A stretch of 64,000 nt of DNA from Tistrella mobilis (lineage in GTDB: Bacteria > Pseudomonadota > Alphaproteobacteria > Tistrellales > Tistrellaceae): NCBI RefSeq assembly GCF_039634785.1, contig NZ_JBBIAB010000018.1, positions 1 through 64,000 on the forward strand, written 5' to 3'. Position numbers and translations under genes: made by a program. The notes beneath the pieces are model-generated. The model did not search any database, was not told the DNA's origin, and saw nothing but the letters and a program-made list of their open reading frames with translations. This document shows, one piece after another, positions 1-64,000 of the stretch (its first letter is position 1; each line of letters opens with the position of its first letter).

Positions 1-100
1 GGCGAGGGCGCCAATCTCATGCACGAAGATCATCCTTCGAGCGCAACGCGGCGACCCTCTCCCGGCTATCAGGCCAAACATCCTATCAGGAGACGGCCCG
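1..100 (+). promoter_or_regulatory. Leader with ribosome binding site ahead of the first ABC permease
   Basis: No gene is recognisable in these first 100 bases. All three forward frames have third-position composition unlike the neighbouring genes, so this is probably an intergenic spacer or the very end of a gene lying outside the window. An AGGAG Shine-Dalgarno sequence at about 88-92 sits eight bases before the permease start codon at 101. Confidence 0.4.
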
Positions 101-1069
101 ATGAGTGGAATTCATACAAGCACCGCCGCCGCGGCCGCCCCGCCGACCGCCATGGCAGGCGGTCCCGTCCGCCGGCTCTCGGACCTGCTGCTGCGTCGCA
201 GGCGCCTGCTGCTGCTCTCTCTGCTGGTGCCGCCGCTGCTCTGGCTGGGCGTGGTCTATCTGGGCGCGCTCTTCACCCTGCTCGCCCATTCGCTGTTCTC
301 GATCGACGAATTCGCCGGCACGCTGATCTACGAGCCGACGCTCAAGACCTTCGGCGAGTTGATGCGCCCGGCCAATCTCGACATCGTGCTGCGCACGATC
401 GCGATCGCCTCGGTGGTGACGGTGCTGGCGGCGGTGATCGGCTTCCCCGTCGCCTGGTATGCCGCCCGCTATGCCCGCGGCCGGATGAAGGCCGCCTTCT
501 ATCTGGCGGTGATGATGCCGCTCTGGTCCAGCTATCTGGTCAAGCTCTACGCCTGGAAGCTGCTGCTGGCCAAGGAAGGCGCGATCGGCTGGTTCGCGGA
601 CCGGCTGGGCCTCGCCGGCCTGCTCGATGGCTGGCTGTCCCTGCCGCTGGTGGGCGGGCCGTCGCTTTCGGTCAGCTATACCGGCATGGTGGTGGTGTTC
701 CTCTATCTCTGGCTGCCCTTCATGATCCTGCCGATCCAGGCCGCACTGGAACGGGTGCCGGCCAGCATGATCGAGGCCTCGTCGGATCTGGGGGCCACGC
801 CCGGCCAGACCTTCCGCAACGTCGTGCTGCCGCTGGCCATGCCGGGGGTGGTGGCGGGCGGCATCTTCACCTTCTCGCTCACCCTCGGCGACTACATCGT
901 GCCGCAGGTGATCGGCACCTCGGCCCTGGTTCTGGGCCAGGCGGTCTACATGCAGCAGGGTGTCGCCGGCAATCTGCCGCTCGCCGCCGCCTTCGCGGTG
1001 GTGCCGATCCTGGTCATGGCCCTGTTCCTGACGGCGGCCAAGCGCATGGGGGCCTTCGATGCGGTCTGA
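101..1069 (+). CDS. ABC transporter permease, spermidine/putrescine type (PotB/YdcU-like)
   Basis: Inner-membrane permease of 322 residues, the first of a pair forming the channel of a polyamine-type ABC importer. About six hydrophobic segments can be seen. The cytoplasmic EAA loop that contacts the ATPase is clear near residues 225-255 ([20 protein letters not shown]). The PotB relationship shows in the conserved stretch around [16 protein letters not shown]. The start at 101 has an AGGAG eight bases upstream. The 3' end overlaps the second permease by 11 bases, so the two are co-translated. An aldehyde dehydrogenase follows, as in ydcSTUV-patD of enterobacteria, which suggests import of putrescine or a related amine for catabolism. 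The binding protein and ATPase would lie upstream of the window. The family is secure and the substrate is inferred. Confidence 0.88.
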
Positions 1070-1871
1070 CCTCTCCCGCCCCTCGCGCGGGCTGAAGCTC
1101 GCGGCCGGCTTCGGCATCCTGTTCATGCATCTGCCGCTGGCCTTCATCGTCCTCTATGCCTTCACGACCGAAGAGAAGTCCTATGCCTTCCCGCCGCCGG
1201 GGCTGACGCTCAAATGGTTCGCGGTGGTCTGGGGGCGTCAGGACATCTGGGATGCGGTCGGCCTGTCGCTGAAGGCGGCCGCCATGGCCACCGCGCTGGC
1301 CCTGGTGCTGGGCACGCTGGCCGCAGGCGCCCTTGCCCGCTTCTCCTTCTTCGGGCGCGAGCCGGTGACCCTGCTGCTGATCCTGCCGATCGCGCTGCCC
1401 GGCATCGTCACCGGCATGGCGATGCGCACCGCCTTCGGCGTGGCCGACATCCCCTTCTCGTTCTGGACCATCGTGCTCGGCCACGCGACCTTCTGCATCG
1501 TGGTCGTCTACAACAACGCCGTCGCGCGGCTGCGCCGGCTCAACCCGTCGCTGATCGAGGCCTCGATGGATCTCGGCGGCAACGCCTTCCAGACCTTCTT
1601 TCACGTGATCCTGCCCAACACCGCGACGGCGCTGCTCGCGGGCGGCATGCTCGCCTTCGCGCTGTCCTTCGACGAGGTCATCGTCACCACCTTCACCGCC
1701 GGTCAGCAGTCCACCCTGCCGATCTGGATGCTGTCGGAACTGGTGCGCCCGCGGCAGCGGCCGGTGACCAATGTCGTCGCGGTGCTGGTCATCATCGTCA
1801 CCTTCCTGCCGATCCTCGCCGCCTATTACCTCACCCGCGGCGGCGAAGCGGTCGAAGGCTCCGGAAAATAG
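1059..1871 (+). CDS. ABC transporter permease, spermidine/putrescine type (PotC/YdcV-like)
   Basis: Second membrane subunit of the same importer, 270 residues with about six membrane segments and an EAA loop near residues 167-195 ([20 protein letters not shown]). An N-terminal membrane segment is followed by a periplasmic loop typical of PotC. Its start codon lies 11 bases inside the preceding permease gene, so the two subunits are probably made in equal amounts. The dehydrogenase gene starts 12 bases after its stop, which supports one transcription unit. Substrate is inferred from neighbours and family, with putrescine or another diamine most likely. Confidence 0.88.
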
Positions 1872-1882
1872 GAGACCGTCCG

Positions 1883-3328
1883 ATGGATGCGAACACGCCC
1901 CTGGACACGCGCATGCTGATCGGCGCCGATTTCGTCGCGGGCACCGACACGCCCGAGACGATCCTGAACCCCAAGACCGAAGAAACCCTGCTCGACCTGC
2001 CCGAGGCCTCCCCCGATCAGGTGGATGCGGCGGTCGCGGCGGCCGGCCGGGCCTTCGGCAGCTGGTCGCGCACCACGCCGGCCGAACGTGCCGCCCTGCT
2101 GCTGAAGCTCGCCCAGCGCATCGAGGACGAGGCCGAAGGCTTCGCGGCGCTGGAGGCGCTGAATTGCGGCAAGCCGCGCCATGCGGTGCTCGCCGACGAG
2201 ATGCCGGCGATCGTCGACTGCTTCCGCTTCTTCGCCGGCGCCGCGCGCTGCATGCACGGCGCGGTGGCGGGCGAATATCTTGCCGGCCATACCTCGATGA
2301 TCCGCCGCGATCCGGTGGGTGTGGTCGCGTCGATCGCGCCCTGGAACTATCCGCTGATGATGGCGGCCTGGAAGCTCGCCCCGGCGCTCGCCGGCGGCAA
2401 CACCGTGGTGATCAAGCCCTCGGAACAGACCCCGCTCACCATGCTGAAACTGGCGGGTCTGATCGCCGAAATCTTCCCCGAAGGGGTGGTCAATGTGGTG
2501 GTCGGGCGCGGTGAAAGCGTCGGCCAGCGGCTGATCGATCATCCGGGCGTGTCGATGGTCTCGCTCACCGGCGACATCGCCACCGGCAAGAAGGTGCTGA
2601 CCGCGGCGGCGCGCTCGGTGAAGCGCACCCATCTGGAACTGGGCGGCAAGGCGCCGGTGATCGTGTTCGACGACGCCGATCTGGAGGCGGTGGTCGAAGG
2701 CGTGAAGATCTTCGGCTACTACAATGCCGGCCAGGATTGCACCGCCGCCTGCCGGATCTATGCCGGGCCGAAGATCTACGACCGGCTGGTCGCCGATCTG
2801 TCCTCGGCCGTGCAGGGGCTTCGGTTCGCACAGGCCGACGACAGCCAGAACGATATCGGCCCCTTGATCTCCGCCCGTCAGCGCGCCCGCGTCGCCTCTT
2901 TCGTGGAGCGGGCGAGCGAGCTGGATCATGTGGAGATCACCACCGGCGGCCGCCAGGCGCCGGGCCGCGGCTTCTTCTACGAACCGACGGTGGTCGCCGG
3001 CGCCCGCCAGTCCGACGAGATCGTCCGCCGCGAGGTTTTCGGGCCGGTGGTCTCGGTCACCCGGTTCTCGGATGTCGACGAGGCGGTGGCCTGGGCCAAT
3101 GACAGCGATTACGGCCTCGCCTCTTCGGTCTGGTCCAGCGACGTGAAGAAGGCGCTGGCGACGGCCTCGCGCCTGCAATACGGCTGCACCTGGGTCAACT
3201 GCCACTTCATGCTGACCAACGAAATGCCCCATGGCGGCATCAAGCAGTCCGGCTATGGCAAGGATATGAGCATGTACGCGCTGGAGGACTACACCGTCGT
3301 CCGCCATGTGATGGTCAAGACGGTCTGA
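1883..3328 (+). CDS. patD: Aldehyde dehydrogenase, gamma-aminobutyraldehyde type (PatD/YdcW-like)
   Basis: NAD(P)-dependent cytoplasmic dehydrogenase of 481 residues. It probably oxidises 4-aminobutanal, the product of putrescine transamination, to 4-aminobutyrate. The general base Glu252 (in LELGGK) and nucleophile Cys286 (in GQDCTA) are both present and 34 residues apart, as expected. The cofactor-binding PWNYP and KPSEQTP stretches and the C-terminal [16 protein letters not shown] block closely match aminobutyraldehyde dehydrogenases. The ATG at 1883 has GGAGA at 1871-1875. The open frame extends much further upstream, but that part is the permease read in another frame. Its place behind two polyamine permeases supports the assignment. 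Betaine aldehyde or another amino-aldehyde remains possible. Confidence 0.85.
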
Positions 3329-3365
3329 CCGCAGGCCTCGTCCCGGACAGGCTCCCCGGACTGAC

Positions 3366-3391
3366 CCCGGACATGCCGGTGTCGGTCCGGG
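3366..3391. terminator. Possible stem-loop between convergent genes
   Basis: CCCGGAC at 3366-3372 pairs perfectly with GTCCGGG at 3385-3391 around a 12-base loop. It lies between the converging aldehyde dehydrogenase and glycosyltransferase genes. There is no T-run, so intrinsic termination is uncertain. Confidence 0.3.
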
Positions 3392-3410
3392 ATCCCGGCG
3401 AGGATCGCGC

Positions 3411-4568
3411 TCAGCCCTGGGCCAGGGCCCGGGCATAGACGCCGAGCGTGCGCTCGACCATCGCCTCGACCGAATATTCCCGGGCAAGCCCGCCCGCCGC
3501 CTCGGCCATGCGGCGGCGGGCGGGTTCGTCGGCGAGCAGCCCGGCCACCGCCGCCGCCATCGCCTGAACATCGCCCGCGGGGGTCACGATGCCGGCCTGG
3601 CCCGTGCCATGGACCTCGCGGGCGCCGCCTGCATCCATCACCACCGCCGGCAGCCGGCGGTGCAGGGCCTCGATCAGGGTATAGGGCAGGCCCTGCCAGC
3701 GGCTGGGCATGACCAGCAGGTCGAAGGCGGCCATGGCCCGGGCACCGTTCTGCACCCCCAGCCAGGCCATCCGGTCGATGCCGCGCCGCTTCGCTTCGGC
3801 GCGGATCCGGCCGGCATCGCGGCCGTCGCCGACCACCGCCCAGACGGGATCCAGCCCCATCTGCCGCACCGCCTCGGCCAGTGCCGGCAGCCGGTCGGCG
3901 CCCTTTTCGGCGACCAGCCGGCCGACGAAGCCCACCACCAGCGCGTCCTGGGGCAGGCCCAGTTCGGTGCGGGCCTGGGCGCGGGTCACCGGTTCGGGCG
4001 GTGCGATGCCGTTCGCCACCCGCTCCAGCCGGCGGCGATCGATTTTCAGATATTCCCGGGCATGGACGCGCTCGTCCTCGGAGACGGCGATGATCCGGGT
4101 CGCGCGCGCGGCCAGCAGCCGTTCCCGCAGCCCGGCGGTGATCCGCCCGATCATGCCCCGGTCGGGGTCGAGCGTCGCCAGGCCGTGTGGGGTGTAGACC
4201 CTTGCCCGGATCCGCTGCCGCCGGGCCGCCAGCAGGCCCAGCAGCCCGGCCTTGGACCCGTGAAGATGCAGCACGTCCAGCGGCCCCGAGGCCGCGATGA
4301 TCGCACCGAGCGCCGCCAGATCCCGGCGGTCGCCCGGATGCAGATCGGGGCGCATCGACAGCTCCACCGTCTCCACCCGCCCGCCCAGCTGGCGCAGCCC
4401 TGCCAGGAAGGGGCCGTCGGCACGTTCGGCCGACCAGACCAGGGTGACCTGATGGCCGCGCGCCGCCATGCCCTCGGCCAGGTCGATGACATTGCGCCCG
4501 GCGCCCCCCAGGGTGGCCTCAATCACCTGCAGAACGCGCAAGGGGCGGTCGAAACGGACACCGGTCAT
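3411..4568 (-). CDS. Glycosyltransferase family 4 protein
   Basis: Cytoplasmic GT-B-fold glycosyltransferase of 385 residues. The N-terminal half begins with the usual acceptor-side motif (EATLGGAGRNVIDLAEGM, a GGA loop). The C-terminal half carries the nucleotide-sugar domain, with VGFVGRLVAEKGADRLPALAEA near residues 210-230 and MPSRWQGLPYTLIEAL near 300. In most GT4 enzymes the last motif reads E-G-x-x-x-x-x-x-E. Here the first Glu is Gln (WQG) and the second Glu is kept. The donor and acceptor cannot be told from sequence; lipopolysaccharide or capsule assembly is typical. It is a lone gene divergent from glmU, which supplies UDP-GlcNAc for such pathways. Confidence 0.85.
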   Translation of the reverse strand: MTGVRFDRPLRVLQVIEATLGGAGRNVIDLAEGMAARGHQVTLVWSAERADGPFLAGLRQLGGRVETVELSMRPDLHPGDRRDLAALGAIIAASGPLDVLHLHGSKAGLLGLLAARRQRIRARVYTPHGLATLDPDRGMIGRITAGLRERLLAARATRIIAVSEDERVHAREYLKIDRRRLERVANGIAPPEPVTRAQARTELGLPQDALVVGFVGRLVAEKGADRLPALAEAVRQMGLDPVWAVVGDGRDAGRIRAEAKRRGIDRMAWLGVQNGARAMAAFDLLVMPSRWQGLPYTLIEALHRRLPAVVMDAGGAREVHGTGQAGIVTPAGDVQAMAAAVAGLLADEPARRRMAEAAGGLAREYSVEAMVERTLGVYARALAQG

Positions 4569-4643
4569 GAGGGGGGCTTTCTGGTACGGCGCGATGTGGC
4601 TGTGGATGAATGGCGGCGGGGATCTTCGGTCGCCGCCCCGTCC

Positions 4644-4690
4644 CCGTCAATCCCAGGCGCCGTCAATCCCGGGCGCCGTCAATCCAGGGA
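4644..4690. repeat. Three tandem 16-bp repeats before glmU
   Basis: Units of CCGTCAATCCC(A/G)GGCG occupy 4644-4659 and 4660-4675, and a third, slightly shorter and diverged copy occupies 4676-4690. They lie in the spacer between the divergent glycosyltransferase and glmU genes, outside any convincing coding frame. Confidence 0.8.
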
Positions 4691-4775
4691 GCACTCGCTG
4701 CGGGCTGGCAGTGCCGCCCGTGCCGGGCTATCGTCGGCCCTTCCGTTTCTGCCTGTCTTCGCTGAGGCCGTTTCC

Positions 4776-6140
4776 ATGACCCGGATCACCTGCATCGTTC
4801 TCGCCGCCGGCAAGGGCACACGTATGCGTTCCGACCTGCCCAAGGTGCTGCATGCCGTGGCCGGGCGCGCGATGGTGCTGCATGTGATCGACGGCGCGCG
4901 AAGCCTGTCGCCCGTCCGGATCGCGGTGGTGGTGGGTGCCGGTGGCGATCGGGTGCGGGCGGTGCTGGCCAGGGCCGCCCCCGACGTCACCGTCCACGAC
5001 CAGACCGAGCAGCTGGGCACGGCCCATGCGGTGCTGGCCGCCCGGCCGGCGCTGGAGGCGGCCGCCGCCGATGGCGGCGACGTCATGGTGCTTTATGGCG
5101 ACACGCCGCTGATCCGGCCCGAAACCCTGGCCGCATTGGCAGAGGCCCGGCGCGTGCAGGATGCCGCGGTTGCGGTTCTGGGCTTCCGCCCGGCCGATCC
5201 CGGCGCCTATGGCCGGCTCAAGCTCGATGCCGATGGCCGGCTGGAGGCGATCGTCGAGTTCCGGGAGGCGACAACCGAAGAACGCGCCATCGGCCTGTGC
5301 AATTCCGGGGTGATGTGCCTGGATGCCGCAGCCGCCCTGTCGATCCTGGACCGGATCGGCAACGACAACGCCAAGGGCGAATACTATCTGACCGATGCGG
5401 TCGCCATCGCCCGGGCCGATGGCCGCAGCGCCGTGGCCGTCGAAGCCGCCGATGCCGACGAGGTGCTGGGCGTCAATGCCCGCAGCGAGCTTGCCGCGGC
5501 CGAGGCCGCGCTGCAGGCCCGGCTCCGGCTGCGCGCCATGGACGAGGGTGCGACGCTCATCGCCCCCGAGACGGTCTTCCTGTCGGCCGATACCTGCATC
5601 GGCCGCGACGTGGTCATAGAGCCGAATGTGGTGATCGGCGCCGGGGTCAGCATCGCCGACGGGGTCGTGATCCGCGCCTTCAGCCATCTGGAGGGCTGCA
5701 CCGTCGACGGCGGTGCGACGGTCGGTCCCTTCGCCCGGCTGCGGCCGGGGGCAGAGCTTGGCCGGAACGCCCATGTCGGCAATTTCGTCGAGATCAAGAA
5801 TGCGACGCTCGGCGAGGGCGCCAAGGTCAACCATCTGTCCTATGTCGGCGATGCCCGGATCGGCGCGCGCAGCAATCTGGGCGCGGGCACCATCACCTGC
5901 AATTATGACGGCGTCGGCAAATGGCAGACGGTGATCGGCGCCGATGCCTTCATCGGCTCCGACAGCTGCCTGGTGGCGCCGGTGACGATCGGCGACGGCG
6001 CCTATATCGCCACCGGTTCGGTGATCACCGAAGACGTGGCCCCGGATGCGCTGGCCATCGCCCGCGGCCGCCAGGTGGAAAAGCCCGGGCGCGCCGCAGA
6101 GCTGCGCGCCCGGTTCAGAACCCGTGCGGGCAAGGACTGA
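4776..6140 (+). CDS. glmU: Bifunctional GlmU: glucosamine-1-phosphate acetyltransferase / GlcNAc-1-P uridyltransferase
   Basis: Makes UDP-N-acetylglucosamine for peptidoglycan and lipopolysaccharide in two steps, acetylation then uridylylation. The 454-residue protein has the N-terminal pyrophosphorylase signature LAAGKGTRM at residues 9-17. The uridyltransferase domain runs to about 230. A left-handed beta-helix of hexapeptide repeats follows, with acetyltransferase motifs such as NFVEIKNA, HLSYVGDA and CNYDG. Length is normal for the family. The ATG at 4776 was chosen because the protein then starts, like other GlmU proteins, just before the nucleotide-binding loop; the open frame itself runs over 1 kb upstream, antisense to the glycosyltransferase. 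It is a single gene whose end faces the AGCS gene across 14 bases. Confidence 0.95.
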   Translation: MTRITCIVLAAGKGTRMRSDLPKVLHAVAGRAMVLHVIDGARSLSPVRIAVVVGAGGDRVRAVLARAAPDVTVHDQTEQLGTAHAVLAARPALEAAAADGGDVMVLYGDTPLIRPETLAALAEARRVQDAAVAVLGFRPADPGAYGRLKLDADGRLEAIVEFREATTEERAIGLCNSGVMCLDAAAALSILDRIGNDNAKGEYYLTDAVAIARADGRSAVAVEAADADEVLGVNARSELAAAEAALQARLRLRAMDEGATLIAPETVFLSADTCIGRDVVIEPNVVIGAGVSIADGVVIRAFSHLEGCTVDGGATVGPFARLRPGAELGRNAHVGNFVEIKNATLGEGAKVNHLSYVGDARIGARSNLGAGTITCNYDGVGKWQTVIGADAFIGSDSCLVAPVTIGDGAYIATGSVITEDVAPDALAIARGRQVEKPGRAAELRARFRTRAGKD

Positions 6141-6154
6141 TCGGCAGAGGCCGA

Positions 6155-7504
6155 TCAGGCCTGGCCGGCCTTCCAGGCCTTCACGGTGGCGAACACCGTG
6201 CCCGACAGCGCCAGCAGGGCGATGAGGTTGGGCACCGCCATCAGCGCGTTCAGGATGTCGGCGATGGTCCAGACCAGGCCCAGATCGGCCACGGCGCCCG
6301 CGAACAGGGCAGCCACCCAGGCCAGCCGGTAGGGCAGGATGACCTTGGGGCCGAACAGGAACTGGGCGCAGCGCTCGCCGTAATAGCTCCAGCCCAGAAT
6401 GGTGGTGAAGGCGAACAGCACCAGGCCGATGGTGACGATCCAGCCGCCGAAACCGGGCAGCCCCGCCTCGAAGGCCGCGGAACTGAGCGGGGCGCCGCTG
6501 GTACCCTCGGTCCACAGGCCCGACATCACGATCACCAGCGCCGTCATGGTGCAGACGATGATGGTATCGATGAAGGTGCCGAGCATCGCGATCAGGCCCT
6601 GGCGGACCGGATCATTGGTCCGGGCGGCGGCATGGGCGATGGGGGCGCTGCCCAGGCCCGCCTCGTTCGAAAAGATGCCGCGGGCGACGCCGAAGCGGAT
6701 CGCGGCCATCACCGTCGCCCCGGCAAAGCCGCCGGCCGCCGCGGTGCCGTTGAAGGCGCCGTCGATGATCGTGGCGAAGGCCGCCGGCACCCGGTCGATG
6801 CCCAGCAGGATGACCAGCGCCGCGCCGCCGATATAGAACACGGCCATCGCCGGCACCAGTTTCTCGGCCACGGCACCGATCCGGCGCACGCCGCCGATCA
6901 CCACCACGAAGACCAGCACCACCATGACCAGACCGCTGACCCAGAGCGGCACGCCGAAGCTGTGTTCCATGGCGGTGGAGATGGAATTGGCCTGCACCGT
7001 ATTGCCGATGCCGAACCCGGCCAGCATGCCGAACAGGGCGAAGAGCAGGCCCAGCCAGGCCCATTTCGCGCCCAGCCCGTTGCGGATGTAGTACATCGGC
7101 CCGCCGACATGGGCGCCGGACAGGTCGGTTTCGCGATATTTCACCGCCAGCACGGCTTCGGAAAACTTGGTCGCCATGCCGAAAAGCGCGGTGATCCACA
7201 TCCAGAACACCGCCCCCGGGCCGCCGAGCGCGATGGCGGTGGCGACGCCGGCGATATTGCCGGTGCCGATGGTGGCCGACAGCGCCGTGGCCAGCGCCTG
7301 GAAGGGGCTGATCTCGCCCGCCACGGCCGTATCGCCCGGCTTGCGGCGCCCGAAGGCCAGCGCGAAGCCGGTGCCGATGCGCCGGAGCGGCAGGAAACCA
7401 AGCCCCAGCATCAGATAGACGCCGGTGCCCAGCAGCAGCACAAGCGTCACCGGCCCCCAGACGACGCCCGAGACGGCGCCCAGCAGTTCGTTCAACTCGG
7501 TCAT
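6155..7504 (-). CDS. Sodium:alanine/glycine symporter, AGCS family
   Basis: Inner-membrane secondary transporter of 449 residues importing alanine or glycine with sodium. It has about ten membrane segments. The AGCS signature near the N-terminus is clear (ATIGTGNIAGVATAIALGG), as are the conserved FSNEAGLGSAPIAHAAA stretch and the ILGWSYYGERC block near the C-terminal third. The ATG at 7504 was chosen because GAGGTGA lies three bases upstream on the minus strand; longer starts to 7675 would add a non-homologous leader. It converges on glmU. Substrate specificity within the family cannot be fixed from sequence. Confidence 0.9.
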   Translation of the reverse strand: MTELNELLGAVSGVVWGPVTLVLLLGTGVYLMLGLGFLPLRRIGTGFALAFGRRKPGDTAVAGEISPFQALATALSATIGTGNIAGVATAIALGGPGAVFWMWITALFGMATKFSEAVLAVKYRETDLSGAHVGGPMYYIRNGLGAKWAWLGLLFALFGMLAGFGIGNTVQANSISTAMEHSFGVPLWVSGLVMVVLVFVVVIGGVRRIGAVAEKLVPAMAVFYIGGAALVILLGIDRVPAAFATIIDGAFNGTAAAGGFAGATVMAAIRFGVARGIFSNEAGLGSAPIAHAAARTNDPVRQGLIAMLGTFIDTIIVCTMTALVIVMSGLWTEGTSGAPLSSAAFEAGLPGFGGWIVTIGLVLFAFTTILGWSYYGERCAQFLFGPKVILPYRLAWVAALFAGAVADLGLVWTIADILNALMAVPNLIALLALSGTVFATVKAWKAGQA

Positions 7505-7754
7505 CTTCACCTCTTCTTCCGGCGCGGGGGCGGCCGGCGCGGGTCGAAAGCCCCCCGCGAGGTTCATCTTGCCGCCAAGATTGGCCGCTGACCGGTGATG
7601 ACGCAACCTTTCCGCACCCGAACACCGTTCAATTCCGCAGGGCCGTGCAGGATCGGAGCACCGTTCCGCCACCACGGGGATTGCACCCCCGGTCGGCGCG
7701 GATCATGCTTAGCTCCCCCGCCTGCCCCCCCGCCCGCTCCCGCCGGATCGCCCG

Positions 7755-8681
7755 ATGACCGAGACCTTCCTCGCCCTTCTGCCCGTCTTTGCCGTCATCC
7801 TGCTCGGCGCCGGGCTCAAGCGGGCGAAGATCCCGGGCGATGCCTTCTGGCCGATGATCGACCGGCTGACCTATCTGGTGCTGTTTCCGGCCCTGCTGAT
7901 CACCAGCACCGCCCGCGGCGCCTTTCCCGCCGCCAGCGCCGTGCCGATGGCCGCGGCGCTCACCGGCGGCATCCTGATCATGGCGGGCGCGCTGGTGCTG
8001 ATCCGCCGGCTGCTGCCGGTGGACGGGCCGGGCTTCAGCTCGGTCTTCCAGGGGGCGCTGCGCTACAACACCTATGTCGCCTTCGCCGCCACCACCGCCA
8101 TCGCCGGCAAGCAGGGCATGGCGCTCGCCGGTCTTGCGGTGGCGGCGATGGTGCCGCTGCTGAACCTGATTTCGGTGATCTGCGTGGCGGCCTGTGCCGT
8201 CCCGCCGGGCGAGGATGCGCCGCAGCACCCGCCTTTGCTGCGGCTGATCGTCACCAACCCGCTGATCATCGCCTGCGCGATCGGCATTCCGCTCGGCGTC
8301 TCGGGGCTGGGCCTGCCGCCGGTGGTCGACGGCGTGCTCGACATCCTGGCCCGCGGTTCTCTGCCGCTGGCGCTTTTGTCGGTGGGCGCCGGGCTGTCGC
8401 TGCGCCTGGACGGCCGGGCCGCCTTCGCCATCGGGTTCTCGACCGCGATCAAGCTGCTCGGCATGCCGCTGATCGCCCTGCTGATCCTCTGGCCCTTCGG
8501 CGCCGACGACACCACCCGGGTGGTTGCGGTACTCTTTGCCGCATGTCCGACGGCGACGTCGGCCTATATTCTCGCCCGCCAGCTTGGGGGCGATGCGCCG
8601 CTCGCCGCGGCGGTCATCACCGTCAGCACCTTCGCGGCGCTGATCACCATGCCGCTGATGCTGGCCCTGGTCGTGCCGTGA
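7755..8681 (+). CDS. AEC family transporter (auxin efflux carrier / malonate permease type)
   Basis: Membrane protein of 308 residues with about ten hydrophobic segments in two repeats of five, as in the AEC (MdcF/PIN-like) family. The N-terminal repeat begins FLALLPVFAVILLGAGLKR. The second repeat carries AACPTATSAYILARQLGG, a conserved family block in the region thought to form the crossover. Family members move malonate, malate or other organic acids; the substrate here is not deducible. The gene is followed, without a terminator, by a short possible coding frame and an ABC transporter. Confidence 0.85.
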   Translation: MTETFLALLPVFAVILLGAGLKRAKIPGDAFWPMIDRLTYLVLFPALLITSTARGAFPAASAVPMAAALTGGILIMAGALVLIRRLLPVDGPGFSSVFQGALRYNTYVAFAATTAIAGKQGMALAGLAVAAMVPLLNLISVICVAACAVPPGEDAPQHPPLLRLIVTNPLIIACAIGIPLGVSGLGLPPVVDGVLDILARGSLPLALLSVGAGLSLRLDGRAAFAIGFSTAIKLLGMPLIALLILWPFGADDTTRVVAVLFAACPTATSAYILARQLGGDAPLAAAVITVSTFAALITMPLMLALVVP

Positions 8682-8793
8682 CGCCCCGCACAGCTTTCGG
8701 CTTGACCTCGTGCTTCCAAGGCGTTACCGCCAAGCCCAAAGGCGCCGCCGCGTGCCGGAACGAGACGATCATCCGCCGCAGGGACAGGAAACC

Positions 8794-8797
<4 letters not shown>
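8678..8797 (+). CDS. Possible 39-residue small protein or leader peptide between transporter genes
   Basis: A 39-codon frame begins at a GTG whose GTGA overlaps the stop codon of the AEC gene (TGA at 8679-8681). It ends in a TGA that overlaps the likely GTG start of the ABC ATPase gene (GTGA at 8794-8797). The peptide includes TSCFQGVTAKP and a basic tail (RRRDRKP), and third-position GC is high. No good Shine-Dalgarno precedes the GTG. Coding status is unproven. It could instead be an untranslated spacer or a coupling leader. Confidence 0.25.
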
Positions 8798-9752
<955 letters not shown>

Positions 9753-9753
<1 letters not shown>

Positions 9754-10565
9754 TGGCCGGAACCGAAACCACCCGCCCGCAGCAGGCCGGTCTCGCCCAG
9801 GCGGGGGCGGCGCCCGCCGCACCCGGTTTCGGCCGGCTGTTCGGCGCGCATCTGGGGGCCAATCTCAAGGAACTCGGCCGGTCCAGCTCGTTCGCCATGT
9901 CGACCGTGGCCATGCCCTCGCTGCTCTACCTGTTCTTCGGCGCCACCAACGCCTCCAACCCGGCCGAGGCCGGGCGCCTGGCCGCCGCCTGGGGGCTGTT
10001 CGGCGTGCTGGGGGTCGCCTTCTTCCAGTTCGGCGTCGGCGTCGCCCAGTCGCGGGAACGGCCCTGGTTCACCTATCTGCGCACCCTGCCGGCCGGCGGC
10101 GGCCCGCGCATCGCCGCCCAGGTGGCGACCGCGCTTGCCTTCTCGCTCGCGGCCGTGGCCCCGGTCATCCTGCTCGCGGTGCTGATCAACGGTGCCACGC
10201 TCACCTTTCTCGCCTGCCTGAAACTGCTGCTGGTGCTGGTGCTGGGCGGCGTGCCCTTCGCCCTGCTCGGCCTCGCCATCGGTTTCAGCGTCACGGCCCG
10301 GGCCAGCGTGCCGATCGCCCATCTGGTCTATTTCCCGCTGGCCTTCCTGGGCGGGCTGTGGCTGCCGCCCGACATGCTGCCCGCGATCGTCAACCAGATC
10401 TCGCTGCTCACCCCCACCCGGCACTATGCCGAACTGGCCTGGAGCGCCATTGCCGACGGGCCGCTGCCGCTGGTGCACTGGGCCTGGCTGCTGGGCTGGG
10501 GCATCGTCTTCGCCTGGGTGACGCTGATGGCCTATCGCCGCGACCGCGGCCGGCGCTTCGCCTGA
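9753..10565 (+). CDS. ABC-2 type transporter permease
   Basis: Membrane partner of the preceding ATPase, 270 residues with about six hydrophobic segments in the ABC-2 arrangement. A conserved stretch near the end, LPPDMLPAIVNQISLLTPTRHYAELAW, matches the membrane-proximal loop of ABC-2 exporters. The ATG at 9753 overlaps the ATPase stop by one base; a GTG at 9750 is also possible. It closes the operon, and pyrB follows after about 160 bases. Likely an exporter of a small hydrophobic compound, lipid or drug. Confidence 0.87.
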
Positions 10566-10726
10566 CAGGCCCCACGCGCATCAGGGCTTGCAGCGGACTT
10601 GCAGAGGCGGTCCCCGCTCCCGTATAGTCCGCCGCCGAGGTGCGGAAGGGTCCTTCCGCGCCCGCCGTCGCACGCGCACGGCCGGCGACAGCCGCTCGCC
10701 GGGCCGTCGGGTCAAGGGACTGCCAC

Positions 10727-11662
10727 ATGGACACCGGCTATGCACACCGCCACCTGCTCGGCATCGAGGGGCTGACCGCCGACGAGATCGGCTATCTTCT
10801 CGACCTGGCCGACGGCTATGTCGATCTGAACCGGCAGGCCGAAAAGAAGCGGTCGACGTTGAAGGGCCGGACGGTCATCAACCTGTTCTTCGAGAACTCG
10901 ACCCGCACCCGCACCTCGTTCGAGCTGGCGGCGAAGCGGCTCGGTGCCGACGCGATCAACATGTCGGTGGCGACGTCGAGCGTGAAGAAGGGCGAAACCC
11001 TGATCGACACCGCCCAGACGCTGAACGCCATGCATCCCGACATCCTGGTGGTGCGCCATGGCGACAGCGGCGCGGTGAAGCTGCTCTCGGAAAAGGTCCA
11101 TGCCGGGGTGATCAATGCCGGCGACGGCAATCACGAGCACCCGACCCAGGCCCTGCTGGATGCGCTGACCATCCGCCGCCGCCGCGGCCGGATCGCCGGG
11201 CTCAAGGTCGCGATCTGCGGCGACATCCTGCACAGCCGGGTCGCACGTTCGAACATCCACCTGCTGAACGCCATCGGCGCCGAGGTGCGGCTGATTGCGC
11301 CGCCGACCCTGGTGCCGACCGCGATCGAGCGCATGGGTGTCAAGGTCTACAACCGGATGGAAGAGGGGCTTGAAGGCGTCGACATCGTGATGATGCTCCG
11401 CCTGCAGCTGGAGCGCATGCACGGCGCCTTCATCCCCTCGATCCGCGAATACTTCCACTTCTACGGCCTGTCCTACCAGAAGCTGGCGGTGGCCGCCCCC
11501 GATGCGCTGGTCATGCATCCCGGACCGATGAACCGCGGCGTCGAGATCGACAGCGAGCTGGCCGACGACATCGACCGCAGCGTGATCCTGGACCAGGTGG
11601 AGCTGGGCGTCGCCGTGCGCCAGGCCTGCCTGGACGTGCTCTGCCGCAACCTGCCAGCCTGA
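10727..11662 (+). CDS. pyrB: Aspartate carbamoyltransferase catalytic subunit
   Basis: Second step of pyrimidine synthesis: carbamoyl phosphate plus aspartate gives N-carbamoyl-aspartate. The 311-residue protein carries the carbamoyl-phosphate loop [20 protein letters not shown] near residues 60-80 and the C-terminal [11 protein letters not shown]. Length is that of the catalytic chain, and no PyrI regulatory chain is nearby. In this family type PyrB often associates with a PyrC-like protein, and pyrC follows directly. The ATG at 10727 has AAGGGA about eight bases upstream. The spacer before pyrC holds a short tandem repeat. Confidence 0.95.
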
Positions 11663-11692
11663 TCCGTCGCCTGATCCCACAGCCGGCCCCCC

Positions 11693-11724
11693 GACAGCCG
11701 GACAGCCGGACAGCCGGACAGCCG
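11693..11724. repeat. Four tandem 8-bp repeats between pyrB and pyrC
   Basis: GACAGCCG occurs four times without interruption at 11693-11700, 11701-11708, 11709-11716 and 11717-11724. The tract lies in the 123-base pyrB-pyrC spacer, outside both genes. Such short-unit tracts can change copy number by slippage. Confidence 0.85.
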
Positions 11725-11785
11725 AGGTTTTTCAGGGCCGGTCCCGCACCTGCCCGCCGCTTCTCCCCCAAGGGACATCTGCGTC

Positions 11786-13129
11786 ATGCCCACGCCCGTC
11801 TTCGCCGAAACGACGCCCGACCGCAGCCCGATGCCCGGCCGGGTCGCCTATGTCAACGCCCGGCTGATCGATCCGGCGACCGGCACCGACCGCATCGGCA
11901 CGCTGCTGACCGAGGGTGAGACCATCGTCGATATCGGCCAGGGCCTCTTCGCCGACGGCGTGCCCGAGGGCGTGCAGGTGGTGGACTGCACCGGCCTGGT
12001 GCTGGCGCCGGGCCTGGTCGACATGCATGTCCATCTGCGCGAGCCGGGCCACGAGCACAAGGAAACCATCGAAACCGGCAGCCGCGCCGCGGCGGCCGGC
12101 GGTGTCACCACCATCGCCTGCATGGCCAATACCGCGCCGGTGATCGACGACATCGCGCTGGTCGATTTCATCCGCCGGCGGGCGCGCGAGACGGGCCTCG
12201 TCAACGTGCTGCCGGTGGCCGCGATCACCAAGGGGCTGAAGGGTGAACAGCTGGTCGAGATGGGCCTGCTGGCCGAAGCCGGCGCCGCCTATTTCAGCGA
12301 TGACGGCCTGCCGGTCCGCGACACGCTGGTGATGCGCCGGGCATTGTCTTATGCCGGCGGCATGGGCCTGCTGGTCGCCCAGCATGCCGAGGATCACAGC
12401 CTGGCCGGCTGCGGCTGCATGAACGAGGGCGAGACCGCCACCCGGCTCGGCCTGCCCGGCATCCCGTCGGCGGCCGAGACCGTGATCGTGGAGCGCGACA
12501 TCCGCCTGCTGGAGCTGACCGGCGGCAAGGCCCGCTATCACGTCGCCCATATCTCCACCGCCGAGGCGGTGGAGGCCGTGCGCCAGGCCAAGCGCCGCGG
12601 CCTGCCGGTGACGGCAGAGGTCACCCCGCATCACTTCACGCTCGACGACCGCGCGGTCGGCGACTACCGGACCTTCGCCAAGATGGCGCCGCCGCTGCGC
12701 GCCGCCCGCGATGTCGACGCCATGATCGAAGGCCTGGCCGACGGCACGATCGATGCGGTCGCAACCGACCACGCCCCCCACGACCAGGACAGCAAGCGCG
12801 TGCCCTTCGCCCATGCCGCCAATGGCGTGGTCGGGCTGGAAACCATGCTGCCGCTGACCCTGGAACTGGTCCGCGACGGCCATATGTCGCTGATCGACGC
12901 GGTGGCGGCGATGACGCTGAAGCCGGCCGATCTGCTCGGCATCGCCGCCGGCCGGCTTGCAAAGGGCGCGCCCGCCGATCTGGTGCTGTTCTCCACCGAA
13001 CATGAATGGGTGTTGAATGCGGCCCTGCTGCATTCGAAGTCCAAGAACACCCCCTTCGATGGCCGCACCCTGCGCGGCCGGGCGCTGCGGACCGTGGTCC
13101 GCGGCCGCACCGTCTTCCAGCTCGCCTGA
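11786..13129 (+). CDS. pyrC: Dihydroorotase, class I
   Basis: Third step of pyrimidine synthesis, the reversible cyclisation of carbamoyl-aspartate to dihydroorotate, by a zinc enzyme of the amidohydrolase fold. The 447-residue protein has the metal-binding MHVHLREPGHEHKETI block near residues 75-90 and the late ATDHAPHDQDSK motif. Because the metal ligands are retained, this looks catalytically active rather than an inactive PyrC' partner of PyrB. The ATG at 11786 has AAGGGA upstream. pyrB lies upstream and plsY begins 50 bases downstream, the usual alphaproteobacterial order. Confidence 0.94.
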   Translation: MPTPVFAETTPDRSPMPGRVAYVNARLIDPATGTDRIGTLLTEGETIVDIGQGLFADGVPEGVQVVDCTGLVLAPGLVDMHVHLREPGHEHKETIETGSRAAAAGGVTTIACMANTAPVIDDIALVDFIRRRARETGLVNVLPVAAITKGLKGEQLVEMGLLAEAGAAYFSDDGLPVRDTLVMRRALSYAGGMGLLVAQHAEDHSLAGCGCMNEGETATRLGLPGIPSAAETVIVERDIRLLELTGGKARYHVAHISTAEAVEAVRQAKRRGLPVTAEVTPHHFTLDDRAVGDYRTFAKMAPPLRAARDVDAMIEGLADGTIDAVATDHAPHDQDSKRVPFAHAANGVVGLETMLPLTLELVRDGHMSLIDAVAAMTLKPADLLGIAAGRLAKGAPADLVLFSTEHEWVLNAALLHSKSKNTPFDGRTLRGRALRTVVRGRTVFQLA

Positions 13130-13179
13130 TCCCGCAGGCTCTCACCCCAGCCCCCTGATCCCCGCAGGAGCCCCCGCCC

Positions 13180-13815
13180 ATGGCCGCAGAGACCGCCCCC
13201 TGGCTGCTCGTCATCGCCGCCCTGGGCGGCTATCTGCTGGGCGCCATCCCCTTCGGTCTGGTGCTGACCCGCATGGCCGGGCTCGGCGATGTCCGCAAGA
13301 TCGGCTCGGGCAATATCGGTGCCACCAATGTGCTGCGCACCGGCAACAAGCCCCTGGCGCTGGCGACGCTGATCCTGGACAGCGGCAAGGGGGCGGCCGC
13401 CACCCTGATCGCGCTGGCCCTGCTCGGCCCCGATGCGGCGCTGGCCGCCGCCGGCGGCTCGGTTCTGGGCCATCTCTTCCCGGTCTGGCTGGGCTTCAGG
13501 GGCGGCAAGGGCGTCGCCACCGGGCTCGGCGTGCTGCTGGCCGCCGACTGGCGGATCGGTCTTGCCGCCTGCGCCATCTGGCTGGCGACGGCTTTCCTCA
13601 CCCGCTTCTCGTCGCTGGCGGCGTTGGTCGCCTTCGCCGCCGCCCCGGTGCTGTCGTGGTTCCTGGCCACGCCGGAGCTGGCCGGCGTCACGCTGTTCAT
13701 CGCCGTGCTGGTCTTCATCCGCCACAAGACCAACATCGCCCGGCTGCTGGCCGGAACCGAACCGAAGATCGGGAAGAAGAAGGACGGGGCCGGGACGGAT
13801 CAGGCGGAGGGCTGA
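13180..13815 (+). CDS. plsY: Acyl-phosphate:glycerol-3-phosphate acyltransferase PlsY
   Basis: Inner-membrane enzyme that moves an acyl chain from acyl-phosphate to glycerol-3-phosphate, the first step of phospholipid synthesis. The 211-residue protein has five or so membrane segments and the three conserved motifs: [14 protein letters not shown], the [21 protein letters not shown] glycine-rich loop, and IFIRHKTNI-type ([13 protein letters not shown]) near the end. The C-terminus is lysine-rich. AGGAG precedes the ATG at 13180. In most relatives dprA follows directly. Here the gene's last 16 bases overlap, tail to tail, the end of an NRPS gene on the other strand. Confidence 0.93.
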
Positions 13816-16523
13816 TCCGGCCAGGCGTCCCCGATCGCGGCCACGATGCGCGCAAGATTGGCCTCGTCGGTCGCGAGCGCTACATGATCGCCTGCAACCT
13901 CCACCAGCCGGACATCCGGCGACACCCTGTCCCAGCCCAGAAGATGGCCATGCCCGGCATACGACGACCGGGTATGCGATGTCACGATCAGCAGCAGACG
14001 GCAGTGAAGCCGTCCCGGCTGCCATCCCACGATCATGGCCCGGCGGATGGCCGAAATCAGCGCCCGTTCCACCCGGATCCGGTTCCGGCGTCCCGGTGCC
14101 GCCCGCCGGGCCATGGCCGCGACCAGCCTGAGCGGCCGATGGTCAGGCCTCTGCGCCAGGGTGAAGAACAGCTTCGACATCGGCTGGCCGATCCCGCGAA
14201 CCAGCCGACGTCGGAAACCCGGCGACGGTTCGGGGATCCTGCCCGCCTGCAGCAGGGATGCCGCATCGTCATGACTGGCGACGATGTCGCCGACCACCAC
14301 CATCCCGGCTGTCAGCCCCCGTGACGCCAGGATCTGCGCCGCGGCGACCGCCAGCCGCCCGCCGAAGGACAGACCGACCAGGCCGAAATCGGGTGTGGCG
14401 CCGCCGGGTCCGGCAGCACCGGTCAGATGGGCGGCGATCCTGTCGGCCACCTCCGCCGCCAGATCCTCGATGCTCCGCCGCCTGGACAATTCCGCATCCA
14501 GGTCCGGCAGGGCCACCAGACGCACCGTCGCCATCCCGGCGCAGCGCGCGGCCAGGACGATCAGATGCCGGGCCATGCCCATCACCCCCGGCACGAAGAA
14601 CAGCATCCGGGCGGTCGCGGCACCCAAGGGGTCGCGCAACGCCCGGCGCAGATCGGCCGGGGTCATCGCGCCGTTCAGCAGGGTGACCGGCAGCGGCCGA
14701 CCGGCCAGCGTTTCGACCCGTGCGGCGAAGCGCATCAGCTCCAGGCTGTCGCCGCCCAGTTCAGAGAAGGTGACGCCGGCCTGTGGGGCAGAGGCGCCGA
14801 ACATCTCGGCCCAGGCCCTGTCGACGGCATCGGCGAGCGCGGGTTCACCCGTCCCGCCGGCCGGTTCCGGCACGGGCGGCGCAGAAGGTGCCGCCCCCAA
14901 CCCGGCCAGGCCGTCGGCAAGGCTGCGGCCATCCAGCTTGAAATTGGCCAGCCGCGGCAGTTCCGCCATCACCAGCAGACGCCGCGGCACCAGATGCGGC
15001 GGCAGCTCCGCAGCCAGCCGGCCGCGCAGGGCCACAGGGTCGATCAGCCGCCCCGGCGCCGGCACCACCACCCCCGCCAGGGCCGTCTCGCCCTGCGGTG
15101 TCCGGTCCGGCAGAACCGCGGCATCCCCCACCCCCGGCAGGGCGCGCAGGGCCGCCTCCACCTCGGCCGGCTCCACCCGATGGCCGCGGATCTTGAGCTG
15201 ACCATCCGCCCGGCCCAGGAATTCCAGCTGCCCGTCGGCGCGGATCCGGCCCAGATCGCCCGGCCGCAGCCGCCGTGCCCCCGGCGCCACATCGCCGCCG
15301 GTCAGAAAGGTGGCGGCGGTCAGCTCCGGATCCCGCCAATAGCCTGCGGCCATATAGCGGCTTTCGACCTCGATCTCCCCGATTTCGCCATCCGGAACCG
15401 GCCGGCCCGCGGCATCCACCAGCCGCATGCGCCGATCTGCAACCGGCCAGCCGACCGGCACCACCCCGGCGGTGGGGCAGGTCTCGCGATCGATCAGCCA
15501 GTGCCGGTAGATGGTGGCATTCTCGGTGGAGCCGATGCCGACATAGATCCGGGCATCGGCCGGCGCATCGGCAAAGACGCGCGCCAGATCGGCGGCAAGG
15601 ATGCGCTCCCCCGCCAGATAGGCGACACGGATGCCGCCCAGCGCCGCCGGGCCGGCCCCGCCATCGGCCAGGACACGCAGCACCGTCGGCATGGCGTGAA
15701 AGATGGTCGGGCGGGTGGCCGCGAAGCGCCGGCCGGCGGCGGCGACGCCTTCGGTTCTCAGATCCACCGGAATGACGGCGGCCCCGGCCAGCAGCGCGCC
15801 ATACATGTCGCGAATGGCACCGTTGACCGCCGGCGAATACAGCCAGGTCAGGCGATCGGCGGCAGAGATGTCCAGAACGTCCCGATACTGAAAAACGTCG
15901 TGCAGCAGCCCCCTCTGGGTCTGCCAGACCCCCTTGGGGCGGCCGGTGGAGCCGGAGGTGTACAGAACATAGGCGGCATCATCCGGCCCGCCCCGGGGCG
16001 ACCAGCCGGCCGGCGGCGGCGCCAGATCGTCGATGGCGAGCACCGTGGCCCCTGCGGCCGTGGCCGCCGCCATCAGCTCCGGCCGCCCGGCTGCGGTCGC
16101 CCGATCGGTCAGCACCAGCCGCACCCCGGCATGGCCCAGGATCAGCTCGTTGCGGGCTGCGGGAAAGGAGGGATCGATCGGCACATAGGGCCGCCCGGCC
16201 GCAAGCGCCCCCAGCAGGGCCGCCAGGCAGCCGGCCGAGGCGGGGATCGCCACCGCCACAGGCTCCGGCTCCTCTCTGGCCGGCCCCTCTCCGGCCACCC
16301 CCTCTCTGGCCGCCGCCCTCCGGCCGTCGACCGCCCAGGCGATCCGCAGCGCCTGTCCCAGCAGGTCGCCATAAGTCGTCGCAGCCCCGGGCCCCAGAAC
16401 CGCAGGGGTGCTGGGGGCGCGGGTCGCCTGATCGGCAAAGACCGCGAAGACCGGCCGTTCCAGACGGTCGGGCGCGATCGGCACCAGCAGCGCCTCGGGC
16501 GTCGCGGCAGGCCCCCCGGTCAT
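13800..16523 (-). CDS. Single-module nonribosomal peptide synthetase: adenylation, carrier and thioesterase domains
   Basis: Protein of 907 residues. The adenylation domain (about 20-535) has A3 [14 protein letters not shown] at 185-198, an A5-like GSTENATIY at 331-339, A7 [10 protein letters not shown]8 with Lys444 ([11 protein letters not shown]) and the catalytic A10-type Lys529 (NFKLDG). The carrier domain holds the phosphopantetheine Ser593 in LGGDSLELM. The C-terminal alpha/beta-hydrolase thioesterase has the GLSFGG nucleophile elbow (Ser719) and a late His880 (GDHVAL). There is no condensation domain, so it should load and release, or self-couple, one acid. By hand alignment with PheA, the residue that normally binds the alpha-amino group (Asp235) is Asn234, hinting at a substrate without a normal alpha-amino group. 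Its start overlaps the URO-D stop by four bases (ATGA). Product unknown. Confidence 0.88.
16271..16315 (-). repeat. Three in-frame 15-bp repeats inside the NRPS gene
   Basis: Three imperfect 15-base units (CCTCTCTGGCCGGCC-like on the plus strand) run at 16271-16285, 16286-16300 and 16301-16315. They encode a five-residue repeat of Ala/Gly/Arg/Glu type around residues 70-84, in a loop of the adenylation domain. The period is a multiple of three, so the frame is kept. Confidence 0.75.
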
Positions 16524-17518
16524 GTCGCCACCCGGCGCAGCTGCCGCATCATCCGCGCCGCAGCCCGCAGATCCACCGACAGCGGCAGCACGCAGGCACT
16601 GGCCAGGACCAGGCCCCCGGCCCCCGGCCCGGCGCGCAGCCGGTCCACCACCGCAGCCAGATCGCGGCCGCCCCGGCCGATCAGCCGGTGGTCAAGCCCC
16701 ACGGCCGGCAGGGCCCCGGCCAGCGCCTGTGCCGGCAGCGCTTCCAGCACGGCCTGATCCAGATGCACCGCCCAGCGCGCCACCCCGGCGGGCAGGGGCC
16801 ACCAGGCTGCGGCATCGGCCTCGTGAAGATGCAGCATGTTGAACCCCAGCCCGTCCGCCGCGGCCATCACGCGGCGGTCGGTGTCGTCGATCGCGGCCGC
16901 CAGCCGGTCTCCGGCGGCACCTGCGGGCAGGGGCCAGCGGCCGTGGCCGCGATGCTTCGCGGCAAGATAGACCCCGTCGGCCCCCGCGGCCGCAATCGCC
17001 GCCACCAGCCGCACGGCCCGCCCGGCAACCGCGTCCAGCGCCGCCATCACGGCCTCGGGCGCCTCGGCCAGATGCCGGGCCAGCACATCCGCCGGTGCCA
17101 GCTGGGCCAGAACCGTCGCCGGGGCGAACAGCGTGGTCAGCAGCGGCACCGGCCGGGTGCGGGTCGCCGCCATATCGGCGGTCGCCTTCAGAACCGCCTG
17201 CTCGCGCGGATGCCAGGGGGCTGCCGCCGCGGCCTGCCCGACCCCCGCCCAGTCCGCGACGGCCGCGACCGGGCGGTGCAGAATGGTGCGCAGGCCCACC
17301 GGATCCGGCCGCCAGCAATCCGTCAGGCCGAAAGCCGCCGCCTGCCAGGTGCCGGCCGGGGTCAGCTTGATCAGGTCGCCCTCAAGCCGGCGGTCCAGAT
17401 CACGCGTGGCGGTGACCAGGGCCGGGGCGGAGACGTCACGCCGCGGATGATGTCGCCACAGCGCGACCTTCGTCCGGCGCCCATCCGCCCGCCATCCTGT
17501 CCCGGCTCTGCCAGACAC
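16520..17518 (-). CDS. Uroporphyrinogen decarboxylase (URO-D) superfamily protein, not HemE
   Basis: About 332 residues with the URO-D/methyltransferase barrel hallmarks seen in non-HemE members. These are an N-terminal VALWRHHP, then LIKLTPAGTWQAAAFG, a mid-protein GADGVYLAAKHRGHGR, and NMLHLHEADA, an HxH-containing segment at the position used for metal or substrate in MtaA-like proteins. It lacks the RAGRYLPEYR substrate loop of true HemE. The superfamily contains decarboxylases, cobalamin methyltransferases and MetE-like zinc enzymes, so the reaction cannot be named. GTG at 17518 is preferred because AGAGGTGAG lies just upstream; ATG at 17533 would add five residues. Its stop overlaps the NRPS start (ATGA), so both proteins are made together and probably act on one product. 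Confidence 0.75.
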   Translation of the reverse strand: MSGRAGTGWRADGRRTKVALWRHHPRRDVSAPALVTATRDLDRRLEGDLIKLTPAGTWQAAAFGLTDCWRPDPVGLRTILHRPVAAVADWAGVGQAAAAAPWHPREQAVLKATADMAATRTRPVPLLTTLFAPATVLAQLAPADVLARHLAEAPEAVMAALDAVAGRAVRLVAAIAAAGADGVYLAAKHRGHGRWPLPAGAAGDRLAAAIDDTDRRVMAAADGLGFNMLHLHEADAAAWWPLPAGVARWAVHLDQAVLEALPAQALAGALPAVGLDHRLIGRGGRDLAAVVDRLRAGPGAGGLVLASACVLPLSVDLRAAARMMRQLRRVAT

Positions 17519-17698
17519 GGTCTCACCTCTCATTATCTGCTTGTCTGCGGATCTGCCTGGTATGAAGACCGCCGCACCCTACCCCGAGCCGCGCCCCCGC
17601 GGCCAGACCGGAGCGGCAGGTTCCGGCGCCGCCCGGTGTTGAATCTACAACTGAAAAGCGACATACGCGCATAATTCCTGGATCATTGACGCGCAACG

Positions 17699-17714
17699 GG
17701 ATGCACATGCATCC
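17699..17714. promoter_or_regulatory. Perfect dyad just before dprA
   Basis: GGATGCA at 17699-17705 and TGCATCC at 17708-17714 form a perfect seven-base inverted repeat with a two-base centre, nine bases before the dprA start. It lies in the 200-base space shared with the divergent URO-D gene, so it could be a protein-binding site, or a hairpin limiting dprA translation. A CATAAT that could serve as a -10 box is at 17670-17675. Confidence 0.45.
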
Positions 17715-17722
17715 TGTGGCCC

Positions 17723-18868
17723 ATGTCCAGAACCCGCGTCGGCGGGCTGACGCGGGCGGAGCGCCTCGACTGGTTGAGGTTGATCCGGACCGAGCAGGTC
17801 GGCCCCATCACCTTTTTCGACCTGCTCGACCGCTACGGCAATGCCGCGGCGGCGCTGGAGGCCATTCCGGAGCTGGCGAAACGCGGCGGCAGGTCCCGGC
17901 CACTGACCCCGCCCTCGCGCAGCGCGGCAGAGGCGGAACTGCGCCGGATCACCGCGGCCGGCGCCCGGCTGGTGGCATTGGGCGAGCCCGGCTATCCGCC
18001 GCCGCTCGCCCGCATCCCCGACCCGCCGCCCCTGCTTCAGATCCGCGGTCATGATGCCGTCGCCACCGCACCGGCGGTGGCCCTGGTCGGCGCCCGGTCC
18101 GCCGCCCTGCCCGCCATGCGCCTCGCCGGCCGCATCGCCGCGGATCTGGCCGCGGCGGGTGTGGTGGTGGTCTCAGGCCTTGCCCGCGGCATCGATGCCG
18201 CCGCCCATGACGGTGCCCTGCGCGCCGGCCCGGGCGGTGCCGGGACGATGGCGGTGGTGGCGGGCGGGATCGATGTGGTCTACCCGCCGGAACACGCCGC
18301 CCTCCAGGCGCGCATCGCGGCCGAAGGGCTGCTGGTCGCCGAACAGCCGCCGGGCACCGAACCCCAGGCCCGTCATTTTCCCCGCCGCAACCGGATCGTC
18401 GCCGGTGCCACACTCGCCACCGTGGTGGTCGAAGCGGCGCCGCGCTCGGGCTCTCTGATCACGGCCCGGCTTGCGGGCGATTATGGCCGCGAAGTGCTGG
18501 CGGTGCCGGGCTCCCCCGCCGATCCGCGTTCGGAAGGCGCCAACCGGCTGATCCGCGACGGCGCAACCCTGGTCCGCGATGCCGCCGACGTGCTGGAGGC
18601 GATCCGCCCGCTGATCGACCGGCCGCTTGCCGAACCGGTCATGGAGACGGCCGTCGCCCCGCCGCCCATGGCCCCGGATCCGGCGGAACTCGACCGTGCC
18701 CGACGCGAAATTCCCCGCCGGATCGGCGCGTTTGCCGCACGTCTCGACGATCTCGTCCATGAGTCCGGCTTGACGGCGGCGACCATTCTCACGATTTTGT
18801 TGGAACTGGAACTTGCCGGGCGGCTCGATCGCCTGCCCGGACAGAAAGTGTCGCTGAGCATGGGCTGA
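17723..18868 (+). CDS. dprA: DNA-processing protein DprA
   Basis: Loads RecA onto incoming single-stranded DNA during natural transformation. The 381-residue protein starts with a helical DNA-binding-like region (residues 1-70). The Rossmann-like core follows with VALVGARSAA, VVVSGLARGIDAAAHDGAL, HFPRRNRIVAGA and the late GSLITARLAGDYGREVLAVPGSP. A winged-helix C-terminal domain ends the protein (about 320-378), as in many alphaproteobacterial members. The ATG at 17723 lacks a good Shine-Dalgarno and sits next to a dyad. It normally follows plsY directly; here the reverse-strand NRPS/URO-D pair lies between. topA follows after 99 bases. Confidence 0.93.
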   Translation: MSRTRVGGLTRAERLDWLRLIRTEQVGPITFFDLLDRYGNAAAALEAIPELAKRGGRSRPLTPPSRSAAEAELRRITAAGARLVALGEPGYPPPLARIPDPPPLLQIRGHDAVATAPAVALVGARSAALPAMRLAGRIAADLAAAGVVVVSGLARGIDAAAHDGALRAGPGGAGTMAVVAGGIDVVYPPEHAALQARIAAEGLLVAEQPPGTEPQARHFPRRNRIVAGATLATVVVEAAPRSGSLITARLAGDYGREVLAVPGSPADPRSEGANRLIRDGATLVRDAADVLEAIRPLIDRPLAEPVMETAVAPPPMAPDPAELDRARREIPRRIGAFAARLDDLVHESGLTAATILTILLELELAGRLDRLPGQKVSLSMG

Positions 18869-18967
18869 TCCCCGCGCCCCGGCCGCGGCGCGAGGAAGGC
18901 CCGACGTTCCCTTCGTCAGATGGGTACCGGCGGGTCCGTTGAAGCGCGGAGACCAGCAAGGCAGCTC

Positions 18968-21805
18968 ATGAAGGTCGTCGTCGTCGAATCGCCTGCGAAA
19001 GCCAAGACGATCAACAAGTATCTCGGCGATGACTTCAAGGTCCTCGCGAGCTACGGCCATGTCAGCGATCTGCCGGCCAAGGATGGATCGGTGCGTCCGG
19101 ACGAGGACTTCGCGATGACCTACGAGGTCGATCCGAAGTCCGAACAGCATCTGAAGGCCATCGCCAGCGCGCTCAAGGGCGCCGATCAGCTCTTCCTCGC
19201 CACCGACCCGGATCGCGAGGGCGAGGCGATCAGCTGGCATGTCCACAATGCCCTCACCCGGCGCGGCGCGCTCAAGGGCGTGCCGGTCAAGCGGGTGGTG
19301 TTCCACGAGATCACCAAAAGCGCGGTGCAGAAGGCGATCGCCAACCCGCGCGACATCGACATGAACCTGGTCAACGCCCAGCAGGCGCGCCGGGCGCTGG
19401 ACTATCTGGTCGGCTTCAACCTGTCGCCGGTGCTGTGGCGCAAGCTGCCCGGCTCCCGCTCGGCCGGCCGCGTCCAGTCTGTGGCGCTGCGGCTGATCTG
19501 CGAGCGCGAGGCCGAGATCGAGGCCTTCCGCAGCCGGGAATACTGGACGATCGATGCCGAATTCGCCGCAGGCGAGCGCCGGCTGCTCGCCCGGCTGCAC
19601 GCGCTCGACGGCAAGAAGCTCGACAAATTCGCCCTCGGCTCCGAGGAAGAGACCAAGGCTGTGCTGGGCAGGCTGGAGGCGCTCTCCGACTGGCGCGTCT
19701 CCGACGTCGAGCGCAAGCAGGGCCGCCGCAACCCGGCGCCCCCCTTCACCACCTCGACCCTGCAGCAGGAAGCCAGCCGCAAGCTCGGCTTCTCGGCCAA
19801 AAAGACCATGCAGGTCGCCCAGAAGCTTTACGAGGGCATCTCGCTCGGCCGCGAGACCGTCGGTCTGATCACCTATATGCGAACCGACAGCGTCAACCTG
19901 TCGAACGAGGCGGTGGCCGCGATCCGCGACATGGTCGACCAGGTCCACGGGCCCCGCTACCTGCCCGACCGGCCGCGCAGCTTCGCCAACAAGGCCAAGA
20001 ACGCCCAGGAAGCGCATGAAGCCGTGCGCCCGACCGACGTGTTCCGCCGACCGAAAGAGATCCGGTCCCATCTCGACGACGACCAGTTCCGGCTCTACGA
20101 GCTGATCTGGAAGCGCACGGTCGCCAGCCAGATGGCGGCGGCGATCCTGGATCAGGTCGCGATCGAGGTGACCGACGGTGCGAAGGTCGCGACCTTCCGC
20201 GCCACCGGCAGCGTCATCGCCTTCGACGGCTTCCTGGCGCTTTACCAGGAAGGCCGCGACGACGAGGAAGAGGACGAGGAAAAGCGTCTGCCGAATTTCG
20301 AGCGGGCCGAACCGCTCGATCGTGGCCCGCTGAAATCCGACCAGCATTTCACCGAGCCGCCGCCGCGCTATACCGAAGCGACGCTGGTGAAGAAGCTCGA
20401 GGAACTGGGCATCGGCCGCCCGTCGACCTATGCCTCGATCATCTCGGTGCTTCAGGACCGCAACTATGTGGTGCTGGACAAGAAGCGCTTCGTGCCCGAA
20501 GACCGTGGCTGGCTGGTCACCGCCTTCCTGGTCAGCTTCTTCGACCGCTATGTCGAATATGATTTCACCGCCCGGCTCGAGAACGAACTCGACCAGGTGG
20601 CCGAAGGCGAGGTGGACTGGAAGGCCGTGCTGCGCGCCTTCTGGGACGCTTTCCACATGGCGATCGACGGCACCAGCGATCTGAAGATCTCCGACGTGCT
20701 GACGGCGGTCGAGGCGCGGCTCGAATCCCATGTCTTCCCCGACAAGGGTGACGGCAGCGATCCGCGCGCCTGTCCGGCCTGCGCCAATGGCCGGCTGTCG
20801 CTGCGCCTCGGCAAGTTCGGCTCTTTCGTCGCCTGCTCCAACTATCCTGAGTGCAAGTTCACCCGGCCGGTCGGCGGTGCCGCCGGCACCGGTGACGGGG
20901 CATCGGAAGCCGGCGCCACCGGGCTGGATGTCGGCCCCAAGCATCTGGGCGACGACCCGGCGACGGGCCTGCCCGTCACCCTGCGCAAGGGCCCCTATGG
21001 CGTCTATGTCCAGCTGGGCGACGGCGGCAAGGGGGAAGAAAAGCCCAAGCGCGCCTCGCTGCCCAAGGGGCTGACGCCCGAGGCGGTCACCCTCGACATC
21101 GCCCTCGGCCTGCTGGCCCTGCCGCGCGAGATCGGCCAGCACCCCGAGACCGGCGAGATGATCACCGCCGGCATCGGCCGGTTCGGCCCGTATCTGAAGC
21201 ATAACGGCGCTTTCAAATCGCTCACTCCCGACGACGATGTGCTGACCATCGGCATCAACCGGGCGGTCGCCCTGCTCGCCGAGGCACCCAAGGGCCGCGG
21301 CGGTTCGGTCGCACCGCTGCGCGTGCTGGGCGAACATCCCTCGGGCGGCGAGATCGCGCTCTACAAGGGCCGCTACGGGCCTTATGTGAAGCATGGATCG
21401 GTGAACGCCACCCTGCCCCGCGCGGCCGATCCCGAGGCGCTGACGCTGGACGAGGCCGTGGCCCTGGTCGATGCCCGCGCGGCCGCGACCGGCAAGAAGG
21501 CAAAGCCGGCGAAGAAGGCGTCCGCATCGAAGGCCAAGGCCGAGAAGCCCGCGGCCAAGGCGACGAAGGCATCCACCGCCAAGGCCGCCACCGCCACCAA
21601 GGCCAAGGCCGCGCCGAAGCGCAAGGCCGCCGCAGCGGCCGAGCCCGACGAGGTGCCTTTCGACGATGCCGTGCCGGCGAAGGCGGCTGCGAGCAAGGCG
21701 GCGCCGAAGAAGGCGACCGCCCCCAAGGCGGCGGCTGCGAAGAAGCCCGCGCCGAAGAAGCCCTCGCCGAAGAAGGCTGCCGCGAAGACGAGTGCCGCCG
21801 GCTGA
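18968..21805 (+). CDS. topA: DNA topoisomerase I (omega protein)
   Basis: Type IA topoisomerase that relaxes negative supercoils by single-strand passage. The 945-residue protein opens with the Toprim domain (VVVESPAKAKTINKYLG; DPDREGEAISWH). It has the active-site Tyr303 in LITYMRTDS, one Cys4 zinc ribbon from about residue 602 (CPAC...CSNYPEC), and glycine-rich C-terminal repeats (GRFGPYLKH, GRYGPYVKH). It ends in an about 100-residue Ala/Lys-rich basic tail, as in many alphaproteobacterial and actinobacterial TopA proteins, which aids DNA binding. The ATG at 18968 is preferred over upstream starts because the protein then begins immediately before the Toprim strand. Part of the dprA-topA-rnr run. 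Confidence 0.95.
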   Translation: MKVVVVESPAKAKTINKYLGDDFKVLASYGHVSDLPAKDGSVRPDEDFAMTYEVDPKSEQHLKAIASALKGADQLFLATDPDREGEAISWHVHNALTRRGALKGVPVKRVVFHEITKSAVQKAIANPRDIDMNLVNAQQARRALDYLVGFNLSPVLWRKLPGSRSAGRVQSVALRLICEREAEIEAFRSREYWTIDAEFAAGERRLLARLHALDGKKLDKFALGSEEETKAVLGRLEALSDWRVSDVERKQGRRNPAPPFTTSTLQQEASRKLGFSAKKTMQVAQKLYEGISLGRETVGLITYMRTDSVNLSNEAVAAIRDMVDQVHGPRYLPDRPRSFANKAKNAQEAHEAVRPTDVFRRPKEIRSHLDDDQFRLYELIWKRTVASQMAAAILDQVAIEVTDGAKVATFRATGSVIAFDGFLALYQEGRDDEEEDEEKRLPNFERAEPLDRGPLKSDQHFTEPPPRYTEATLVKKLEELGIGRPSTYASIISVLQDRNYVVLDKKRFVPEDRGWLVTAFLVSFFDRYVEYDFTARLENELDQVAEGEVDWKAVLRAFWDAFHMAIDGTSDLKISDVLTAVEARLESHVFPDKGDGSDPRACPACANGRLSLRLGKFGSFVACSNYPECKFTRPVGGAAGTGDGASEAGATGLDVGPKHLGDDPATGLPVTLRKGPYGVYVQLGDGGKGEEKPKRASLPKGLTPEAVTLDIALGLLALPREIGQHPETGEMITAGIGRFGPYLKHNGAFKSLTPDDDVLTIGINRAVALLAEAPKGRGGSVAPLRVLGEHPSGGEIALYKGRYGPYVKHGSVNATLPRAADPEALTLDEAVALVDARAAATGKKAKPAKKASASKAKAEKPAAKATKASTAKAATATKAKAAPKRKAAAAAEPDEVPFDDAVPAKAAASKAAPKKATAPKAAAAKKPAPKKPSPKKAAAKTSAAG

Positions 21806-21997
21806 GGCCGGCGGCAACCTTTCGCGCCCCCGGATGTTCGCCCGAAACAGCGGGCACCGACCTCCAACCACTTGATCGCACACGGCAGGTTTGCGTGCCC
21901 ACGGCTTGCGGGGCGGACGCGGGCGGCGTACCGTGCCGCAGGATGATGCCGGCCGTGCGTCCACGGGCGGCGCCCGCAGAGAAAGCCACCAGCAGCC

Positions 21998-24343
21998 TTG
22001 ACCTCCTCCTCGGACGACGGCACCGACCGCCTGCCCACCCGCGAACAGATCCTGGCCTTCATCGCCGAGAGCGACCGACCGGTCGGCAAGCGCGAGATCG
22101 CGCGCGCCTTCAACATCACCGGCGGCGCCCGCATCGCGCTGAAACGGATCCTGCGCGAGTTGAAAGAGGACGGCACCCTGAAGCGCGCCGGGCCGCGCCG
22201 CGTCGCCGAACCCGGCGTCCTGCCCTCGGTGCTGGTGGTCGACGTGGTCTCCATCGACGACGAGACCGGGGAGGCCGAAGCCCGGCCGGCGGTCTGGGAC
22301 GACGACGAGCGCGGGCCCCCGCCGCCGATCGTGGTGCTGCGCGAAGGCGGTCTGCGCCCACGTGACGAGGCGGCCCCCGGCTTCGGCGACCGGCTGCTGG
22401 TCCGCCTGCATCGCGGCGATGCCGATGCCTATGAAGCCCGCGTGATCCGCCGGCTGGAAACCCGGTCGCGCCGGGTGACCGGGGCCATCCGCTCGATCGA
22501 TTACGGCTGGCGGCTGATCCCGGCCGACCGCCGTGCCAAGACCGATTATTCGATCGAAGAGGCAGATCTGGGCGGCGCCGAGGACGGCGAATTCGTCGTG
22601 GCCGAAACCCTGCCCGGCCGGCGGCTGGGCCTGCCGCGGGCCCGGGTGGTGAAGCGGCTGGGCCAGGAGCAGACGGCGCCCGCCATCATCGACCTTGCGA
22701 TCGAGGCCCACGGCATCCCCGATCACTTCCCGGCCGCCGCCGTGCGCGAGGCCGAGGCGGCGACGGCGCCGAAACTCTCCGCCGGTCGCGAGGATCTGCG
22801 CTCCATCCCCTTCGTCACCATCGACGGCGAGGATGCCCGCGACTTCGACGATGCGGTCCATGCCGAGCCCGACCCGGATCCGACCAATCCCGACGGCCAC
22901 ATCATCCGGGTCGCGATCGCCGATGTCGCCCATTACGTCACCGCCGGCAGCGCGCTCGACCGGTCGGCCGAAGAGCGCGGCAATTCGGTCTACTTCCCCG
23001 ACCGGGTGGTGCCGATGCTGCCGGAAGCGCTGTCCAACGGGCTGTGCTCGCTGCGCCCGCACGAGGATCGCTACTGCCTGGCCGCGATGATGCGCATCGA
23101 CGGCCAGGGCACCCTGCTGGAACACCGCTTCGTGCGCGGGCTGATGCGCTCGGCCGCGCGGCTGACCTATAACCGGGTTCAGGCTGCGCATGAGGGCCGG
23201 CCCGATGCCGAGATCGAGCCGCTGATGGCGCCGGTCATCCAGCCGCTCTATGCCGCCTTCCAGGTGCTGGATGCCGCCCGGCGCCGGCGCGGCGCGCTCG
23301 AGATCGACATGCCCGAACGCCGGGTGGTCATGGACGAGACCGGCCGGGTGACCGATATCCGCACCCGCCAGCGCTTCGACGCCCACAAGCTGATCGAAGA
23401 GTTCATGATCCTGGCCAATGTGGCCGCCGCCGACACGCTGCTTCGCCGCAACCGGCCCTGCCTGTTCCGCGTCCACGACCAGCCGCCGGCCGACAAGGTC
23501 TCGGTGCTGCGCGACTATGTGAAGTCGCTGGGCCTCAGCTTCACCAATTCGGTGCATGTCGACCCGCGCGACTTCAACCGCCTGCTCAAGGCGGTGGCGA
23601 ACACGCCGCTGGAGCATCAGGTGAACACCACCGTACTCCGCAGCCAGTCGCAGGCGACCTACAGCCCCGACAATATCGGCCATTTCGGCCTGTCGCTGGA
23701 ACGCTACGCCCATTTCACCTCGCCGATCCGGCGCTATGCCGATCTGATCGTGCACCGGTCGCTGATCAAGGCGCTGAACCTCGGCGCCGACGGGCTGGAC
23801 GGGGCGGCCGCCGACGGTCTGCATGCGCTGGGCGAACATCTGTCGATCACCGAGCGCCGCGCCGACCTGGCCGAGCGCGAGGTGACCAACCGCCTGCTGG
23901 TGGTGTTCCTGGCCAACCGGGTGGGCGCCACCTTCGGCGGCCGCATCACCGGCGTCCACGGCGTCGGCCTGTTCGTCGAACTGGACGAGACCGGGGCCGA
24001 CGGCTTCGTGCCGATCTCTACCCTCGGCCGCGAATTCTTCATCCTGGATCCGTCGGAACAGGCGCTGATCGGCGAACGCTCTGGCATGCGCTTCACCCTG
24101 GGCGACCGGGTCGAGGTGCGGCTGCGCGAGGCCGATATCGTGGCAGGCGGGCTGCTGTTCGAACTGATCGAAGGCGGCCGTGCCGGCAAGCCGCCGACCC
24201 CGGGCCAGGTCAAGCGCCTGAAGGCCATCGCCCGCGAGGTGGCGGCCGAACGGGCCCGCAACCGCCGCGACGGCGGCGGCGGCCGGGGTCCGAAAACCGG
24301 CCGCAACCAGAACGGCCGCCATGGGGGATCGAGGAGACGCTGA
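21998..24343 (+). CDS. rnr: Ribonuclease R
   Basis: 3'-5' exoribonuclease that degrades structured RNA. The 781-residue protein has an N-terminal winged-helix region (residues 5-60), cold-shock-like domains, and the RNB catalytic domain. The metal-binding Asp cluster is at about 273-287 (TIDGEDARDFDDAVH), and YFPDRVVPMLPE and HFTSPIRRYADL lie further on. An S1 RNA-binding domain sits near 645-725 (GRITGVHGVGLFVELDETGA), followed by a basic Arg/Gly tail. The best start is a TTG at 21998, since no in-frame ATG lies nearby, so start confidence is modest. Its stop overlaps the following aldolase gene (TGATG), showing coupling of an RNase to a metabolic gene. Confidence 0.92.
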   Translation: MTSSSDDGTDRLPTREQILAFIAESDRPVGKREIARAFNITGGARIALKRILRELKEDGTLKRAGPRRVAEPGVLPSVLVVDVVSIDDETGEAEARPAVWDDDERGPPPPIVVLREGGLRPRDEAAPGFGDRLLVRLHRGDADAYEARVIRRLETRSRRVTGAIRSIDYGWRLIPADRRAKTDYSIEEADLGGAEDGEFVVAETLPGRRLGLPRARVVKRLGQEQTAPAIIDLAIEAHGIPDHFPAAAVREAEAATAPKLSAGREDLRSIPFVTIDGEDARDFDDAVHAEPDPDPTNPDGHIIRVAIADVAHYVTAGSALDRSAEERGNSVYFPDRVVPMLPEALSNGLCSLRPHEDRYCLAAMMRIDGQGTLLEHRFVRGLMRSAARLTYNRVQAAHEGRPDAEIEPLMAPVIQPLYAAFQVLDAARRRRGALEIDMPERRVVMDETGRVTDIRTRQRFDAHKLIEEFMILANVAAADTLLRRNRPCLFRVHDQPPADKVSVLRDYVKSLGLSFTNSVHVDPRDFNRLLKAVANTPLEHQVNTTVLRSQSQATYSPDNIGHFGLSLERYAHFTSPIRRYADLIVHRSLIKALNLGADGLDGAAADGLHALGEHLSITERRADLAEREVTNRLLVVFLANRVGATFGGRITGVHGVGLFVELDETGADGFVPISTLGREFFILDPSEQALIGERSGMRFTLGDRVEVRLREADIVAGGLLFELIEGGRAGKPPTPGQVKRLKAIAREVAAERARNRRDGGGGRGPKTGRNQNGRHGGSRRR

Positions 24344-25113
24344 TGATCGAGAACCGGCTGCGCCGCATCATTCAGGAAGCGGACGGCTTCGCCGTCGGCA
24401 CCTTCCTGATGTCCGACAGCGCCACATCGGCGGCGCTGATGGATGCCGCGGGCTACGATTTCCTGGCGATCGATCGCCAGCACGGCGTGATCGACGACGC
24501 CACCTGTCTGCGCCTGCTGGCCGAATGCGGCCGTCACGGCACCACGCCGATCGTGCGCATCCCGGCCAACCGGCCCGAGGATGCGATGCGGGCGCTGGAC
24601 CATGGGGCGCTGGGCGTGATCGCACCGCTGATCGACGACGACGCCGGTGCGGCGATGCTGGCCGGCGCCTGCCGTTTCCCGCCCCGCGGCGGGCGCAGTT
24701 TCGGGCCGGTGCGCGCAGCCCCCATCCATGGCCGCAGCTATCTGCAGGCCATCGACGACAGCGTGCTCGCGATCGCGATGATCGAAACCCGCGCCGGGCT
24801 GGATGCGCTGGACCGGATTCTGGCCGTGCCCGGCCTGGATGCGATCTTCGTCGGCCCCAATGATCTGGGCCTGGCGCTCGGCCTGGGCTTCACCGGCGGC
24901 CGCACCGACACACAGCCGGCGCTGGCCGAAGCCGTGACCGGCATCGTCACCCGCGCCCGCGGTGCCGGCATTCCGGCCGGCATCCATTGCACCGATCCGG
25001 CGATGGCCCGGGCGATGCGCGGCCTTGGCTACCGCTTCGCCACGGTCGGCAGCGATCTTGGGCTGATGGCCCAGGCGGCCGCCGCCAGCGCCGACCAGTC
25101 CCGCGCCTCCTGA
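24343..25113 (+). CDS. HpcH/HpaI family aldolase
   Basis: Cytoplasmic class II pyruvate aldolase of 256 residues. It probably cleaves or makes a 4-hydroxy-2-oxo acid such as 2-dehydro-3-deoxyglucarate or 4-hydroxy-2-oxoheptanedioate. Family landmarks are the N-terminal barrel strand FLAIDRQHG (usually EHG; here QHG), the GGRSFGPVRA loop, the metal-ligand Glu in MIETRAGLDALD, and FVGPNDLGLALG with the second metal-ligand Asp. The start ATG overlaps the rnr stop and has GAGGAG at 24331-24336. Substrate is not deducible. Overlap with rnr suggests constitutive expression. Confidence 0.87.
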   Translation: MIENRLRRIIQEADGFAVGTFLMSDSATSAALMDAAGYDFLAIDRQHGVIDDATCLRLLAECGRHGTTPIVRIPANRPEDAMRALDHGALGVIAPLIDDDAGAAMLAGACRFPPRGGRSFGPVRAAPIHGRSYLQAIDDSVLAIAMIETRAGLDALDRILAVPGLDAIFVGPNDLGLALGLGFTGGRTDTQPALAEAVTGIVTRARGAGIPAGIHCTDPAMARAMRGLGYRFATVGSDLGLMAQAAAASADQSRAS

Positions 25114-25154
25114 CCTGCTGCTCCCCCTTTAGACCACGAAGGCCCACCCTTTCC

Positions 25155-26402
25155 ATGTCCGTCCGTCCCGAGCATGCCGCCGCCGGTGCCGGCCAGCCGC
25201 CGATGTTGAAGCTTGCCCTGATCCTGGGGCTGCTTGCGGCCTTCGGGCCCCTGTCGATCGACATGTATCTGCCGGCCTTCCCGGCGATCGGCGCCGATCT
25301 GAAGGCGGATGCCGCGGCCGTGCAGGCGACGCTGGCGCTGTTCTTTATGGGCATCGCCGGTGGCCAGCTGGTCTATGGGCCGCTGGCCGACCGCTTCGGC
25401 CGACGGCGGCCGCTGCTGGCCGGCTGTCTGCTCTATGCAGCCGGCAGCATCGGCTGCGCGCTGGCCACCGATGTCGACCAGCTGATCGCCTTCCGTCTGG
25501 TGCAGGCGCTGGGCGGCTGTGCCGGCATGGTGATGTCGCGGGCGGTGATCCGCGATCTGTTCGATGAACGCCATTCGGCGGTGATGCTGGCCCGGCTGAT
25601 GCTGGTGATGGGCGCCGCCCCCATCCTGGCACCGCTGATCGGCGGCCAGCTGCTGGAAATCGCCGGCTGGCGGGCGATCTTCTGGCTGCTCACGGGGGTG
25701 GGCGTGCTGGCGCTGGTGGTGGTGGCGCTGTTCCTGCCCGAAAGCCTGCCGGCCGAACGCCGCCGGCGCCAGGGGCCGGGAGAGATCGCCCTCACCTATC
25801 TGCGCTTCGCCATCGACCGGCGCTTCATCGCCCCGGCGCTCGCCAGCGGTGCGGCGATGGGGGCGATGTTCGCCTATATCTCGGGCTCGCCCTTCGTCTT
25901 CATCGAACTGCACCAGGTGCCGCCGGCCGCCTATGGCTGGCTGTTCGGCGCCAATGCCGCCGGCCTGATCCTGGCCTCGCAGTTCAATGCCCGGCTGGTG
26001 CGGCGCTCAAGCCCGGCACAGATCATGCGCCGGGCCAATCTGGTTCAGGCCGTGGCGGGGCTGGTGCTGGTGGCGGTGGCGATCAGTGCCGTTTCCACCC
26101 CCGGCACCGCGCTGGCGCTGGTGGCGATCATGCTGCCGCTGTTCCTGTGCATCGCCATGAACGGGCTGATCAATCCCAATGCCACCGCCGTGGCCATGGC
26201 CCCCTTCGGCGCCCGGGCCGGCAGTGCCGCCGCCCTGCTGGGGCTGATCCAGTTCGGCACCGGCGCCATCTCGGCCGCCATCGTCGGCGCGCTCGACGAC
26301 GGCACGGCCTGGCCGATGGCGGCGGTCATCGCGGGCATGGGAATCGCCGGGGCGATCGCGGCCCGTCTGGCCGTCCATACGCCCCCGACGGTGAGGCGAT
26401 GA
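25155..26402 (+). CDS. MFS multidrug efflux protein, Bcr/CflA family
   Basis: Proton-driven exporter of 415 residues with 12 predicted membrane helices. The Bcr/CflA signature LSIDMYLPAFPAIGADL begins helix 1. The MFS loop GPLADRFGRRRPLL follows helix 2, and motif C-like glycines are in helix 5 (GAAPILAPLIGGQLLE). Family members export bicyclomycin, chloramphenicol, sulfonamide or small metabolites such as cysteine. The ATG at 25155 precedes the family N-terminus by about 15 residues. It follows the aldolase by 41 bases and may be co-transcribed. A second family member is at 58862-60046. Confidence 0.9.
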   Translation: MSVRPEHAAAGAGQPPMLKLALILGLLAAFGPLSIDMYLPAFPAIGADLKADAAAVQATLALFFMGIAGGQLVYGPLADRFGRRRPLLAGCLLYAAGSIGCALATDVDQLIAFRLVQALGGCAGMVMSRAVIRDLFDERHSAVMLARLMLVMGAAPILAPLIGGQLLEIAGWRAIFWLLTGVGVLALVVVALFLPESLPAERRRRQGPGEIALTYLRFAIDRRFIAPALASGAAMGAMFAYISGSPFVFIELHQVPPAAYGWLFGANAAGLILASQFNARLVRRSSPAQIMRRANLVQAVAGLVLVAVAISAVSTPGTALALVAIMLPLFLCIAMNGLINPNATAVAMAPFGARAGSAAALLGLIQFGTGAISAAIVGALDDGTAWPMAAVIAGMGIAGAIAARLAVHTPPTVRR

Positions 26403-26456
26403 TTGCCATGCCCGGACGAAACCACTACTAATCGAAGAAGCGCGACCATCTTAAAA

Positions 26457-26489
26457 CGCGAAACGGATTTGTGTTTTTCTCGTTTCGCG
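26457..26489. promoter_or_regulatory. Inverted repeat upstream of fpr
   Basis: CGCGAAACG at 26457-26465 and CGTTTCGCG at 26481-26489 form a perfect nine-base inverted repeat around a 15-base T-rich centre, in a comparatively AT-rich stretch 40-72 bases before the fpr start. It could be an operator or an RNA hairpin. No T-run follows, so it is not an obvious terminator for the preceding efflux gene. Confidence 0.5.
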
Positions 26490-26528
26490 ATGCGGCCCTC
26501 TCCACGCCAGACCTTGGAAGCTTGAGCG

Positions 26529-27302
26529 ATGAGCAACATCCGTACCGAGCGCGTGATCGACGTTCACCACTGGACAGACCGGCTGTTCAGCTTCACGACG
26601 ACGCGTGATCCGGCATTCCGCTTCGAAAACGGCCAGTTCACCATGATCGGGCTCGAGGTCAACGGCAAGCCGCTGCTTCGCGCCTACAGCGTCGCCAGCC
26701 CGAACTATGAAGAGACGCTGGAATTCCTCAGCATCAAGGTGCAGGACGGCCCGCTGACCTCCAGGCTTCAGCACATCAAGCGCGGCGACGCGCTGCTGGT
26801 CGGCGCCAAGCCGGTCGGCACGCTGGTGAAAGACAATCTGCGCCCGGGCCGCACGCTCTATATGCTGTCGACCGGCACCGGCCTTGCGCCCTTCATGAGC
26901 CTGATCCGCGATCCCGACGTCTATGACCGCTTCGAGAAGGTGGTCCTGACCCATACCTGCCGCGAGGTCAGCGAACTGGCCTATCACGACTACATCTCGA
27001 AAGAGATGCCGGCGCACGAATATTTCGGCGATGCGGTGCGGGAGCAGCTGATCTACTACCCCTCGGTGACCCGAGAGCCGTTCCGCAACCAGGGCCGGAT
27101 CACCGACCTGATCGACAGCGGCAAGCTGTTCACCGATATCGGCCTGCCGGAATTCACGCCCGAGCATGACCGGATCATGATCTGCGGCAGCCCGGAAATG
27201 CTCGCCGACCTGCAGAAGCGGGCTGAAGACCGCGGCTTCACCGAGGGCAATACCAGCCGCCCCGGCGAGTATGTGATCGAGAAGGCCTTCGTCGACCGCT
27301 GA
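26529..27302 (+). CDS. fpr: Ferredoxin--NADP reductase
   Basis: FAD enzyme of 257 residues that passes electrons between NADPH and ferredoxin or flavodoxin, used in redox balance and iron-sulfur repair. The FAD site is RAYSVASPNYEETLEFLSIK (about residues 57-76). The NADP site is LSTGTGLAPFMSLIRDP. The C-terminus ends IEKAFVDR, the form typical of the alphaproteobacterial FprA subgroup. Length is normal. It is a single gene with its own AT-rich upstream region and an inverted repeat. Confidence 0.93.
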   Translation: MSNIRTERVIDVHHWTDRLFSFTTTRDPAFRFENGQFTMIGLEVNGKPLLRAYSVASPNYEETLEFLSIKVQDGPLTSRLQHIKRGDALLVGAKPVGTLVKDNLRPGRTLYMLSTGTGLAPFMSLIRDPDVYDRFEKVVLTHTCREVSELAYHDYISKEMPAHEYFGDAVREQLIYYPSVTREPFRNQGRITDLIDSGKLFTDIGLPEFTPEHDRIMICGSPEMLADLQKRAEDRGFTEGNTSRPGEYVIEKAFVDR

Positions 27303-27333
27303 TCGGCGCGCCACCGTCAGGCCCCGGCCCGGC

Positions 27334-27975
27334 TCAGCCGGCCGGGGATGGCGCAGACGGCCTGCAGACGACATCCCGCCGCCGGGCCGGCAGCTCGGCA
27401 CTTTCCAGCAGCTCCCAGAGCGGCAGGGACAGCGGCGGCACCACCCGCCAGTGGAAGGCGACCAGCAGCCGGGTCACCACCGGCCTGGCGCCCTCGCCGC
27501 CGCCCTGGCCCAGCGGCAGCACCATCCGGGCATAATGCAGCCGGCGCCGGCTGCCGGGCCGCACATAGAGCGCCAGCGCCAGCCAGCACAGCCCCTCGGC
27601 CGTGGAGGGCCCATAGGTGGCGGCGGCGCGGCTGCGCAGCTCTTCCGGCAGCGCGTCGGGCAGCTCGCGCCCGGTCAGATCCCGATCGAACATCTCACGC
27701 AGGCGCTCGCCCGCCGTGCGCACCCGCCAGCGATCGGCGGCCAGCACGTCGAGCAGCATCAGCCGGGGCAGGATCCGGCGCAGCGCCTGCGGATCGACGG
27801 CAGACGGGGGCGGCAGAGCCGCTGAAGACGGCCGCCAGTCGCGCCAGAGGTCGAACAGGGTCGCGAAGGCGCCCCTCCGCCCCAGCAGCCGCCGGAACCC
27901 CTCTTCACCGACTTCGTATGCCACCGCAATTCCCCGGTCTGGTCCGGGCAGCCGGTCTGGGGCCTGCCTCGGCAT
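27334..27975 (-). CDS. PAS domain-containing protein (PAS_5 family)
   Basis: Protein of 213 residues built around one PAS_5-type domain. The family pattern is recognisable: a WRDWRP start, then LPPPSAVDPQALRRILPRLMLLDVL, then a strand with WRVRTAGERLREMFDRDLTGRELPDAL. The last quarter has LYVRPGSRRRLHYARMVLPLGQGG and VARLLVAFHW-like strands. Such proteins are common in alphaproteobacteria and their ligand is unknown. No kinase or cyclase domain is attached. It is divergent from rpmG with 270 bases between them. The start is uncertain, as the Shine-Dalgarno is weak. Confidence 0.75.
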   Translation of the reverse strand: MPRQAPDRLPGPDRGIAVAYEVGEEGFRRLLGRRGAFATLFDLWRDWRPSSAALPPPSAVDPQALRRILPRLMLLDVLAADRWRVRTAGERLREMFDRDLTGRELPDALPEELRSRAAATYGPSTAEGLCWLALALYVRPGSRRRLHYARMVLPLGQGGGEGARPVVTRLLVAFHWRVVPPLSLPLWELLESAELPARRRDVVCRPSAPSPAG

Positions 27976-28050
27976 GCAGCCTGCAGCTTAGCCGCACCGG
28001 GGTGAAATGGGCAGTGACGCCTTGGAAAGCATCACAACCGGACACGGCGC

Positions 28051-28078
28051 TTGACAAGGCTGCGCCCATGAATAAGGT
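28051..28078 (+). promoter_or_regulatory. Likely rpmG promoter
   Basis: A consensus -35 TTGACA at 28051-28056 is followed after 16 bases by TAAGGT at 28073-28078 as a possible -10. The rpmG start lies 168 bases further on, giving a long untranslated leader or a second promoter. Confidence 0.5.
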
Positions 28079-28245
28079 GCACGTCTCTACGTCCGGCGCC
28101 GACGTTACGGCGCCGTCAACGAACACCCGCGCGATCGGCCGCCAGCCGGTCGCCCGCCCCCGGGAGACCGGGGGACGGCGGGGCGCCGGTGGCCCTGATG
28201 CCGCCGCCCTCCGGGGCAACCGGATAGCGATACGAGGATTGAGCG

Positions 28246-28413
28246 ATGGCCAAGCCCGCCACCGTGCAGATCAAGCTGGTCAGCTCCGAGGGGACCGGCT
28301 TCTTCTACGTGACCAAGAAGAACCCGCGCACCCAGACCGAGAAGCTCCAGCTGCGCAAGTACGACCCGAAGCTGCGCAAGCACGTGCTGTTCAAGGAAGC
28401 CAAGATCAAGTGA
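28246..28413 (+). CDS. rpmG: 50S ribosomal protein L33
   Basis: Ribosomal large-subunit protein of 55 residues, read directly as [18 protein letters not shown]... ending [11 protein letters not shown]. It has [15 protein letters not shown] and the [11 protein letters not shown] stretch of L33. It contains no cysteines, so it is the zinc-independent paralogue type. The ATG at 28246 is preceded by GAGGATTGAG. It stands alone and is followed by a strong hairpin terminator. In many Rhodospirillales, rpmG lies, as here, beside pleD and divK. Confidence 0.95.
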
Positions 28414-28466
28414 TCCCGGCCTCCCTTCGGGGAGGATGCGGATCGCTCAGGCGACCGACGACGCGA

Positions 28467-28503
28467 AAAAGGCCGCATGCCCGACCCGGGTACGCGGCCT
28501 TTT
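28467..28503. terminator. Bidirectional intrinsic terminator between rpmG and pleD
   Basis: AAAAGGCCGC at 28467-28476 and GCGGCCTTTT at 28494-28503 form a perfect ten-base stem around a 17-base loop. The T-run on each strand suits termination of both converging genes. Confidence 0.88.
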
Positions 28504-28551
28504 CATTTGGCGGACACGTCGTTCGGCAGATCCGGGCGGCCCGGAAGCAGA

Positions 28552-29928
28552 TCAGGTGGGCCGGTCGAAGATGAAGCAGTCGCGCCCGGCGGCCTTGGCC
28601 CGATAGAGCGCCTGATCGGCGCGGCGGAGCATGTCGTCGGCATCCTGGTCGGCCGCGATGCGCTCGGCCCCGCCCAGGCTGGCGGTGACGGTGACCTTGG
28701 TGCCCTCGTCGTCGATCACGATCGGCTGGCCCGAGATCACCGACCGGACCCGCTCGGCCACTTCCCGCGCCGAGCGGTGGTCGCTGTCGGGCAGCACCAT
28801 CACGAATTCCTCGCCGCCATAGCGGGCCACCAGATCGACGCCGCGGACATGGCGGCTCATCCGGTCGGCGATCGCCTGCAGCACCCGGTCGCCGGCATCG
28901 TGGCCATAGGTGTCGTTCAGCTGCTTGAAGCGGTCGATATCCAGCATCAGCACCGCCAGCGGGCGGCCGTCATGGCCGGCACGCATGAACATCCGGTGCA
29001 GATGCGCCGACAGATAGCGGCGGTTGTACAGCCCCGTCAGGCCGTCGGTGGCGGCCAGGGCGATGGAGCGCTGATAATTCTGCCGCAGCCGGTCCTGATA
29101 GCGCTTGCGGCGGACCTGGGTGCGCACCCGCGCGCCCAGCTCGTTCACGTCCAGCGGCATCATCAGATAGTCGTTCACGCCCAGATCCAGCGCCTTGGCC
29201 ATGCGCTCGACATCGTCATGCCCCACGATCACCAGGATCGGGGTCTGGCGGGTCTCGTCGATCGCCCGCAGCTGGCTGCACAGGCGCAGCGGATCGAAGC
29301 TTTCGATCAGCAGGTTGATCACGATCAGGTCGAAACCGGCGGTGCGCGCCAGATCCAGCGCCTCGGTCGCCGTGCCGACCGCCGAGACGCTGTGCGTGCG
29401 CTTCAGCCGGTCGGCCAGAAAGTCGCGCTCGATCTCGCTGTCGTCCACCACCAGCACGCGGGCATTGTCGCCGCTTTCGTCCAGCGGCAGCGGCGCTGTG
29501 GCGCCGACCCCGAAATCCGAGATGGTCTGCTCGCGCAGGCGCAGCTCGTCGAGCATCATCTTGAGCCGGGTGAGAGAGCGCACCCGCGCGAAGAGCGCCA
29601 GATCGTTGATCGGCTTGGTCAGGAAATCATCGGCGCCGGCTTCCAGCGCCCGCACCCGTTCCACGCTGTCGCTGAGGGCCGTGACCATCACCACGGGGAT
29701 ATGGGCGGTCTCGGGGTCGCTCTTCAGCCGGCGGCAGACCTCGTAGCCGTCCATGCCCGGCATCATGATGTCGAGCAGAACGATGTCCGGGGGATGGGCA
29801 TGGGCACGGGCAAGCGCCATCTCGCCGTTCTGCGCCAGATCGACGTCGTAATACTCCGCCGCAAGCTTCGCTTCGAAGAGCTTGAGGTTGGGCAGGAGAT
29901 CGTCGACCACCAGAACGCGACCGGGCAT
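28552..29928 (-). CDS. pleD: Response regulator PleD, diguanylate cyclase
   Basis: Makes cyclic di-GMP when phosphorylated, steering cell-pole development and surface life in alphaproteobacteria. The 458-residue protein has a first receiver domain with acceptor Asp53 (LLDIMMPGMDG) and Lys in TKPIND. A second receiver (about 155-270) has Asn at the acceptor position (VINLLIES), so it is the usual degenerate adaptor. A C-terminal GGDEF domain has GGEEF at 371-375. An inhibitory RxxD site (Arg362-Asp365) sits five residues before it, so product inhibition is expected. It starts six bases after divK and is co-transcribed with it, the arrangement known from Caulobacter. Confidence 0.94.
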   Translation of the reverse strand: MPGRVLVVDDLLPNLKLFEAKLAAEYYDVDLAQNGEMALARAHAHPPDIVLLDIMMPGMDGYEVCRRLKSDPETAHIPVVMVTALSDSVERVRALEAGADDFLTKPINDLALFARVRSLTRLKMMLDELRLREQTISDFGVGATAPLPLDESGDNARVLVVDDSEIERDFLADRLKRTHSVSAVGTATEALDLARTAGFDLIVINLLIESFDPLRLCSQLRAIDETRQTPILVIVGHDDVERMAKALDLGVNDYLMMPLDVNELGARVRTQVRRKRYQDRLRQNYQRSIALAATDGLTGLYNRRYLSAHLHRMFMRAGHDGRPLAVLMLDIDRFKQLNDTYGHDAGDRVLQAIADRMSRHVRGVDLVARYGGEEFVMVLPDSDHRSAREVAERVRSVISGQPIVIDDEGTKVTVTASLGGAERIAADQDADDMLRRADQALYRAKAAGRDCFIFDRPT

Positions 29929-29934
29929 CGCCCC

Positions 29935-30306
29935 TCAATCCAGAAACTTGCGCACCGTTTCGAGGAACGGGGTCACCGAGATCGGCTTCGAGATATAGCC
30001 CTCACAGCCGGCATCCAGGATCTTCTCCTCGTCGCCCTTCATCGCGAAGGCCGTGACCGCGATGATCGGGATCGTGCGGAGATCGTCGTCGGCCTTGATC
30101 CACTTGGTCACGTCCAGTCCTGACACTTCGGGCAACTGAATGTCCATCAGAATCAGATCGGGATGCTGATCCCGTGCGATCTTCAGGGCCTCCATGCCGT
30201 CACGGGTCTGCAGAGTCACGTAGCCGTTCGCCTCAAGGAGGTCATTGAACAGCTTCATGTTCAGTTCGTTGTCTTCGACGATCAGAACCGTCTTCGGCAT
30301 GGCCAA
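29935..30306 (-). CDS. divK: Single-domain response regulator DivK
   Basis: Stand-alone receiver of 123 residues. In Caulobacter the DivJ/PleC kinases phosphorylate it and it restrains CtrA activity. The acidic pair is at EDNE, the acceptor Asp55 is in [16 protein letters not shown], and the conserved Thr/Lys are in [11 protein letters not shown] and ISKPIS. Start at 30306 or at 30300, two codons apart. It leads the divK-pleD operon and is divergent from the ROK kinase gene. I saw no clear CtrA box in the 228-base upstream space. Confidence 0.93.
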
Positions 30307-30534
30307 TTCCGCCCCGCGCCATCAGGAGGTCCCCTCGGCCGCCGCGGCGGCCCGACCTCACGTCGAACGGCCCGCGACCGGCGGTTCGCCTCGTACCGGC
30401 GCACGATGCCCGGTTCCGATGACCGCAGCAATCATTTTGTGGCCATCCGTCAGGCGGTGCAACATCATGCGTGCCCGGCGGGCCGTTTCCGATCATGCCC
30501 CAGGCCCGGTCAAGCACGAGGAGGACGACCACAC

Positions 30535-31560
30535 ATGTTGGACCCGGCTGCCGCAGATGATGGCTCCCGCATGCAGTCCCGGGTGCTCGTCGGCATCGAT
30601 CTGGGCGGCACGAAGATCGCGGCAGTCGCCATCGAACGGGCAACGGGGCGAACGCTTGCACATTTGCGCATGCCGACGCCGCGTGGCGACTATGATGCCA
30701 CGATACGGACCATCGACGAAATTGCCACCCGTGCCGAACAGGCGGCCGGGGTGACGGAGCGCCTGCCGCTGGGCATCGGCATGCCCGGCGCCATCAGCCC
30801 CAAAACGGGTCTGGTGAAGAACGCCAACTCCACCTGGCTGAACGGCCGGCCGCTGGACCGCGATTTCACGGCACGCACCGGCAGGGCCGTGCGGCTTGCC
30901 AATGATGCGAATTGCCTGGCGGTGTCGGAAGCCGTCGACGGGGCGGCGGCGGGGGCCCGTCTGGTCTTTGCCGCCATCCTGGGCACGGGCATCGGCGGCG
31001 GCATCGCCATCGATGGCCGGGTGCATGACGGTGCCGATGCGATCGCCGGCGAATGGGGCCATACCCCAATGCCCTGGGCCCAGCCCTGGAGCCGGGCCCC
31101 CGGCGAAACCCCGCCGCCGCAGGCCGCCGACCTGCCGGAACTGCCGGGCCCCGCCTGCTATTGCGGCCGGACCGGCTGCATCGAGACGCTGCTGTCGGGC
31201 CCGGGGCTTGCCCGCGATGCCGCCCGGCTGCGCGGGCTGGACGACGCCGCCGCCGCCCTGGAACGCAGCGCCGAGGCCGTGCTGGCGGCGGAAGGCGACG
31301 GCGCCCCCTGGGCGCTGGCGGCCGTGGCGCGCTGGCGCCACCGCTTCGGCCGGGCGCTGGCCATGATCGTCAACATCCTGGATCCGGATGTGATCGTGCT
31401 GGGTGGCGGGCTGTCGCAGGTGCCGGCGCTGGTGGCGGATCCCCAGCCTCTGGTCGCGCCCTGGCTGTTTTCCGACCGGATGCGCACGCCGGTGCGCATT
31501 GCGCGCCATGGCGACGACAGCGGCGTGCGCGGCGCCGCCCGGCTGTGGGACAGCGCCTGA
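30535..31560 (+). CDS. ROK family sugar kinase (fructokinase / N-acetylglucosamine kinase type)
   Basis: Cytoplasmic kinase of 341 residues, probably phosphorylating fructose, mannose or N-acetylglucosamine. The ATP site GIDLGGTKIAAV is at residues 20-31, and the second phosphate loop is GTGIGGGIAIDG. The sugar-binding GEWGHTPMPW precedes the ROK zinc motif CYCGRTGCIETLLSGPG near 205-220. The start at 30535 has a strong GAGGAGGA upstream, which overrides longer frames. It lies between the divergent divK-pleD operon and dinB, which follows after 57 bases. Exact sugar not deducible. Confidence 0.88.
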   Translation: MLDPAAADDGSRMQSRVLVGIDLGGTKIAAVAIERATGRTLAHLRMPTPRGDYDATIRTIDEIATRAEQAAGVTERLPLGIGMPGAISPKTGLVKNANSTWLNGRPLDRDFTARTGRAVRLANDANCLAVSEAVDGAAAGARLVFAAILGTGIGGGIAIDGRVHDGADAIAGEWGHTPMPWAQPWSRAPGETPPPQAADLPELPGPACYCGRTGCIETLLSGPGLARDAARLRGLDDAAAALERSAEAVLAAEGDGAPWALAAVARWRHRFGRALAMIVNILDPDVIVLGGGLSQVPALVADPQPLVAPWLFSDRMRTPVRIARHGDDSGVRGAARLWDSA

Positions 31561-31617
31561 CCGCAGGATCGGCGGGCTGCGGCTCGGCACTGGACGCGAC
31601 GCCCGCCGCGTGGGAAC

Positions 31618-32919
31618 ATGACCGGAACATCCGGCCGTTCCTGGCGAGTGCCACAGCCCATGTCCGCAGCCCCTGCCACCGGTGACGGCGGCACAGATCA
31701 GGCTTTCCCACCCGCAGGCTGCGCCCCTGCATCGGCCGCGGGGTGGCTGTGCCGCGACTGCGGATCCACCCGCATGGCCGAAGACGGCAGCCGGCGCTGC
31801 CCGGCCTGCGGTTCGGCGCGGATCGTGATCCATCCCGAACTGCACCGGCTGACCATCGCCCATGTCGATTGCGATGCCTTCTACGCCTCGGTCGAAAAGC
31901 GCGACCGGCCCGATCTGGCGCAACGGCCGGTGATCGTGGGCGGCGGCCATCGCGGTGTCGTCGCCACCTGTTGCTATCTGGCCCGGATGAAGGGCGTGCG
32001 CTCGGCCATGCCGATGTTCAAGGCGCGCGAGCTGTGCCCGGATGCGGTGGTGCTGCCGCCCGATATGGCGCGCTATCGCGAGGCGGGGCTGAAGATCCGC
32101 CGGCTGATGCGTGCCCTCACCCCGCTGGTCGAGCCCTTGTCGATCGACGAGGCCTATCTGGATCTGGCGCCGGAGGCGGGGGCGCCCGACAGCCGGGCCA
32201 GCCCCGCCCAGCGCCTGGCCGCCCTGGCCCGGCGGGTGGAGCGCGAGGTGGGGGTCACGGTCTCGGTCGGGCTCGGCCCCAACAAGTTTCTGGCCAAGCT
32301 GGCCTCGGAACTGGACAAGCCGCGCGGCTTTGCGGTGATCGGCGCGGCCGAAGCCGCCGCCTTCCTGGCCGACAAGCCGGTGCGCATGCTGTGGGGGGTG
32401 GGCCCGGCTTTCGAACGCCGGCTTGCCACCGACGGCATCACCCGGATCGGCCAGCTGCAATCGCTGGGGCCGCAGGCGCTGGCCCGCCGCTATGGCCGGA
32501 TCGGCGCCCAGATCGCAGGCTTTGCCACGGGTCGCGACCCGCGGCGGGTTACGCCCTCGCGCCCGGCTAAAAGCGTGTCGGCCGAAACCACGCTGGCCCG
32601 CGACGAACGCGCCGCCGACCGCCTGGCCGAGTTGTTGCCGCCGCTGGCCGAACGGGTGGCGGCCCGTCTGGCCGGCAGCCATCTGGTGGCCGAAGGCGTG
32701 GTGCTGAAGCTGAAGACCGCCGATTTCCAGACCCTGACCCGCAGCCGGCGGCTGAAGGCGCCGACCGATCGATCGGCGCCCCTGATCGCCGCGGCGCAGG
32801 ACCTGCTCGCCGCCGAGGCGACCGGCGATACCGCCTTCCGGCTGATCGGGCTCGGCGCCCAGCCGGTGCGCGACCGGGACGGCGATCCCGCCGCCCCGGA
32901 TCTCTTCGGCCCCGGCTGA
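31618..32919 (+). CDS. dinB: DNA polymerase IV (DinB) with N-terminal zinc ribbon
   Basis: Error-prone Y-family polymerase for lesion bypass, 433 residues. A short N-terminal Cys4 ribbon (WLCRDCGS ... CPACGS, about residues 40-65) precedes the polymerase core, a form common in alphaproteobacteria. The catalytic carboxylates are in HVDCDAFYASVE and LSIDEAYLDL. The helix-hairpin-helix region with LWGVGPAFERRLATDGI and the little-finger domain follow. The C-terminus ends DLFGPG rather than a clear clamp motif. Start at 31618 or at 31660. No LexA-type box was recognised upstream. The 3' end falls in a tandem repeat. Confidence 0.92.
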   Translation: MTGTSGRSWRVPQPMSAAPATGDGGTDQAFPPAGCAPASAAGWLCRDCGSTRMAEDGSRRCPACGSARIVIHPELHRLTIAHVDCDAFYASVEKRDRPDLAQRPVIVGGGHRGVVATCCYLARMKGVRSAMPMFKARELCPDAVVLPPDMARYREAGLKIRRLMRALTPLVEPLSIDEAYLDLAPEAGAPDSRASPAQRLAALARRVEREVGVTVSVGLGPNKFLAKLASELDKPRGFAVIGAAEAAAFLADKPVRMLWGVGPAFERRLATDGITRIGQLQSLGPQALARRYGRIGAQIAGFATGRDPRRVTPSRPAKSVSAETTLARDERAADRLAELLPPLAERVAARLAGSHLVAEGVVLKLKTADFQTLTRSRRLKAPTDRSAPLIAAAQDLLAAEATGDTAFRLIGLGAQPVRDRDGDPAAPDLFGPG

Positions 32920-32961
32920 CGGATTCGGCCCCGGCTGACAGGCTCGGTACCGGCTGACGGA
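32905..32961. repeat. Three tandem 19-bp repeats filling the dinB / thioesterase junction
   Basis: Units at 32905-32923, 32924-32942 and 32943-32961 share TTCGG(C/T)(C/A)CCGGCTGAC(G/A)G(A/G). The first contains the last codons and stop of dinB. The array runs exactly to the end of the convergent thioesterase gene. Confidence 0.85.
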
Positions 32962-33399
32962 TCAGCCCGGCAGTGCGAAGGTCAGCGTGGTATGGGCCAC
33001 GGGCTCGTCGTCGCCGTCGGAATAAAGCGACACCTCGCCATAGACCAGCCTGCGGCCGCACCGGATCAGCCGTGCTTCGGACAGCACGTCGACCATGGCC
33101 GGGCGGCGCAGGAAATTGATGTTCAGATTGCTGGTCACCGCCATCCGCGCCGGGCCCAGCCGGCCCATGATCGCGGCATAAAAGGTGACGTCGGCGAGCG
33201 TCGCCAGGGCCGGGCCGCTCAACGTGCCGCCGGGGCGGATCAGCTGCACCGTGGCCGGCAGGCGGCCACGGGCAACGCCGTCGTCGATCCGCTCGACACG
33301 GATGCCGAGCAGCTCGGCCATGGGCAATTCGTCACGAATGATCTGATTGAAGGCGTCCGGACGGATCCGGTCGAGGCCGGGTTCGACCATAACAGTCAT
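32962..33399 (-). CDS. PaaI-type hotdog thioesterase
   Basis: Small acyl-CoA thioesterase of 145 residues with the single hotdog fold. The family pattern is visible: MAELLGIRVERIDDGVARGRLPAT, then IRPGGTLSGPALATLADVTFYAAI on the central helix, then SNLNINFLRRPAMVDVLSEARLIR. The helix has Asp at the usual catalytic carboxylate (ADVTFY). Acyl specificity is unknown. It faces dinB and lies 44 bases downstream of the eipB start side, so it probably has its own promoter. Confidence 0.82.
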   Translation of the reverse strand: MTVMVEPGLDRIRPDAFNQIIRDELPMAELLGIRVERIDDGVARGRLPATVQLIRPGGTLSGPALATLADVTFYAAIMGRLGPARMAVTSNLNINFLRRPAMVDVLSEARLIRCGRRLVYGEVSLYSDGDDEPVAHTTLTFALPG

Positions 33400-33443
33400 G
33401 GATGGCGTCTCTCTATTCGGGACGCCCCGGGGGACGGGCTATG

Positions 33444-34373
33444 TCAATCGCACGATTCCGCCGCCGGCCGGTTTTCTACCGAGACGAGACGAGCAGATAT
33501 CGCAAATTCACCATAATCTATATCGAATCGCCGGACGACCCCGTTCGGCTGGATCTGGTAAAGAAGTTCGTAGATCGGCGTCTCCGACCGATCATCGGGT
33601 TTGAAGAAGGCCAGTCGCATCGGGATGACGGTCGCCGTGCGCAGCGCATCGGCCGCCTCCCCCGCCTGGGACGGCCAGTCCTGGTCGGCCGCGATCTCCG
33701 TCGGCCGGCCGATATGGGCGCTCACGAAGGACAGGCTGTCCTGGCCCGATCCGGTCAGAACCTCGGCGCGGATGAAGGCTTCCCCGGCCTCCGCCGCCTG
33801 AAGCAGCCGCTCGGTATGGGCGGTGGGCAGCAGGGCGCCGGCCGGCACGCTCTCGGTCACGCCCGGCGGATTGGCGAAACGAAGTTTCGAAGGACGATCC
33901 GGTGACGTGCGATCGAGATGGGCGATGGCCAGTTCGACGCTCTCGCCGTTTTCTCGCTCTTCGTAACGAAACCGAAACCTTGTGCCATCGTCGGACTCCT
34001 CGGAATCGAACAGGATGTCCGACACCACCGGTTCCGCCTCGTCGAAATCGATCTCCATCCGGCTGGCCTGCAGCACCGACCAGCCGTCGCAGGCGCGATC
34101 GAAGATCACCGCCATATCACCCGCAACGCCGGCGATCGCGGCATCGGGCTGGGCTTTCAGCAGGCTCATCGCGTAATGCGCGCGGTGCGGCACCGAATGC
34201 GGGGCCGCCAGGGCCGCGGGCATCAGGGCCAGGGCGGTGCCGGCCGCCACCACGCATCCCAGGATCCCTTGCCCGATCCGGAACCGCCCTCCGGCTGCGA
34301 TCAGGCGCGGCATCACGACCAGACGCGACATCACGGCTCGACGGGCGGCGGCGGAACGGCTGGGCAGAGGCAT
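33444..34373 (-). CDS. eipB: Cell envelope integrity protein EipB (DUF1849)
   Basis: Periplasmic beta-spiral protein of the DUF1849 family. In Brucella it binds peptidoglycan fragments and supports envelope stability. The 309-residue precursor has an N-terminal hydrophobic segment ending ALMPAALAAP, a likely signal peptide, followed by HRAHYAMSLLKA. Two family cysteines, in RACDGWSVLQ and close to the C-terminus (AAESCD), are present and could form the known disulfide. The middle has GVTESVPAGALLPTAHTERLL, a family block. Several in-frame ATGs make the start uncertain (34373, 34331). No operon partner is obvious. Confidence 0.85.
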   Translation of the reverse strand: MPLPSRSAAARRAVMSRLVVMPRLIAAGGRFRIGQGILGCVVAAGTALALMPAALAAPHSVPHRAHYAMSLLKAQPDAAIAGVAGDMAVIFDRACDGWSVLQASRMEIDFDEAEPVVSDILFDSEESDDGTRFRFRYEERENGESVELAIAHLDRTSPDRPSKLRFANPPGVTESVPAGALLPTAHTERLLQAAEAGEAFIRAEVLTGSGQDSLSFVSAHIGRPTEIAADQDWPSQAGEAADALRTATVIPMRLAFFKPDDRSETPIYELLYQIQPNGVVRRFDIDYGEFAISARLVSVENRPAAESCD

Positions 34374-34499
34374 GGGCGAAAGCTCCGGGATCTGCGGTCG
34401 GGAAGACGTCTGCGGGGCGCAGGCCGCCGGCGCCGCGGGCGCAAGAGTGTGCCACGGGCGGAACCTGCCCGGAAGGCCCGCCCGCGCGGGCGGCTTCTC

Positions 34500-35381
34500 T
34501 CAGCGGCGGATCCCGCCATCCAGTGTTGCAACCGCGCCGTAAAGATCCGGCCGGCGATCGCGGAACAGCCCCCACGAGGCTCTCAGCCGGCGCGCCATCG
34601 CCAGATCCAGCTCTGCGGTCACCACCGCATCGCCGCTGCGCCCGGCCTCGGCCAGGATCGCGCCGGTCGGGTCGGCCACGAAGCTGGATCCATAGAAGGT
34701 GAGCGTGGCATCTCGCCCCGCCTCGGTCCCCACCCGGTTGGCGGCGATCACCGGCACGATATTGGCGCCGGCATGGCCCTGCATCACCCGCCGCCAATGG
34801 TCGCGGCTGTCCCAGTCCGGGGCCTGGGGCTCGGATCCGATCGCCGTCGGATAGAGCAGCAGTTCGGCCCCGGCCAGCGCCATCGCCCGCGCCGCTTCGG
34901 GAAACCACTGGTCCCAGCAGATCGCGGCGCCGATCCGCCCCAGCTTCGTGTCGAACACCCTGAAACCGGTGTCGCCGGGCGAGAAATAGAACTTCTCCTG
35001 ATAGCCCGGCCCGTCGGGGATATGGCTCTTGCGGTAGAGGCCCAGCACCCGGCCGTCGGCATCGATCATCGCCAGGCTGTTGAAAAAGGCCTGGCCGGCG
35101 CGTTCGAAGAAGCTGACCGGGATCACCACCCCCAGTTCCGCCGCCAGGGCCGACAGCCGGGCGATCGCGGGATTGCCCTCATAGGGGCGTGCGGCATCGA
35201 ACCAGGCCGGGTCCTGGTCCTTGCAGAAATAGGGCAGCTCGAACAGTTCCTGCGGCAGCACCAGCCGGGCGCCGGCCGCGGCGGCGGTGCGGATCATCTC
35301 CTCGACCCGGTCGAGGTTCCGGTCACGGTCGTCGGCGACCGCCATCTGCAGGGCGGCAACCGTCAGCAGGCCGTCGGTCAT
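34500..35381 (-). CDS. aguB: N-carbamoylputrescine amidase
   Basis: Nitrilase-superfamily hydrolase of 293 residues that releases putrescine, CO2 and ammonia from N-carbamoylputrescine, the last step of the agmatine route from arginine. The catalytic triad is complete: Glu45 (PQELFELPYF), Lys118 (YRKSHIPDG) and Cys155 (AICWDQWFPE). The FCKDQDPAWFDAARP and HIPDGPGYQEKFYFSPGD stretches are typical of AguB. The ATG at 35381 begins the protein just ahead of the first strand; longer starts add a low-complexity leader. AguA normally accompanies it. The only AguA-like gene here, at 37118-38194, lacks key residues. Confidence 0.92.
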   Translation of the reverse strand: MTDGLLTVAALQMAVADDRDRNLDRVEEMIRTAAAAGARLVLPQELFELPYFCKDQDPAWFDAARPYEGNPAIARLSALAAELGVVIPVSFFERAGQAFFNSLAMIDADGRVLGLYRKSHIPDGPGYQEKFYFSPGDTGFRVFDTKLGRIGAAICWDQWFPEAARAMALAGAELLLYPTAIGSEPQAPDWDSRDHWRRVMQGHAGANIVPVIAANRVGTEAGRDATLTFYGSSFVADPTGAILAEAGRSGDAVVTAELDLAMARRLRASWGLFRDRRPDLYGAVATLDGGIRR

Positions 35382-35467
35382 GTCGGAACTCCGTCTGCGG
35401 CGTCTGAAATCCGGGGCATATGATCCGTTCAGCCTATCCGGCGCCGGCCTCTCGCCGCAACCGAAGC

Positions 35468-35480
35468 CCTTGTGACAAGG
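35468..35480. promoter_or_regulatory. Dyad in the aguB/fadL divergent region
   Basis: CCTTGT-G-ACAAGG at 35468-35480 is a perfect six-plus-six palindrome with one central base. It lies about 90 bases upstream of aguB and may be an operator. The rest of the 326-base gap (35382-35707) holds only the ACGT array and the fadL ribosome site described separately. Confidence 0.4.
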
Positions 35481-35566
35481 CTGCGGCGCCGTGGCGATTC
35501 CGCAACAGCAGGTTTCCAATCCTGGACATAATTCCCCCCATGATCGACGAAGGGCGCTTTCTGCAA

Positions 35567-35586
35567 TTGACGTTAACGTAAACGTT
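35567..35586. promoter_or_regulatory. Triple ACGT array upstream of fadL-like gene, operator candidate
   Basis: ACGT occurs at 35570-35573, 35576-35579 and 35582-35585, exactly six bases apart, within TTGACGTTAACGTAAACGTT. The first 16 bases are a near-perfect dyad centred on TTAA. As I recall it, the MerR-family LiuR site in proteobacteria is of this ACGT-N2-ACGT type. The array is AT-rich against its surroundings and lies about 120 bases before the fadL start. Confidence 0.5.
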
Positions 35587-35707
35587 ACTTAACCATCGAG
35601 TGGTCCGAGGGAATTCAATCCGGGTCGTACACCCGCTTTGGATACCGAAGACACATCCTGAAAGGGAATCTTTCCGGATCAAAAGAATCTCAATGGGGAA
35701 ACGTCCG

Positions 35708-37069
35708 ATGCACGCCCGTCCGCCCAGACGTCATCCGGGCCGCGCCGCCGCGGCCAGCCTGCCGACCCTTCTCGGCCTGCCCGCGCTTGCGGCGGCCCTG
35801 CTCGCCGCCGGCCCTGCCGGGGCTGCCGGCTTCTTCATTCAGGAACAGAGCGTCAAGGGCGTCGGCCGCGCCTTTGCCGGCGAAGCCGCCCTCGGTTCCG
35901 ACGCCTCCACCGTCTTCACCAACCCGGCGGGCATGACCCGGCTCGACGGTCGCCAGGTTCAGCTGGGCGGCCATGTGCTGATCCTGAAGGCGGATCTGAC
36001 CGATGCCGGCTCCACCGCCACCACCCTCGGCACCGGCGGTGCCGCGGTGCGCTATGGCGGCGCCAGTGGCGACCCCTTCGACACCACGCCCGTGCCGAAT
36101 TTCTACGCCGCCATGCCGGTGGACGACGACAACCGGGTCTGGCTGGGTGTGGGCATCTCGGCCCCCTTCGGCCTGGTCGCCGACTATGGCGATGGCTGGT
36201 TCGGCCGATACGATTCGACCAAGACCGAACTCAAGACCATCGACATCGCCCCCAGCATCGCCTTCAAGGCCAGCGACTGGCTGTCGGTGGGCGGTGGCCT
36301 CGACATCCAGTATGCCGAGGCGACGCTCGAAAACGCGGTCGCCAACGGCCTCGCCCCGGGCGGGCCCAGCCCTGCGACCGACGGCCATGCCCGCGTCGAG
36401 GGCGATGACTGGAGCGTGGGCTACAATCTGGGTGTGATCTTCACCCCGGTGCCCCAGGCGCGGATCGGCCTGCATTACCGCTCGGCCATTTCCCACGACC
36501 TGAAGGGCACGGCCTCGCTCACCGATCTGACCGGCCCGCTGGCTGCGGCCAATTTCCGCTCCGACGGTCAGGCGGCCCTCGACCTGCCGGCCGTCGCCTC
36601 GGCGGCGGTGGCGGTGGATGTCACCGACCGGCTCACCCTGCTCGGCCAGGTCAACTTCTACGAATGGAGCCGGTTTGACGAGATCCGGGTGCAATTCTCC
36701 AACGGCCTGCCGGATTCGGTGAAGACCCAGAATTACGAAGACAGCTGGGGTGTCAGCCTCGGTGCCGAATACCGGCTGGATCCGGCCTGGACGCTGCGCG
36801 GCGGCGTGCAGTGGGACCAGACGCCGACGGTCGATGAATACCGCACCACCCGCACCCCCGATGCCGACCGGCTGTGGGTGGCGGCCGGTGCCAGCTGGGA
36901 AGTCTCGGACTGGATCGGCATCGACATGGCCTATGCCCACATCTTCGTCGACGACACCCGGATCGACCTGATCGAGCCGGGCATCGGCGGCACCGGCCAG
37001 GTCAATGTCCGCGCCGATGTGGAAAGCAGCATCGATATCGTCAGCCTTCAGGCGCGCCTGAAGTTCTGA
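35708..37069 (+). CDS. FadL-family outer membrane transport protein
   Basis: Outer-membrane beta-barrel for long-chain fatty acids or other hydrophobic compounds, 453 residues. A signal peptide (RRHPGRAAAA...LLAAGPAGAA) is followed by the mature GFFIQEQSVKGVGRAFAGEAAL, the FadL N-terminal hatch. The NPA motif is in TVFTNPAGMTRL. The protein ends in a barrel strand with terminal Phe (LQARLKF). The ATG at 35708 has GGGGAA eight bases before it; the ATG at 35693 is the alternative. An ACGT operator-like array lies upstream. The gene sits between aguB and the agmatine-deiminase-like gene, both on the other strand. The exact cargo is unknown. Confidence 0.9.
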   Translation: MHARPPRRHPGRAAAASLPTLLGLPALAAALLAAGPAGAAGFFIQEQSVKGVGRAFAGEAALGSDASTVFTNPAGMTRLDGRQVQLGGHVLILKADLTDAGSTATTLGTGGAAVRYGGASGDPFDTTPVPNFYAAMPVDDDNRVWLGVGISAPFGLVADYGDGWFGRYDSTKTELKTIDIAPSIAFKASDWLSVGGGLDIQYAEATLENAVANGLAPGGPSPATDGHARVEGDDWSVGYNLGVIFTPVPQARIGLHYRSAISHDLKGTASLTDLTGPLAAANFRSDGQAALDLPAVASAAVAVDVTDRLTLLGQVNFYEWSRFDEIRVQFSNGLPDSVKTQNYEDSWGVSLGAEYRLDPAWTLRGGVQWDQTPTVDEYRTTRTPDADRLWVAAGASWEVSDWIGIDMAYAHIFVDDTRIDLIEPGIGGTGQVNVRADVESSIDIVSLQARLKF

Positions 37070-37108
37070 TCACCCGGCCCCCTCCCGCCGCCCTCGCCTC
37101 GCGCCCGC

Positions 37109-37129
37109 GACCTCCGCCTAGCGGAGGTC
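37109..37129. terminator. Hairpin over the stop of the agmatine-deiminase-like gene
   Basis: GACCTCCGC at 37109-37117 and GCGGAGGTC at 37121-37129 form a perfect nine-base stem. The three-base loop CTA is the stop codon (TAG) of the reverse-strand gene. It lies between the convergent fadL-like and agmatine-deiminase-like genes. There is no T-run, so it may protect the 3' end rather than terminate. Confidence 0.5.
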
Positions 37130-38194
37130 GTCGGCCGGGGCGGCCTCGATCAGGCCGGCATCCTCGGCCTCGGGCATCGGGGCGGGTTGCGGCAGGGCCA
37201 CGGCCAGGCGGGCGAAGCCGCCGAAGGGGGCCAGCGCCGGGCAGGGCACCTGCTCGATCGCCGCGGTGGGCAGGGCCCTGGACAGGGCCTTCAGCGCCGC
37301 CGCATCATTGCCGTCTTCGAAGCCAGGCACCACCAGCCGGCGGCCGTCGCGCAGCAGGCTCAGATAGCTCGCCGGCAGCAGCCGCCCGGCCTCGTCCCGC
37401 GGCCGGCGCTTCGGCAGGGGCACCGGCACCACGCTCATCGGCATGCCGTCGGCCAGCGTCACCACCTCCAGCCGACGCCGGATCTCGGCCAAGGCGGCAT
37501 GATCCGGATCGCCTTCGGGCGCCACTGCCACGGCAACCACCCCCGGCGCCAGAAAACGGACCACGCCGTCCAGATTGCCCGGCCGCTCGTCGCCCGAAAA
37601 TCCGCCCGGCACCCAGACAACGCGGGTCGCGCCGAAGGTTGCGGCCAGATGCACGGCCATGGCCTCGCGGTCGGCCTCTCGCCCGCCGACCAGCACCTCG
37701 CTTGCAACCAGCACCCCGCCGCCATCGGCCGCGACCATGCCGGCACGGCCGTCGATGTCGAGCAGGATGCGGCCCACCGTCCCGTCGCCGGCCAGCGCCA
37801 GCAGGCGGCCGGCCACGTCGCAATCGTCATGATGATGGCTGCGGTCGACCGGCCATTCCACCGCGCAGGGCGCGCCATCGGCCGTCCGCCCCATCGACGG
37901 GCGGCGATCGGCAAAGCAGGCCAGGCTGCCTTCCCAGGACGACACCCCCACCCCGGCGCCGCAGCGCATCGAGGCGTCGGCAAGATCGCCGGCGCGGGCC
38001 AGCATGGCGACCTGGGTGTCGCGGGCCAGAATGCGGGCGGCCTCGGCGATGGCGAGGCCGGCATCGCGGGGATCGCTGATGCCGTCGGCCGCCGACGGCC
38101 AGACGGCAAGCCACAGCCGGGCCGGCTGGTCGGGGGCCGGCAGGTGGCAGGAGGGGTGCGGCGGGGCACCCGGATGCATGAACATCTCGGACAT
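37118..38194 (-). CDS. Agmatine deiminase-like protein lacking catalytic residues (pseudoenzyme)
   Basis: Protein of 358 residues with the fold signature of agmatine deiminase / porphyromonas-type PAD. An N-terminal QPARLWLAVWP recalls the usual H-x-x-T-W-M-A-W-P. The middle has ILLDIDGRAGMVAADGGGVLV, and VVWVPGGFSGDERPGNLDGVVRFLAPG matches G-D-x-x-x-G-H-V-D-x-x-x-R-F. The later LPASYLSLLRDGRRLVVPGFEDGND is well kept. Active enzymes have His in GHVD and a nucleophilic Cys in GGGNIHC. Here these read GNLD and FGGFARLAV, so His is Asn and Cys is missing, and the substrate WMRD loop is also absent. Probably not an active deiminase. It lies near aguB, the normal partner of agmatine deiminase, which suggests a retained binding or regulatory role, or decay. 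Confidence 0.68.
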   Translation of the reverse strand: MSEMFMHPGAPPHPSCHLPAPDQPARLWLAVWPSAADGISDPRDAGLAIAEAARILARDTQVAMLARAGDLADASMRCGAGVGVSSWEGSLACFADRRPSMGRTADGAPCAVEWPVDRSHHHDDCDVAGRLLALAGDGTVGRILLDIDGRAGMVAADGGGVLVASEVLVGGREADREAMAVHLAATFGATRVVWVPGGFSGDERPGNLDGVVRFLAPGVVAVAVAPEGDPDHAALAEIRRRLEVVTLADGMPMSVVPVPLPKRRPRDEAGRLLPASYLSLLRDGRRLVVPGFEDGNDAAALKALSRALPTAAIEQVPCPALAPFGGFARLAVALPQPAPMPEAEDAGLIEAAPADDLR

Positions 38195-38494
38195 GAGGGC
38201 GTCTCCGCTCCGGAGCGCCGGGATGCTGGCAGGGCGATCATGACCGGGGGTGGCCCGCATAAACAGGCGGGGCCGGTCCTGCCCGGCATGTCGGGCCGCA
38301 GTCTCCGGCGTGAGGGGGATCGATCGTCGCTGGTGCGGATGGCGTGCCGCCGAGGTCGGGCCTTGCCTCGTCTGGTGTTCCGGTCGTTGCCGACGGCACG
38401 TCTGGTCGTGTCCCGGATCCCATCCTAGCGCGTGTGGGGGAAGAGGTGCAATCCGCAGCAGCACCCCGCCCCCTCCTCCATCCGAAGCCCGCCC
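38195..38494. other. Intergenic gap, nothing recognised
   Basis: Three hundred bases between the ackA stop side and the agmatine-deiminase-like start, both on the minus strand. I found no tRNA, no convincing small gene and no terminator with a T-run. It should contain the promoter of the agmatine-deiminase-like gene, whose start at 38194 has GGAG-rich sequence just upstream on the minus strand. Confidence 0.4.
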
Positions 38495-39673
38495 CTATCC
38501 GAAGATCAGCCGCGCCGTTTCGCGCGCGATCACCGCCTCTTCATCGGTGTCGAGCGCCAGAACCAGCACCGGACTGTCGGCGGCCGAAATCACCGGGCCG
38601 TGGGCGGCATTGGCCGCCGGATCGAGCGTCACGCCCAGAAAGCCCAGATGGGCGGCGATGCGCGCCCGCATGGCGGCCGAATACCGTCCGATGCCGGCGG
38701 TGAACACCAGCACGTCCAGCCCGCCGATCGCCACCGCCACCGAGCCCGCCTCGCGCCCTGCACGATAGGCGAACAGGGCCATCGCCTCTTCGGCCTTCGG
38801 ATCCGGGGAGGTCTCCAGCACGCGCATGTCGTCAGAGACACCCGACACGCCGAGCAGACCCGAGCGGGCATTCAGCAGCCGGTCGACCTCGGCCGCCGTC
38901 ATGCCCCGGTCGCGGATCAGATGCAGCACCACGCCGGGGTCGATCGCCCCCGACCGCTTGCCCATCATCAGCCCGTCGAGCGCGGTAAAGCCCATGGTGG
39001 TCGCCACCGACCGCCGGGCGAGCATGCCGCAAAGGCTGGCGCCATGGCCCAGATGCGCCACGATCACCCGCCCGTCGGCGCGCGGGCCGGCATGATCCGG
39101 CAGCACATGGGCGATATGGGCGTAAGACAGGCCGTGGAAGCCATAGCGCAGCACGCCCTCGTCGCTCAGCTCCCGCGGGATCGGCATGGTCTGGGCGATC
39201 CGGGGCTGGCTGCGGTGAAAGGCGGTGTCGAAACAGGCGACCTGCGGCAGATCCGGCCACAGCTTCCGGGTGGCGGCGATGCCCGACAGATTGTGCGGCT
39301 GGTGATTGGGCGCCAGCGCCACGAAGCCTTCCAGCGCCGTGATCACCGCATCATCCACCACCACCGGCGCATCGAAGCGGGCACCGCCGTGGACCACGCG
39401 ATGCCCCACCGCCGCCACTTCGCCCAGGTTGTGGACGACCGCCGCAATCCGGTCCAGCGCCCAGGCCGTCAGCCCGGCATGATCGGCCAGGCCTTCCGGC
39501 GGCTGGCCGATCTCCTCCAGATGCGCGCCGCGCCCCTTGGCCGACGGGCCCCTCAGCGTGCCGATGGATTCGACCTCGGCCCGGCCGATCTCCTCCATGT
39601 CCGACAGGCGGACGACGCCGAATTTCAGGCTCGACGAGCCGGCATTCACGGTGATGATCAGCTGTTCGGTCAT
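38495..39673 (-). CDS. ackA: Acetate kinase (or related short-chain acyl kinase)
   Basis: Interconverts acyl phosphate plus ADP with acid plus ATP. The 392-residue ASKHA-fold protein starts ITVNAGSSSLKFGV, the ATP-binding first strand. It has HRVVHGG near 90, FDTAFH, the GFHGLSYAHIAHVL block, the VAHLGHGASLCG phosphate loop, and LMMGKRSGAIDPGVV. The C-terminus has LVFTAGIGRYSAAMRARI. The order matches acetate kinase better than butyrate kinase. The ATG at 39673 overlaps the stop of the upstream phosphotransacetylase gene by four bases (ATGA), so both are co-translated. Specificity could extend to branched acids, given the neighbouring leucine genes. Confidence 0.9.
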   Translation of the reverse strand: MTEQLIITVNAGSSSLKFGVVRLSDMEEIGRAEVESIGTLRGPSAKGRGAHLEEIGQPPEGLADHAGLTAWALDRIAAVVHNLGEVAAVGHRVVHGGARFDAPVVVDDAVITALEGFVALAPNHQPHNLSGIAATRKLWPDLPQVACFDTAFHRSQPRIAQTMPIPRELSDEGVLRYGFHGLSYAHIAHVLPDHAGPRADGRVIVAHLGHGASLCGMLARRSVATTMGFTALDGLMMGKRSGAIDPGVVLHLIRDRGMTAAEVDRLLNARSGLLGVSGVSDDMRVLETSPDPKAEEAMALFAYRAGREAGSVAVAIGGLDVLVFTAGIGRYSAAMRARIAAHLGFLGVTLDPAANAAHGPVISAADSPVLVLALDTDEEAVIARETARLIFG

Positions 39674-41073
39674 GGCCGGGCCCCACGATGGACGAAGATC
39701 TGCGCCAGCGCCGCCGAGGCGAGGCGGGCGGCCGGGCCGTCGGCACGGCTGGTCAGCATGATAGGCACGCGCGCGCCCAGCACCAGGCCTGCGGCCTCGG
39801 CGCCGGCCAGGTGGATCAGCTGCTTGGCGACCATATTGCCGGCTTCCAGATCCGGGGTGACCAGAATGTCGGCATCGCCCGCCACCTCGGACACGATGCC
39901 CTTGGCCCGGGCCGCGGCTTTCGAGACCGCATTGTCGAAGGCGAGCGGGCCGTCGAGCAGGCCGCCGGTGATCTGGCCGCGATCGGCCATCTTGCACAGC
40001 GCCGCCGCTTCCAGCGTCGAGGCGATGGCCGGATAGACCGTCTCTACCGCCGACAGGATCGCGACCTTCGGCCGGTCGGTCCCCAGCGCCCGGACCAGAT
40101 CGATGGCGTTCTGGACGATGTCGCGCTTGGCGGCGAGATCCGGATAGATGTTGATCGCCGCATCGGTCACGAAAAGCGGCTTGGGATAGGCCGGCACGTC
40201 CAGCGCGAAGACATGGCTCATCCGCCGGCCGGTGCGCAGGCCCGTCACCTTGTCGACGGCGGCGGCCATCACCTCGTCGGTGTGCAGCGCGCCCTTCATG
40301 ATCGCCGCCGCCTCGCCCTCGCGCACCAGCGCCACCGCCCGTTCGGCGGCGGCATGGCTGTGCGGCTGGTCAACGATGCGGATGCCCGACAGGCTGCGTC
40401 CGGCGGCCTCTGCCGCCGCCCGGATCTTGGCCTCGGGGCCGATCAGGATCGGCTGGATCAGCCCGGCCGCCGCCGCATCCAGCGCGCCCTCGATCGAATT
40501 GGCATCGACCGGATGAACCACGGCGGTCGCGATCGGCGGCAGTTCCGCGGTGGCCGCCAGCAGGCGGCGATAGACCGGCCGGTTTTCGGGCGCCGCCGCC
40601 TCGGCGGCGACGGTCGCCTGCGGGGTTACGACGAAGGGCCGGTCGACGCGGATCTCTGCGGCACGAACCTCGGCCGAGCCGGTGGCGACCAGCCGGCCAT
40701 CGGCCGCGACCACGGTCGCATCCAGGGTCAGGCGGCGATCGGCGCCCAGCGTGCGGACCACCAGCTTTGCGGTCAGCCGGTCACCGGCCGCCACCTGGCC
40801 GGTGCGGTCCAGCCGCGAGCCCAGGATTTCGGCGCCGGGGCCCGGCAGTTCGGCCGCGATCAGCAGGTCGATCATCAGCCCCGGCAGGGCGGCGAAGGCG
40901 GCGGCGCCGCGAAAGCCGGCATCGGCCGCGAGGGCCGGGTCGATATGGGCGGGGTCGATCTCGCGGGCGATCTCGCCCAGCCGGTCGGCAAGCGGCTGGC
41001 CTGCCTCGTGAACCAGGCAGGCGCTGTCGCCGGTGCGGATATCCTCGAACGGTCGGTTGGCGATCCTGAGCAT
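39670..41073 (-). CDS. MaoC-like / phosphate acyltransferase fusion (bifunctional enoyl-CoA hydratase/phosphotransacetylase)
   Basis: Protein of 467 residues in two parts. Residues 1-140 resemble a MaoC hotdog domain (LVHEAGQPLADRLGEIAREIDPAHIDPALA ... GFRGAAAFAALPGLMIDLL). However, the classical D-x-N-P-x-H-x-D motif is only partly preserved. Residues 165-467 form a Ptb/Pta-type phosphotransacylase (LPPIATAVVHPVDANSIEGAL; GALHTDEVMAAAVD; VTDAAINIYPDLAAKRDIVQNAI), making acyl phosphate from acyl-CoA. Such fusions are usually annotated as phosphate acetyl/butyryltransferases. The ATG at 41073 was chosen since the upstream frame is low-complexity. It overlaps ackA, and leucine dehydrogenase precedes it, an arrangement recalling ptb-bcd-buk of Bacillus. 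Acetyl versus branched-acyl preference is unresolved. Confidence 0.82.
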   Translation of the reverse strand: MLRIANRPFEDIRTGDSACLVHEAGQPLADRLGEIAREIDPAHIDPALAADAGFRGAAAFAALPGLMIDLLIAAELPGPGAEILGSRLDRTGQVAAGDRLTAKLVVRTLGADRRLTLDATVVAADGRLVATGSAEVRAAEIRVDRPFVVTPQATVAAEAAAPENRPVYRRLLAATAELPPIATAVVHPVDANSIEGALDAAAAGLIQPILIGPEAKIRAAAEAAGRSLSGIRIVDQPHSHAAAERAVALVREGEAAAIMKGALHTDEVMAAAVDKVTGLRTGRRMSHVFALDVPAYPKPLFVTDAAINIYPDLAAKRDIVQNAIDLVRALGTDRPKVAILSAVETVYPAIASTLEAAALCKMADRGQITGGLLDGPLAFDNAVSKAAARAKGIVSEVAGDADILVTPDLEAGNMVAKQLIHLAGAEAAGLVLGARVPIMLTSRADGPAARLASAALAQIFVHRGARP

Positions 41074-41209
41074 GGGAACGGTCGGTTTCCGGGCCTCGTG
41101 TGGACGGACGCTTGGCTTGTTGCTTTGCACCATCCTCGCCGGAATGCGTGACGATTGCGACCGCGAGTTTGCCCCCGCGGCCGATCGTCCCGCCGCCCAG
41201 GGCGCCCGG

Positions 41210-42277
41210 TCAGGCCGCGTCGGCCGCCTTCTTCTTCGCAGCCGCCGCCCGGATGCGCGCCTCGGCCATGGCATCCGCCACTTCGGCGGTGGTACGGCCG
41301 GTTCTGGCCGCCTCGGCGAAGATCCGCGACATGGTGTCGCCGATGCCCTGAACCAGAGCCGTGGCCCGCGCCACGTCATAGCCCGCCGGCCCGTGCTCGA
41401 CCGCGATGTTGATCACGCCGCCGGCATTGATCACGTAATCGGGGGCATAAAGCACGCCCCGATCGGCCAGCATCCGGGCATGGCGCGGTTCCGCCAGCTG
41501 GTTGTTGGCGGCACCGGCGACGATGCCGGCCTTGATCTCAGGGATGGTGCGGTCGTTCAGCACCGCGCCCAGCGCGCAGGGGGCATAGACATCGACCGGC
41601 TCGGCATGGATCACCGCCGGGTCGACGACGCGGGCGCCGGTGGCGGCCGCCACGCGGTCGGTGGCATCGCGGTGAATATCGGCCACCACCAGCCGGGCAC
41701 CGGCCTCGTGCAGCCGCCGGGCCAGATCCGCCCCCACATGGCCCAGCCCCTGAACCGCCACGGTCACGCCGGTCAGCTCGTCGCTGCCGCGGGCATGGGC
41801 CAGCGCCGCGCGGATGCCCAGAAACACGCCCAGGGCCGTGAAGGGCGACGGGTCGCCGCTGGTTTCGGCCAGGCCCAGAACATGGCCGGTTTCGCGCCGC
41901 ACATGGGCCATGTCGTCGGTGCCGATACCGACATCCTCGGCCGTGATGTAGCGGCCGGCCAGGCTTTCGACGAAACGGCCGAAAGCGCGCATCATCGCCG
42001 GCGTCTTGTCGCGGCGGGCATCGCCCAGGATGACGGCCTTGGCCCCGCCGAAATCCAGTCCCGCCATGGCGTTCTTATAGGTCATGCCGCGGGCAAGCCG
42101 CAGCACATCGGTCACGGCGGCGGCCTCGTCGGGGTAGGCCCACATCCGGCAGCCGCCGACACCGGGGCCCAGCACGGTGGAATGGAGGGCCACGATCGCC
42201 TTCAGCCCGGTTTCGGGATCATGGCCAAAGACCACCTGCTCGTGACCGTCGAACGCGGCACAAGAAAATACGGACAT
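41210..42277 (-). CDS. Leucine dehydrogenase (Glu/Leu/Phe/Val dehydrogenase family)
   Basis: NAD-dependent oxidative deaminase of 355 residues, converting leucine, valine or isoleucine to the 2-oxo acid. The conserved glycine-rich pocket GPGVGGCRMWAY and the catalytic Lys in MTYKNAMAGLDFGGAKAVI are clear. A Rossmann domain follows with VAVQGLGHVGADLARRL, then CALGAVLNDRTI and ANNQLAE. Length suits leucine rather than glutamate dehydrogenase. The ATG at 42277 has GGGGAGA upstream. It leads the pta-ackA genes on the same strand and feeds the leucine pathway whose later enzymes are encoded at 44.6-54.7 kb. Confidence 0.88.
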   Translation of the reverse strand: MSVFSCAAFDGHEQVVFGHDPETGLKAIVALHSTVLGPGVGGCRMWAYPDEAAAVTDVLRLARGMTYKNAMAGLDFGGAKAVILGDARRDKTPAMMRAFGRFVESLAGRYITAEDVGIGTDDMAHVRRETGHVLGLAETSGDPSPFTALGVFLGIRAALAHARGSDELTGVTVAVQGLGHVGADLARRLHEAGARLVVADIHRDATDRVAAATGARVVDPAVIHAEPVDVYAPCALGAVLNDRTIPEIKAGIVAGAANNQLAEPRHARMLADRGVLYAPDYVINAGGVINIAVEHGPAGYDVARATALVQGIGDTMSRIFAEAARTGRTTAEVADAMAEARIRAAAAKKKAADAA

Positions 42278-42410
42278 GTTTTCTCCCCTCCGGCCATCTT
42301 CCCAAGATGGCCGACTGTCTTCGCCGAAGCGAATTCTGTTGCTGTTGGGAGTCAATCTGTCACCGCGCCGCAGGGCTTTCAATCGCCCTCCGCATGCCCG
42401 TCTGAAATAG

Positions 42411-42450
42411 AGGGAAAGTTGCCGGCCGCCAATTCGGCGTCATTTTCCCT
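42411..42450. promoter_or_regulatory. Nested inverted repeat upstream of leucine dehydrogenase
   Basis: AGGGAAA at 42411-42417 and TTTCCCT at 42444-42450 form a perfect seven-base inverted repeat. Inside it GCCG at 42421-42424 and CGGC at 42435-42438 can also pair. It lies 134-173 bases before the leucine dehydrogenase start, within the same gap as the GGTAAT dyad. Role unknown: operator, or an RNA hairpin. Confidence 0.35.
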
Positions 42451-42471
42451 TCGAAAGCGTCCGGAAGAATG

Positions 42472-42486
42472 GGTAATAAAATTACC
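42472..42486. promoter_or_regulatory. GGTAAT-AAA-ATTACC dyad
   Basis: A perfect six-base inverted repeat with a three-base centre lies between the MarR stop (42514) and the leucine dehydrogenase gene. Its AT-rich composition and symmetry suit a repressor site, conceivably for the adjacent MarR protein, but this is inference. Confidence 0.4.
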
Positions 42487-42513
42487 TGCCGTGACAGGGG
42501 GATTGGGGGGCGC

Positions 42514-43083
42514 TCAGCTCCCGCGATCGGCGATCTCGTCCTCGACCGCCTCGGGGTCGGCGCCGCGTTCGGCGATGTCGCGATCCAGATTGGCGATCAC
42601 CCGCACCAGCAGCTCGCGCAGGGCATCGATCTCGCAGCTGGCCAGGCCGTCGATGGCGGCAATATTGGTTTCGGCGGCACAGGGCAGCAATTCGTGGCGC
42701 AGCGCCCGGCCGCGATCGGTCAGATAGACCAGGCTGCGGCGGCGGTCATGCACGTCGCGCTCGCGGCGCACCAGGCCGCGGCGCTCCATCAGCCTGAGCG
42801 CCGTCACCGTCGTCGGCTCCATCATCCGGATGCGCCGGCTGAGGTCGCGCTGGGTGATCCCCTCTTCCTGCCACAGGATGCGCAGGAAGAACCACATGCC
42901 CATGGTGACTTCGGTATCCGCCACCCGCATCTGCATGGCACGCAGATAGGCCCGATGGGCGTCGCGCACCAGATAGCCGATGCTCTCGAACAGCGGGAAA
43001 TCCGCGCCGGCCATGGCCTGCTCGTAGACTTCGGCGGCCGGTCGCACGCCATGACCGGGTCTTCGAGGATCCGACGACACCAT
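42514..43083 (-). CDS. MarR family transcriptional regulator
   Basis: Winged-helix repressor of 189 residues, expected to dimerise and release DNA on binding an aromatic or acyl ligand. The pattern is visible: an N-terminal dimer helix with ESIGYLVRDAHRAYLRAM, then TMGMWFFLRILWQEEGITQRDLSRRI, the recognition helix MEPTTVTALRLMERRGLV, and the wing RRERDVHDRRRSLVYLTDRG. A C-terminal acidic tail ends the protein. It sits between the leucine dehydrogenase cluster and the SLC13/liu operon, all on the same strand, so it may control either. A dyad lies immediately upstream of its start. Confidence 0.88.
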   Translation of the reverse strand: MVSSDPRRPGHGVRPAAEVYEQAMAGADFPLFESIGYLVRDAHRAYLRAMQMRVADTEVTMGMWFFLRILWQEEGITQRDLSRRIRMMEPTTVTALRLMERRGLVRRERDVHDRRRSLVYLTDRGRALRHELLPCAAETNIAAIDGLASCEIDALRELLVRVIANLDRDIAERGADPEAVEDEIADRGS

Positions 43084-43087
43084 CAGT

Positions 43088-43127
43088 TGCTTCCGATCGT
43101 AAACAATGTCGCATTACGATTGAAGCA
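43088..43127. promoter_or_regulatory. Long dyad at the MarR start, likely autoregulatory operator
   Basis: TGCTTC-CG-ATCGTAA (43088-43102) faces TTACGAT-T-GAAGCA (43114-43127) around 11 bases. The arms match except for one bulged base. It begins five bases upstream of the MarR start codon, where a bound repressor would block transcription or initiation. Confidence 0.6.
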
Positions 43128-43193
43128 TACCACGGCTATCGCCCCCGCCAAGGGGCTGGGCGCGTTCATTCTGCAGCCGGAGACCGGTCCCCG

Positions 43194-44600
43194 TCAGATC
43201 CGGCCCAGAACAGTCCACCATACGAGATCAAGCGGCCAGAGCAGCAGCATCGCCGCCAGCCCGAGCGCGATCATCGCCCGCGCCGCCGGGCCCTGGCCGA
43301 TGCCCGACAGGCCAAGCGCCACGATCACCGGCGGCGACTGATAGGGCAGCAGGGCGGTGGAAAAGCCCAGCGCCTGGGTCATCAGCACCGTGTCGAGCGA
43401 CAGCCCGGTCGCCTCCGCCAGCCGGGCGGCCAGCGGTGTCAGGATCGCAGGCGTGCCGTGCAGAGAGCCCAGCAGCCCGACCACGGTCGAGATCAGCCCC
43501 AGCTTGTAGACGTTGAGCGCATCGGCCCCGGGCTCGAAGCCGGCGAGATCGATCATCACCCCGCCCATGGCATCCCCCAGCCCCGCGGCCGAGATCACGG
43601 CCCCCAGCGACAGCATGGCGGCGATGAAGATCAGCGTGCCGACCGGCAGGCCGGTGCGGATGAAATCCGCCGGCACCAGGCGCAGGCCGGGGGTCAGGAT
43701 CAGGGCCGCGGCCGAAAGCCCGACCCAGGCCGGCTTCAGCCCGTGCAGCCAGTCGGTCGCCCAAAGCGCCAGCGTTGCGCCCAGGATCAGCGCCAGCCGG
43801 CCCAGCGCCCGCGGATCGGCCGCCGCACCCGGCGCCATCGCGCCGGCCTCCCGCGGCGGCGGGGCGGGAAACAGCCGCACCAGCAGCACCACCAGCAGCA
43901 CCGCCTTCAGGATGCCCAGCACCGGGAAATGCAGCGCCAGCCAGCCGCCATAGCTGAAATGATGGTCGTAGAGCGTTTCCGCCGCACCGGTCAGGATCAT
44001 GTTCGGCACATTGGCCGGCAGAATGCCGAAGGGCGGAAAGAAGGTGCCCAGCGCCGCCGCCATCACCAGCCCGGTGCGGCCGGGATGGCCGGCGTCATAG
44101 CCCGCGCGCTCGGCCAGGGCCAGCGCGATCGGCACCAGCAGCGCCACCCGCCCCACCGCGGCCGGCACCAGAAAGGCGAGCAGCACGCCCGCCGCCACCA
44201 TGCCGGCGATCAGCGCCGCGTAAGACGTGCCGAACACGCCCGCCGCCTGGCGGGCCAGACGGTCGGCCAGCCCCGCATGGCGCGCCGCCGCCCCGAAAAC
44301 GAGGCCCGAGAGCACCAGCCAGAAGGCCCCGGAATGGAAGCCCGAAAACACCGTGTCGGGTGGTGCCACCCCCAGGATGGCGGCCCCGGCGAAGAACAGG
44401 ATCGCGGCATAGGCCTCGGGTGCTGCCGCGGTCGCCACCAGCACCAGCATGGCGAGGGCGAGCCCGCCCGCCTGCCAGGCGGGGGCCACATCCCCGAAAA
44501 TCCAGGGGGCGATCACGGCAAGCAGAAGCCCTGCCGCCGAGACGATCGGCGGCAGGGCGGCTGATATCGGGCCCGGCATTCTGCGTGGAGCGGCGGACAC
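43194..44600 (-). CDS. SLC13/DASS family permease
   Basis: Inner-membrane transporter of 468 residues with about 12 hydrophobic segments. It has the divalent-anion:sodium symporter style: LVPAAVGRVALLVPIALALAERAGYD in the first half, and HGTPAILTPLAARLAEATGL then QALGFSTALLPYQSPPVIVALGL in the second. These are positioned like the paired substrate/sodium loops of DASS carriers. Substrates in the family are di- and tricarboxylates, sulfate or 2-oxo acids. It starts six bases after the HMG-CoA lyase stop and ends the liu operon, so import or export of a carboxylate linked to leucine breakdown is plausible. Confidence 0.82.
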   Translation of the reverse strand: MSAAPRRMPGPISAALPPIVSAAGLLLAVIAPWIFGDVAPAWQAGGLALAMLVLVATAAAPEAYAAILFFAGAAILGVAPPDTVFSGFHSGAFWLVLSGLVFGAAARHAGLADRLARQAAGVFGTSYAALIAGMVAAGVLLAFLVPAAVGRVALLVPIALALAERAGYDAGHPGRTGLVMAAALGTFFPPFGILPANVPNMILTGAAETLYDHHFSYGGWLALHFPVLGILKAVLLVVLLVRLFPAPPPREAGAMAPGAAADPRALGRLALILGATLALWATDWLHGLKPAWVGLSAAALILTPGLRLVPADFIRTGLPVGTLIFIAAMLSLGAVISAAGLGDAMGGVMIDLAGFEPGADALNVYKLGLISTVVGLLGSLHGTPAILTPLAARLAEATGLSLDTVLMTQALGFSTALLPYQSPPVIVALGLSGIGQGPAARAMIALGLAAMLLLWPLDLVWWTVLGRI

Positions 44601-44606
44601 GGCCGG

Positions 44607-45518
44607 TCAGGCCGCCTCGCATTTCGCGCGCAGGGCGCGCGACACCCGCCCTGCCGGCGGCCGGCCCAGCTGGTCCGAGATGAACCAGCCGGCCTGCAGC
44701 ACCGCATCGAAATCGATGCCGGTACGGATGCCCATGCCGTTCAGCATATAGAGCACGTCCTCGGTCGCGACATTGCCGGTCGCCCCCTTGGCATAGGGGC
44801 AGCCGCCGAGACCCGCGACCGAGGCATCGACCACGGCGATGCCTTCTTCCAGCGCCGCCAGGATATTGGCCAGGGCCTGGCCATAGGTGTCGTGGAAGTG
44901 CACCGCCAGCCGGTCGCGCGGCACCACGGCCGAAACGGTGTCGATCAGCGTCTTCACCTTGCCGGCGGTGCCGGTGCCGATCGTGTCGCCCAGCGAGACC
45001 TCGTAGCAGCCCATCTCGTAGAGCGCCTTCGACACCTCGGCCACCTTCGCCGGGTCGATCTCGCCCTCATAGGGGCAGCCGAGCACGCAGGACACATAGC
45101 CGCGCACCTGGGCGCCGGCCTCGCGCGCCCGCTCCACCACCGGGCGGAAGCGCTCAAGGCTTTCGGCGATGGTGCAGTTGATGTTGCGCTTGCTGAAGGC
45201 TTCCGATGCGGCGCCGAACACCGCGACCTCGTCGGCCCCCACCTCCAATGCGGACTCGAGCCCCTTCAGATTGGGGGTCAGCACGGGGTAGCGGGTGCCC
45301 GGGCGCCGGGTCAGGCCGCGCATCACCTCGGCATGATCGGCCATCTGCGGCACCCATTTCGGGCTGACGAAGGCGGTCGCCTCCACCGCGGGCAGGCCGG
45401 CCGCGGCCAGACGCTCGATCAGCTCGATCTTCACGGCCGTGGGCACGACCTCCTTCTCGTTCTGCAGGCCGTCGCGTGCGCCGACCTCGACGATCCGGAC
45501 CTCGGAAGGCAGGGCCAT
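44607..45518 (-). CDS. liuE: Hydroxymethylglutaryl-CoA lyase
   Basis: Cleaves HMG-CoA to acetoacetate and acetyl-CoA, the last dedicated step of leucine catabolism. The 303-residue TIM-barrel starts VRIVEVGARDGLQNEKE, the metal-binding Asp/Arg strand. It has GYVSCVLGCPYEGEIDP, GDTIGTGTAGKVKTLID, HFHDTYGQALANILAAL and the catalytic Cys loop GLGGCPYAKGATGNVATEDVLY. ATG at 45518 is chosen because GGAGGA lies just upstream; a GTG at 45548 would overlap the mccA stop. It follows mccA by 26 bases. Confidence 0.95.
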   Translation of the reverse strand: MALPSEVRIVEVGARDGLQNEKEVVPTAVKIELIERLAAAGLPAVEATAFVSPKWVPQMADHAEVMRGLTRRPGTRYPVLTPNLKGLESALEVGADEVAVFGAASEAFSKRNINCTIAESLERFRPVVERAREAGAQVRGYVSCVLGCPYEGEIDPAKVAEVSKALYEMGCYEVSLGDTIGTGTAGKVKTLIDTVSAVVPRDRLAVHFHDTYGQALANILAALEEGIAVVDASVAGLGGCPYAKGATGNVATEDVLYMLNGMGIRTGIDFDAVLQAGWFISDQLGRPPAGRVSRALRAKCEAA

Positions 45519-45544
45519 GATCTCGTCCTCCGTCTGGAATTGCC

Positions 45545-47566
45545 TCACGCCTTGGCCTCGGCGGGGGCGAAGGCGATCAGCTCCGCCCCGTCCTCGACCA
45601 GGTCGCCCGCGGCATAATGGACCGCCTCGACCGTTCCGTCGACCGGGGCGGCGATGGTGTGTTCCATCTTCATCGCCTCCAGCACGATCAGCGGCGTGCC
45701 CTTGGTGACCGCGGCACCCGCCTCGGTCAGCACCTGCACCACCTTGCCCGGCATCGGCGCCACCAGCCGGCCGCCGCCCGCGCCCTCGTCACCCGTGAAG
45801 GCGAAGGGATCGAAGCGGTCGATCGCGGCATGCTCCCCCGCCGCCCAGACATGCACCCGGGCCCCGACCTCGGCGACCCGGGCGGTGAAGCGATGGCCGT
45901 CCAGATCGACGATCATCCGGCCGTCGGCCTCGATCGTGGCGCGGACCGGCCGTTCCGGCCCCTCGCCCACCGACACGCCATAGCCGGCGGCATGGAAATG
46001 CACCCGCACGGCGATTTCGCGTTCGCCGTCGCGGAAATGGTCGTCGACATGGCTGACCGCGTTCATCCGCCAGCCATCGGCGATCGCCCAGGGGCTGTGC
46101 GGATCGCTGGATGCCGCCGCCCGTTCCGCCGTCGCGCCGGCCAGCACCAGCAGCCGGTGGAGCGCCGCCGTCGCCAGCACCCGGTCCGAGACCGGCACCG
46201 GCCCGGGCAGCAGATCGGCGCGGTGCCGCTCGATGAAGCGGGTGTCGAGTTCCGCGGCGGCGAAGGCCGGATGGGCCGCCACCCGGCGCAGGAAGGCGAG
46301 ATTGGTCTTCAGGCCCGCCACCTCGTAATCGGCCAGCGCCGCCTGCAGCCGCCGGATCGCCTCGTCCCGGTCGGCGCCGTGCACGATCAGCTTGGCGATC
46401 ATCGGGTCGTAATGGATCGACACCTCGTCGCCGGCACGGACACCGCTGTCGACCCGGACCCCCGGCCCCATGGGCGGCACCAGATGGGCCAGCCGGCCGG
46501 TCGCCGGCAGGAAGTCGCCGTCGGGATCCTCGGCATAGAGCCGGACCTCGATCGCATGGCCATTGATGGTCAGCTCGTCCTGGGCCAGCGGCAGCGGCCG
46601 GCCATCGGCCACCTGCAGCTGCCAGTCGACGAGATCCTGGCCGGTGATCGCCTCGGTCACCGGATGCTCGACCTGCAGGCGGGTGTTCATCTCCATGAAA
46701 TAGAAGGCGCCCTTGCCCTCGGGCGAGGCGTCGACGATGAACTCCACCGTGCCGGCACCGACATAGCCGATCGCCTGGGCCGCCTTCACCGCCGCCTCGC
46801 CCATGGCGCGGCGGGTCGCCTCGTCCATGCCCGGCGCCGGGGCCTCTTCCACCACCTTCTGATGGCGGCGCTGGATCGAACAGTCGCGCTCGAACAGATA
46901 GACCGCCTGGCCGCTCTGATCGGCGAAGACCTGGATTTCGATATGACGCGGCGTCACCAGATATTTTTCGATCAGCACCCGGTCGTCGCCGAAGCTCGCC
47001 GCCGCCTCGCGCTTGGCACCGGCCAGGGCCGCGGGGAATTCCGCCTCGGAATGCACCGCGCGCATGCCCTTGCCGCCGCCGCCGGCGGTGGCCTTGATCA
47101 GCACCGGCCAGCCGATCCGGCGGGCTTCCGACAGCAGCAGCTCCGGATCCTGATCCTCGCCGTGATAGCCGGGCACCAGCGGCACGCCGGCCTTTTCCAT
47201 GATCCGCTTGGCGGCGCTCTTCGATCCCATCGCCCGGATGGCATCGGCGGGCGGGCCGATGAACACCACGCCGGCCGCGGCGCAGGCCTCGGCGAAGGCG
47301 TCGTTTTCGGACAGGAAGCCATAACCCGGGTGGATCGCCTGGGCGCCGGTGTCGCGGGCCGCCTTCAGGATCAGATCCGCCTTCAGGTAGCTGTCGCGCG
47401 CCGGCGCGGGCCCCAGCAGCACCGCCTCGTCGGCCATTTCGACATGGGCGGCGTTGCGGTCGGCCTCGGAACAGACCGCCACCGTGGCGATGCCGAGCCG
47501 GCGGCAGGTGCGGATCACGCGGCAGGCGATCTCACCGCGGTTGGCGATCAGGACTTTGCCGAACAT
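45545..47566 (-). CDS. liuD: Methylcrotonyl-CoA carboxylase biotin-containing alpha subunit
   Basis: ATP-dependent biotin carboxylase of 673 residues that loads CO2 onto its own biotin for the beta subunit to transfer. The N-terminal biotin carboxylase domain (1-450) opens FGKVLIANRGEIACRVIRT, then has KATAGGGGKGMR, ERDCSIQRRHQKVVEEAPAP and FYFMEMNTRLQVEHPVTE. The C-terminal carrier domain has the biotinyl Lys in VLEAMKMEHTIAAPVDG. The linker and BT-like middle region fit methylcrotonyl- rather than propionyl- or geranyl-CoA carboxylase, but geranyl-CoA carboxylase is the closest alternative. The rest of the operon (ivd, hydratase, HMG-CoA lyase) supports methylcrotonyl-CoA. Confidence 0.93.
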   Translation of the reverse strand: MFGKVLIANRGEIACRVIRTCRRLGIATVAVCSEADRNAAHVEMADEAVLLGPAPARDSYLKADLILKAARDTGAQAIHPGYGFLSENDAFAEACAAAGVVFIGPPADAIRAMGSKSAAKRIMEKAGVPLVPGYHGEDQDPELLLSEARRIGWPVLIKATAGGGGKGMRAVHSEAEFPAALAGAKREAAASFGDDRVLIEKYLVTPRHIEIQVFADQSGQAVYLFERDCSIQRRHQKVVEEAPAPGMDEATRRAMGEAAVKAAQAIGYVGAGTVEFIVDASPEGKGAFYFMEMNTRLQVEHPVTEAITGQDLVDWQLQVADGRPLPLAQDELTINGHAIEVRLYAEDPDGDFLPATGRLAHLVPPMGPGVRVDSGVRAGDEVSIHYDPMIAKLIVHGADRDEAIRRLQAALADYEVAGLKTNLAFLRRVAAHPAFAAAELDTRFIERHRADLLPGPVPVSDRVLATAALHRLLVLAGATAERAAASSDPHSPWAIADGWRMNAVSHVDDHFRDGEREIAVRVHFHAAGYGVSVGEGPERPVRATIEADGRMIVDLDGHRFTARVAEVGARVHVWAAGEHAAIDRFDPFAFTGDEGAGGGRLVAPMPGKVVQVLTEAGAAVTKGTPLIVLEAMKMEHTIAAPVDGTVEAVHYAAGDLVEDGAELIAFAPAEAKA

Positions 47567-47629
47567 GCGTGTCGGTCCCCGGTTCTGAAGTCTTGGCGTG
47601 AATGACGGAAGCGGCGGGTGTGTCGGGCG

Positions 47630-48427
47630 TCAGCCGCGCCAGGACGGCGTGCGCTTCTCAAGGAAGGCGGTCAGCCCCTCGCGCCCCTCGTCCGAGGCGC
47701 GGCGGTCGGCGATGCGGGCGGCGGTATCGGCCACCAGCGCGTCGTCGATCGGCCGGCCGGCAACCGCAAAGGCGAGATCCTTGGCGGCGGCCATGGCCTC
47801 GGGGCCGTTGGCGAGCATCAGCTGCACCAGCCGCTCGCCGGCCGCCTCCAGTTCCTCGGCGGCCACCACCTCGTGGATCAGCCCGATCTCGCGCGCCCGG
47901 TCGGCATCGATCGCCTCGGCGGTCACGAACAGCCGCCGGGCCCAGCGCAGGCCGATCGCGTTGATCACATAGGGGCTGATCACCGCCGGGATGATGCCGA
48001 GCTTGACCTCGGTCAGCGCGAATTTGGCCCTGGGCGTCGCGATCACGATGTCGCAGGCCGCAACCAGCCCCACGCCCCCGCCATAGGCCGCGCCCTGAAC
48101 CAGGGCGACGGTCGGCTTGGACAGGTCGTTGAGCGCGCGGACCATCGCCCCCAGCTGGCCGGCATCGGCAAGGTTCTCCTCGCGGCCATAGCCGGCCATG
48201 CGCCGCATCCAGTTCAGGTCGGCACCGGCCGAGAAGCTCTTGCCCTCGGCGGCCAGCACCACCACCCGCACCGCGGGATCGGCATCCAGCGCCCGGAAGA
48301 TCCGGGTCAGTTCCGCGATCAGCTTGTCGTCGAAGGCGTTGTGGATCTCGGGCCGCGCCATGGTGACGCGTGCGACACCCCGGTCATCGGTCGAGACGAC
48401 CACGGCAACGGGAGAGGTATCGGTCAT
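47630..48427 (-). CDS. liuC: Enoyl-CoA hydratase, probably methylglutaconyl-CoA hydratase
   Basis: Crotonase-fold protein of 265 residues. By context it hydrates 3-methylglutaconyl-CoA to HMG-CoA. The first oxyanion loop is GKSFSAGADLNWM. The second is GAAYGGGVGLVAACDI, and FALTEVKLGIIPAVISPYV carries the catalytic Glu. The AGADLNWM form is the one usually found in LiuC. It lies between the beta and alpha carboxylase subunits, as in Pseudomonas liu clusters. Spacing to its neighbours is 51-63 bases. Confidence 0.9.
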   Translation of the reverse strand: MTDTSPVAVVVSTDDRGVARVTMARPEIHNAFDDKLIAELTRIFRALDADPAVRVVVLAAEGKSFSAGADLNWMRRMAGYGREENLADAGQLGAMVRALNDLSKPTVALVQGAAYGGGVGLVAACDIVIATPRAKFALTEVKLGIIPAVISPYVINAIGLRWARRLFVTAEAIDADRAREIGLIHEVVAAEELEAAGERLVQLMLANGPEAMAAAKDLAFAVAGRPIDDALVADTAARIADRRASDEGREGLTAFLEKRTPSWRG

Positions 48428-48478
48428 CGTCCGGGCATCCTCGATTGGCTGTGTGGCAGGGACGGAGGCGGGCGTCCG

Positions 48479-50086
<1,608 letters not shown>

Positions 50087-50111
50087 GGCAGGCAGGTTCC
50101 CGGACGTCTAG

Positions 50112-50179
50112 GACTGAGGACGGAGACGGACTGAAGACAGGGTCCGACTGAAGACGGAGCCAGACTGAAGACGGGGTCA
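50112..50179. repeat. Four tandem 17-bp repeats upstream of liuB
   Basis: Units GACTGA(A/G)GAC(G/A)G(A/G)G-x-x-x run exactly end to end at 50112-50128, 50129-50145, 50146-50162 and 50163-50179. They sit in the 128-base gap between the isomerase stop (50215) and the liuB start (50086). The last two units are most alike. Confidence 0.9.
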
Positions 50180-50214
50180 GGCAGCCGTGGCCGGATGGCG
50201 GTGGTCGGGCATGC

Positions 50215-50817
50215 TCACCAGCCGCCGGTTTCCAGCCAGCGATCCACCTGCGGCAGACGGTCGGCCCCGAAGAAGGGCTCGCCATCGACCAGGAAGAAGG
50301 GGCTGCCGAAAACCCCGCGCGCCACCGCGGCATCGCCGGCGGCACGGAGCTTCGCCTTGATCTCGTCGGAGCCGAGGGCGGCTAGGCAGGCCTCGCGGTC
50401 GAACCCGGCCTCGGCGGCGGTATCGGCAACGGCTTCCGGCGTCACCGGGCCGGTATCGGTCACGAAGACCTTGTCGTAGATCTTCAGCGCCAGACGCTTC
50501 GCGCCCTCCTGATCGATCGCATCGGCCCAATAGAAGGCGCGCGAGGCGGCGACCGGATTGAACGGGAAGGTCGACGGCATGTTGAGCGGCAGCCCGGCCA
50601 GCCTGGCGGAGCGCATGAAATCGCGCCGGGCATAGGGACCCTTCAGCGGATCCTCGATCGCGGCGCGGGTGCCGGTCAGCTTGAACACCGCGCCCACCAG
50701 GAAGGGGTGCCAGCGCACCGCCCGGCCGTGGCGGCCGGCCACGTCCTCGATCCGGTGGGCGGCGATATAGCCATAGGGCGAGGTGAAGTCGAAATAGAAG
50801 TCGATCGGCTCGGCCAT
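50215..50817 (-). CDS. DsbA-family 2-hydroxychromene-2-carboxylate isomerase-like protein
   Basis: Thioredoxin/GST-kappa-fold protein of 200 residues. It starts IDFYFDFTSPYGYIAAHRIE, where the Ser-Pro replaces the DsbA Cys pair. It has WHPFLVGAVFKLTG, then YARRDFMRSARLAGLPLNMPSTFPFNPVAASRAFYWA, and ends GVFGSPFFLVDGEPFFGADRL. Family enzymes are glutathione-dependent isomerases in aromatic degradation (NahD). It is not a known leucine-pathway enzyme, yet it lies between the acyl-CoA dehydrogenase and liuB genes on the same strand. It may handle a side product or simply be an inserted gene. The ATG at 50817 is chosen because the homologous region starts there. Confidence 0.85.
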   Translation of the reverse strand: MAEPIDFYFDFTSPYGYIAAHRIEDVAGRHGRAVRWHPFLVGAVFKLTGTRAAIEDPLKGPYARRDFMRSARLAGLPLNMPSTFPFNPVAASRAFYWADAIDQEGAKRLALKIYDKVFVTDTGPVTPEAVADTAAEAGFDREACLAALGSDEIKAKLRAAGDAAVARGVFGSPFFLVDGEPFFGADRLPQVDRWLETGGW

Positions 50818-50896
50818 GGTCGGGGCGTCTCCTCCGCACCGGTGGCGCCGGGTCTTGTGCGGCCCGGTCGCCCCCTCGTTTCGATCAGTCCGGCAC

Positions 50897-52030
50897 TCAG
50901 GCGGCGAGCGCGCGGGCAATCACCAGCCGCTGAATGTCGCTGGTGCCCTCGTAAATCTGGCAGACGCGGACATCACGGTAAATCCGCTCCACCGGATACT
51001 CGGCCAGATAGCCATAGCCGCCCAGCGTCTGGATCGCCGACGAGCACACCCGCTCCGCCATCTCTGACGCGAAGAGCTTGGCCATCGAGGCCTCCTTCAG
51101 GCAGGGCAGGCCGGCATCGCGCATCTGGGCCGCGCGCACCACCATCAGCCGCGCCGCTTCCACCTGGGTCGCCATGTCGGCCAGGCGGAACGACACCGCC
51201 TGATGCTCGAAGATCTTCACGCCGAAGCTCTCGCGCTCCTGGGCGTACTGCACCGCATAGTCCAGCGCCGCCCGCGCCATGCCGACCGACTGGGACGCGA
51301 TGCCGATGCGGCCGCCTTCCAGGTTCGACAGCGCGATTCTGTACCCCTCGCCCGGCTTGCCGAGCATCAGATCGGGGGTGAGCTTAAGATCCTCGAAGAT
51401 GATCTGGCAGGTGTCGGAGGCGTGCTGGCCCAGCTTTTCCTCCACCCGTCCGACCTTATAGCCGGGGGTGTCGGTCGGCACGATGAAGGCCGAGATGCCC
51501 TTCTTGCCCGCCGCCGGGTCGGTCACCGCAAACACGATGGCGACATCGGCATTGGCGCCCGAGGTGATGAACTGCTTGGTGCCGTTCAGCGACCAGACGC
51601 CGTTTTCGAACACCGCCCGGGTCTTGAGCGCGCTTGCATCCGATCCGGCCTGGGGCTCGGTCAGGCAGAAGGCGCCGATCTTGCGCCCCTGGGCCATATC
51701 GGGCAGGAAGCGGCGCTTCTGCTCGTCGGTGCCGAATTTCAGGATCGGCATGCAGCCGACCGAGGTATGCACGCTCATGATGGTCGAGGTGGCGCCGTCA
51801 CCGGCGGCGATCTCTTCGATCGCCAGCGCATAGGACACGTTGTCGGCGCCGGCCCCGCCCCATTCCTCGGGCACGATCATGCCGAGCAGGCCAAGTTCGC
51901 CCATCTTGGCCAGCGCCTCGCGCGGGAAGGCGTGTTCGCGGCTCCACTCGGCGGCATGGGGGAGCAATTCGCTCTGGGCGAAGTCCCGCGCCATGTCGCG
52001 GATCATCTTCTGCTCTTCGGTGAGGATCAT
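50897..52030 (-). CDS. Acyl-CoA dehydrogenase
   Basis: FAD enzyme of 377 residues that forms the alpha-beta double bond in a short or branched acyl-CoA. Family motifs are [65 protein letters not shown] and [20 protein letters not shown]. The catalytic Glu is in YEGTS, the short-chain/branched position, whereas the neighbouring isovaleryl enzyme has it elsewhere. This suggests a butyryl- or 2-methylbutyryl/isobutyryl-CoA dehydrogenase broadening the operon to other branched amino acids. ATG 52030; the longer frame upstream is low-complexity. Confidence 0.9.
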
Positions 52031-52220
52031 CGAAAGCGCTCCGGCAGATGGTCTCGTCGGGCTTGACCGCCGCCACCGGCCAGTGGGGACCGGGGGTCGG
52101 GCCGCATCGGACGGCGGCGGCGGGGCCGGCGGCGACAGGCTGGAGAGGGGGTGGGGATGCCTGTCGCCGCGATCGGATCCGGCCGGCCGCATCCCTGCGG
52201 CGGCCGGGCATGGCGTCTGG

Positions 52221-53414
52221 TCAGTTCATCAGCTCGACGGCCATGGCGGTCGCTTCGCCGCCGCCGATGCACAGGCTGGCCACGCCACGGGTCATGCCGT
52301 TGCGCTTCAGGCCGTTGAGCAGGGTCACCAGGATGCGCGCGCCCGAGGCCCCGATCGGGTGGCCCAGGGCGCAGGCGCCACCATAGATGTTCACCCGCTC
52401 GTGGTCGAGATCCAGCTCCTTCATCGCCGCCATGGTGACGACCGCGAAGGCCTCGTTGATCTCGTAGAGGTCGACATCCTTCGCCGACCAGCCGGTCCTG
52501 GCGAAGAGCTTGTTCATGGCACCGATCGGCGCGGTGGTGAACCAGGCCGGCTCCTGGGCATGGGTCGCATGGCCGAGGATCCGGGCGAGCGGGGTCAGGC
52601 CGCGACGCTCGGCTTCCGAGGCCCGCATCAGCACCAGCGCCGCGGCCCCGTCGGAAATCGACGACGAATTCGCGGCCGTCACCGTGCCGTCCTTGGCGAA
52701 GGCCGGGCGCAGGGTCGGGATCTTGTCGAGATTGGCCTTGCGCGGCTGCTCGTCGATGCCGATCTCGACCGTGCCGCCGCGGGTCTTGACGCTGACCGGG
52801 GTGATCTCGACCGCGGCGCTGCCGTCCTCGCCCGCCTTCTGGGCGCGCTTCAGCGAGGTGATCGCGAAGTCGTCCTGCGATTCGCGGGTGAACTGGTAAT
52901 GGCGGGCGGTGTCCTCGGCGAAGGTGCCCATCAGGCGGCCCTTGTCGTAGGCATCCTCCAGCCCGTCCAGGAACATGTGATCCATCACCCGGCCATGGCC
53001 CATGCGATAGCCGCCACGGGCCTTGTCGAGCAGATAGGGGGCGTTGGTCATGCTCTCCATGCCGCCGGCCACCATCACGGTGTTGGACCCGGCCAGCAGC
53101 TGGTCATGGGCGAACATGGCGGCCTTCATGCCCGAGCCGCACATCTTGTTGATGGTGGTGCAGCCGGCATCCAGCGGCAGGCCGGCGCCGAGCGAGGCCT
53201 GACGGGCGGGCGCCTGGCCCTGGCCGGCGGGCAGCACGCAGCCCATCACCACTTCCTCGACATCGGCGGCATCGACGCCGGCGCGGGTCAGGGCCGCGCG
53301 GATCGCCGCGGCACCCAGTTCGGAAGCGGTCAGGTCCTTAAGCTCGCCCTGGAAGCCGCCCATGGGCGTGCGGGCGGCGCCGACGATGACGATCGGATCG
53401 GTGGCGGTGGTCAT
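52221..53414 (-). CDS. Acetyl-CoA acetyltransferase (thiolase)
   Basis: Thiolase of 397 residues, cleaving acetoacetyl-CoA to two acetyl-CoA, or the reverse. The first catalytic Cys lies in [13 protein letters not shown], the His in [19 protein letters not shown], and the second Cys in [13 protein letters not shown]. The start at 53414 has GAGGAGAG on the minus strand. In the leucine pathway the HMG-CoA lyase gives free acetoacetate. That needs a CoA-transferase or ligase, not seen here, before this thiolase can act. It lies between the two acyl-CoA dehydrogenase genes on the same strand. Confidence 0.92.
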
Positions 53415-53509
53415 GACGTCTGCTCTCCTCGATCTCTCTTATCGCGGGCCCCTGCACGGGCAGCGCGCCCCGCCGGCCGTCATCGGCCGGCGCGGGCTGC
53501 CCCCATCGG

Positions 53510-54679
53510 TCACGCCGTCTCGCCGAACAGCTCGCGGCCGATCAGCATGCGGCGGATCTCGGACGTGCCGGCGCCGATCTCGTAGAGCTTGGCGTCGCGC
53601 AGCAGGCGCCCCGTGGGATAATCGTTGATATAGCCGTTGCCGCCCAGGGCCTGGATCGCTTCCAGCGCCATCCAGGTCGCCTTTTCCGCCGCGTAGAGGA
53701 TGGCGCCGGCGGCATCCTTGCGCGTGGTCTCACCCCGGTCGCAGGCTTTGGCCACAGAGTAGACATAGGCGCGGGTGGCGCTCAGCGTCACATACATGTC
53801 CGCGAGCTTGCCCTGCATCAGCTGGAATTCGCCGATCGGGCGGCCGAACTGCTTGCGCTCGTGGACATAGGGCAGCACCACGTCCATGCAGGACTGCATG
53901 ATGCCGAGCGGGCCGGCGGCCAGCACCGCGCGCTCGTAGTCGAGCCCGCTCATCAGCACATGGACGCCCTTGTTCACGCCGCCCAGCACGTTCTCTTCCG
54001 GCACCTCGCAATCCTCGAACACCAGCTCGCCGGTGTTGGAGCCGCGCATGCCCAGCTTGTCGAGCTTCTGGGCGACCGAGAAGCCCTTGAAGCCCTTCTC
54101 GATCAGGAAGGCGGTGATGCCGCGCGGGCCCGCTTCCGGATCGGTCTTGGCATAGACCACCAGCGTGTCGGCATCGGGGCCGTTGGTGATCCACATCTTG
54201 GTGCCGTTCAGGACGTAGCGGTCGCCCTTCTTCTCGGCCTTCAGCCGCATCGAGACGACGTCGGAGCCGGCGCCGGGCTCGCTCATCGCCAGCGCCCCCA
54301 CATGATCGCCCGAGATCAGCTTGGGCAGATAGCGCCGCTTCTGTTCTTCATTGCCGTTGCGGCTGATCTGGTTGACGCAGAGATTGCTGTGCGCACCGTA
54401 AGAAAGACCCACCGAGGCCGAGCCGCGGCTGATCTCTTCCATCGCGATCACATGTTCCAGATAGCCGAGACCGGTGCCGCCGTATTCCTCTTCGGCGGTC
54501 ATGCCGAGCAGGCCCAGATCGCCCATCTTCTTCCACAGGTCGGCCGGGAAGTCGTTGGTCTGGTCGATCTCCGCCGCGCGCGGCGCGATCTCCTGGGCCG
54601 AGAAGCTGGTCACGGTCTGACGCAGCATGTCGGCGGTCTCGCCCAGATCGAAGTTCAGCGTCGGATAGTTCGACAGCAT
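53510..54679 (-). CDS. liuA: Isovaleryl-CoA dehydrogenase
   Basis: FAD enzyme of 389 residues oxidising isovaleryl-CoA to 3-methylcrotonyl-CoA. The catalytic Glu is in [19 protein letters not shown], the position characteristic of isovaleryl-CoA dehydrogenase. The C-terminal [18 protein letters not shown] has Gly-Ala where other acyl-CoA dehydrogenases have [37 protein letters not shown] and [12 protein letters not shown] are also typical. The ATG at 54679 is favoured by an AAGGGAG upstream. It stands at or near the head of the liu operon, behind a small thioesterase gene. Confidence 0.94.
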
Positions 54680-54736
54680 CTGGATCGTCTCCCTTGGATC
54701 CCGACCGGGCGCCCTGGGCGGCACGGAAGGGGTGAC

Positions 54737-55225
54737 TCAGGCTTCGCCAACCTCGATCAGCGTCGATTGAGAGGCGGCGCAGAAAACCGGCCGGCCGTCG
54801 CGATCGCCGAACACGTCGCATTGCGCGACCGACAGCGTCCGCCCCGACCGGAGCACCCGGGCACGCGCGATCAGCTTGCGGCCGACCGCCGGCGCCATCA
54901 GGTTCAGCTTGTATTCGACCGTCAGCACGCGGGTCTGGGGCCGCATCAGGGTATGGCAGGCATAGCCGCAGGCACTGTCGGCAACCGCGCCGACGATGCC
55001 GCCGTGATAGAAACCGTCCTGCTGGGTCACCATCTCGGACCAGGGCAGCTCGATCTCGCAGATCCCCGGGGCACAGACGGTCATGACCGCACCGATGGTG
55101 CGCATGATCGCCTGCGCGTCGAAGCTCGCCCGGACGCGTGCCTCGAAATCGGGATCCTGGACCCGGAACTCCGGCAGCTCATGTGCCGGCAAAAGGCGCT
55201 CGGCCTCGGCCAGGGTGATGGTCAT
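54737..55225 (-). CDS. PaaI-type hotdog thioesterase
   Basis: Small thioesterase of 162 residues and the first gene of the liu operon strand. The hotdog pattern includes IMRTIGAVMTVCAPGICEIELPWSEMVTQQDGFYHGGIVGAVADSACGYACHTLM, written here in parts. The key HGG-x-x-x-x-x-x-D central-helix motif has Asp in ADSACG. The last strand is KLIARARVLRSGRTLSVAQCDVF. It may release CoA from stalled or surplus acyl-CoA of the pathway. It starts 356 bases from the divergent LysR gene, so the gap should hold the liu promoter. Confidence 0.83.
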   Translation of the reverse strand: MTITLAEAERLLPAHELPEFRVQDPDFEARVRASFDAQAIMRTIGAVMTVCAPGICEIELPWSEMVTQQDGFYHGGIVGAVADSACGYACHTLMRPQTRVLTVEYKLNLMAPAVGRKLIARARVLRSGRTLSVAQCDVFGDRDGRPVFCAASQSTLIEVGEA

Positions 55226-55420
55226 GGGCGGTCACTCCCTCTTCCCTCGGGATCGTTCCGACATGCCCGGCCGGCACCCGCTGGTGCGGCCGCGTGTTCC
55301 CGGCATGAAAGGTCGTGTCCATCGAGGCTTCCCGGGCCTCCGTCTTAAGGTGCGGCAGCTCCGGTTCGGGTCGAACCATAGCAGTGGCTCGCCCATAGAC
55401 GAAATTGTATCTTTTCATGC

Positions 55421-55437
55421 GACGCATCGATAGCGTC
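55421..55437. promoter_or_regulatory. GACGC-N7-GCGTC dyad in the liu/LysR divergent gap
   Basis: GACGC at 55421-55425 and GCGTC at 55433-55437 flank ATCGATA in an AT-rich patch. Spacing and position between divergent genes suit a LysR-type binding site that could serve both directions. Confidence 0.4.
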
Positions 55438-55460
55438 TATATGTATGGCCCTCGCCGGGC

Positions 55461-55521
55461 GGGCGTGTCCACGCCCTTGGCCGCCGCCTCAATGGCGGCT
55501 GGGGGAGGCTCGCGCCTCCCC
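55461..55521 (+). promoter_or_regulatory. Three consecutive hairpins in the LysR gene leader
   Basis: Perfect stems follow each other: GGGCGT/ACGCCC (55461-55466, 55471-55476), GCCGCC/GGCGGC (55483-55488, 55494-55499) and GGGGAGGC/GCCTCCCC (55502-55509, 55514-55521), with loops of 4, 5 and 4 bases. They lie 61-121 bases before the GTG start at 55582. The rest of the 356-base gap (55226-55581) holds only the dyad at 55421 and no recognisable gene. I do not recognise a known riboswitch class. Confidence 0.6.
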
Positions 55522-55581
55522 GAGCTGGTTGGCGGGGCCTGATCATGCCATCGCAGTGGCAGCTTCCATCGGACGGGTAGC

Positions 55582-56487
55582 GTGGACCTGTATCAGATCC
55601 GGTATTTTCTGGCGGTGGCGGAGACCGGCAGCTTTACCAAGGCGGCGGAGCGGGTGTTCGTGACCCAGCCGACCCTGTCGGCCGGCATCCGCAAGCTCGA
55701 GGACGGGCTCGGCACGCCGCTCTTCATCCGCCGGGCGCGGCGGGTGGAGTTGACCGAGGCGGGGCAGCGGTTTCAGCCCCATGCGCGGGTGATCCTGCAG
55801 GAGGCGGCGATCGCCGAGCAGGCGGCGCGGCGCGGTGCCGATCGGCAGGGTTTCCGGCTGGGCGTGCTCAAGACCCTGCCGGTAGAGCGGATCGCGGCCC
55901 TGCTCACCCAGTTCGCCGACGGCCAGCGCGATGTCGATGTCGATCTGTTCGAGGGCACGGTGCCCGAGATCGACGAAGCGCTCACCGCCGGCCGGATCGA
56001 TGCCGCCATCACCCGCATCGCCGACGATGCCGACCGCGCCCAGGCGGCGCCCCTGTTCCGCGACCGCTATCGCATCGCCGTGTCGGAGCGCAACCCGCTC
56101 GCCCGGCGCAGCCAGCTGCGCATCCCCGAACTCGACGGCCTGCCCTTCATCCTCAGGCGGCATTGCGAGCTGATGGGCGACATCCGGCGCAATTTCCTGG
56201 CCGGCGGCGCCCGTCCGCGCATCGTCCACCGCTCCACCCAGGATGAATGGACCGTGGCCCTGGTCGCCGCCGATCTGGGGCTCGCTTTGATGCCGCAGAG
56301 CTTCGAGCGGCCGGGCATCGCCATGATCCCGATCATCGATTACGAGCCGACCCGGCTGATCGGCCTGGCCTGGCATGGCGCGCCCGACGAGGCGACCACC
56401 CTGTTCCGTGCCTTCGCCGCCTCTCACGACTGGCATGCCGGCAGCTCGGCGCCGGTGCCGCAGGTGGCCGCCGGGTGGATGCGCTGA
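55582..56487 (+). CDS. LysR family transcriptional regulator
   Basis: DNA-binding regulator of 301 residues. The N-terminal helix-turn-helix is residues 1-60 (YFLAVAETGSFTKAAERVFVTQPTLS, then IRKLEDGLGTPLFIR). The C-terminal periplasmic-binding-like effector domain follows. The GTG at 55582 begins the protein with the standard MDLYQIRYFLAV. It is transcribed away from the leucine operon, with which it shares a 356-base gap. Regulation of that operon is a natural guess but LysR partners vary. Its own leader has three hairpins, unusual for this family. Confidence 0.88.
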   Translation: MDLYQIRYFLAVAETGSFTKAAERVFVTQPTLSAGIRKLEDGLGTPLFIRRARRVELTEAGQRFQPHARVILQEAAIAEQAARRGADRQGFRLGVLKTLPVERIAALLTQFADGQRDVDVDLFEGTVPEIDEALTAGRIDAAITRIADDADRAQAAPLFRDRYRIAVSERNPLARRSQLRIPELDGLPFILRRHCELMGDIRRNFLAGGARPRIVHRSTQDEWTVALVAADLGLALMPQSFERPGIAMIPIIDYEPTRLIGLAWHGAPDEATTLFRAFAASHDWHAGSSAPVPQVAAGWMR

Positions 56488-56508
56488 CGCCCCCACCCGG
56501 CATGCCGG

Positions 56509-56838
56509 TCATTCAGTGATCGTATAGGTGCCGAGGTCGCAGAGATTCTGCGTGTCTTCCAGCGGTTCCAGATCGCCGCCGCCGAATTCGAACCGCATGT
56601 CGTATTTGCAGACATTGCGATCGTCCTTGAAGCGGATGGTCTTCTGCTTGCCGGGCTGGATCACCCCGTCGCCCAGCATGTCTTCCTCCCAGTCGTCCTC
56701 GCCCACCGGCGAGGTGTAGAACGCCTCCACCACCGACTTCGTCTTGTTCACAATCGTCAGAGAGAAGGTGTTGGCGGCTGCCGTCCCGCTCCAGGCGGTC
56801 AGGGCCATCAGCGCCGCAATGCGCAGCACGGTCTTCAT
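56509..56838 (-). CDS. Small secreted protein of unknown function
   Basis: Precursor of 109 residues with a signal peptide (MKTVLRIAALMALTAWSGTAAANT; cleavage likely after AAA). The mature part of about 87 residues is acidic with two cysteines (NVCKYDMRF and QNLCDLGTY). It also has VEAFYTSPVGEDDWEEDMLGDGV and PGKQKTIRFKDD. Small proteins with this N-x-T-x-x-x-V-x-x-F-Y ... DDWEED pattern are common in proteobacteria and remain uncharacterised to my knowledge. A disulfide-linked beta fold is likely. It lies between LysR and GlxA genes with no clear operon. Confidence 0.8.
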   Translation of the reverse strand: MKTVLRIAALMALTAWSGTAAANTFSLTIVNKTKSVVEAFYTSPVGEDDWEEDMLGDGVIQPGKQKTIRFKDDRNVCKYDMRFEFGGGDLEPLEDTQNLCDLGTYTITE

Positions 56839-56906
56839 GTCGTCCTCGATTCTGTCTCACGAGGTTTCGGAACGCGGCGCCGATATGCGGTGCCGCATGC
56901 CGCACG

Positions 56907-57917
56907 TTACAGCCTTGGCCCACCGGCCGCCATCCCGCGATTTTCAAGGCCGTTTCCGAAACGTGACCGGTATGCCTCAGGCGTCACGCCCAGCCGTCTG
57001 AGAAAGGCGCGGCGCATCCGCTCGTCATCGCCGAAACCGCTGCGGACCGCCACGGATTTGATCGAGGCGGCCCCCGCCTCCAGCGCCCGGCGGGCCGCAT
57101 CCAGCCGCATGCCCTCCACCCAGCGCGCCGGCGTTTCGCCCACTTCCGCAAGGAAGGCGCGCGAAAAGGCCCTGAGGCTCATCCCCGCCCGTTCGGCAAG
57201 CGCCGGCACCGTCAGGTCGGCGGCCGGATCGGCGGTCGCCTGGATGCGCAGCTGCAGGAAGCCGCCTTCGGGCGCGGTCACCGGCTCGGGCACCAGCGGG
57301 CTGAACTGCGACTGGCCGCCCGGCCGGCGCAGGAACACCACCAGCTGGCGCGCCACCGCCCGGGCCAGGGCCTGGCCTTCATCCGCCTCCACCAGCGCCA
57401 GCGCCAGATCGATGCCGGCGGTGATGCCGGCCGAGGTCCAGACCGGCCCGTCCTGCACCCAGATCTGATCGGGTTCCAGCTGCACCGCCGGGAAGCGCCG
57501 CCGGAACTCCGCCGTCCGGCACCAGTGGGTGGTGGCGCGGCGCCCCTCCAGCAGGCCGGCCGCCGCCAGCAGCAACGCGCCAGAACAGACCGAGGCCACC
57601 CGCTCCGCCCGTCCCGCCCCGGTTTTCAGCAGGTCGAGGAAATCCGCATCCCGGCCGGCGGCATTCACCCCGTCGCCGCCGGCAACGACCAGGGTATGCG
57701 GCCGGGCCTCTCTCAGCACCGCGGCCGGCTCTGCCAGCAGCTGCATGCCCGATGTGGTCTCGACCGCCCCGCCCGCCCCCGCCGCATGGCGCAGCCGATA
57801 GGGCGCCGCCCGCCCGCCCAGCCGGGCCAGATCATTGGCGGTCGCAAAAACCTGGAAGGGGCCGGTCACGTCCAGAAGCTGGGCGCCGGGGAAGCTCAGG
57901 AACAGGATCTCGCGCAT
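56907..57917 (-). CDS. GlxA-family regulator: DJ-1/PfpI domain plus AraC-type DNA-binding domain
   Basis: Regulator of 336 residues. The N-terminal DJ-1/PfpI-like domain (1-195) has LFLSFPGAQLLDVTGPFQVF-type opening and the nucleophile-elbow Cys in ASVCSGALLLAAAGLLEG. The C-terminal AraC domain (230-325) has VPALAERAGMSLRAFSRAFLAEVGETPARWVE and SIKSVAVRSGFGDDERMRRAFLRRLGVTPEAYR. GlxA relatives control carnitine, arginine or other amine catabolism. It is divergent from a stand-alone DJ-1/PfpI enzyme whose domain resembles its own. It probably senses the substrate of that enzyme. Confidence 0.9.
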   Translation of the reverse strand: MREILFLSFPGAQLLDVTGPFQVFATANDLARLGGRAAPYRLRHAAGAGGAVETTSGMQLLAEPAAVLREARPHTLVVAGGDGVNAAGRDADFLDLLKTGAGRAERVASVCSGALLLAAAGLLEGRRATTHWCRTAEFRRRFPAVQLEPDQIWVQDGPVWTSAGITAGIDLALALVEADEGQALARAVARQLVVFLRRPGGQSQFSPLVPEPVTAPEGGFLQLRIQATADPAADLTVPALAERAGMSLRAFSRAFLAEVGETPARWVEGMRLDAARRALEAGAASIKSVAVRSGFGDDERMRRAFLRRLGVTPEAYRSRFGNGLENRGMAAGGPRL

Positions 57918-57966
57918 CGGCGCCCTCCGCGAACAGGCCGTCGACCGAGCTTACACCATGTCCATG

Positions 57967-57995
57967 CCGAAAAGGAGGAGTTGATGACCTTTCGG
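57967..57995. promoter_or_regulatory. Near-perfect dyad in the GlxA/PfpI divergent region
   Basis: CCGAAAAGG at 57967-57975 faces CCTTTCGG at 57988-57995, perfect but for one extra A. It overlaps the ribosome binding site and start of a 23-codon frame, so a bound regulator, or a hairpin, could block it. Confidence 0.4.
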
Positions 57996-58055
57996 CCAGG
58001 GCGCCGCCGCGGCAGCATGGCGGCACCCGTCCCTGAAGGAGTGCCCCGTCCATGA
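57984..58055 (+). CDS. Possible 23-residue leader peptide ahead of the PfpI gene
   Basis: ATG at 57984 has an ideal AGGAGG Shine-Dalgarno (57973-57978) five bases before it. The frame reads MTFRPGRRRGSMAAPVPEGV-RP and stops at 58053-58055, overlapping the PfpI start codon (ATGA). It is rich in Arg and Pro. Strong initiation signals and the overlap favour real translation, and it could couple or control PfpI synthesis. No homologue is recognised. Confidence 0.45.
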   Translation: MTFRPGRRRGSMAAPVPEGVPRP

Positions 58056-58750
58056 CCGACACCGCCATCCGCCGCCGCGCCGGGCTGCTGATCTTCCCCG
58101 GCCTTACCGCCCTCGACATGATCGGCCCGTGGGAGGTGTTTCTGCGCCTGCCCGGCTGGGCGCCGGTCGCCATCGGGCTCGACGATCAGCCGATCGCGGC
58201 CGATGGCCGGCTGATGATCACGCCGCAGGCCACCATCGCCGACTGCCCGCCGCTCGACCTGCTGATCGTGCCCGGCGGCGGCGGCGTCGATGCCCTGCTC
58301 GACCGCCCGGATGTGCTGGATTTCGTCCGCAGCCGCGCCGGGGCGGCGGAATTCGGCGTGGCCTCGGTCTGCACCGGCGCGCTGGTGCTGGGGGCGGCCG
58401 GGCTGCTGCGCGGCAGGCGTGCCGCCACCCACTGGGCCTCGCGCCCGCTGCTGGCGGCGCTGGGTGCCGAACCCTCGGCCGATCGGGTGGTGATCGACGG
58501 GCCGGTCGCCACCGGCGGCGGCGTCACCGCCGGCATCGACATCGCCCTCGCCCTCGCCGCCCGGATCGCCGGCCCCGACATCGCCGCCGCCGCCGAGCTT
58601 GCCATCGAATACGCGCCGGAACCGCCGATGGGCGCCGGCCGGCCGGAACTGGCCCCGCCCGCCGTGCTGGCCATGGTCGAGACCGCTTTCGCCGACCGGA
58701 TCGCCGCCCGGCGCCGGCTGGTGGAGGCTGCGGCCGCCCGCCTCTCCTGA
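58052..58750 (+). CDS. DJ-1/PfpI family protein (isonitrile hydratase-like)
   Basis: Cytoplasmic protein of 232 residues with the DJ-1 fold. It opens AGLLIFPGLTALDMIGPWEVF, with the conserved Asp/Glu. VPGGGGVDALLD follows, then the nucleophile Cys in ASVCTGALVLGAAGLL, and THWASRPLLAALGA. The TGALVLGAAGLL and HWA motifs fit the isonitrile hydratase (InhA) branch, which turns isonitriles into N-formamides; other amidase or glyoxalase functions are possible. GAAGGAG at 58035-58041 precedes the ATG. It is divergent from a GlxA regulator with the same domain. Confidence 0.86.
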   Translation: MTDTAIRRRAGLLIFPGLTALDMIGPWEVFLRLPGWAPVAIGLDDQPIAADGRLMITPQATIADCPPLDLLIVPGGGGVDALLDRPDVLDFVRSRAGAAEFGVASVCTGALVLGAAGLLRGRRAATHWASRPLLAALGAEPSADRVVIDGPVATGGGVTAGIDIALALAARIAGPDIAAAAELAIEYAPEPPMGAGRPELAPPAVLAMVETAFADRIAARRRLVEAAAARLS

Positions 58751-58861
58751 ACCCACGTCTCACCTGAACATCGGCCGGCGGCTTGTCGGCCGGGGATGGC
58801 TGCGGCTATCGTCGGGGGCCCCGGCGGGATCGCCCCGCCGGACCTCATCGCCGGAGCCCCG

Positions 58862-60046
58862 ATGCCGCCCTCCCCCGACCGCGCCGCCAGCTGGGCCTTC
58901 TGGATCGTGATCGGCGCCGTGATCGTCGGCCAGGGCGCCGGGACGATCCATCTGCCGTCGCTGGCGGCCCTCGCCGCCGATCTGGGCACCGATACCGCCA
59001 CCGCCCAGCTGACCCTCGCCATCTGCCTGATCGGCAATGGCGCCGGCCAGCTGCTCTACGGCCCGATCGCCGACCGCGCAGGCCGGCGGCCGGCGCTGCT
59101 CATCGGCCTGGGCCTGCTGACGCTCGGCTCGGTCGGCGCCACCTTCGCCGCCGATGCCGGCCAGCTGCTCGTCTGCCGCTTCATCCAGGGCCTGGGGGCC
59201 GCCGCCGGGCCGGTGGTCGGCCGCGGCGTGCTGCGCGATGCCGTGCCGCCCGATCGCCTGGTGGTGGCGATGTCGTCGCTGGGCCTGGCGCTGGCACTCG
59301 CCCCCGGCAGCGCCCCGGTGATCGGCGGGGTGATCGAACGCCTGGGCGGCTGGCGGTGGAGTTTCGGCCTGATCGCCCTTGCCGCCGTCGCCGCCTGGAT
59401 CACCTGCCGGCTGCATCTGCCGGAAACCCTGTCGGCCGCCGACCGCAGCCGCGCCCGCCATACCGGCGTGATTTCGGGCTATGGGGTCTTCCTGCGCATG
59501 CCGGCCTTCTGGGGCTATGGGCTGGTGCTGACCTTCACCTTCGGCGGGCTGTTCATCTTCGTGGGCCTCGCCCCGGTTCTGCTGATCGGCACGCTCGGCA
59601 TCCGTGCCGATCATTACGGCTTCTGGTCGCTGCTGCCCTCTCTGGGCTTCCTGGCCGGCACCCAGGTGGTGCGCCGGGCGGGGCTGCGGCTGGGCGGCCG
59701 CCGGATGATCCGGATCGGCACGCTGGTGCTGGTCGCGGCCGGCATCGCCATGGCCGCGGCCGCGCTGCTGCTGCCGCTTTCCGCCATCGCCCTTATGGCC
59801 CCCATGGCGCTGTTCGGCGCCGGGCTCGGCATCCAGGTGCCCAATGTCATGACCCGGGCGGTGCAGCTGGAACCGATGCTGGCCGGCACCGCATCCTCTC
59901 TGCTCGGCCTGTTTCAGCTGGGCGGATCGGCGGTGATCGCGGCCACCGCCGCCCTGCTGCCCCATGACGATGCCGCCGGCCTCGGCCTCGCCCTCGCCGC
60001 CTGCGCCCTTGCCGCCCTCGCCTGTCTGAAGCTGATCCCGCGCTGA
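58862..60046 (+). CDS. MFS multidrug efflux protein, Bcr/CflA family
   Basis: Twelve-helix exporter of 394 residues, second of its family in this window. Helix 1 has IVGQGAGTIHLPSLAALAADLG. The MFS loop reads GPIADRAGRRPALL, and the fifth helix has APGSAPVIGGVIERLGGWRWSF. Starts at 58796 or 58862; 58862 fits the family length better. It follows the PfpI gene by 111 bases and precedes the FecI gene. The substrate is unknown. Efflux of a toxic metabolite linked to the PfpI enzyme is conceivable. Confidence 0.88.
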   Translation: MPPSPDRAASWAFWIVIGAVIVGQGAGTIHLPSLAALAADLGTDTATAQLTLAICLIGNGAGQLLYGPIADRAGRRPALLIGLGLLTLGSVGATFAADAGQLLVCRFIQGLGAAAGPVVGRGVLRDAVPPDRLVVAMSSLGLALALAPGSAPVIGGVIERLGGWRWSFGLIALAAVAAWITCRLHLPETLSAADRSRARHTGVISGYGVFLRMPAFWGYGLVLTFTFGGLFIFVGLAPVLLIGTLGIRADHYGFWSLLPSLGFLAGTQVVRRAGLRLGGRRMIRIGTLVLVAAGIAMAAAALLLPLSAIALMAPMALFGAGLGIQVPNVMTRAVQLEPMLAGTASSLLGLFQLGGSAVIAATAALLPHDDAAGLGLALAACALAALACLKLIPR

Positions 60047-60054
60047 GACATGGC

Positions 60055-60075
60055 ATTGAGAATCAGTCGCAATAT
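60055..60075 (+). promoter_or_regulatory. Fur box candidate upstream of the FecI-type sigma gene
   Basis: ATTGAGAATCAGTCGCAATAT at 60055-60074 and one base beyond resembles the Fur-site style TGAGAAT-x-x-T-x-x-CAA found before FecI genes. It lies about 20-40 bases before the sigma factor start, consistent with repression by iron-loaded Fur. Confidence 0.65.
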
Positions 60076-60096
60076 GGCTGCAAGTCGTGCTATGGG

Positions 60097-60645
60097 ATGC
60101 CGATCGTCCTTCTTGCCACAGGCTTCGGCTTGGATCAGAACCCCGACCGGCTCGACACCTTTCTGGCCCATCGCGGCGCGCTGGTCAGCTATGCCACGCG
60201 CATCGTCGGCGAGCGCGCCGATGCCGAGGATGTCGTCCAGGATGCCTATCTGCGCTTCGAGGCGGCCGAGCCCGAGCGGCGGCTCGACGAGCCCCGCGCC
60301 TATCTGTTCCGGATCGTCCGCAATCTGGCGCTGGATCTGCGCCGGCGCATCGGCCGCGACCATCTGCGTCGCGCGGCGGATGCGGGCGCAGCGCTGGCCG
60401 GGCTCGCCACCGACGACCCCTCTCCCGAGACCGAGGCCGAGGCGCGATCGGATCTCCGGCGCCTGTCCGCCGCGATGGCCGAATTGCCGGCCCGCACCCG
60501 CCAGGCGCTGGAACTGCATCGCCTGCAGGGGCTGACCATCCGCGAGATCGCCGCGCGGCTCGGCATCTCCACCGGCCTTGCCCATGCCCTGGTGACCGAC
60601 GGGCTGGAGCACTGCCGGCAGCGCTTGCGGGAGCGGGATCGATGA
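60097..60645 (+). CDS. fecI: ECF sigma factor, FecI type
   Basis: Extracytoplasmic-function sigma factor of 182 residues that directs transcription of an iron-siderophore receptor when its FecR partner signals. Region 2 has RIVGERADAEDVVQDAYLRF (near 38-58) and PRAYLFRIVRNLALDLRRR. Region 4 has LPARTRQALELHRLQGLTIREIAARLGIS with the helix-turn-helix. The ATG at 60097 follows a Fur box. fecR starts 55 bases downstream and a TonB-dependent receptor next, the standard three-gene layout. Confidence 0.93.
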   Translation: MPIVLLATGFGLDQNPDRLDTFLAHRGALVSYATRIVGERADAEDVVQDAYLRFEAAEPERRLDEPRAYLFRIVRNLALDLRRRIGRDHLRRAADAGAALAGLATDDPSPETEAEARSDLRRLSAAMAELPARTRQALELHRLQGLTIREIAARLGISTGLAHALVTDGLEHCRQRLRERDR

Positions 60646-60700
60646 CCTTTCATCTGAACAGAACCGGCGCGCCGGACGTCTTCTGCTCAGGGAGCCGCAG

Positions 60701-61666
60701 ATGAACGGGAAGGCGCCGATGCGCGGAGAAGAAACACCGGTCCGGGCCTCGGACTGGCTGGTGCGCCTGCTCGACGCACCCGGCGATGCCGGGTTACGGC
60801 GGCGCTTCGATGCCTGGCTTGCCGCCGATCCGGATCATCGGCGCGACTGGGAAGAGATGGCGCAGACCTATGCGCTGCTGGGGCAGGTTCTGCCGGCGCC
60901 GGCCGCCGCTGCCCCGCAGCGCACCGCCCGGGCCCATCGCCGTCTTCCGCGACGGCGGATGCGGATGGCGGGGGCCGGGCTGGCCCTGGCGGCCGGTATC
61001 GCGCTTGCCATCCTGCCGGTCCGGTTGCCGGCCTGGCTGGCCGACCAGTCCACCGGCCATGGCCAGACCCGTCAGATCGCGCTGGCCGATGGCAGCCGCA
61101 TGGATCTGGCACCGCAAAGCGCCGCCGATGTCGTGATCGATGCCACCGGCCGCCGGATCCGTCTGATCGACGGCCGGGCCTATTTCGAGGTGGTCGCCGA
61201 TCCCGCCCGCCCCTTCGTCGTCACGGCGGGCCCGGCGACGGTCACCGTCCGCGGCACCGGCTTCGAAGTGGCCGATACGGCAGAGGGCGTGGTGGTGGCG
61301 GTCCGTCACGGCCGGGTGGAGGTGGCGGGCGGTTCCGAACCCCGGCTTCTGGGCCCCGGCGACCGGCTGACCCTGGGCGCGGATGGGGATCTTGTCCAGG
61401 ACCGGTTGCGCCCCGACGAGGTCGCCGCCTGGACCGAAGGTCAGCTGATCGTGCGCGACCGGCCCGTCGCCCGGGTGGTCGATGCGCTGCGCCCCTATGC
61501 GTCGGAGATGATCCTGCTGACCGACGACAGCCTTGCCCGTCAGCCGCTCACCGGCATCTACGACCTCCGCCGGCCGCGCGCGGCACTCGACGCCATCGCG
61601 GCCGCACAGGGCGCCCGCGTCATCGAGATCACGCCCTGGATCCTGCTGCTCTCGAAAAAAATCTGA
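60701..61666 (+). CDS. fecR: FecR family anti-sigma / signal transducer
   Basis: Inner-membrane protein of 321 residues linking the outer-membrane receptor to the sigma factor. The cytoplasmic N-terminus has the FecR_N pattern (DWLVRLLDAPG...FDAWLAADPDHRRDWEEM). A membrane helix is at about 86-104 (MAGAGLALAAGIALAILPV). The periplasmic FecR domain follows (GQTRQIALADGSRMDLAPQS; AYFEVVADPARPFVVTAG). The C-terminal part near 260-320 resembles an STN-like module that contacts the receptor's signalling domain. GGGAGCCGCAG precedes the ATG at 60701. Confidence 0.92.
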   Translation: MNGKAPMRGEETPVRASDWLVRLLDAPGDAGLRRRFDAWLAADPDHRRDWEEMAQTYALLGQVLPAPAAAAPQRTARAHRRLPRRRMRMAGAGLALAAGIALAILPVRLPAWLADQSTGHGQTRQIALADGSRMDLAPQSAADVVIDATGRRIRLIDGRAYFEVVADPARPFVVTAGPATVTVRGTGFEVADTAEGVVVAVRHGRVEVAGGSEPRLLGPGDRLTLGADGDLVQDRLRPDEVAAWTEGQLIVRDRPVARVVDALRPYASEMILLTDDSLARQPLTGIYDLRRPRAALDAIAAAQGARVIEITPWILLLSKKI

Positions 61667-61710
61667 ACACCCGCCCCGGCACCGTCGTCAACGGATCGAT
61701 ATCTGCAACT

Positions 61711-61754
61711 GCGTCGCACATGCAAAACACCATGGGGCACATGGTGCGCGACGC
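61711..61754 (+). promoter_or_regulatory. Two-part hairpin in the receptor gene leader
   Basis: GCGTCGC at 61711-61717 pairs perfectly with GCGACGC at 61748-61754. Inside, CACCAT at 61728-61733 pairs with ATGGTG at 61741-61746. The internal bulge is 10 bases on one side and one on the other. It lies 28-71 bases before the receptor start codon. Confidence 0.45.
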
Positions 61755-61781
61755 TGAAGAACGCATCCGAAGGGTCGGGCT

Positions 61782-64000
61782 ATGACGATGGTGAAGAACA
61801 TGTCGGCCGGGCGGGCCGTCGCGGCGGCGCTGATGCTGGGAACGGCGCTCGCGACCGGTACCGCCTGGACGGCCGCGGCACGGGCGCAGACGGCGGCCGA
61901 GGCAGCCCGGCACGATTTCGACATTCCGGCCCAGAAACTGGCAGATGCCCTGCCGGCTTTCGGGCGCCAGGCCGGCATCCAGGTTTCGGCCCATGGCGAT
62001 CTCGTCCGCGAGGCCATGACCGGCGGCGTCTCCGGCCGCCTGACCGTGGCGGCAGCGCTCGATCGTCTGCTCGCCGGCACGGGGCTCAGCCATCGGCTGG
62101 ATGCCGGCGGGGTGGTGATATCCGAGGCCGCCGCCGGCAACACCACCCTCGACCCGCTGATGGTCCAGGCTGCGCGCAGCGCCGATGCCTTTGCCAATGC
62201 CGCCGACCGCGCCGGATCGCTGACCGTCACCCGCGAGGATCTGGAACGGCGCAACCCCGCCACCCTCAAGGACGTCTTCGCGGGCGAGGCCACGGTCTCC
62301 GTCGGCGGCGGCCAGCCGGTCGCGCAGAAGATCTATGTCCAGGGCATCGAAGAGACCAATCTGGCGGTCACCATCGACGGCGCCCGCCAGAACAACAAGG
62401 TCTTCCACCACAACGCCACCACGCTGATCGACCCGGCCCTGCTCAAGGCCGTGCGGGTGGATCCGGGCGTCGCACCCGCCGATGCCGGGCCGGGTGCGCT
62501 GGGTGGTGCCATCGTCTATGAAACCGCCGATGCCGCCGACCTGCTCGACCCGGGCGAGATGGCCGGCGGCTATGTCTCGACCAGCTGGGACAGCAACGGC
62601 AACACCTTCACCAAGGGCGGCTCGGTCTATGGCCGCACCGCCGACGGCTTCGAAGGGCTCGCCTTCTTCAAACAGGCCGATGGCGACGACTACGAAGCCG
62701 GCAATGGCCGCGAGGTCTCGGGCACCGGTGCCGGGCTGCAGAGCATCCTGCTGAAGGGCGCCTGGGAAAGCACCGACGGCCACCGCTTCGAACTCTCGGG
62801 CGAGCAGGTGCAGGATGATTCGGTCCGCCCCTTCCGCGCCAATATCGGCCGGCTGACCAACCGTCCCGCCGACAACCGGCTCTACGATCTCCGCCGCCGC
62901 AATCTGGTCGCGACCTATGAAGACACGACCCGCGAGGGGATGTGGAACCCGCGCGTGGTGCTGGGCTGGAACGAAACCGATCTGGGCGTCCCCAGCCCCG
63001 ACGACACGGTCGTCTACAGCCATGGCGAGACGACCAGCCTGTCGGGCCGGATCGAAAACCGGATGTTCTTCACCCCCGATGACAGCGTCACCACCGGTGT
63101 CGATTTCTACGACGACGAGGCCGCGTACAAAGACCGCAGCAGCGACATGTCAGAGACGGCGACCAATCTCGGCCTCTATGCCCAGGCCCGCCTGCAGCCG
63201 GTCGACCGGCTGCGCCTCTCCTTCGGCCTGCGCGGCGACCAGCAGTGGTTCGAAGGCGTCAACGGCACCGAAATCGACCATGCCGGCCTCAGCGGCAATG
63301 CCTCGGTGGCCTGGGACGTGCGGGATGATCTGACGCTGAAGGCCGGGTATTCGAACGTCTTCGGTGGCATCGCTCTGGCCGAGAATTTCGTCATGAATTC
63401 GGGGTGGGACTATTCCGGCGGCATCAAGCCGGTCCGGTCCGACAACGTGACCCTTGGCGCCGAATACCGGCTCGACGGCTTCACCTTCGGTGCCGGCGTG
63501 TTCCGCAGCCGGTTCGAAGATGCCCGCAACGAAAGCTGGCGTGACGGCCCGGCCGGTAATCTCGACGTCGAAACCGAGGGCTATGTCCTCTCGGCCGCCT
63601 ATGGCTGGGGGCCCGGTTTCGCACGCATCTCTTACACCGACACCCGGTTGACCATCGAAGGCAAGCCGGGCGATTCCGACATCGGCCTCTATCTGGGCAG
63701 CCCGGTCGGACGGTTGATCGCAGCCGAAATCGCCCATCGCTTCGAGACCACCGGCCTCCTGGTCGGCGCCACCGTCGAAGCCGGCTTCGAGAACGACGAC
63801 CTGGTTTCAGAAGGTTACGAGACGCTCGAAGCCTATCAGTCGCTGAACCTCTATGCGGAATACACCCCGGATGTCGTGCCCGGGCTCACCCTGCGGGGTG
63901 AGGTCAACAACGTCTTCGACCAGGCCTATGCCGACCGCACGACCTATGGCCAGGAATTCTCCAATGTCGATCCGATCTACGAACCGGGCCGGTCGGTCCT
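61782..64000 (+). CDS. TonB-dependent outer membrane receptor with N-terminal signalling domain (partial, runs off window)
   Basis: Outer-membrane iron-complex receptor, at least 739 residues to the window edge with no stop reached. The signal peptide (ALMLGTALATGTAWTAAARA) is followed by an STN signalling domain (residues about 45-115: FDIPAQKLADALPAFGRQAG, then LDRLLAGTGLSHRLDAGGVVI). The TonB box should be near LDPLMVQAAR. The plug has LTVTREDLERRNPATLKDVFAGE and VTIDGARQNNKVFHHNATTLIDPALLKAVRVDPG, a block like heme or hydroxamate receptors. The barrel nears its end at LRGEVNNVFDQAYADRTTYGQ. The STN domain means it signals through FecR/FecI. ATG 61782; 61788 and 61800 are also in frame. 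The ligand is uncertain, heme or a siderophore. Confidence 0.9.
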   Translation, partial: MTMVKNMSAGRAVAAALMLGTALATGTAWTAAARAQTAAEAARHDFDIPAQKLADALPAFGRQAGIQVSAHGDLVREAMTGGVSGRLTVAAALDRLLAGTGLSHRLDAGGVVISEAAAGNTTLDPLMVQAARSADAFANAADRAGSLTVTREDLERRNPATLKDVFAGEATVSVGGGQPVAQKIYVQGIEETNLAVTIDGARQNNKVFHHNATTLIDPALLKAVRVDPGVAPADAGPGALGGAIVYETADAADLLDPGEMAGGYVSTSWDSNGNTFTKGGSVYGRTADGFEGLAFFKQADGDDYEAGNGREVSGTGAGLQSILLKGAWESTDGHRFELSGEQVQDDSVRPFRANIGRLTNRPADNRLYDLRRRNLVATYEDTTREGMWNPRVVLGWNETDLGVPSPDDTVVYSHGETTSLSGRIENRMFFTPDDSVTTGVDFYDDEAAYKDRSSDMSETATNLGLYAQARLQPVDRLRLSFGLRGDQQWFEGVNGTEIDHAGLSGNASVAWDVRDDLTLKAGYSNVFGGIALAENFVMNSGWDYSGGIKPVRSDNVTLGAEYRLDGFTFGAGVFRSRFEDARNESWRDGPAGNLDVETEGYVLSAAYGWGPGFARISYTDTRLTIEGKPGDSDIGLYLGSPVGRLIAAEIAHRFETTGLLVGATVEAGFENDDLVSEGYETLEAYQSLNLYAEYTPDVVPGLTLRGEVNNVFDQAYADRTTYGQEFSNVDPIYEPGRSV

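Follow-up and report, generated by a model that had tools for sequence, protein, structure and literature searches.

A two-gene cassette of a UroD-superfamily protein and a one-module A-T-TE synthetase in Tistrella: a possible mobile pathway for an anionic non-amino acid

Results

Organization and genomic context of the gene pair

In the window, i.e., the whole stretch of 64,000 nucleotides of Tistrella mobilis DNA analyzed here, two minus-strand open reading frames were confirmed between plsY and dprA, one for a UroD-superfamily protein and one for an NRPS-like synthetase with adenylation (A), carrier (T) and thioesterase (TE) domains (Table 1). The arrangement described by the first-pass annotation, a reverse-strand pair joined by an ATGA overlap and meeting plsY tail to tail, is present in the sequence down to the 16 shared bases. 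A scan of the intergenic region that separates the UroD-like gene from dprA yielded no sigma-70-like promoter match. As had likewise been claimed, plsY and dprA are flanked by genes of the pyrB/OTCase, DHOase/amidohydrolase, topoisomerase and RNB types.

Table 1. Features of the plsY-dprA region in the window
Feature	Position	Strand	Remarks
plsY, left flank of insertion	13180..13815	+	PF02660 (G3P_acyltransf)
16-base tail-to-tail overlap, A-T-TE gene / plsY	13800..13815		in sequence
A-T-TE one-module NRPS-like synthetase	13800..16523	-	907 aa; Pfam; code by MAFFT and HMMER alignment
ATGA overlap, UroD gene stop / A-T-TE gene start	16520..16523	-	4 bases, in sequence
UroD-superfamily protein	16520..17533	-	337 aa; PF01208; residues invariant in 6/6 aligned members
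Intergenic region, divergent UroD-like / dprA genes	17534..17722		sequence and promoter scan
dprA, right flank of insertion	17723..18868	+	PF02481 (DNA_processg_A), PF21102, PF17782

A dprA match was obtained in 39 of 45 genomes (own genome and Tistrella genome G001 counted), and 30 loci were fetched, 28 of which are alphaproteobacterial loci from outside Tistrella. In 21 of these 28, plsY lies directly upstream of dprA on the same strand, the two matches being no more than 166 bp apart, which bears out the expectation that the junction is usually uninterrupted; for the remaining seven, the flank retrieved next to dprA contains no match to plsY, in two cases (L066 and L071) on account of a contig end. 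The cassette occupies the same plsY-dprA site in three distinct Tistrella genomes, namely that of the window, T. mobilis KA081020-065 and G001. Outside Tistrella it was not seen there, and the proposal is not refuted on this count.

Recurrence of the gene pair in distant lineages

Co-occurrence of the two genes elsewhere, for which the first-pass annotation had proposed a search, was indeed found. Homologues, 23-39% identical, are adjacent on a plasmid of the Bacteroidota member Emticicia oligotrophica (NC_018749.1; UroD-like gene 2667-3581, A-T-TE gene 116-2635, 31 bp apart) and in G382 and G829, two congeneric species of an alphaproteobacterial genus other than Tistrella. The genes overlap by GTGA in G829, and a GTGA start is possible in G382. 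Within the genus of G382, the synthetase was detected in only two of 18 species (E ≤ 1e-100), at unrelated sites: when 15 kb from G382 were compared with 19 kb from G829, the pair represented the only shared open reading frames (at least 120 aa; tblastn, E ≤ 1e-8). Both genes are open in the window genome, KA081020-065, G382, G829 and Emticicia. All six synthetases found with an NGRHYAGTIK-type adenylation code, distributed over two phyla, are associated with a UroD gene, which is full length in five carriers and a remnant in one. Since the pair recurs across distant lineages and at unrelated sites in congeneric species, the two genes move as a unit, and these observations support the pair as a real, self-contained unit. 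A published account of a UroD-like protein paired with an A-T-TE synthetase was not found in the literature searched, a body that excludes most subscription journals.

Several candidates were discarded. G022 was dropped as a pair member (E 6e-4), and the UroD-like proteins of G708, G577, G497 and G233 (12-16 kb searched for each) as well as the Gemmobacter, Polaromonas and Thermomicrobium plasmid proteins belong to other branches and are not accompanied by a pair-like A domain (tblastn, E 1e-3). The A domain in G109 is part of an ordinary NRPS module with Asp235 and the A5 proline, and A-T-TE-like matches in G008 (code SGSHREG) and G005 were likewise set aside.

Selection on the two genes

Compared with KA081020-065, dN/dS amounts to 0.335 for the synthetase gene and 0.383 for the UroD-like gene, values several times higher than those for plsY, dprA, pyrC and topA (0.029-0.062); in the comparison with G001, where the same four genes range from 0.034 to 0.188, the contrast is smaller. 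Three deletions of 126, 228 and 84 bp (438 bp in total), all of them in frame, have removed parts of the UroD gene in G001, while the adjacent synthetase gene is open, 91-92% identical and has a dN/dS of 0.295. A shortened UroD gene beside an intact synthetase implies that the synthetase can persist without the full UroD enzyme, and an obligate pairing of both genes is disfavored by G001. The proposal of a self-contained two-enzyme pathway holds in part: a recurring mobile unit with a conserved code speaks for it, a complete UroD gene is not obligate, and the UroD protein may act on the same compound, whether by decarboxylation or by methylation.

Domain architecture and adenylation code of the synthetase

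Pfam recognizes AMP-binding (residues 29-396), AMP-binding_C (454-529), PP-binding (567-628) and Thioesterase (640-760) domains and no condensation domain in the 907-residue protein, in agreement with the earlier reading as A-T-TE. The code NGRHYAGTIK was read both by MAFFT and by HMMER alignment to linear gramicidin synthetase; the A5 motif is VGIGSTE, the carrier motif GGDSLEL and the thioesterase elbow GLSFGG. Judged by eye, the core motifs of the A domain have their usual form, and inactivity of this domain, which had been named as an argument against the proposal, is not suggested by any visible inactivating change.

All six pair synthetases have the code (N/S)GRHYAGT(I/L)K. None of 14 further A domains taken as a sample from the own genome has this code or Arg at position 239. 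This control is a sample rather than a whole-genome survey (14 regions fetched, nine of which yielded the 14 domains through a motif and length filter), and the G005 domain and the L033 A-T-TE protein fell outside the motif filter. The pair synthetases uniformly have Asn or Ser in place of Asp235 and Ser in place of the A5 proline, while Lys517 is kept, so that the combination of Asp235 and Lys517 that marks modules for alpha-amino acids is broken. In the own-genome sample the two changes go together, Asp235 occurring with the A5 proline in nine of nine domains and neither residue being present in the other five. Arg239 may be a likeness to aminoadipate-activating domains, whose expected code string was found in no paper searched. 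According to PMC11253843, position 235 and the A5 proline are both changed in the keto-acid domain StsA, and McyG activates Phe despite Val at position 235. Taken together, the code indicates that the A domain probably activates an acid other than an ordinary alpha-amino acid, and probably an anionic one.

In the tree of sampled A domains, the closest relatives are the A-T-TE protein L032 from Mesorhizobium japonicum plasmid pMLb and the first module of L031 from a plasmid of Nostoc sp. UHCC 0926, together with two G008 proteins. L031 and L032 share Arg239 and the loss of Asp235 with the pair but differ in the remaining code; for neither was an adjacent UroD gene noted, none being found among the 16 annotated features around L032 and the Nostoc stretch carrying no annotation.

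From the conserved code we infer a single substrate, although position 235 varies between Asn and Ser even inside Tistrella, which counts against this reading and the pathway proposed below, as does the occurrence of Arg239 in L031 and L032. The release domains are barely alignable between lineages, a Pfam Thioesterase match being confined to Tistrella and lacking in Emticicia, G382 and G829, and in G382 and Emticicia the carrier domains do not reach the Pfam cut-off. The products may therefore differ between lineages.

Family assignment and conserved residues of the UroD-like protein

The match of the UroD-like protein to PF01208 is weak but exceeds the curated cut-off (28.1 versus 23.9 bits) and thus places it in the UroD superfamily; scores are higher for its relatives from Emticicia (36.8), G382 (45.1) and G477 (40.4). 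PF01208 is shared with HemE, of which the motif RQAGRY is a defining mark. When the own HemE was aligned alongside, W-x-HHP was found in place of this motif, along with metal-type residues, which argues against membership in HemE. Trp26, His28-His29-Pro30, Asp33, Asp53, Lys56, His235-x-His237 and Cys314 are conserved in all six aligned members from four lineages. HHP occurs in six of six pair-clade proteins and in none of seven other UroD-like proteins, whereas His235, His/Cys237 and Cys314 are found in all 13 UroD-like rows and not in the own-genome hemE product. His257, at first considered a further metal ligand from a three-sequence alignment, was not conserved in the wider alignment and was dropped. 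A PDB sequence search returned only a chitinase (E 0.044), judged to be a chance hit, and an AlphaFold model built on a two-sequence alignment (window and KA081020-065) has a mean pLDDT of 34.9 and lends the predicted metal site no structural support.

Zinc is bound in MtaA by H-x-C...C, in place of which all six members have H-x-H...C, and the scores with models for MtaA/MtbA-type CoM methyltransferases lie far below the cut-offs (28.9 versus 244, 18.0 versus 235.4 and 16.5 versus 400 bits). Nevertheless, all three NCBIfam matches of the protein belong to this group of soluble CoM methyltransferases and MtaA-like proteins, likewise part of the UroD superfamily according to PMC10418091. Corrinoid-type families, with which, alongside a reductive activase, a methyltransferase of this kind might be encoded, were not detected among the seven window neighbors and three G382 neighbors scanned or among the 11 features annotated in the Emticicia stretch. 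In MetE, zinc is held by His641, Cys643, Glu665 and Cys726, and MesC proteins mostly have His in place of Cys643 (PMC7857596). The core methionine synthases MesA-MesD and MetE have His-x-Cys (or His)...Cys ligands at places that appear comparable when judged without direct alignment. In contrast to these enzymes, the UroD-like protein adjoins a synthetase, with no sign of homocysteine use. The retention of H-x-H...C and its absence from the own hemE product favor the thiol/methyl-transfer side of the superfamily, with residues resembling the zinc ligands of such relatives rather than hemE.

The UroD partners form one clade (support 99/98) with a protein from G477, although in this tree Emticicia sits on a long branch and has a residue composition that deviates from the model. 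In the G477 protein, a UroD-like domain is fused to a tail for which a carrier-domain HMM gives 17.0 bits. The score was reached by none of 1264 scored shuffles (2000 made), and the carrier-like part is the only portion of the tail that passes this test. Homology of the tail to thioesterases is unproven (hhalign P 0.09; global-alignment z -0.1 to 3.6 with six references). No A domain was found in the 42 kb around the fused gene.

Discussion

We propose, with a probability of roughly 0.4, that the two genes of the cassette form a laterally transferred pathway by which one anionic non-amino acid is activated, modified and released; its substrate class, metal, reaction, step order and release chemistry are predictions from residues and gene context. 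The A domain would activate a single carboxylic acid, different from the ordinary alpha-amino acids and bearing a further negative group; our best guess is a dicarboxylic acid of the alpha-keto or alpha-hydroxy type. This acid would be loaded onto the synthetase's own carrier domain. The UroD-like protein, for which a metal site like that of thiol- or methyl-transferring relatives is predicted, might modify it either ahead of loading or once it is carrier-bound, in a step for which no corrinoid-protein gene is seen nearby, and the C-terminal alpha/beta-hydrolase domain would release the product. More doubtful is a further suggestion, that a corrinoid-independent UroD-superfamily metalloenzyme acts on the carrier-held acyl group, an anionic acyl thioester, by thiol- or metal-assisted alkyl or methyl transfer or by C-C cleavage. 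In the literature searched, we found no NRPS-like enzyme to which such chemistry is ascribed; the UroD/carrier-like fusion in G477 may be a natural instance of this arrangement.

Family name and fold class would also fit a true decarboxylase that strips a carboxyl group from the acid that the synthetase then activates and releases, and the second anionic group suggested by the A-domain code could mark a substrate for decarboxylation. We consider this unlikely given the replacement of RQAGRY, the conservation of metal-type residues missing in HemE, and the presence of hemE as a separate gene. Equally unlikely, in our view, are co-transferred neighbors without a common substrate, the UroD frame serving mainly for translational coupling of the synthetase. 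G001 retains frame and overlap even though much of the barrel is lost, and if the frame were not under selection, three consecutive in-frame deletions would be expected in about 1 of 27 cases; set against this are the constant UroD association over two phyla and unrelated sites, with all but one gene full length, and the carrier-like fusion of a same-clade relative in G477. That the pair is a decaying remnant without present function would accord with weak constraint and the G001 deletions, and appears least probable of all in view of open genes in the carriers named above and dN/dS well below 1 in Tistrella.

RalA, EchA, TdiA, MicA and the aspulvinone synthetases, which use aryl or keto acids, are likewise single A-T-TE modules without a condensation domain and with A domains for acids other than alpha-amino acids (PMC5523082). 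By analogy with the arylpyruvate type (RalA, EchA, TdiA and MicA), a keto acid might be activated and two copies joined by the TE domain to a furanone- or quinone-type product, with the UroD-like protein making or tailoring the monomer, and the changes at position 235 and in A5 are indeed keto-acid-like. This is quite improbable, because Arg239 and His278 would suit the Tistrella pocket to an anionic side chain better than to a plain aromatic one, the release domains differ strongly between carriers, and no aminotransferase is among the annotated features of the Emticicia stretch; a UroD-superfamily partner further sets the pair apart. A single module with a variable release domain might also pass its acyl group to a lipid, polymer or protein of the cell, with a donor made ready by the UroD enzyme. 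In G382, the next downstream gene resembles esterases and AlgX only weakly, none of these matches reaching the cut-off. It has no match in the G829 stretch, however, and no acceptor gene common to the carriers was seen, which leaves acyl transfer highly improbable.

Returning to the proposed pathway for an anionic acid, we note that in aerobes many proteins of the UroD superfamily lack an assigned role, and that unusual small molecules are made by one-module A-T-TE synthetases that have no condensation domain. Hardly any pathway amenable to expression and chemical readout could be smaller than this two-gene cassette with its one adenylation code over two phyla, and the chemistry of the cassette would supply a function for this UroD clade and a substrate for an unassigned adenylation code.

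Distribution and Chromosomal Site of the Pair

In the window, the UroD-like gene and the gene for the adenylation-carrier-thioesterase (A-T-TE) synthetase overlap by ATGA, and the latter overlaps plsY tail to tail by 16 bases (see table). The cassette is a real, unusual unit, as the first-pass annotation had recognised. That annotation had suggested looking for the pair in other genomes, and indeed both genes were found together in Emticicia oligotrophica (Bacteroidota) and in G382 and G829, two species of another alphaproteobacterial genus. On the Emticicia plasmid, a weak tblastn match led to a UroD-like gene followed 31 bp on by an AMP-binding gene, the encoded proteins sharing 23% (UroD-like) and 30% (synthetase) identity with those of the window. 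Among 397 Pseudomonadota genomes, matches were obtained only in the window's own genome and in G382, where the synthetase gene adjoins a UroD-like gene, and a synthetase profile run against 244 genomes of the order of G382 retrieved G382 and the congeneric G829, which has both genes with a GTGA overlap. G382 carries GTG at the equivalent place, although its longest ORF begins 63 bases upstream, at a different GTG. Since only 2 of 18 species of this genus have the synthetase at E ≤ 1e-100, and since the pair is the sole common content of the G382 (15 kb) and G829 (19 kb) stretches among ORFs of at least 120 aa, only the two genes move.

Features of the cassette, its flanks and related loci
Feature	Position	Strand	Basis or remark
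UroD-superfamily protein, 337 aa	16520-17533	-	ORF + Pfam
A-T-TE synthetase, 907 aa	13800-16523	-	ORF + Pfam
plsY	13180-13815	+	left flank
dprA	17723-18868	+	right flank
15-bp tandem repeat	16265-16312		in frame, near synthetase gene start
G001 UroD gene with three deletions	L029 ~6543-7112
G477 fused protein, 575 aa	L048 6790-8517
Mesorhizobium japonicum pMLb A-T-TE gene	L032 7668-10601
Mesorhizobium sp. AR07 plasmid A-T-TE-like frame	L033 ~7821-10500
Own-genome 'open frame'	C3:80003-81316 (L093)

A UroD profile matched seven of 387 alphaproteobacterial genomes, namely three Tistrella handles, G477, G497, G577 and G708; no pair-type A domain was present in the stretches examined around the UroD-like genes of the last three. 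A second draw of 398 Pseudomonadota genomes, at least some of them shared with the first, yielded the own genome, G382 and G233, the last with an unrelated UroD branch, while of two small classes one had no match in 42 genomes and the other a single match in 30, an ordinary NRPS. These counts, together with the carriers Emticicia, G382 and G829, therefore show a pair that is rare in the sampled genomes, yet present in two phyla. No paper on it was found among the matches listed in the literature searched.

Three distinct Tistrella genomes (the window genome, T. mobilis KA081020-065 and G001) have the cassette at the same site, and the T. mobilis chromosome match to the UroD-like protein shows 95% identity. 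dprA was matched in 39 of 45 genomes. The notion that the plsY-dprA junction is usually uninterrupted held for 21 of the 28 non-Tistrella loci fetched, where plsY lies directly upstream of dprA in the same orientation, the two matches being no more than 166 bp apart; the other seven lack a plsY match, two of them at contig ends. Besides Tistrella, the loci L064, L065, L068, L069 and L089 are exceptions to this order, with no plsY match in the ~1.5 kb fetched upstream of dprA. The G+C content of the cassette (0.72-0.77 per kb) is slightly higher than that of most neighbouring kilobases (0.66-0.73), a composition that does not point to recently acquired low-G+C DNA. A promoter search of 13700-17800 gave no sigma-70-like match. 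The copy number of the tandem repeat varies among Tistrella genomes (3.2 in the window, 3.7 in KA081020-065 and, by eye, fewer in G001). The reported frame of 26,475 codons at L093 is probably an N-run artefact, because about 1000 Ns stand at the start of the retrieved sequence.

Possible Mutual Dependence of the Two Genes

We assign a probability of about 0.85 to a functional link between the two genes in most carriers. Compared with KA081020-065, the synthetase gene has a dN/dS of 0.335 and the UroD-like gene one of 0.383, versus 0.029-0.062 for four neighbours; the comparison with G001 gives 0.295 for the synthetase versus 0.034-0.188 for the neighbours. Both genes are thus kept under selection, but weakly. 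What speaks most strongly against an obligate two-enzyme pathway is the UroD gene of G001, which has suffered deletions of 126, 228 and 84 bp, all multiples of three and located at short similar stretches. The reading frame and the ATGA junction are intact and the neighbouring A-T-TE gene is open. What is kept is either a short UroD protein or translational coupling alone. G477 may represent the opposite case. In its protein, the first 315 residues make up a UroD-like domain that falls within the pair clade, and a tail of ~260 residues contains a degenerate carrier-like stretch. An HMM built from 19 carrier domains scores this stretch at 17.0 bits; none of 1264 scored shuffles (2000 made) reaches this value, the best attaining 12.5 bits. 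The stretch has no clear Ser motif, and no A domain was found in 42 kb around the fused gene. For the remainder of the tail, likeness to a thioesterase was not proven by comparisons.

Predicted Functions of the Two Proteins

The Pfam UroD match of the 337-aa protein is weak, yet above the cut-off; the one further URO-D match in the own genome (384 bits) was taken as hemE. Six members from four lineages (two Tistrella, G382 with G829, Emticicia and G477) were aligned and share 30 invariant columns, including W26, H28, H29, P30, D33, D53, K56, H235, H237 and C314. In the tree these six make up a single clade (99/98), separate from hemE and from seven other UroD-like proteins; the branching order within it is not resolved, and the Emticicia sequence stands out by its long branch and odd composition. 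HHP at 28-30 occurs in all six and in none of the seven others, while all 13 carry H235 and C314 together with either His or Cys at 237; at 235, 237 and 314 hemE has Tyr, His and Val. For MetE, an excerpt of PMC7857596 gives His641, Cys643, Glu665 and Cys726 as zinc ligands, with His replacing Cys643 in most MesC proteins. A metal in the UroD-like protein remains a prediction because CdmB, a member of the superfamily, functions without zinc according to part of PMC13222342. The superfamily also includes corrinoid methyltransferases and epoxide:CoM transferase (PMC10418091, in excerpt); no corrinoid-type family was detected among seven window and three G382 neighbours scanned or among the annotated Emticicia neighbours.

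The ten-position A-domain code was read from an alignment with linear gramicidin synthetase and 21 other A domains: the window and KA081020-065 share NGRHYAGTIK, G001 and Emticicia have SGRHYAGTIK, and G382 and G829 have NGRHYAGTLK. With Arg239 and His278 lining the pocket, we infer that the substrate would be a non-amino acid bearing a further anionic group. None of the 14 own-genome A domains sampled has Arg239, which occurs elsewhere in two related domains with otherwise different codes (L031, the first module of a Nostoc sp. UHCC 0926 plasmid, and L032); His278 by itself is not unusual among sampled domains. Aminoadipate-activating domains probably have Arg at 239 as well; no paper with their code string was found in the literature searched. 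The pair's A domains have another residue in place of Asp235, which anchors the alpha-amino group, and in all six synthetases the A5 proline is Ser. In the own-genome sample, this proline accompanies Asp235 in 9 of 9 domains and is missing from all five without Asp235. As far as excerpted from the review PMC11253843, the keto-acid domain StsA has changes at both positions, Asn235 of DhbE contacts a hydroxyl, and McyG activates Phe without Asp235.

In the A-domain tree, the six synthetases group together with modest support (87/69), and the pMLb protein is their sister (96/96). The pMLb gene, on this neighbouring branch, is adjoined by genes for an FkbM methyltransferase, two hypothetical proteins and an aldo/keto reductase. 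The AR07 frame has no gene entry in the plasmid table and is followed by genes for NAD synthase, asparagine synthase, an AMP-binding protein and an acyl carrier protein. Two short contigs of G008 (L010, L026) each carry one A-T-TE of a related branch with the code SGSHREG.

Pfam recognises a thioesterase with a GLSFGG (Ser) elbow in the window synthetase and none in those of Emticicia, G382 and G829, whose release domains have, by eye, a GNC elbow suggesting a Cys nucleophile. Profile comparison of the release domains of the three groups gave no significant similarity. Cys nucleophiles are described in part of PMC11298585 for the thioesterases of ObiF and SulM, the first producing a beta-lactone and the second a beta-lactam. 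A fuller mechanism, which we put forward tentatively and with somewhat less than even confidence, is that the A-T-TE synthetase would activate a non-amino, anionic acid, a metal-type UroD enzyme would modify it, and the product would then be released. Since the release domains are dissimilar, with a Ser versus an apparent Cys elbow, the activated acid may be constant across lineages while the products differ by lineage.
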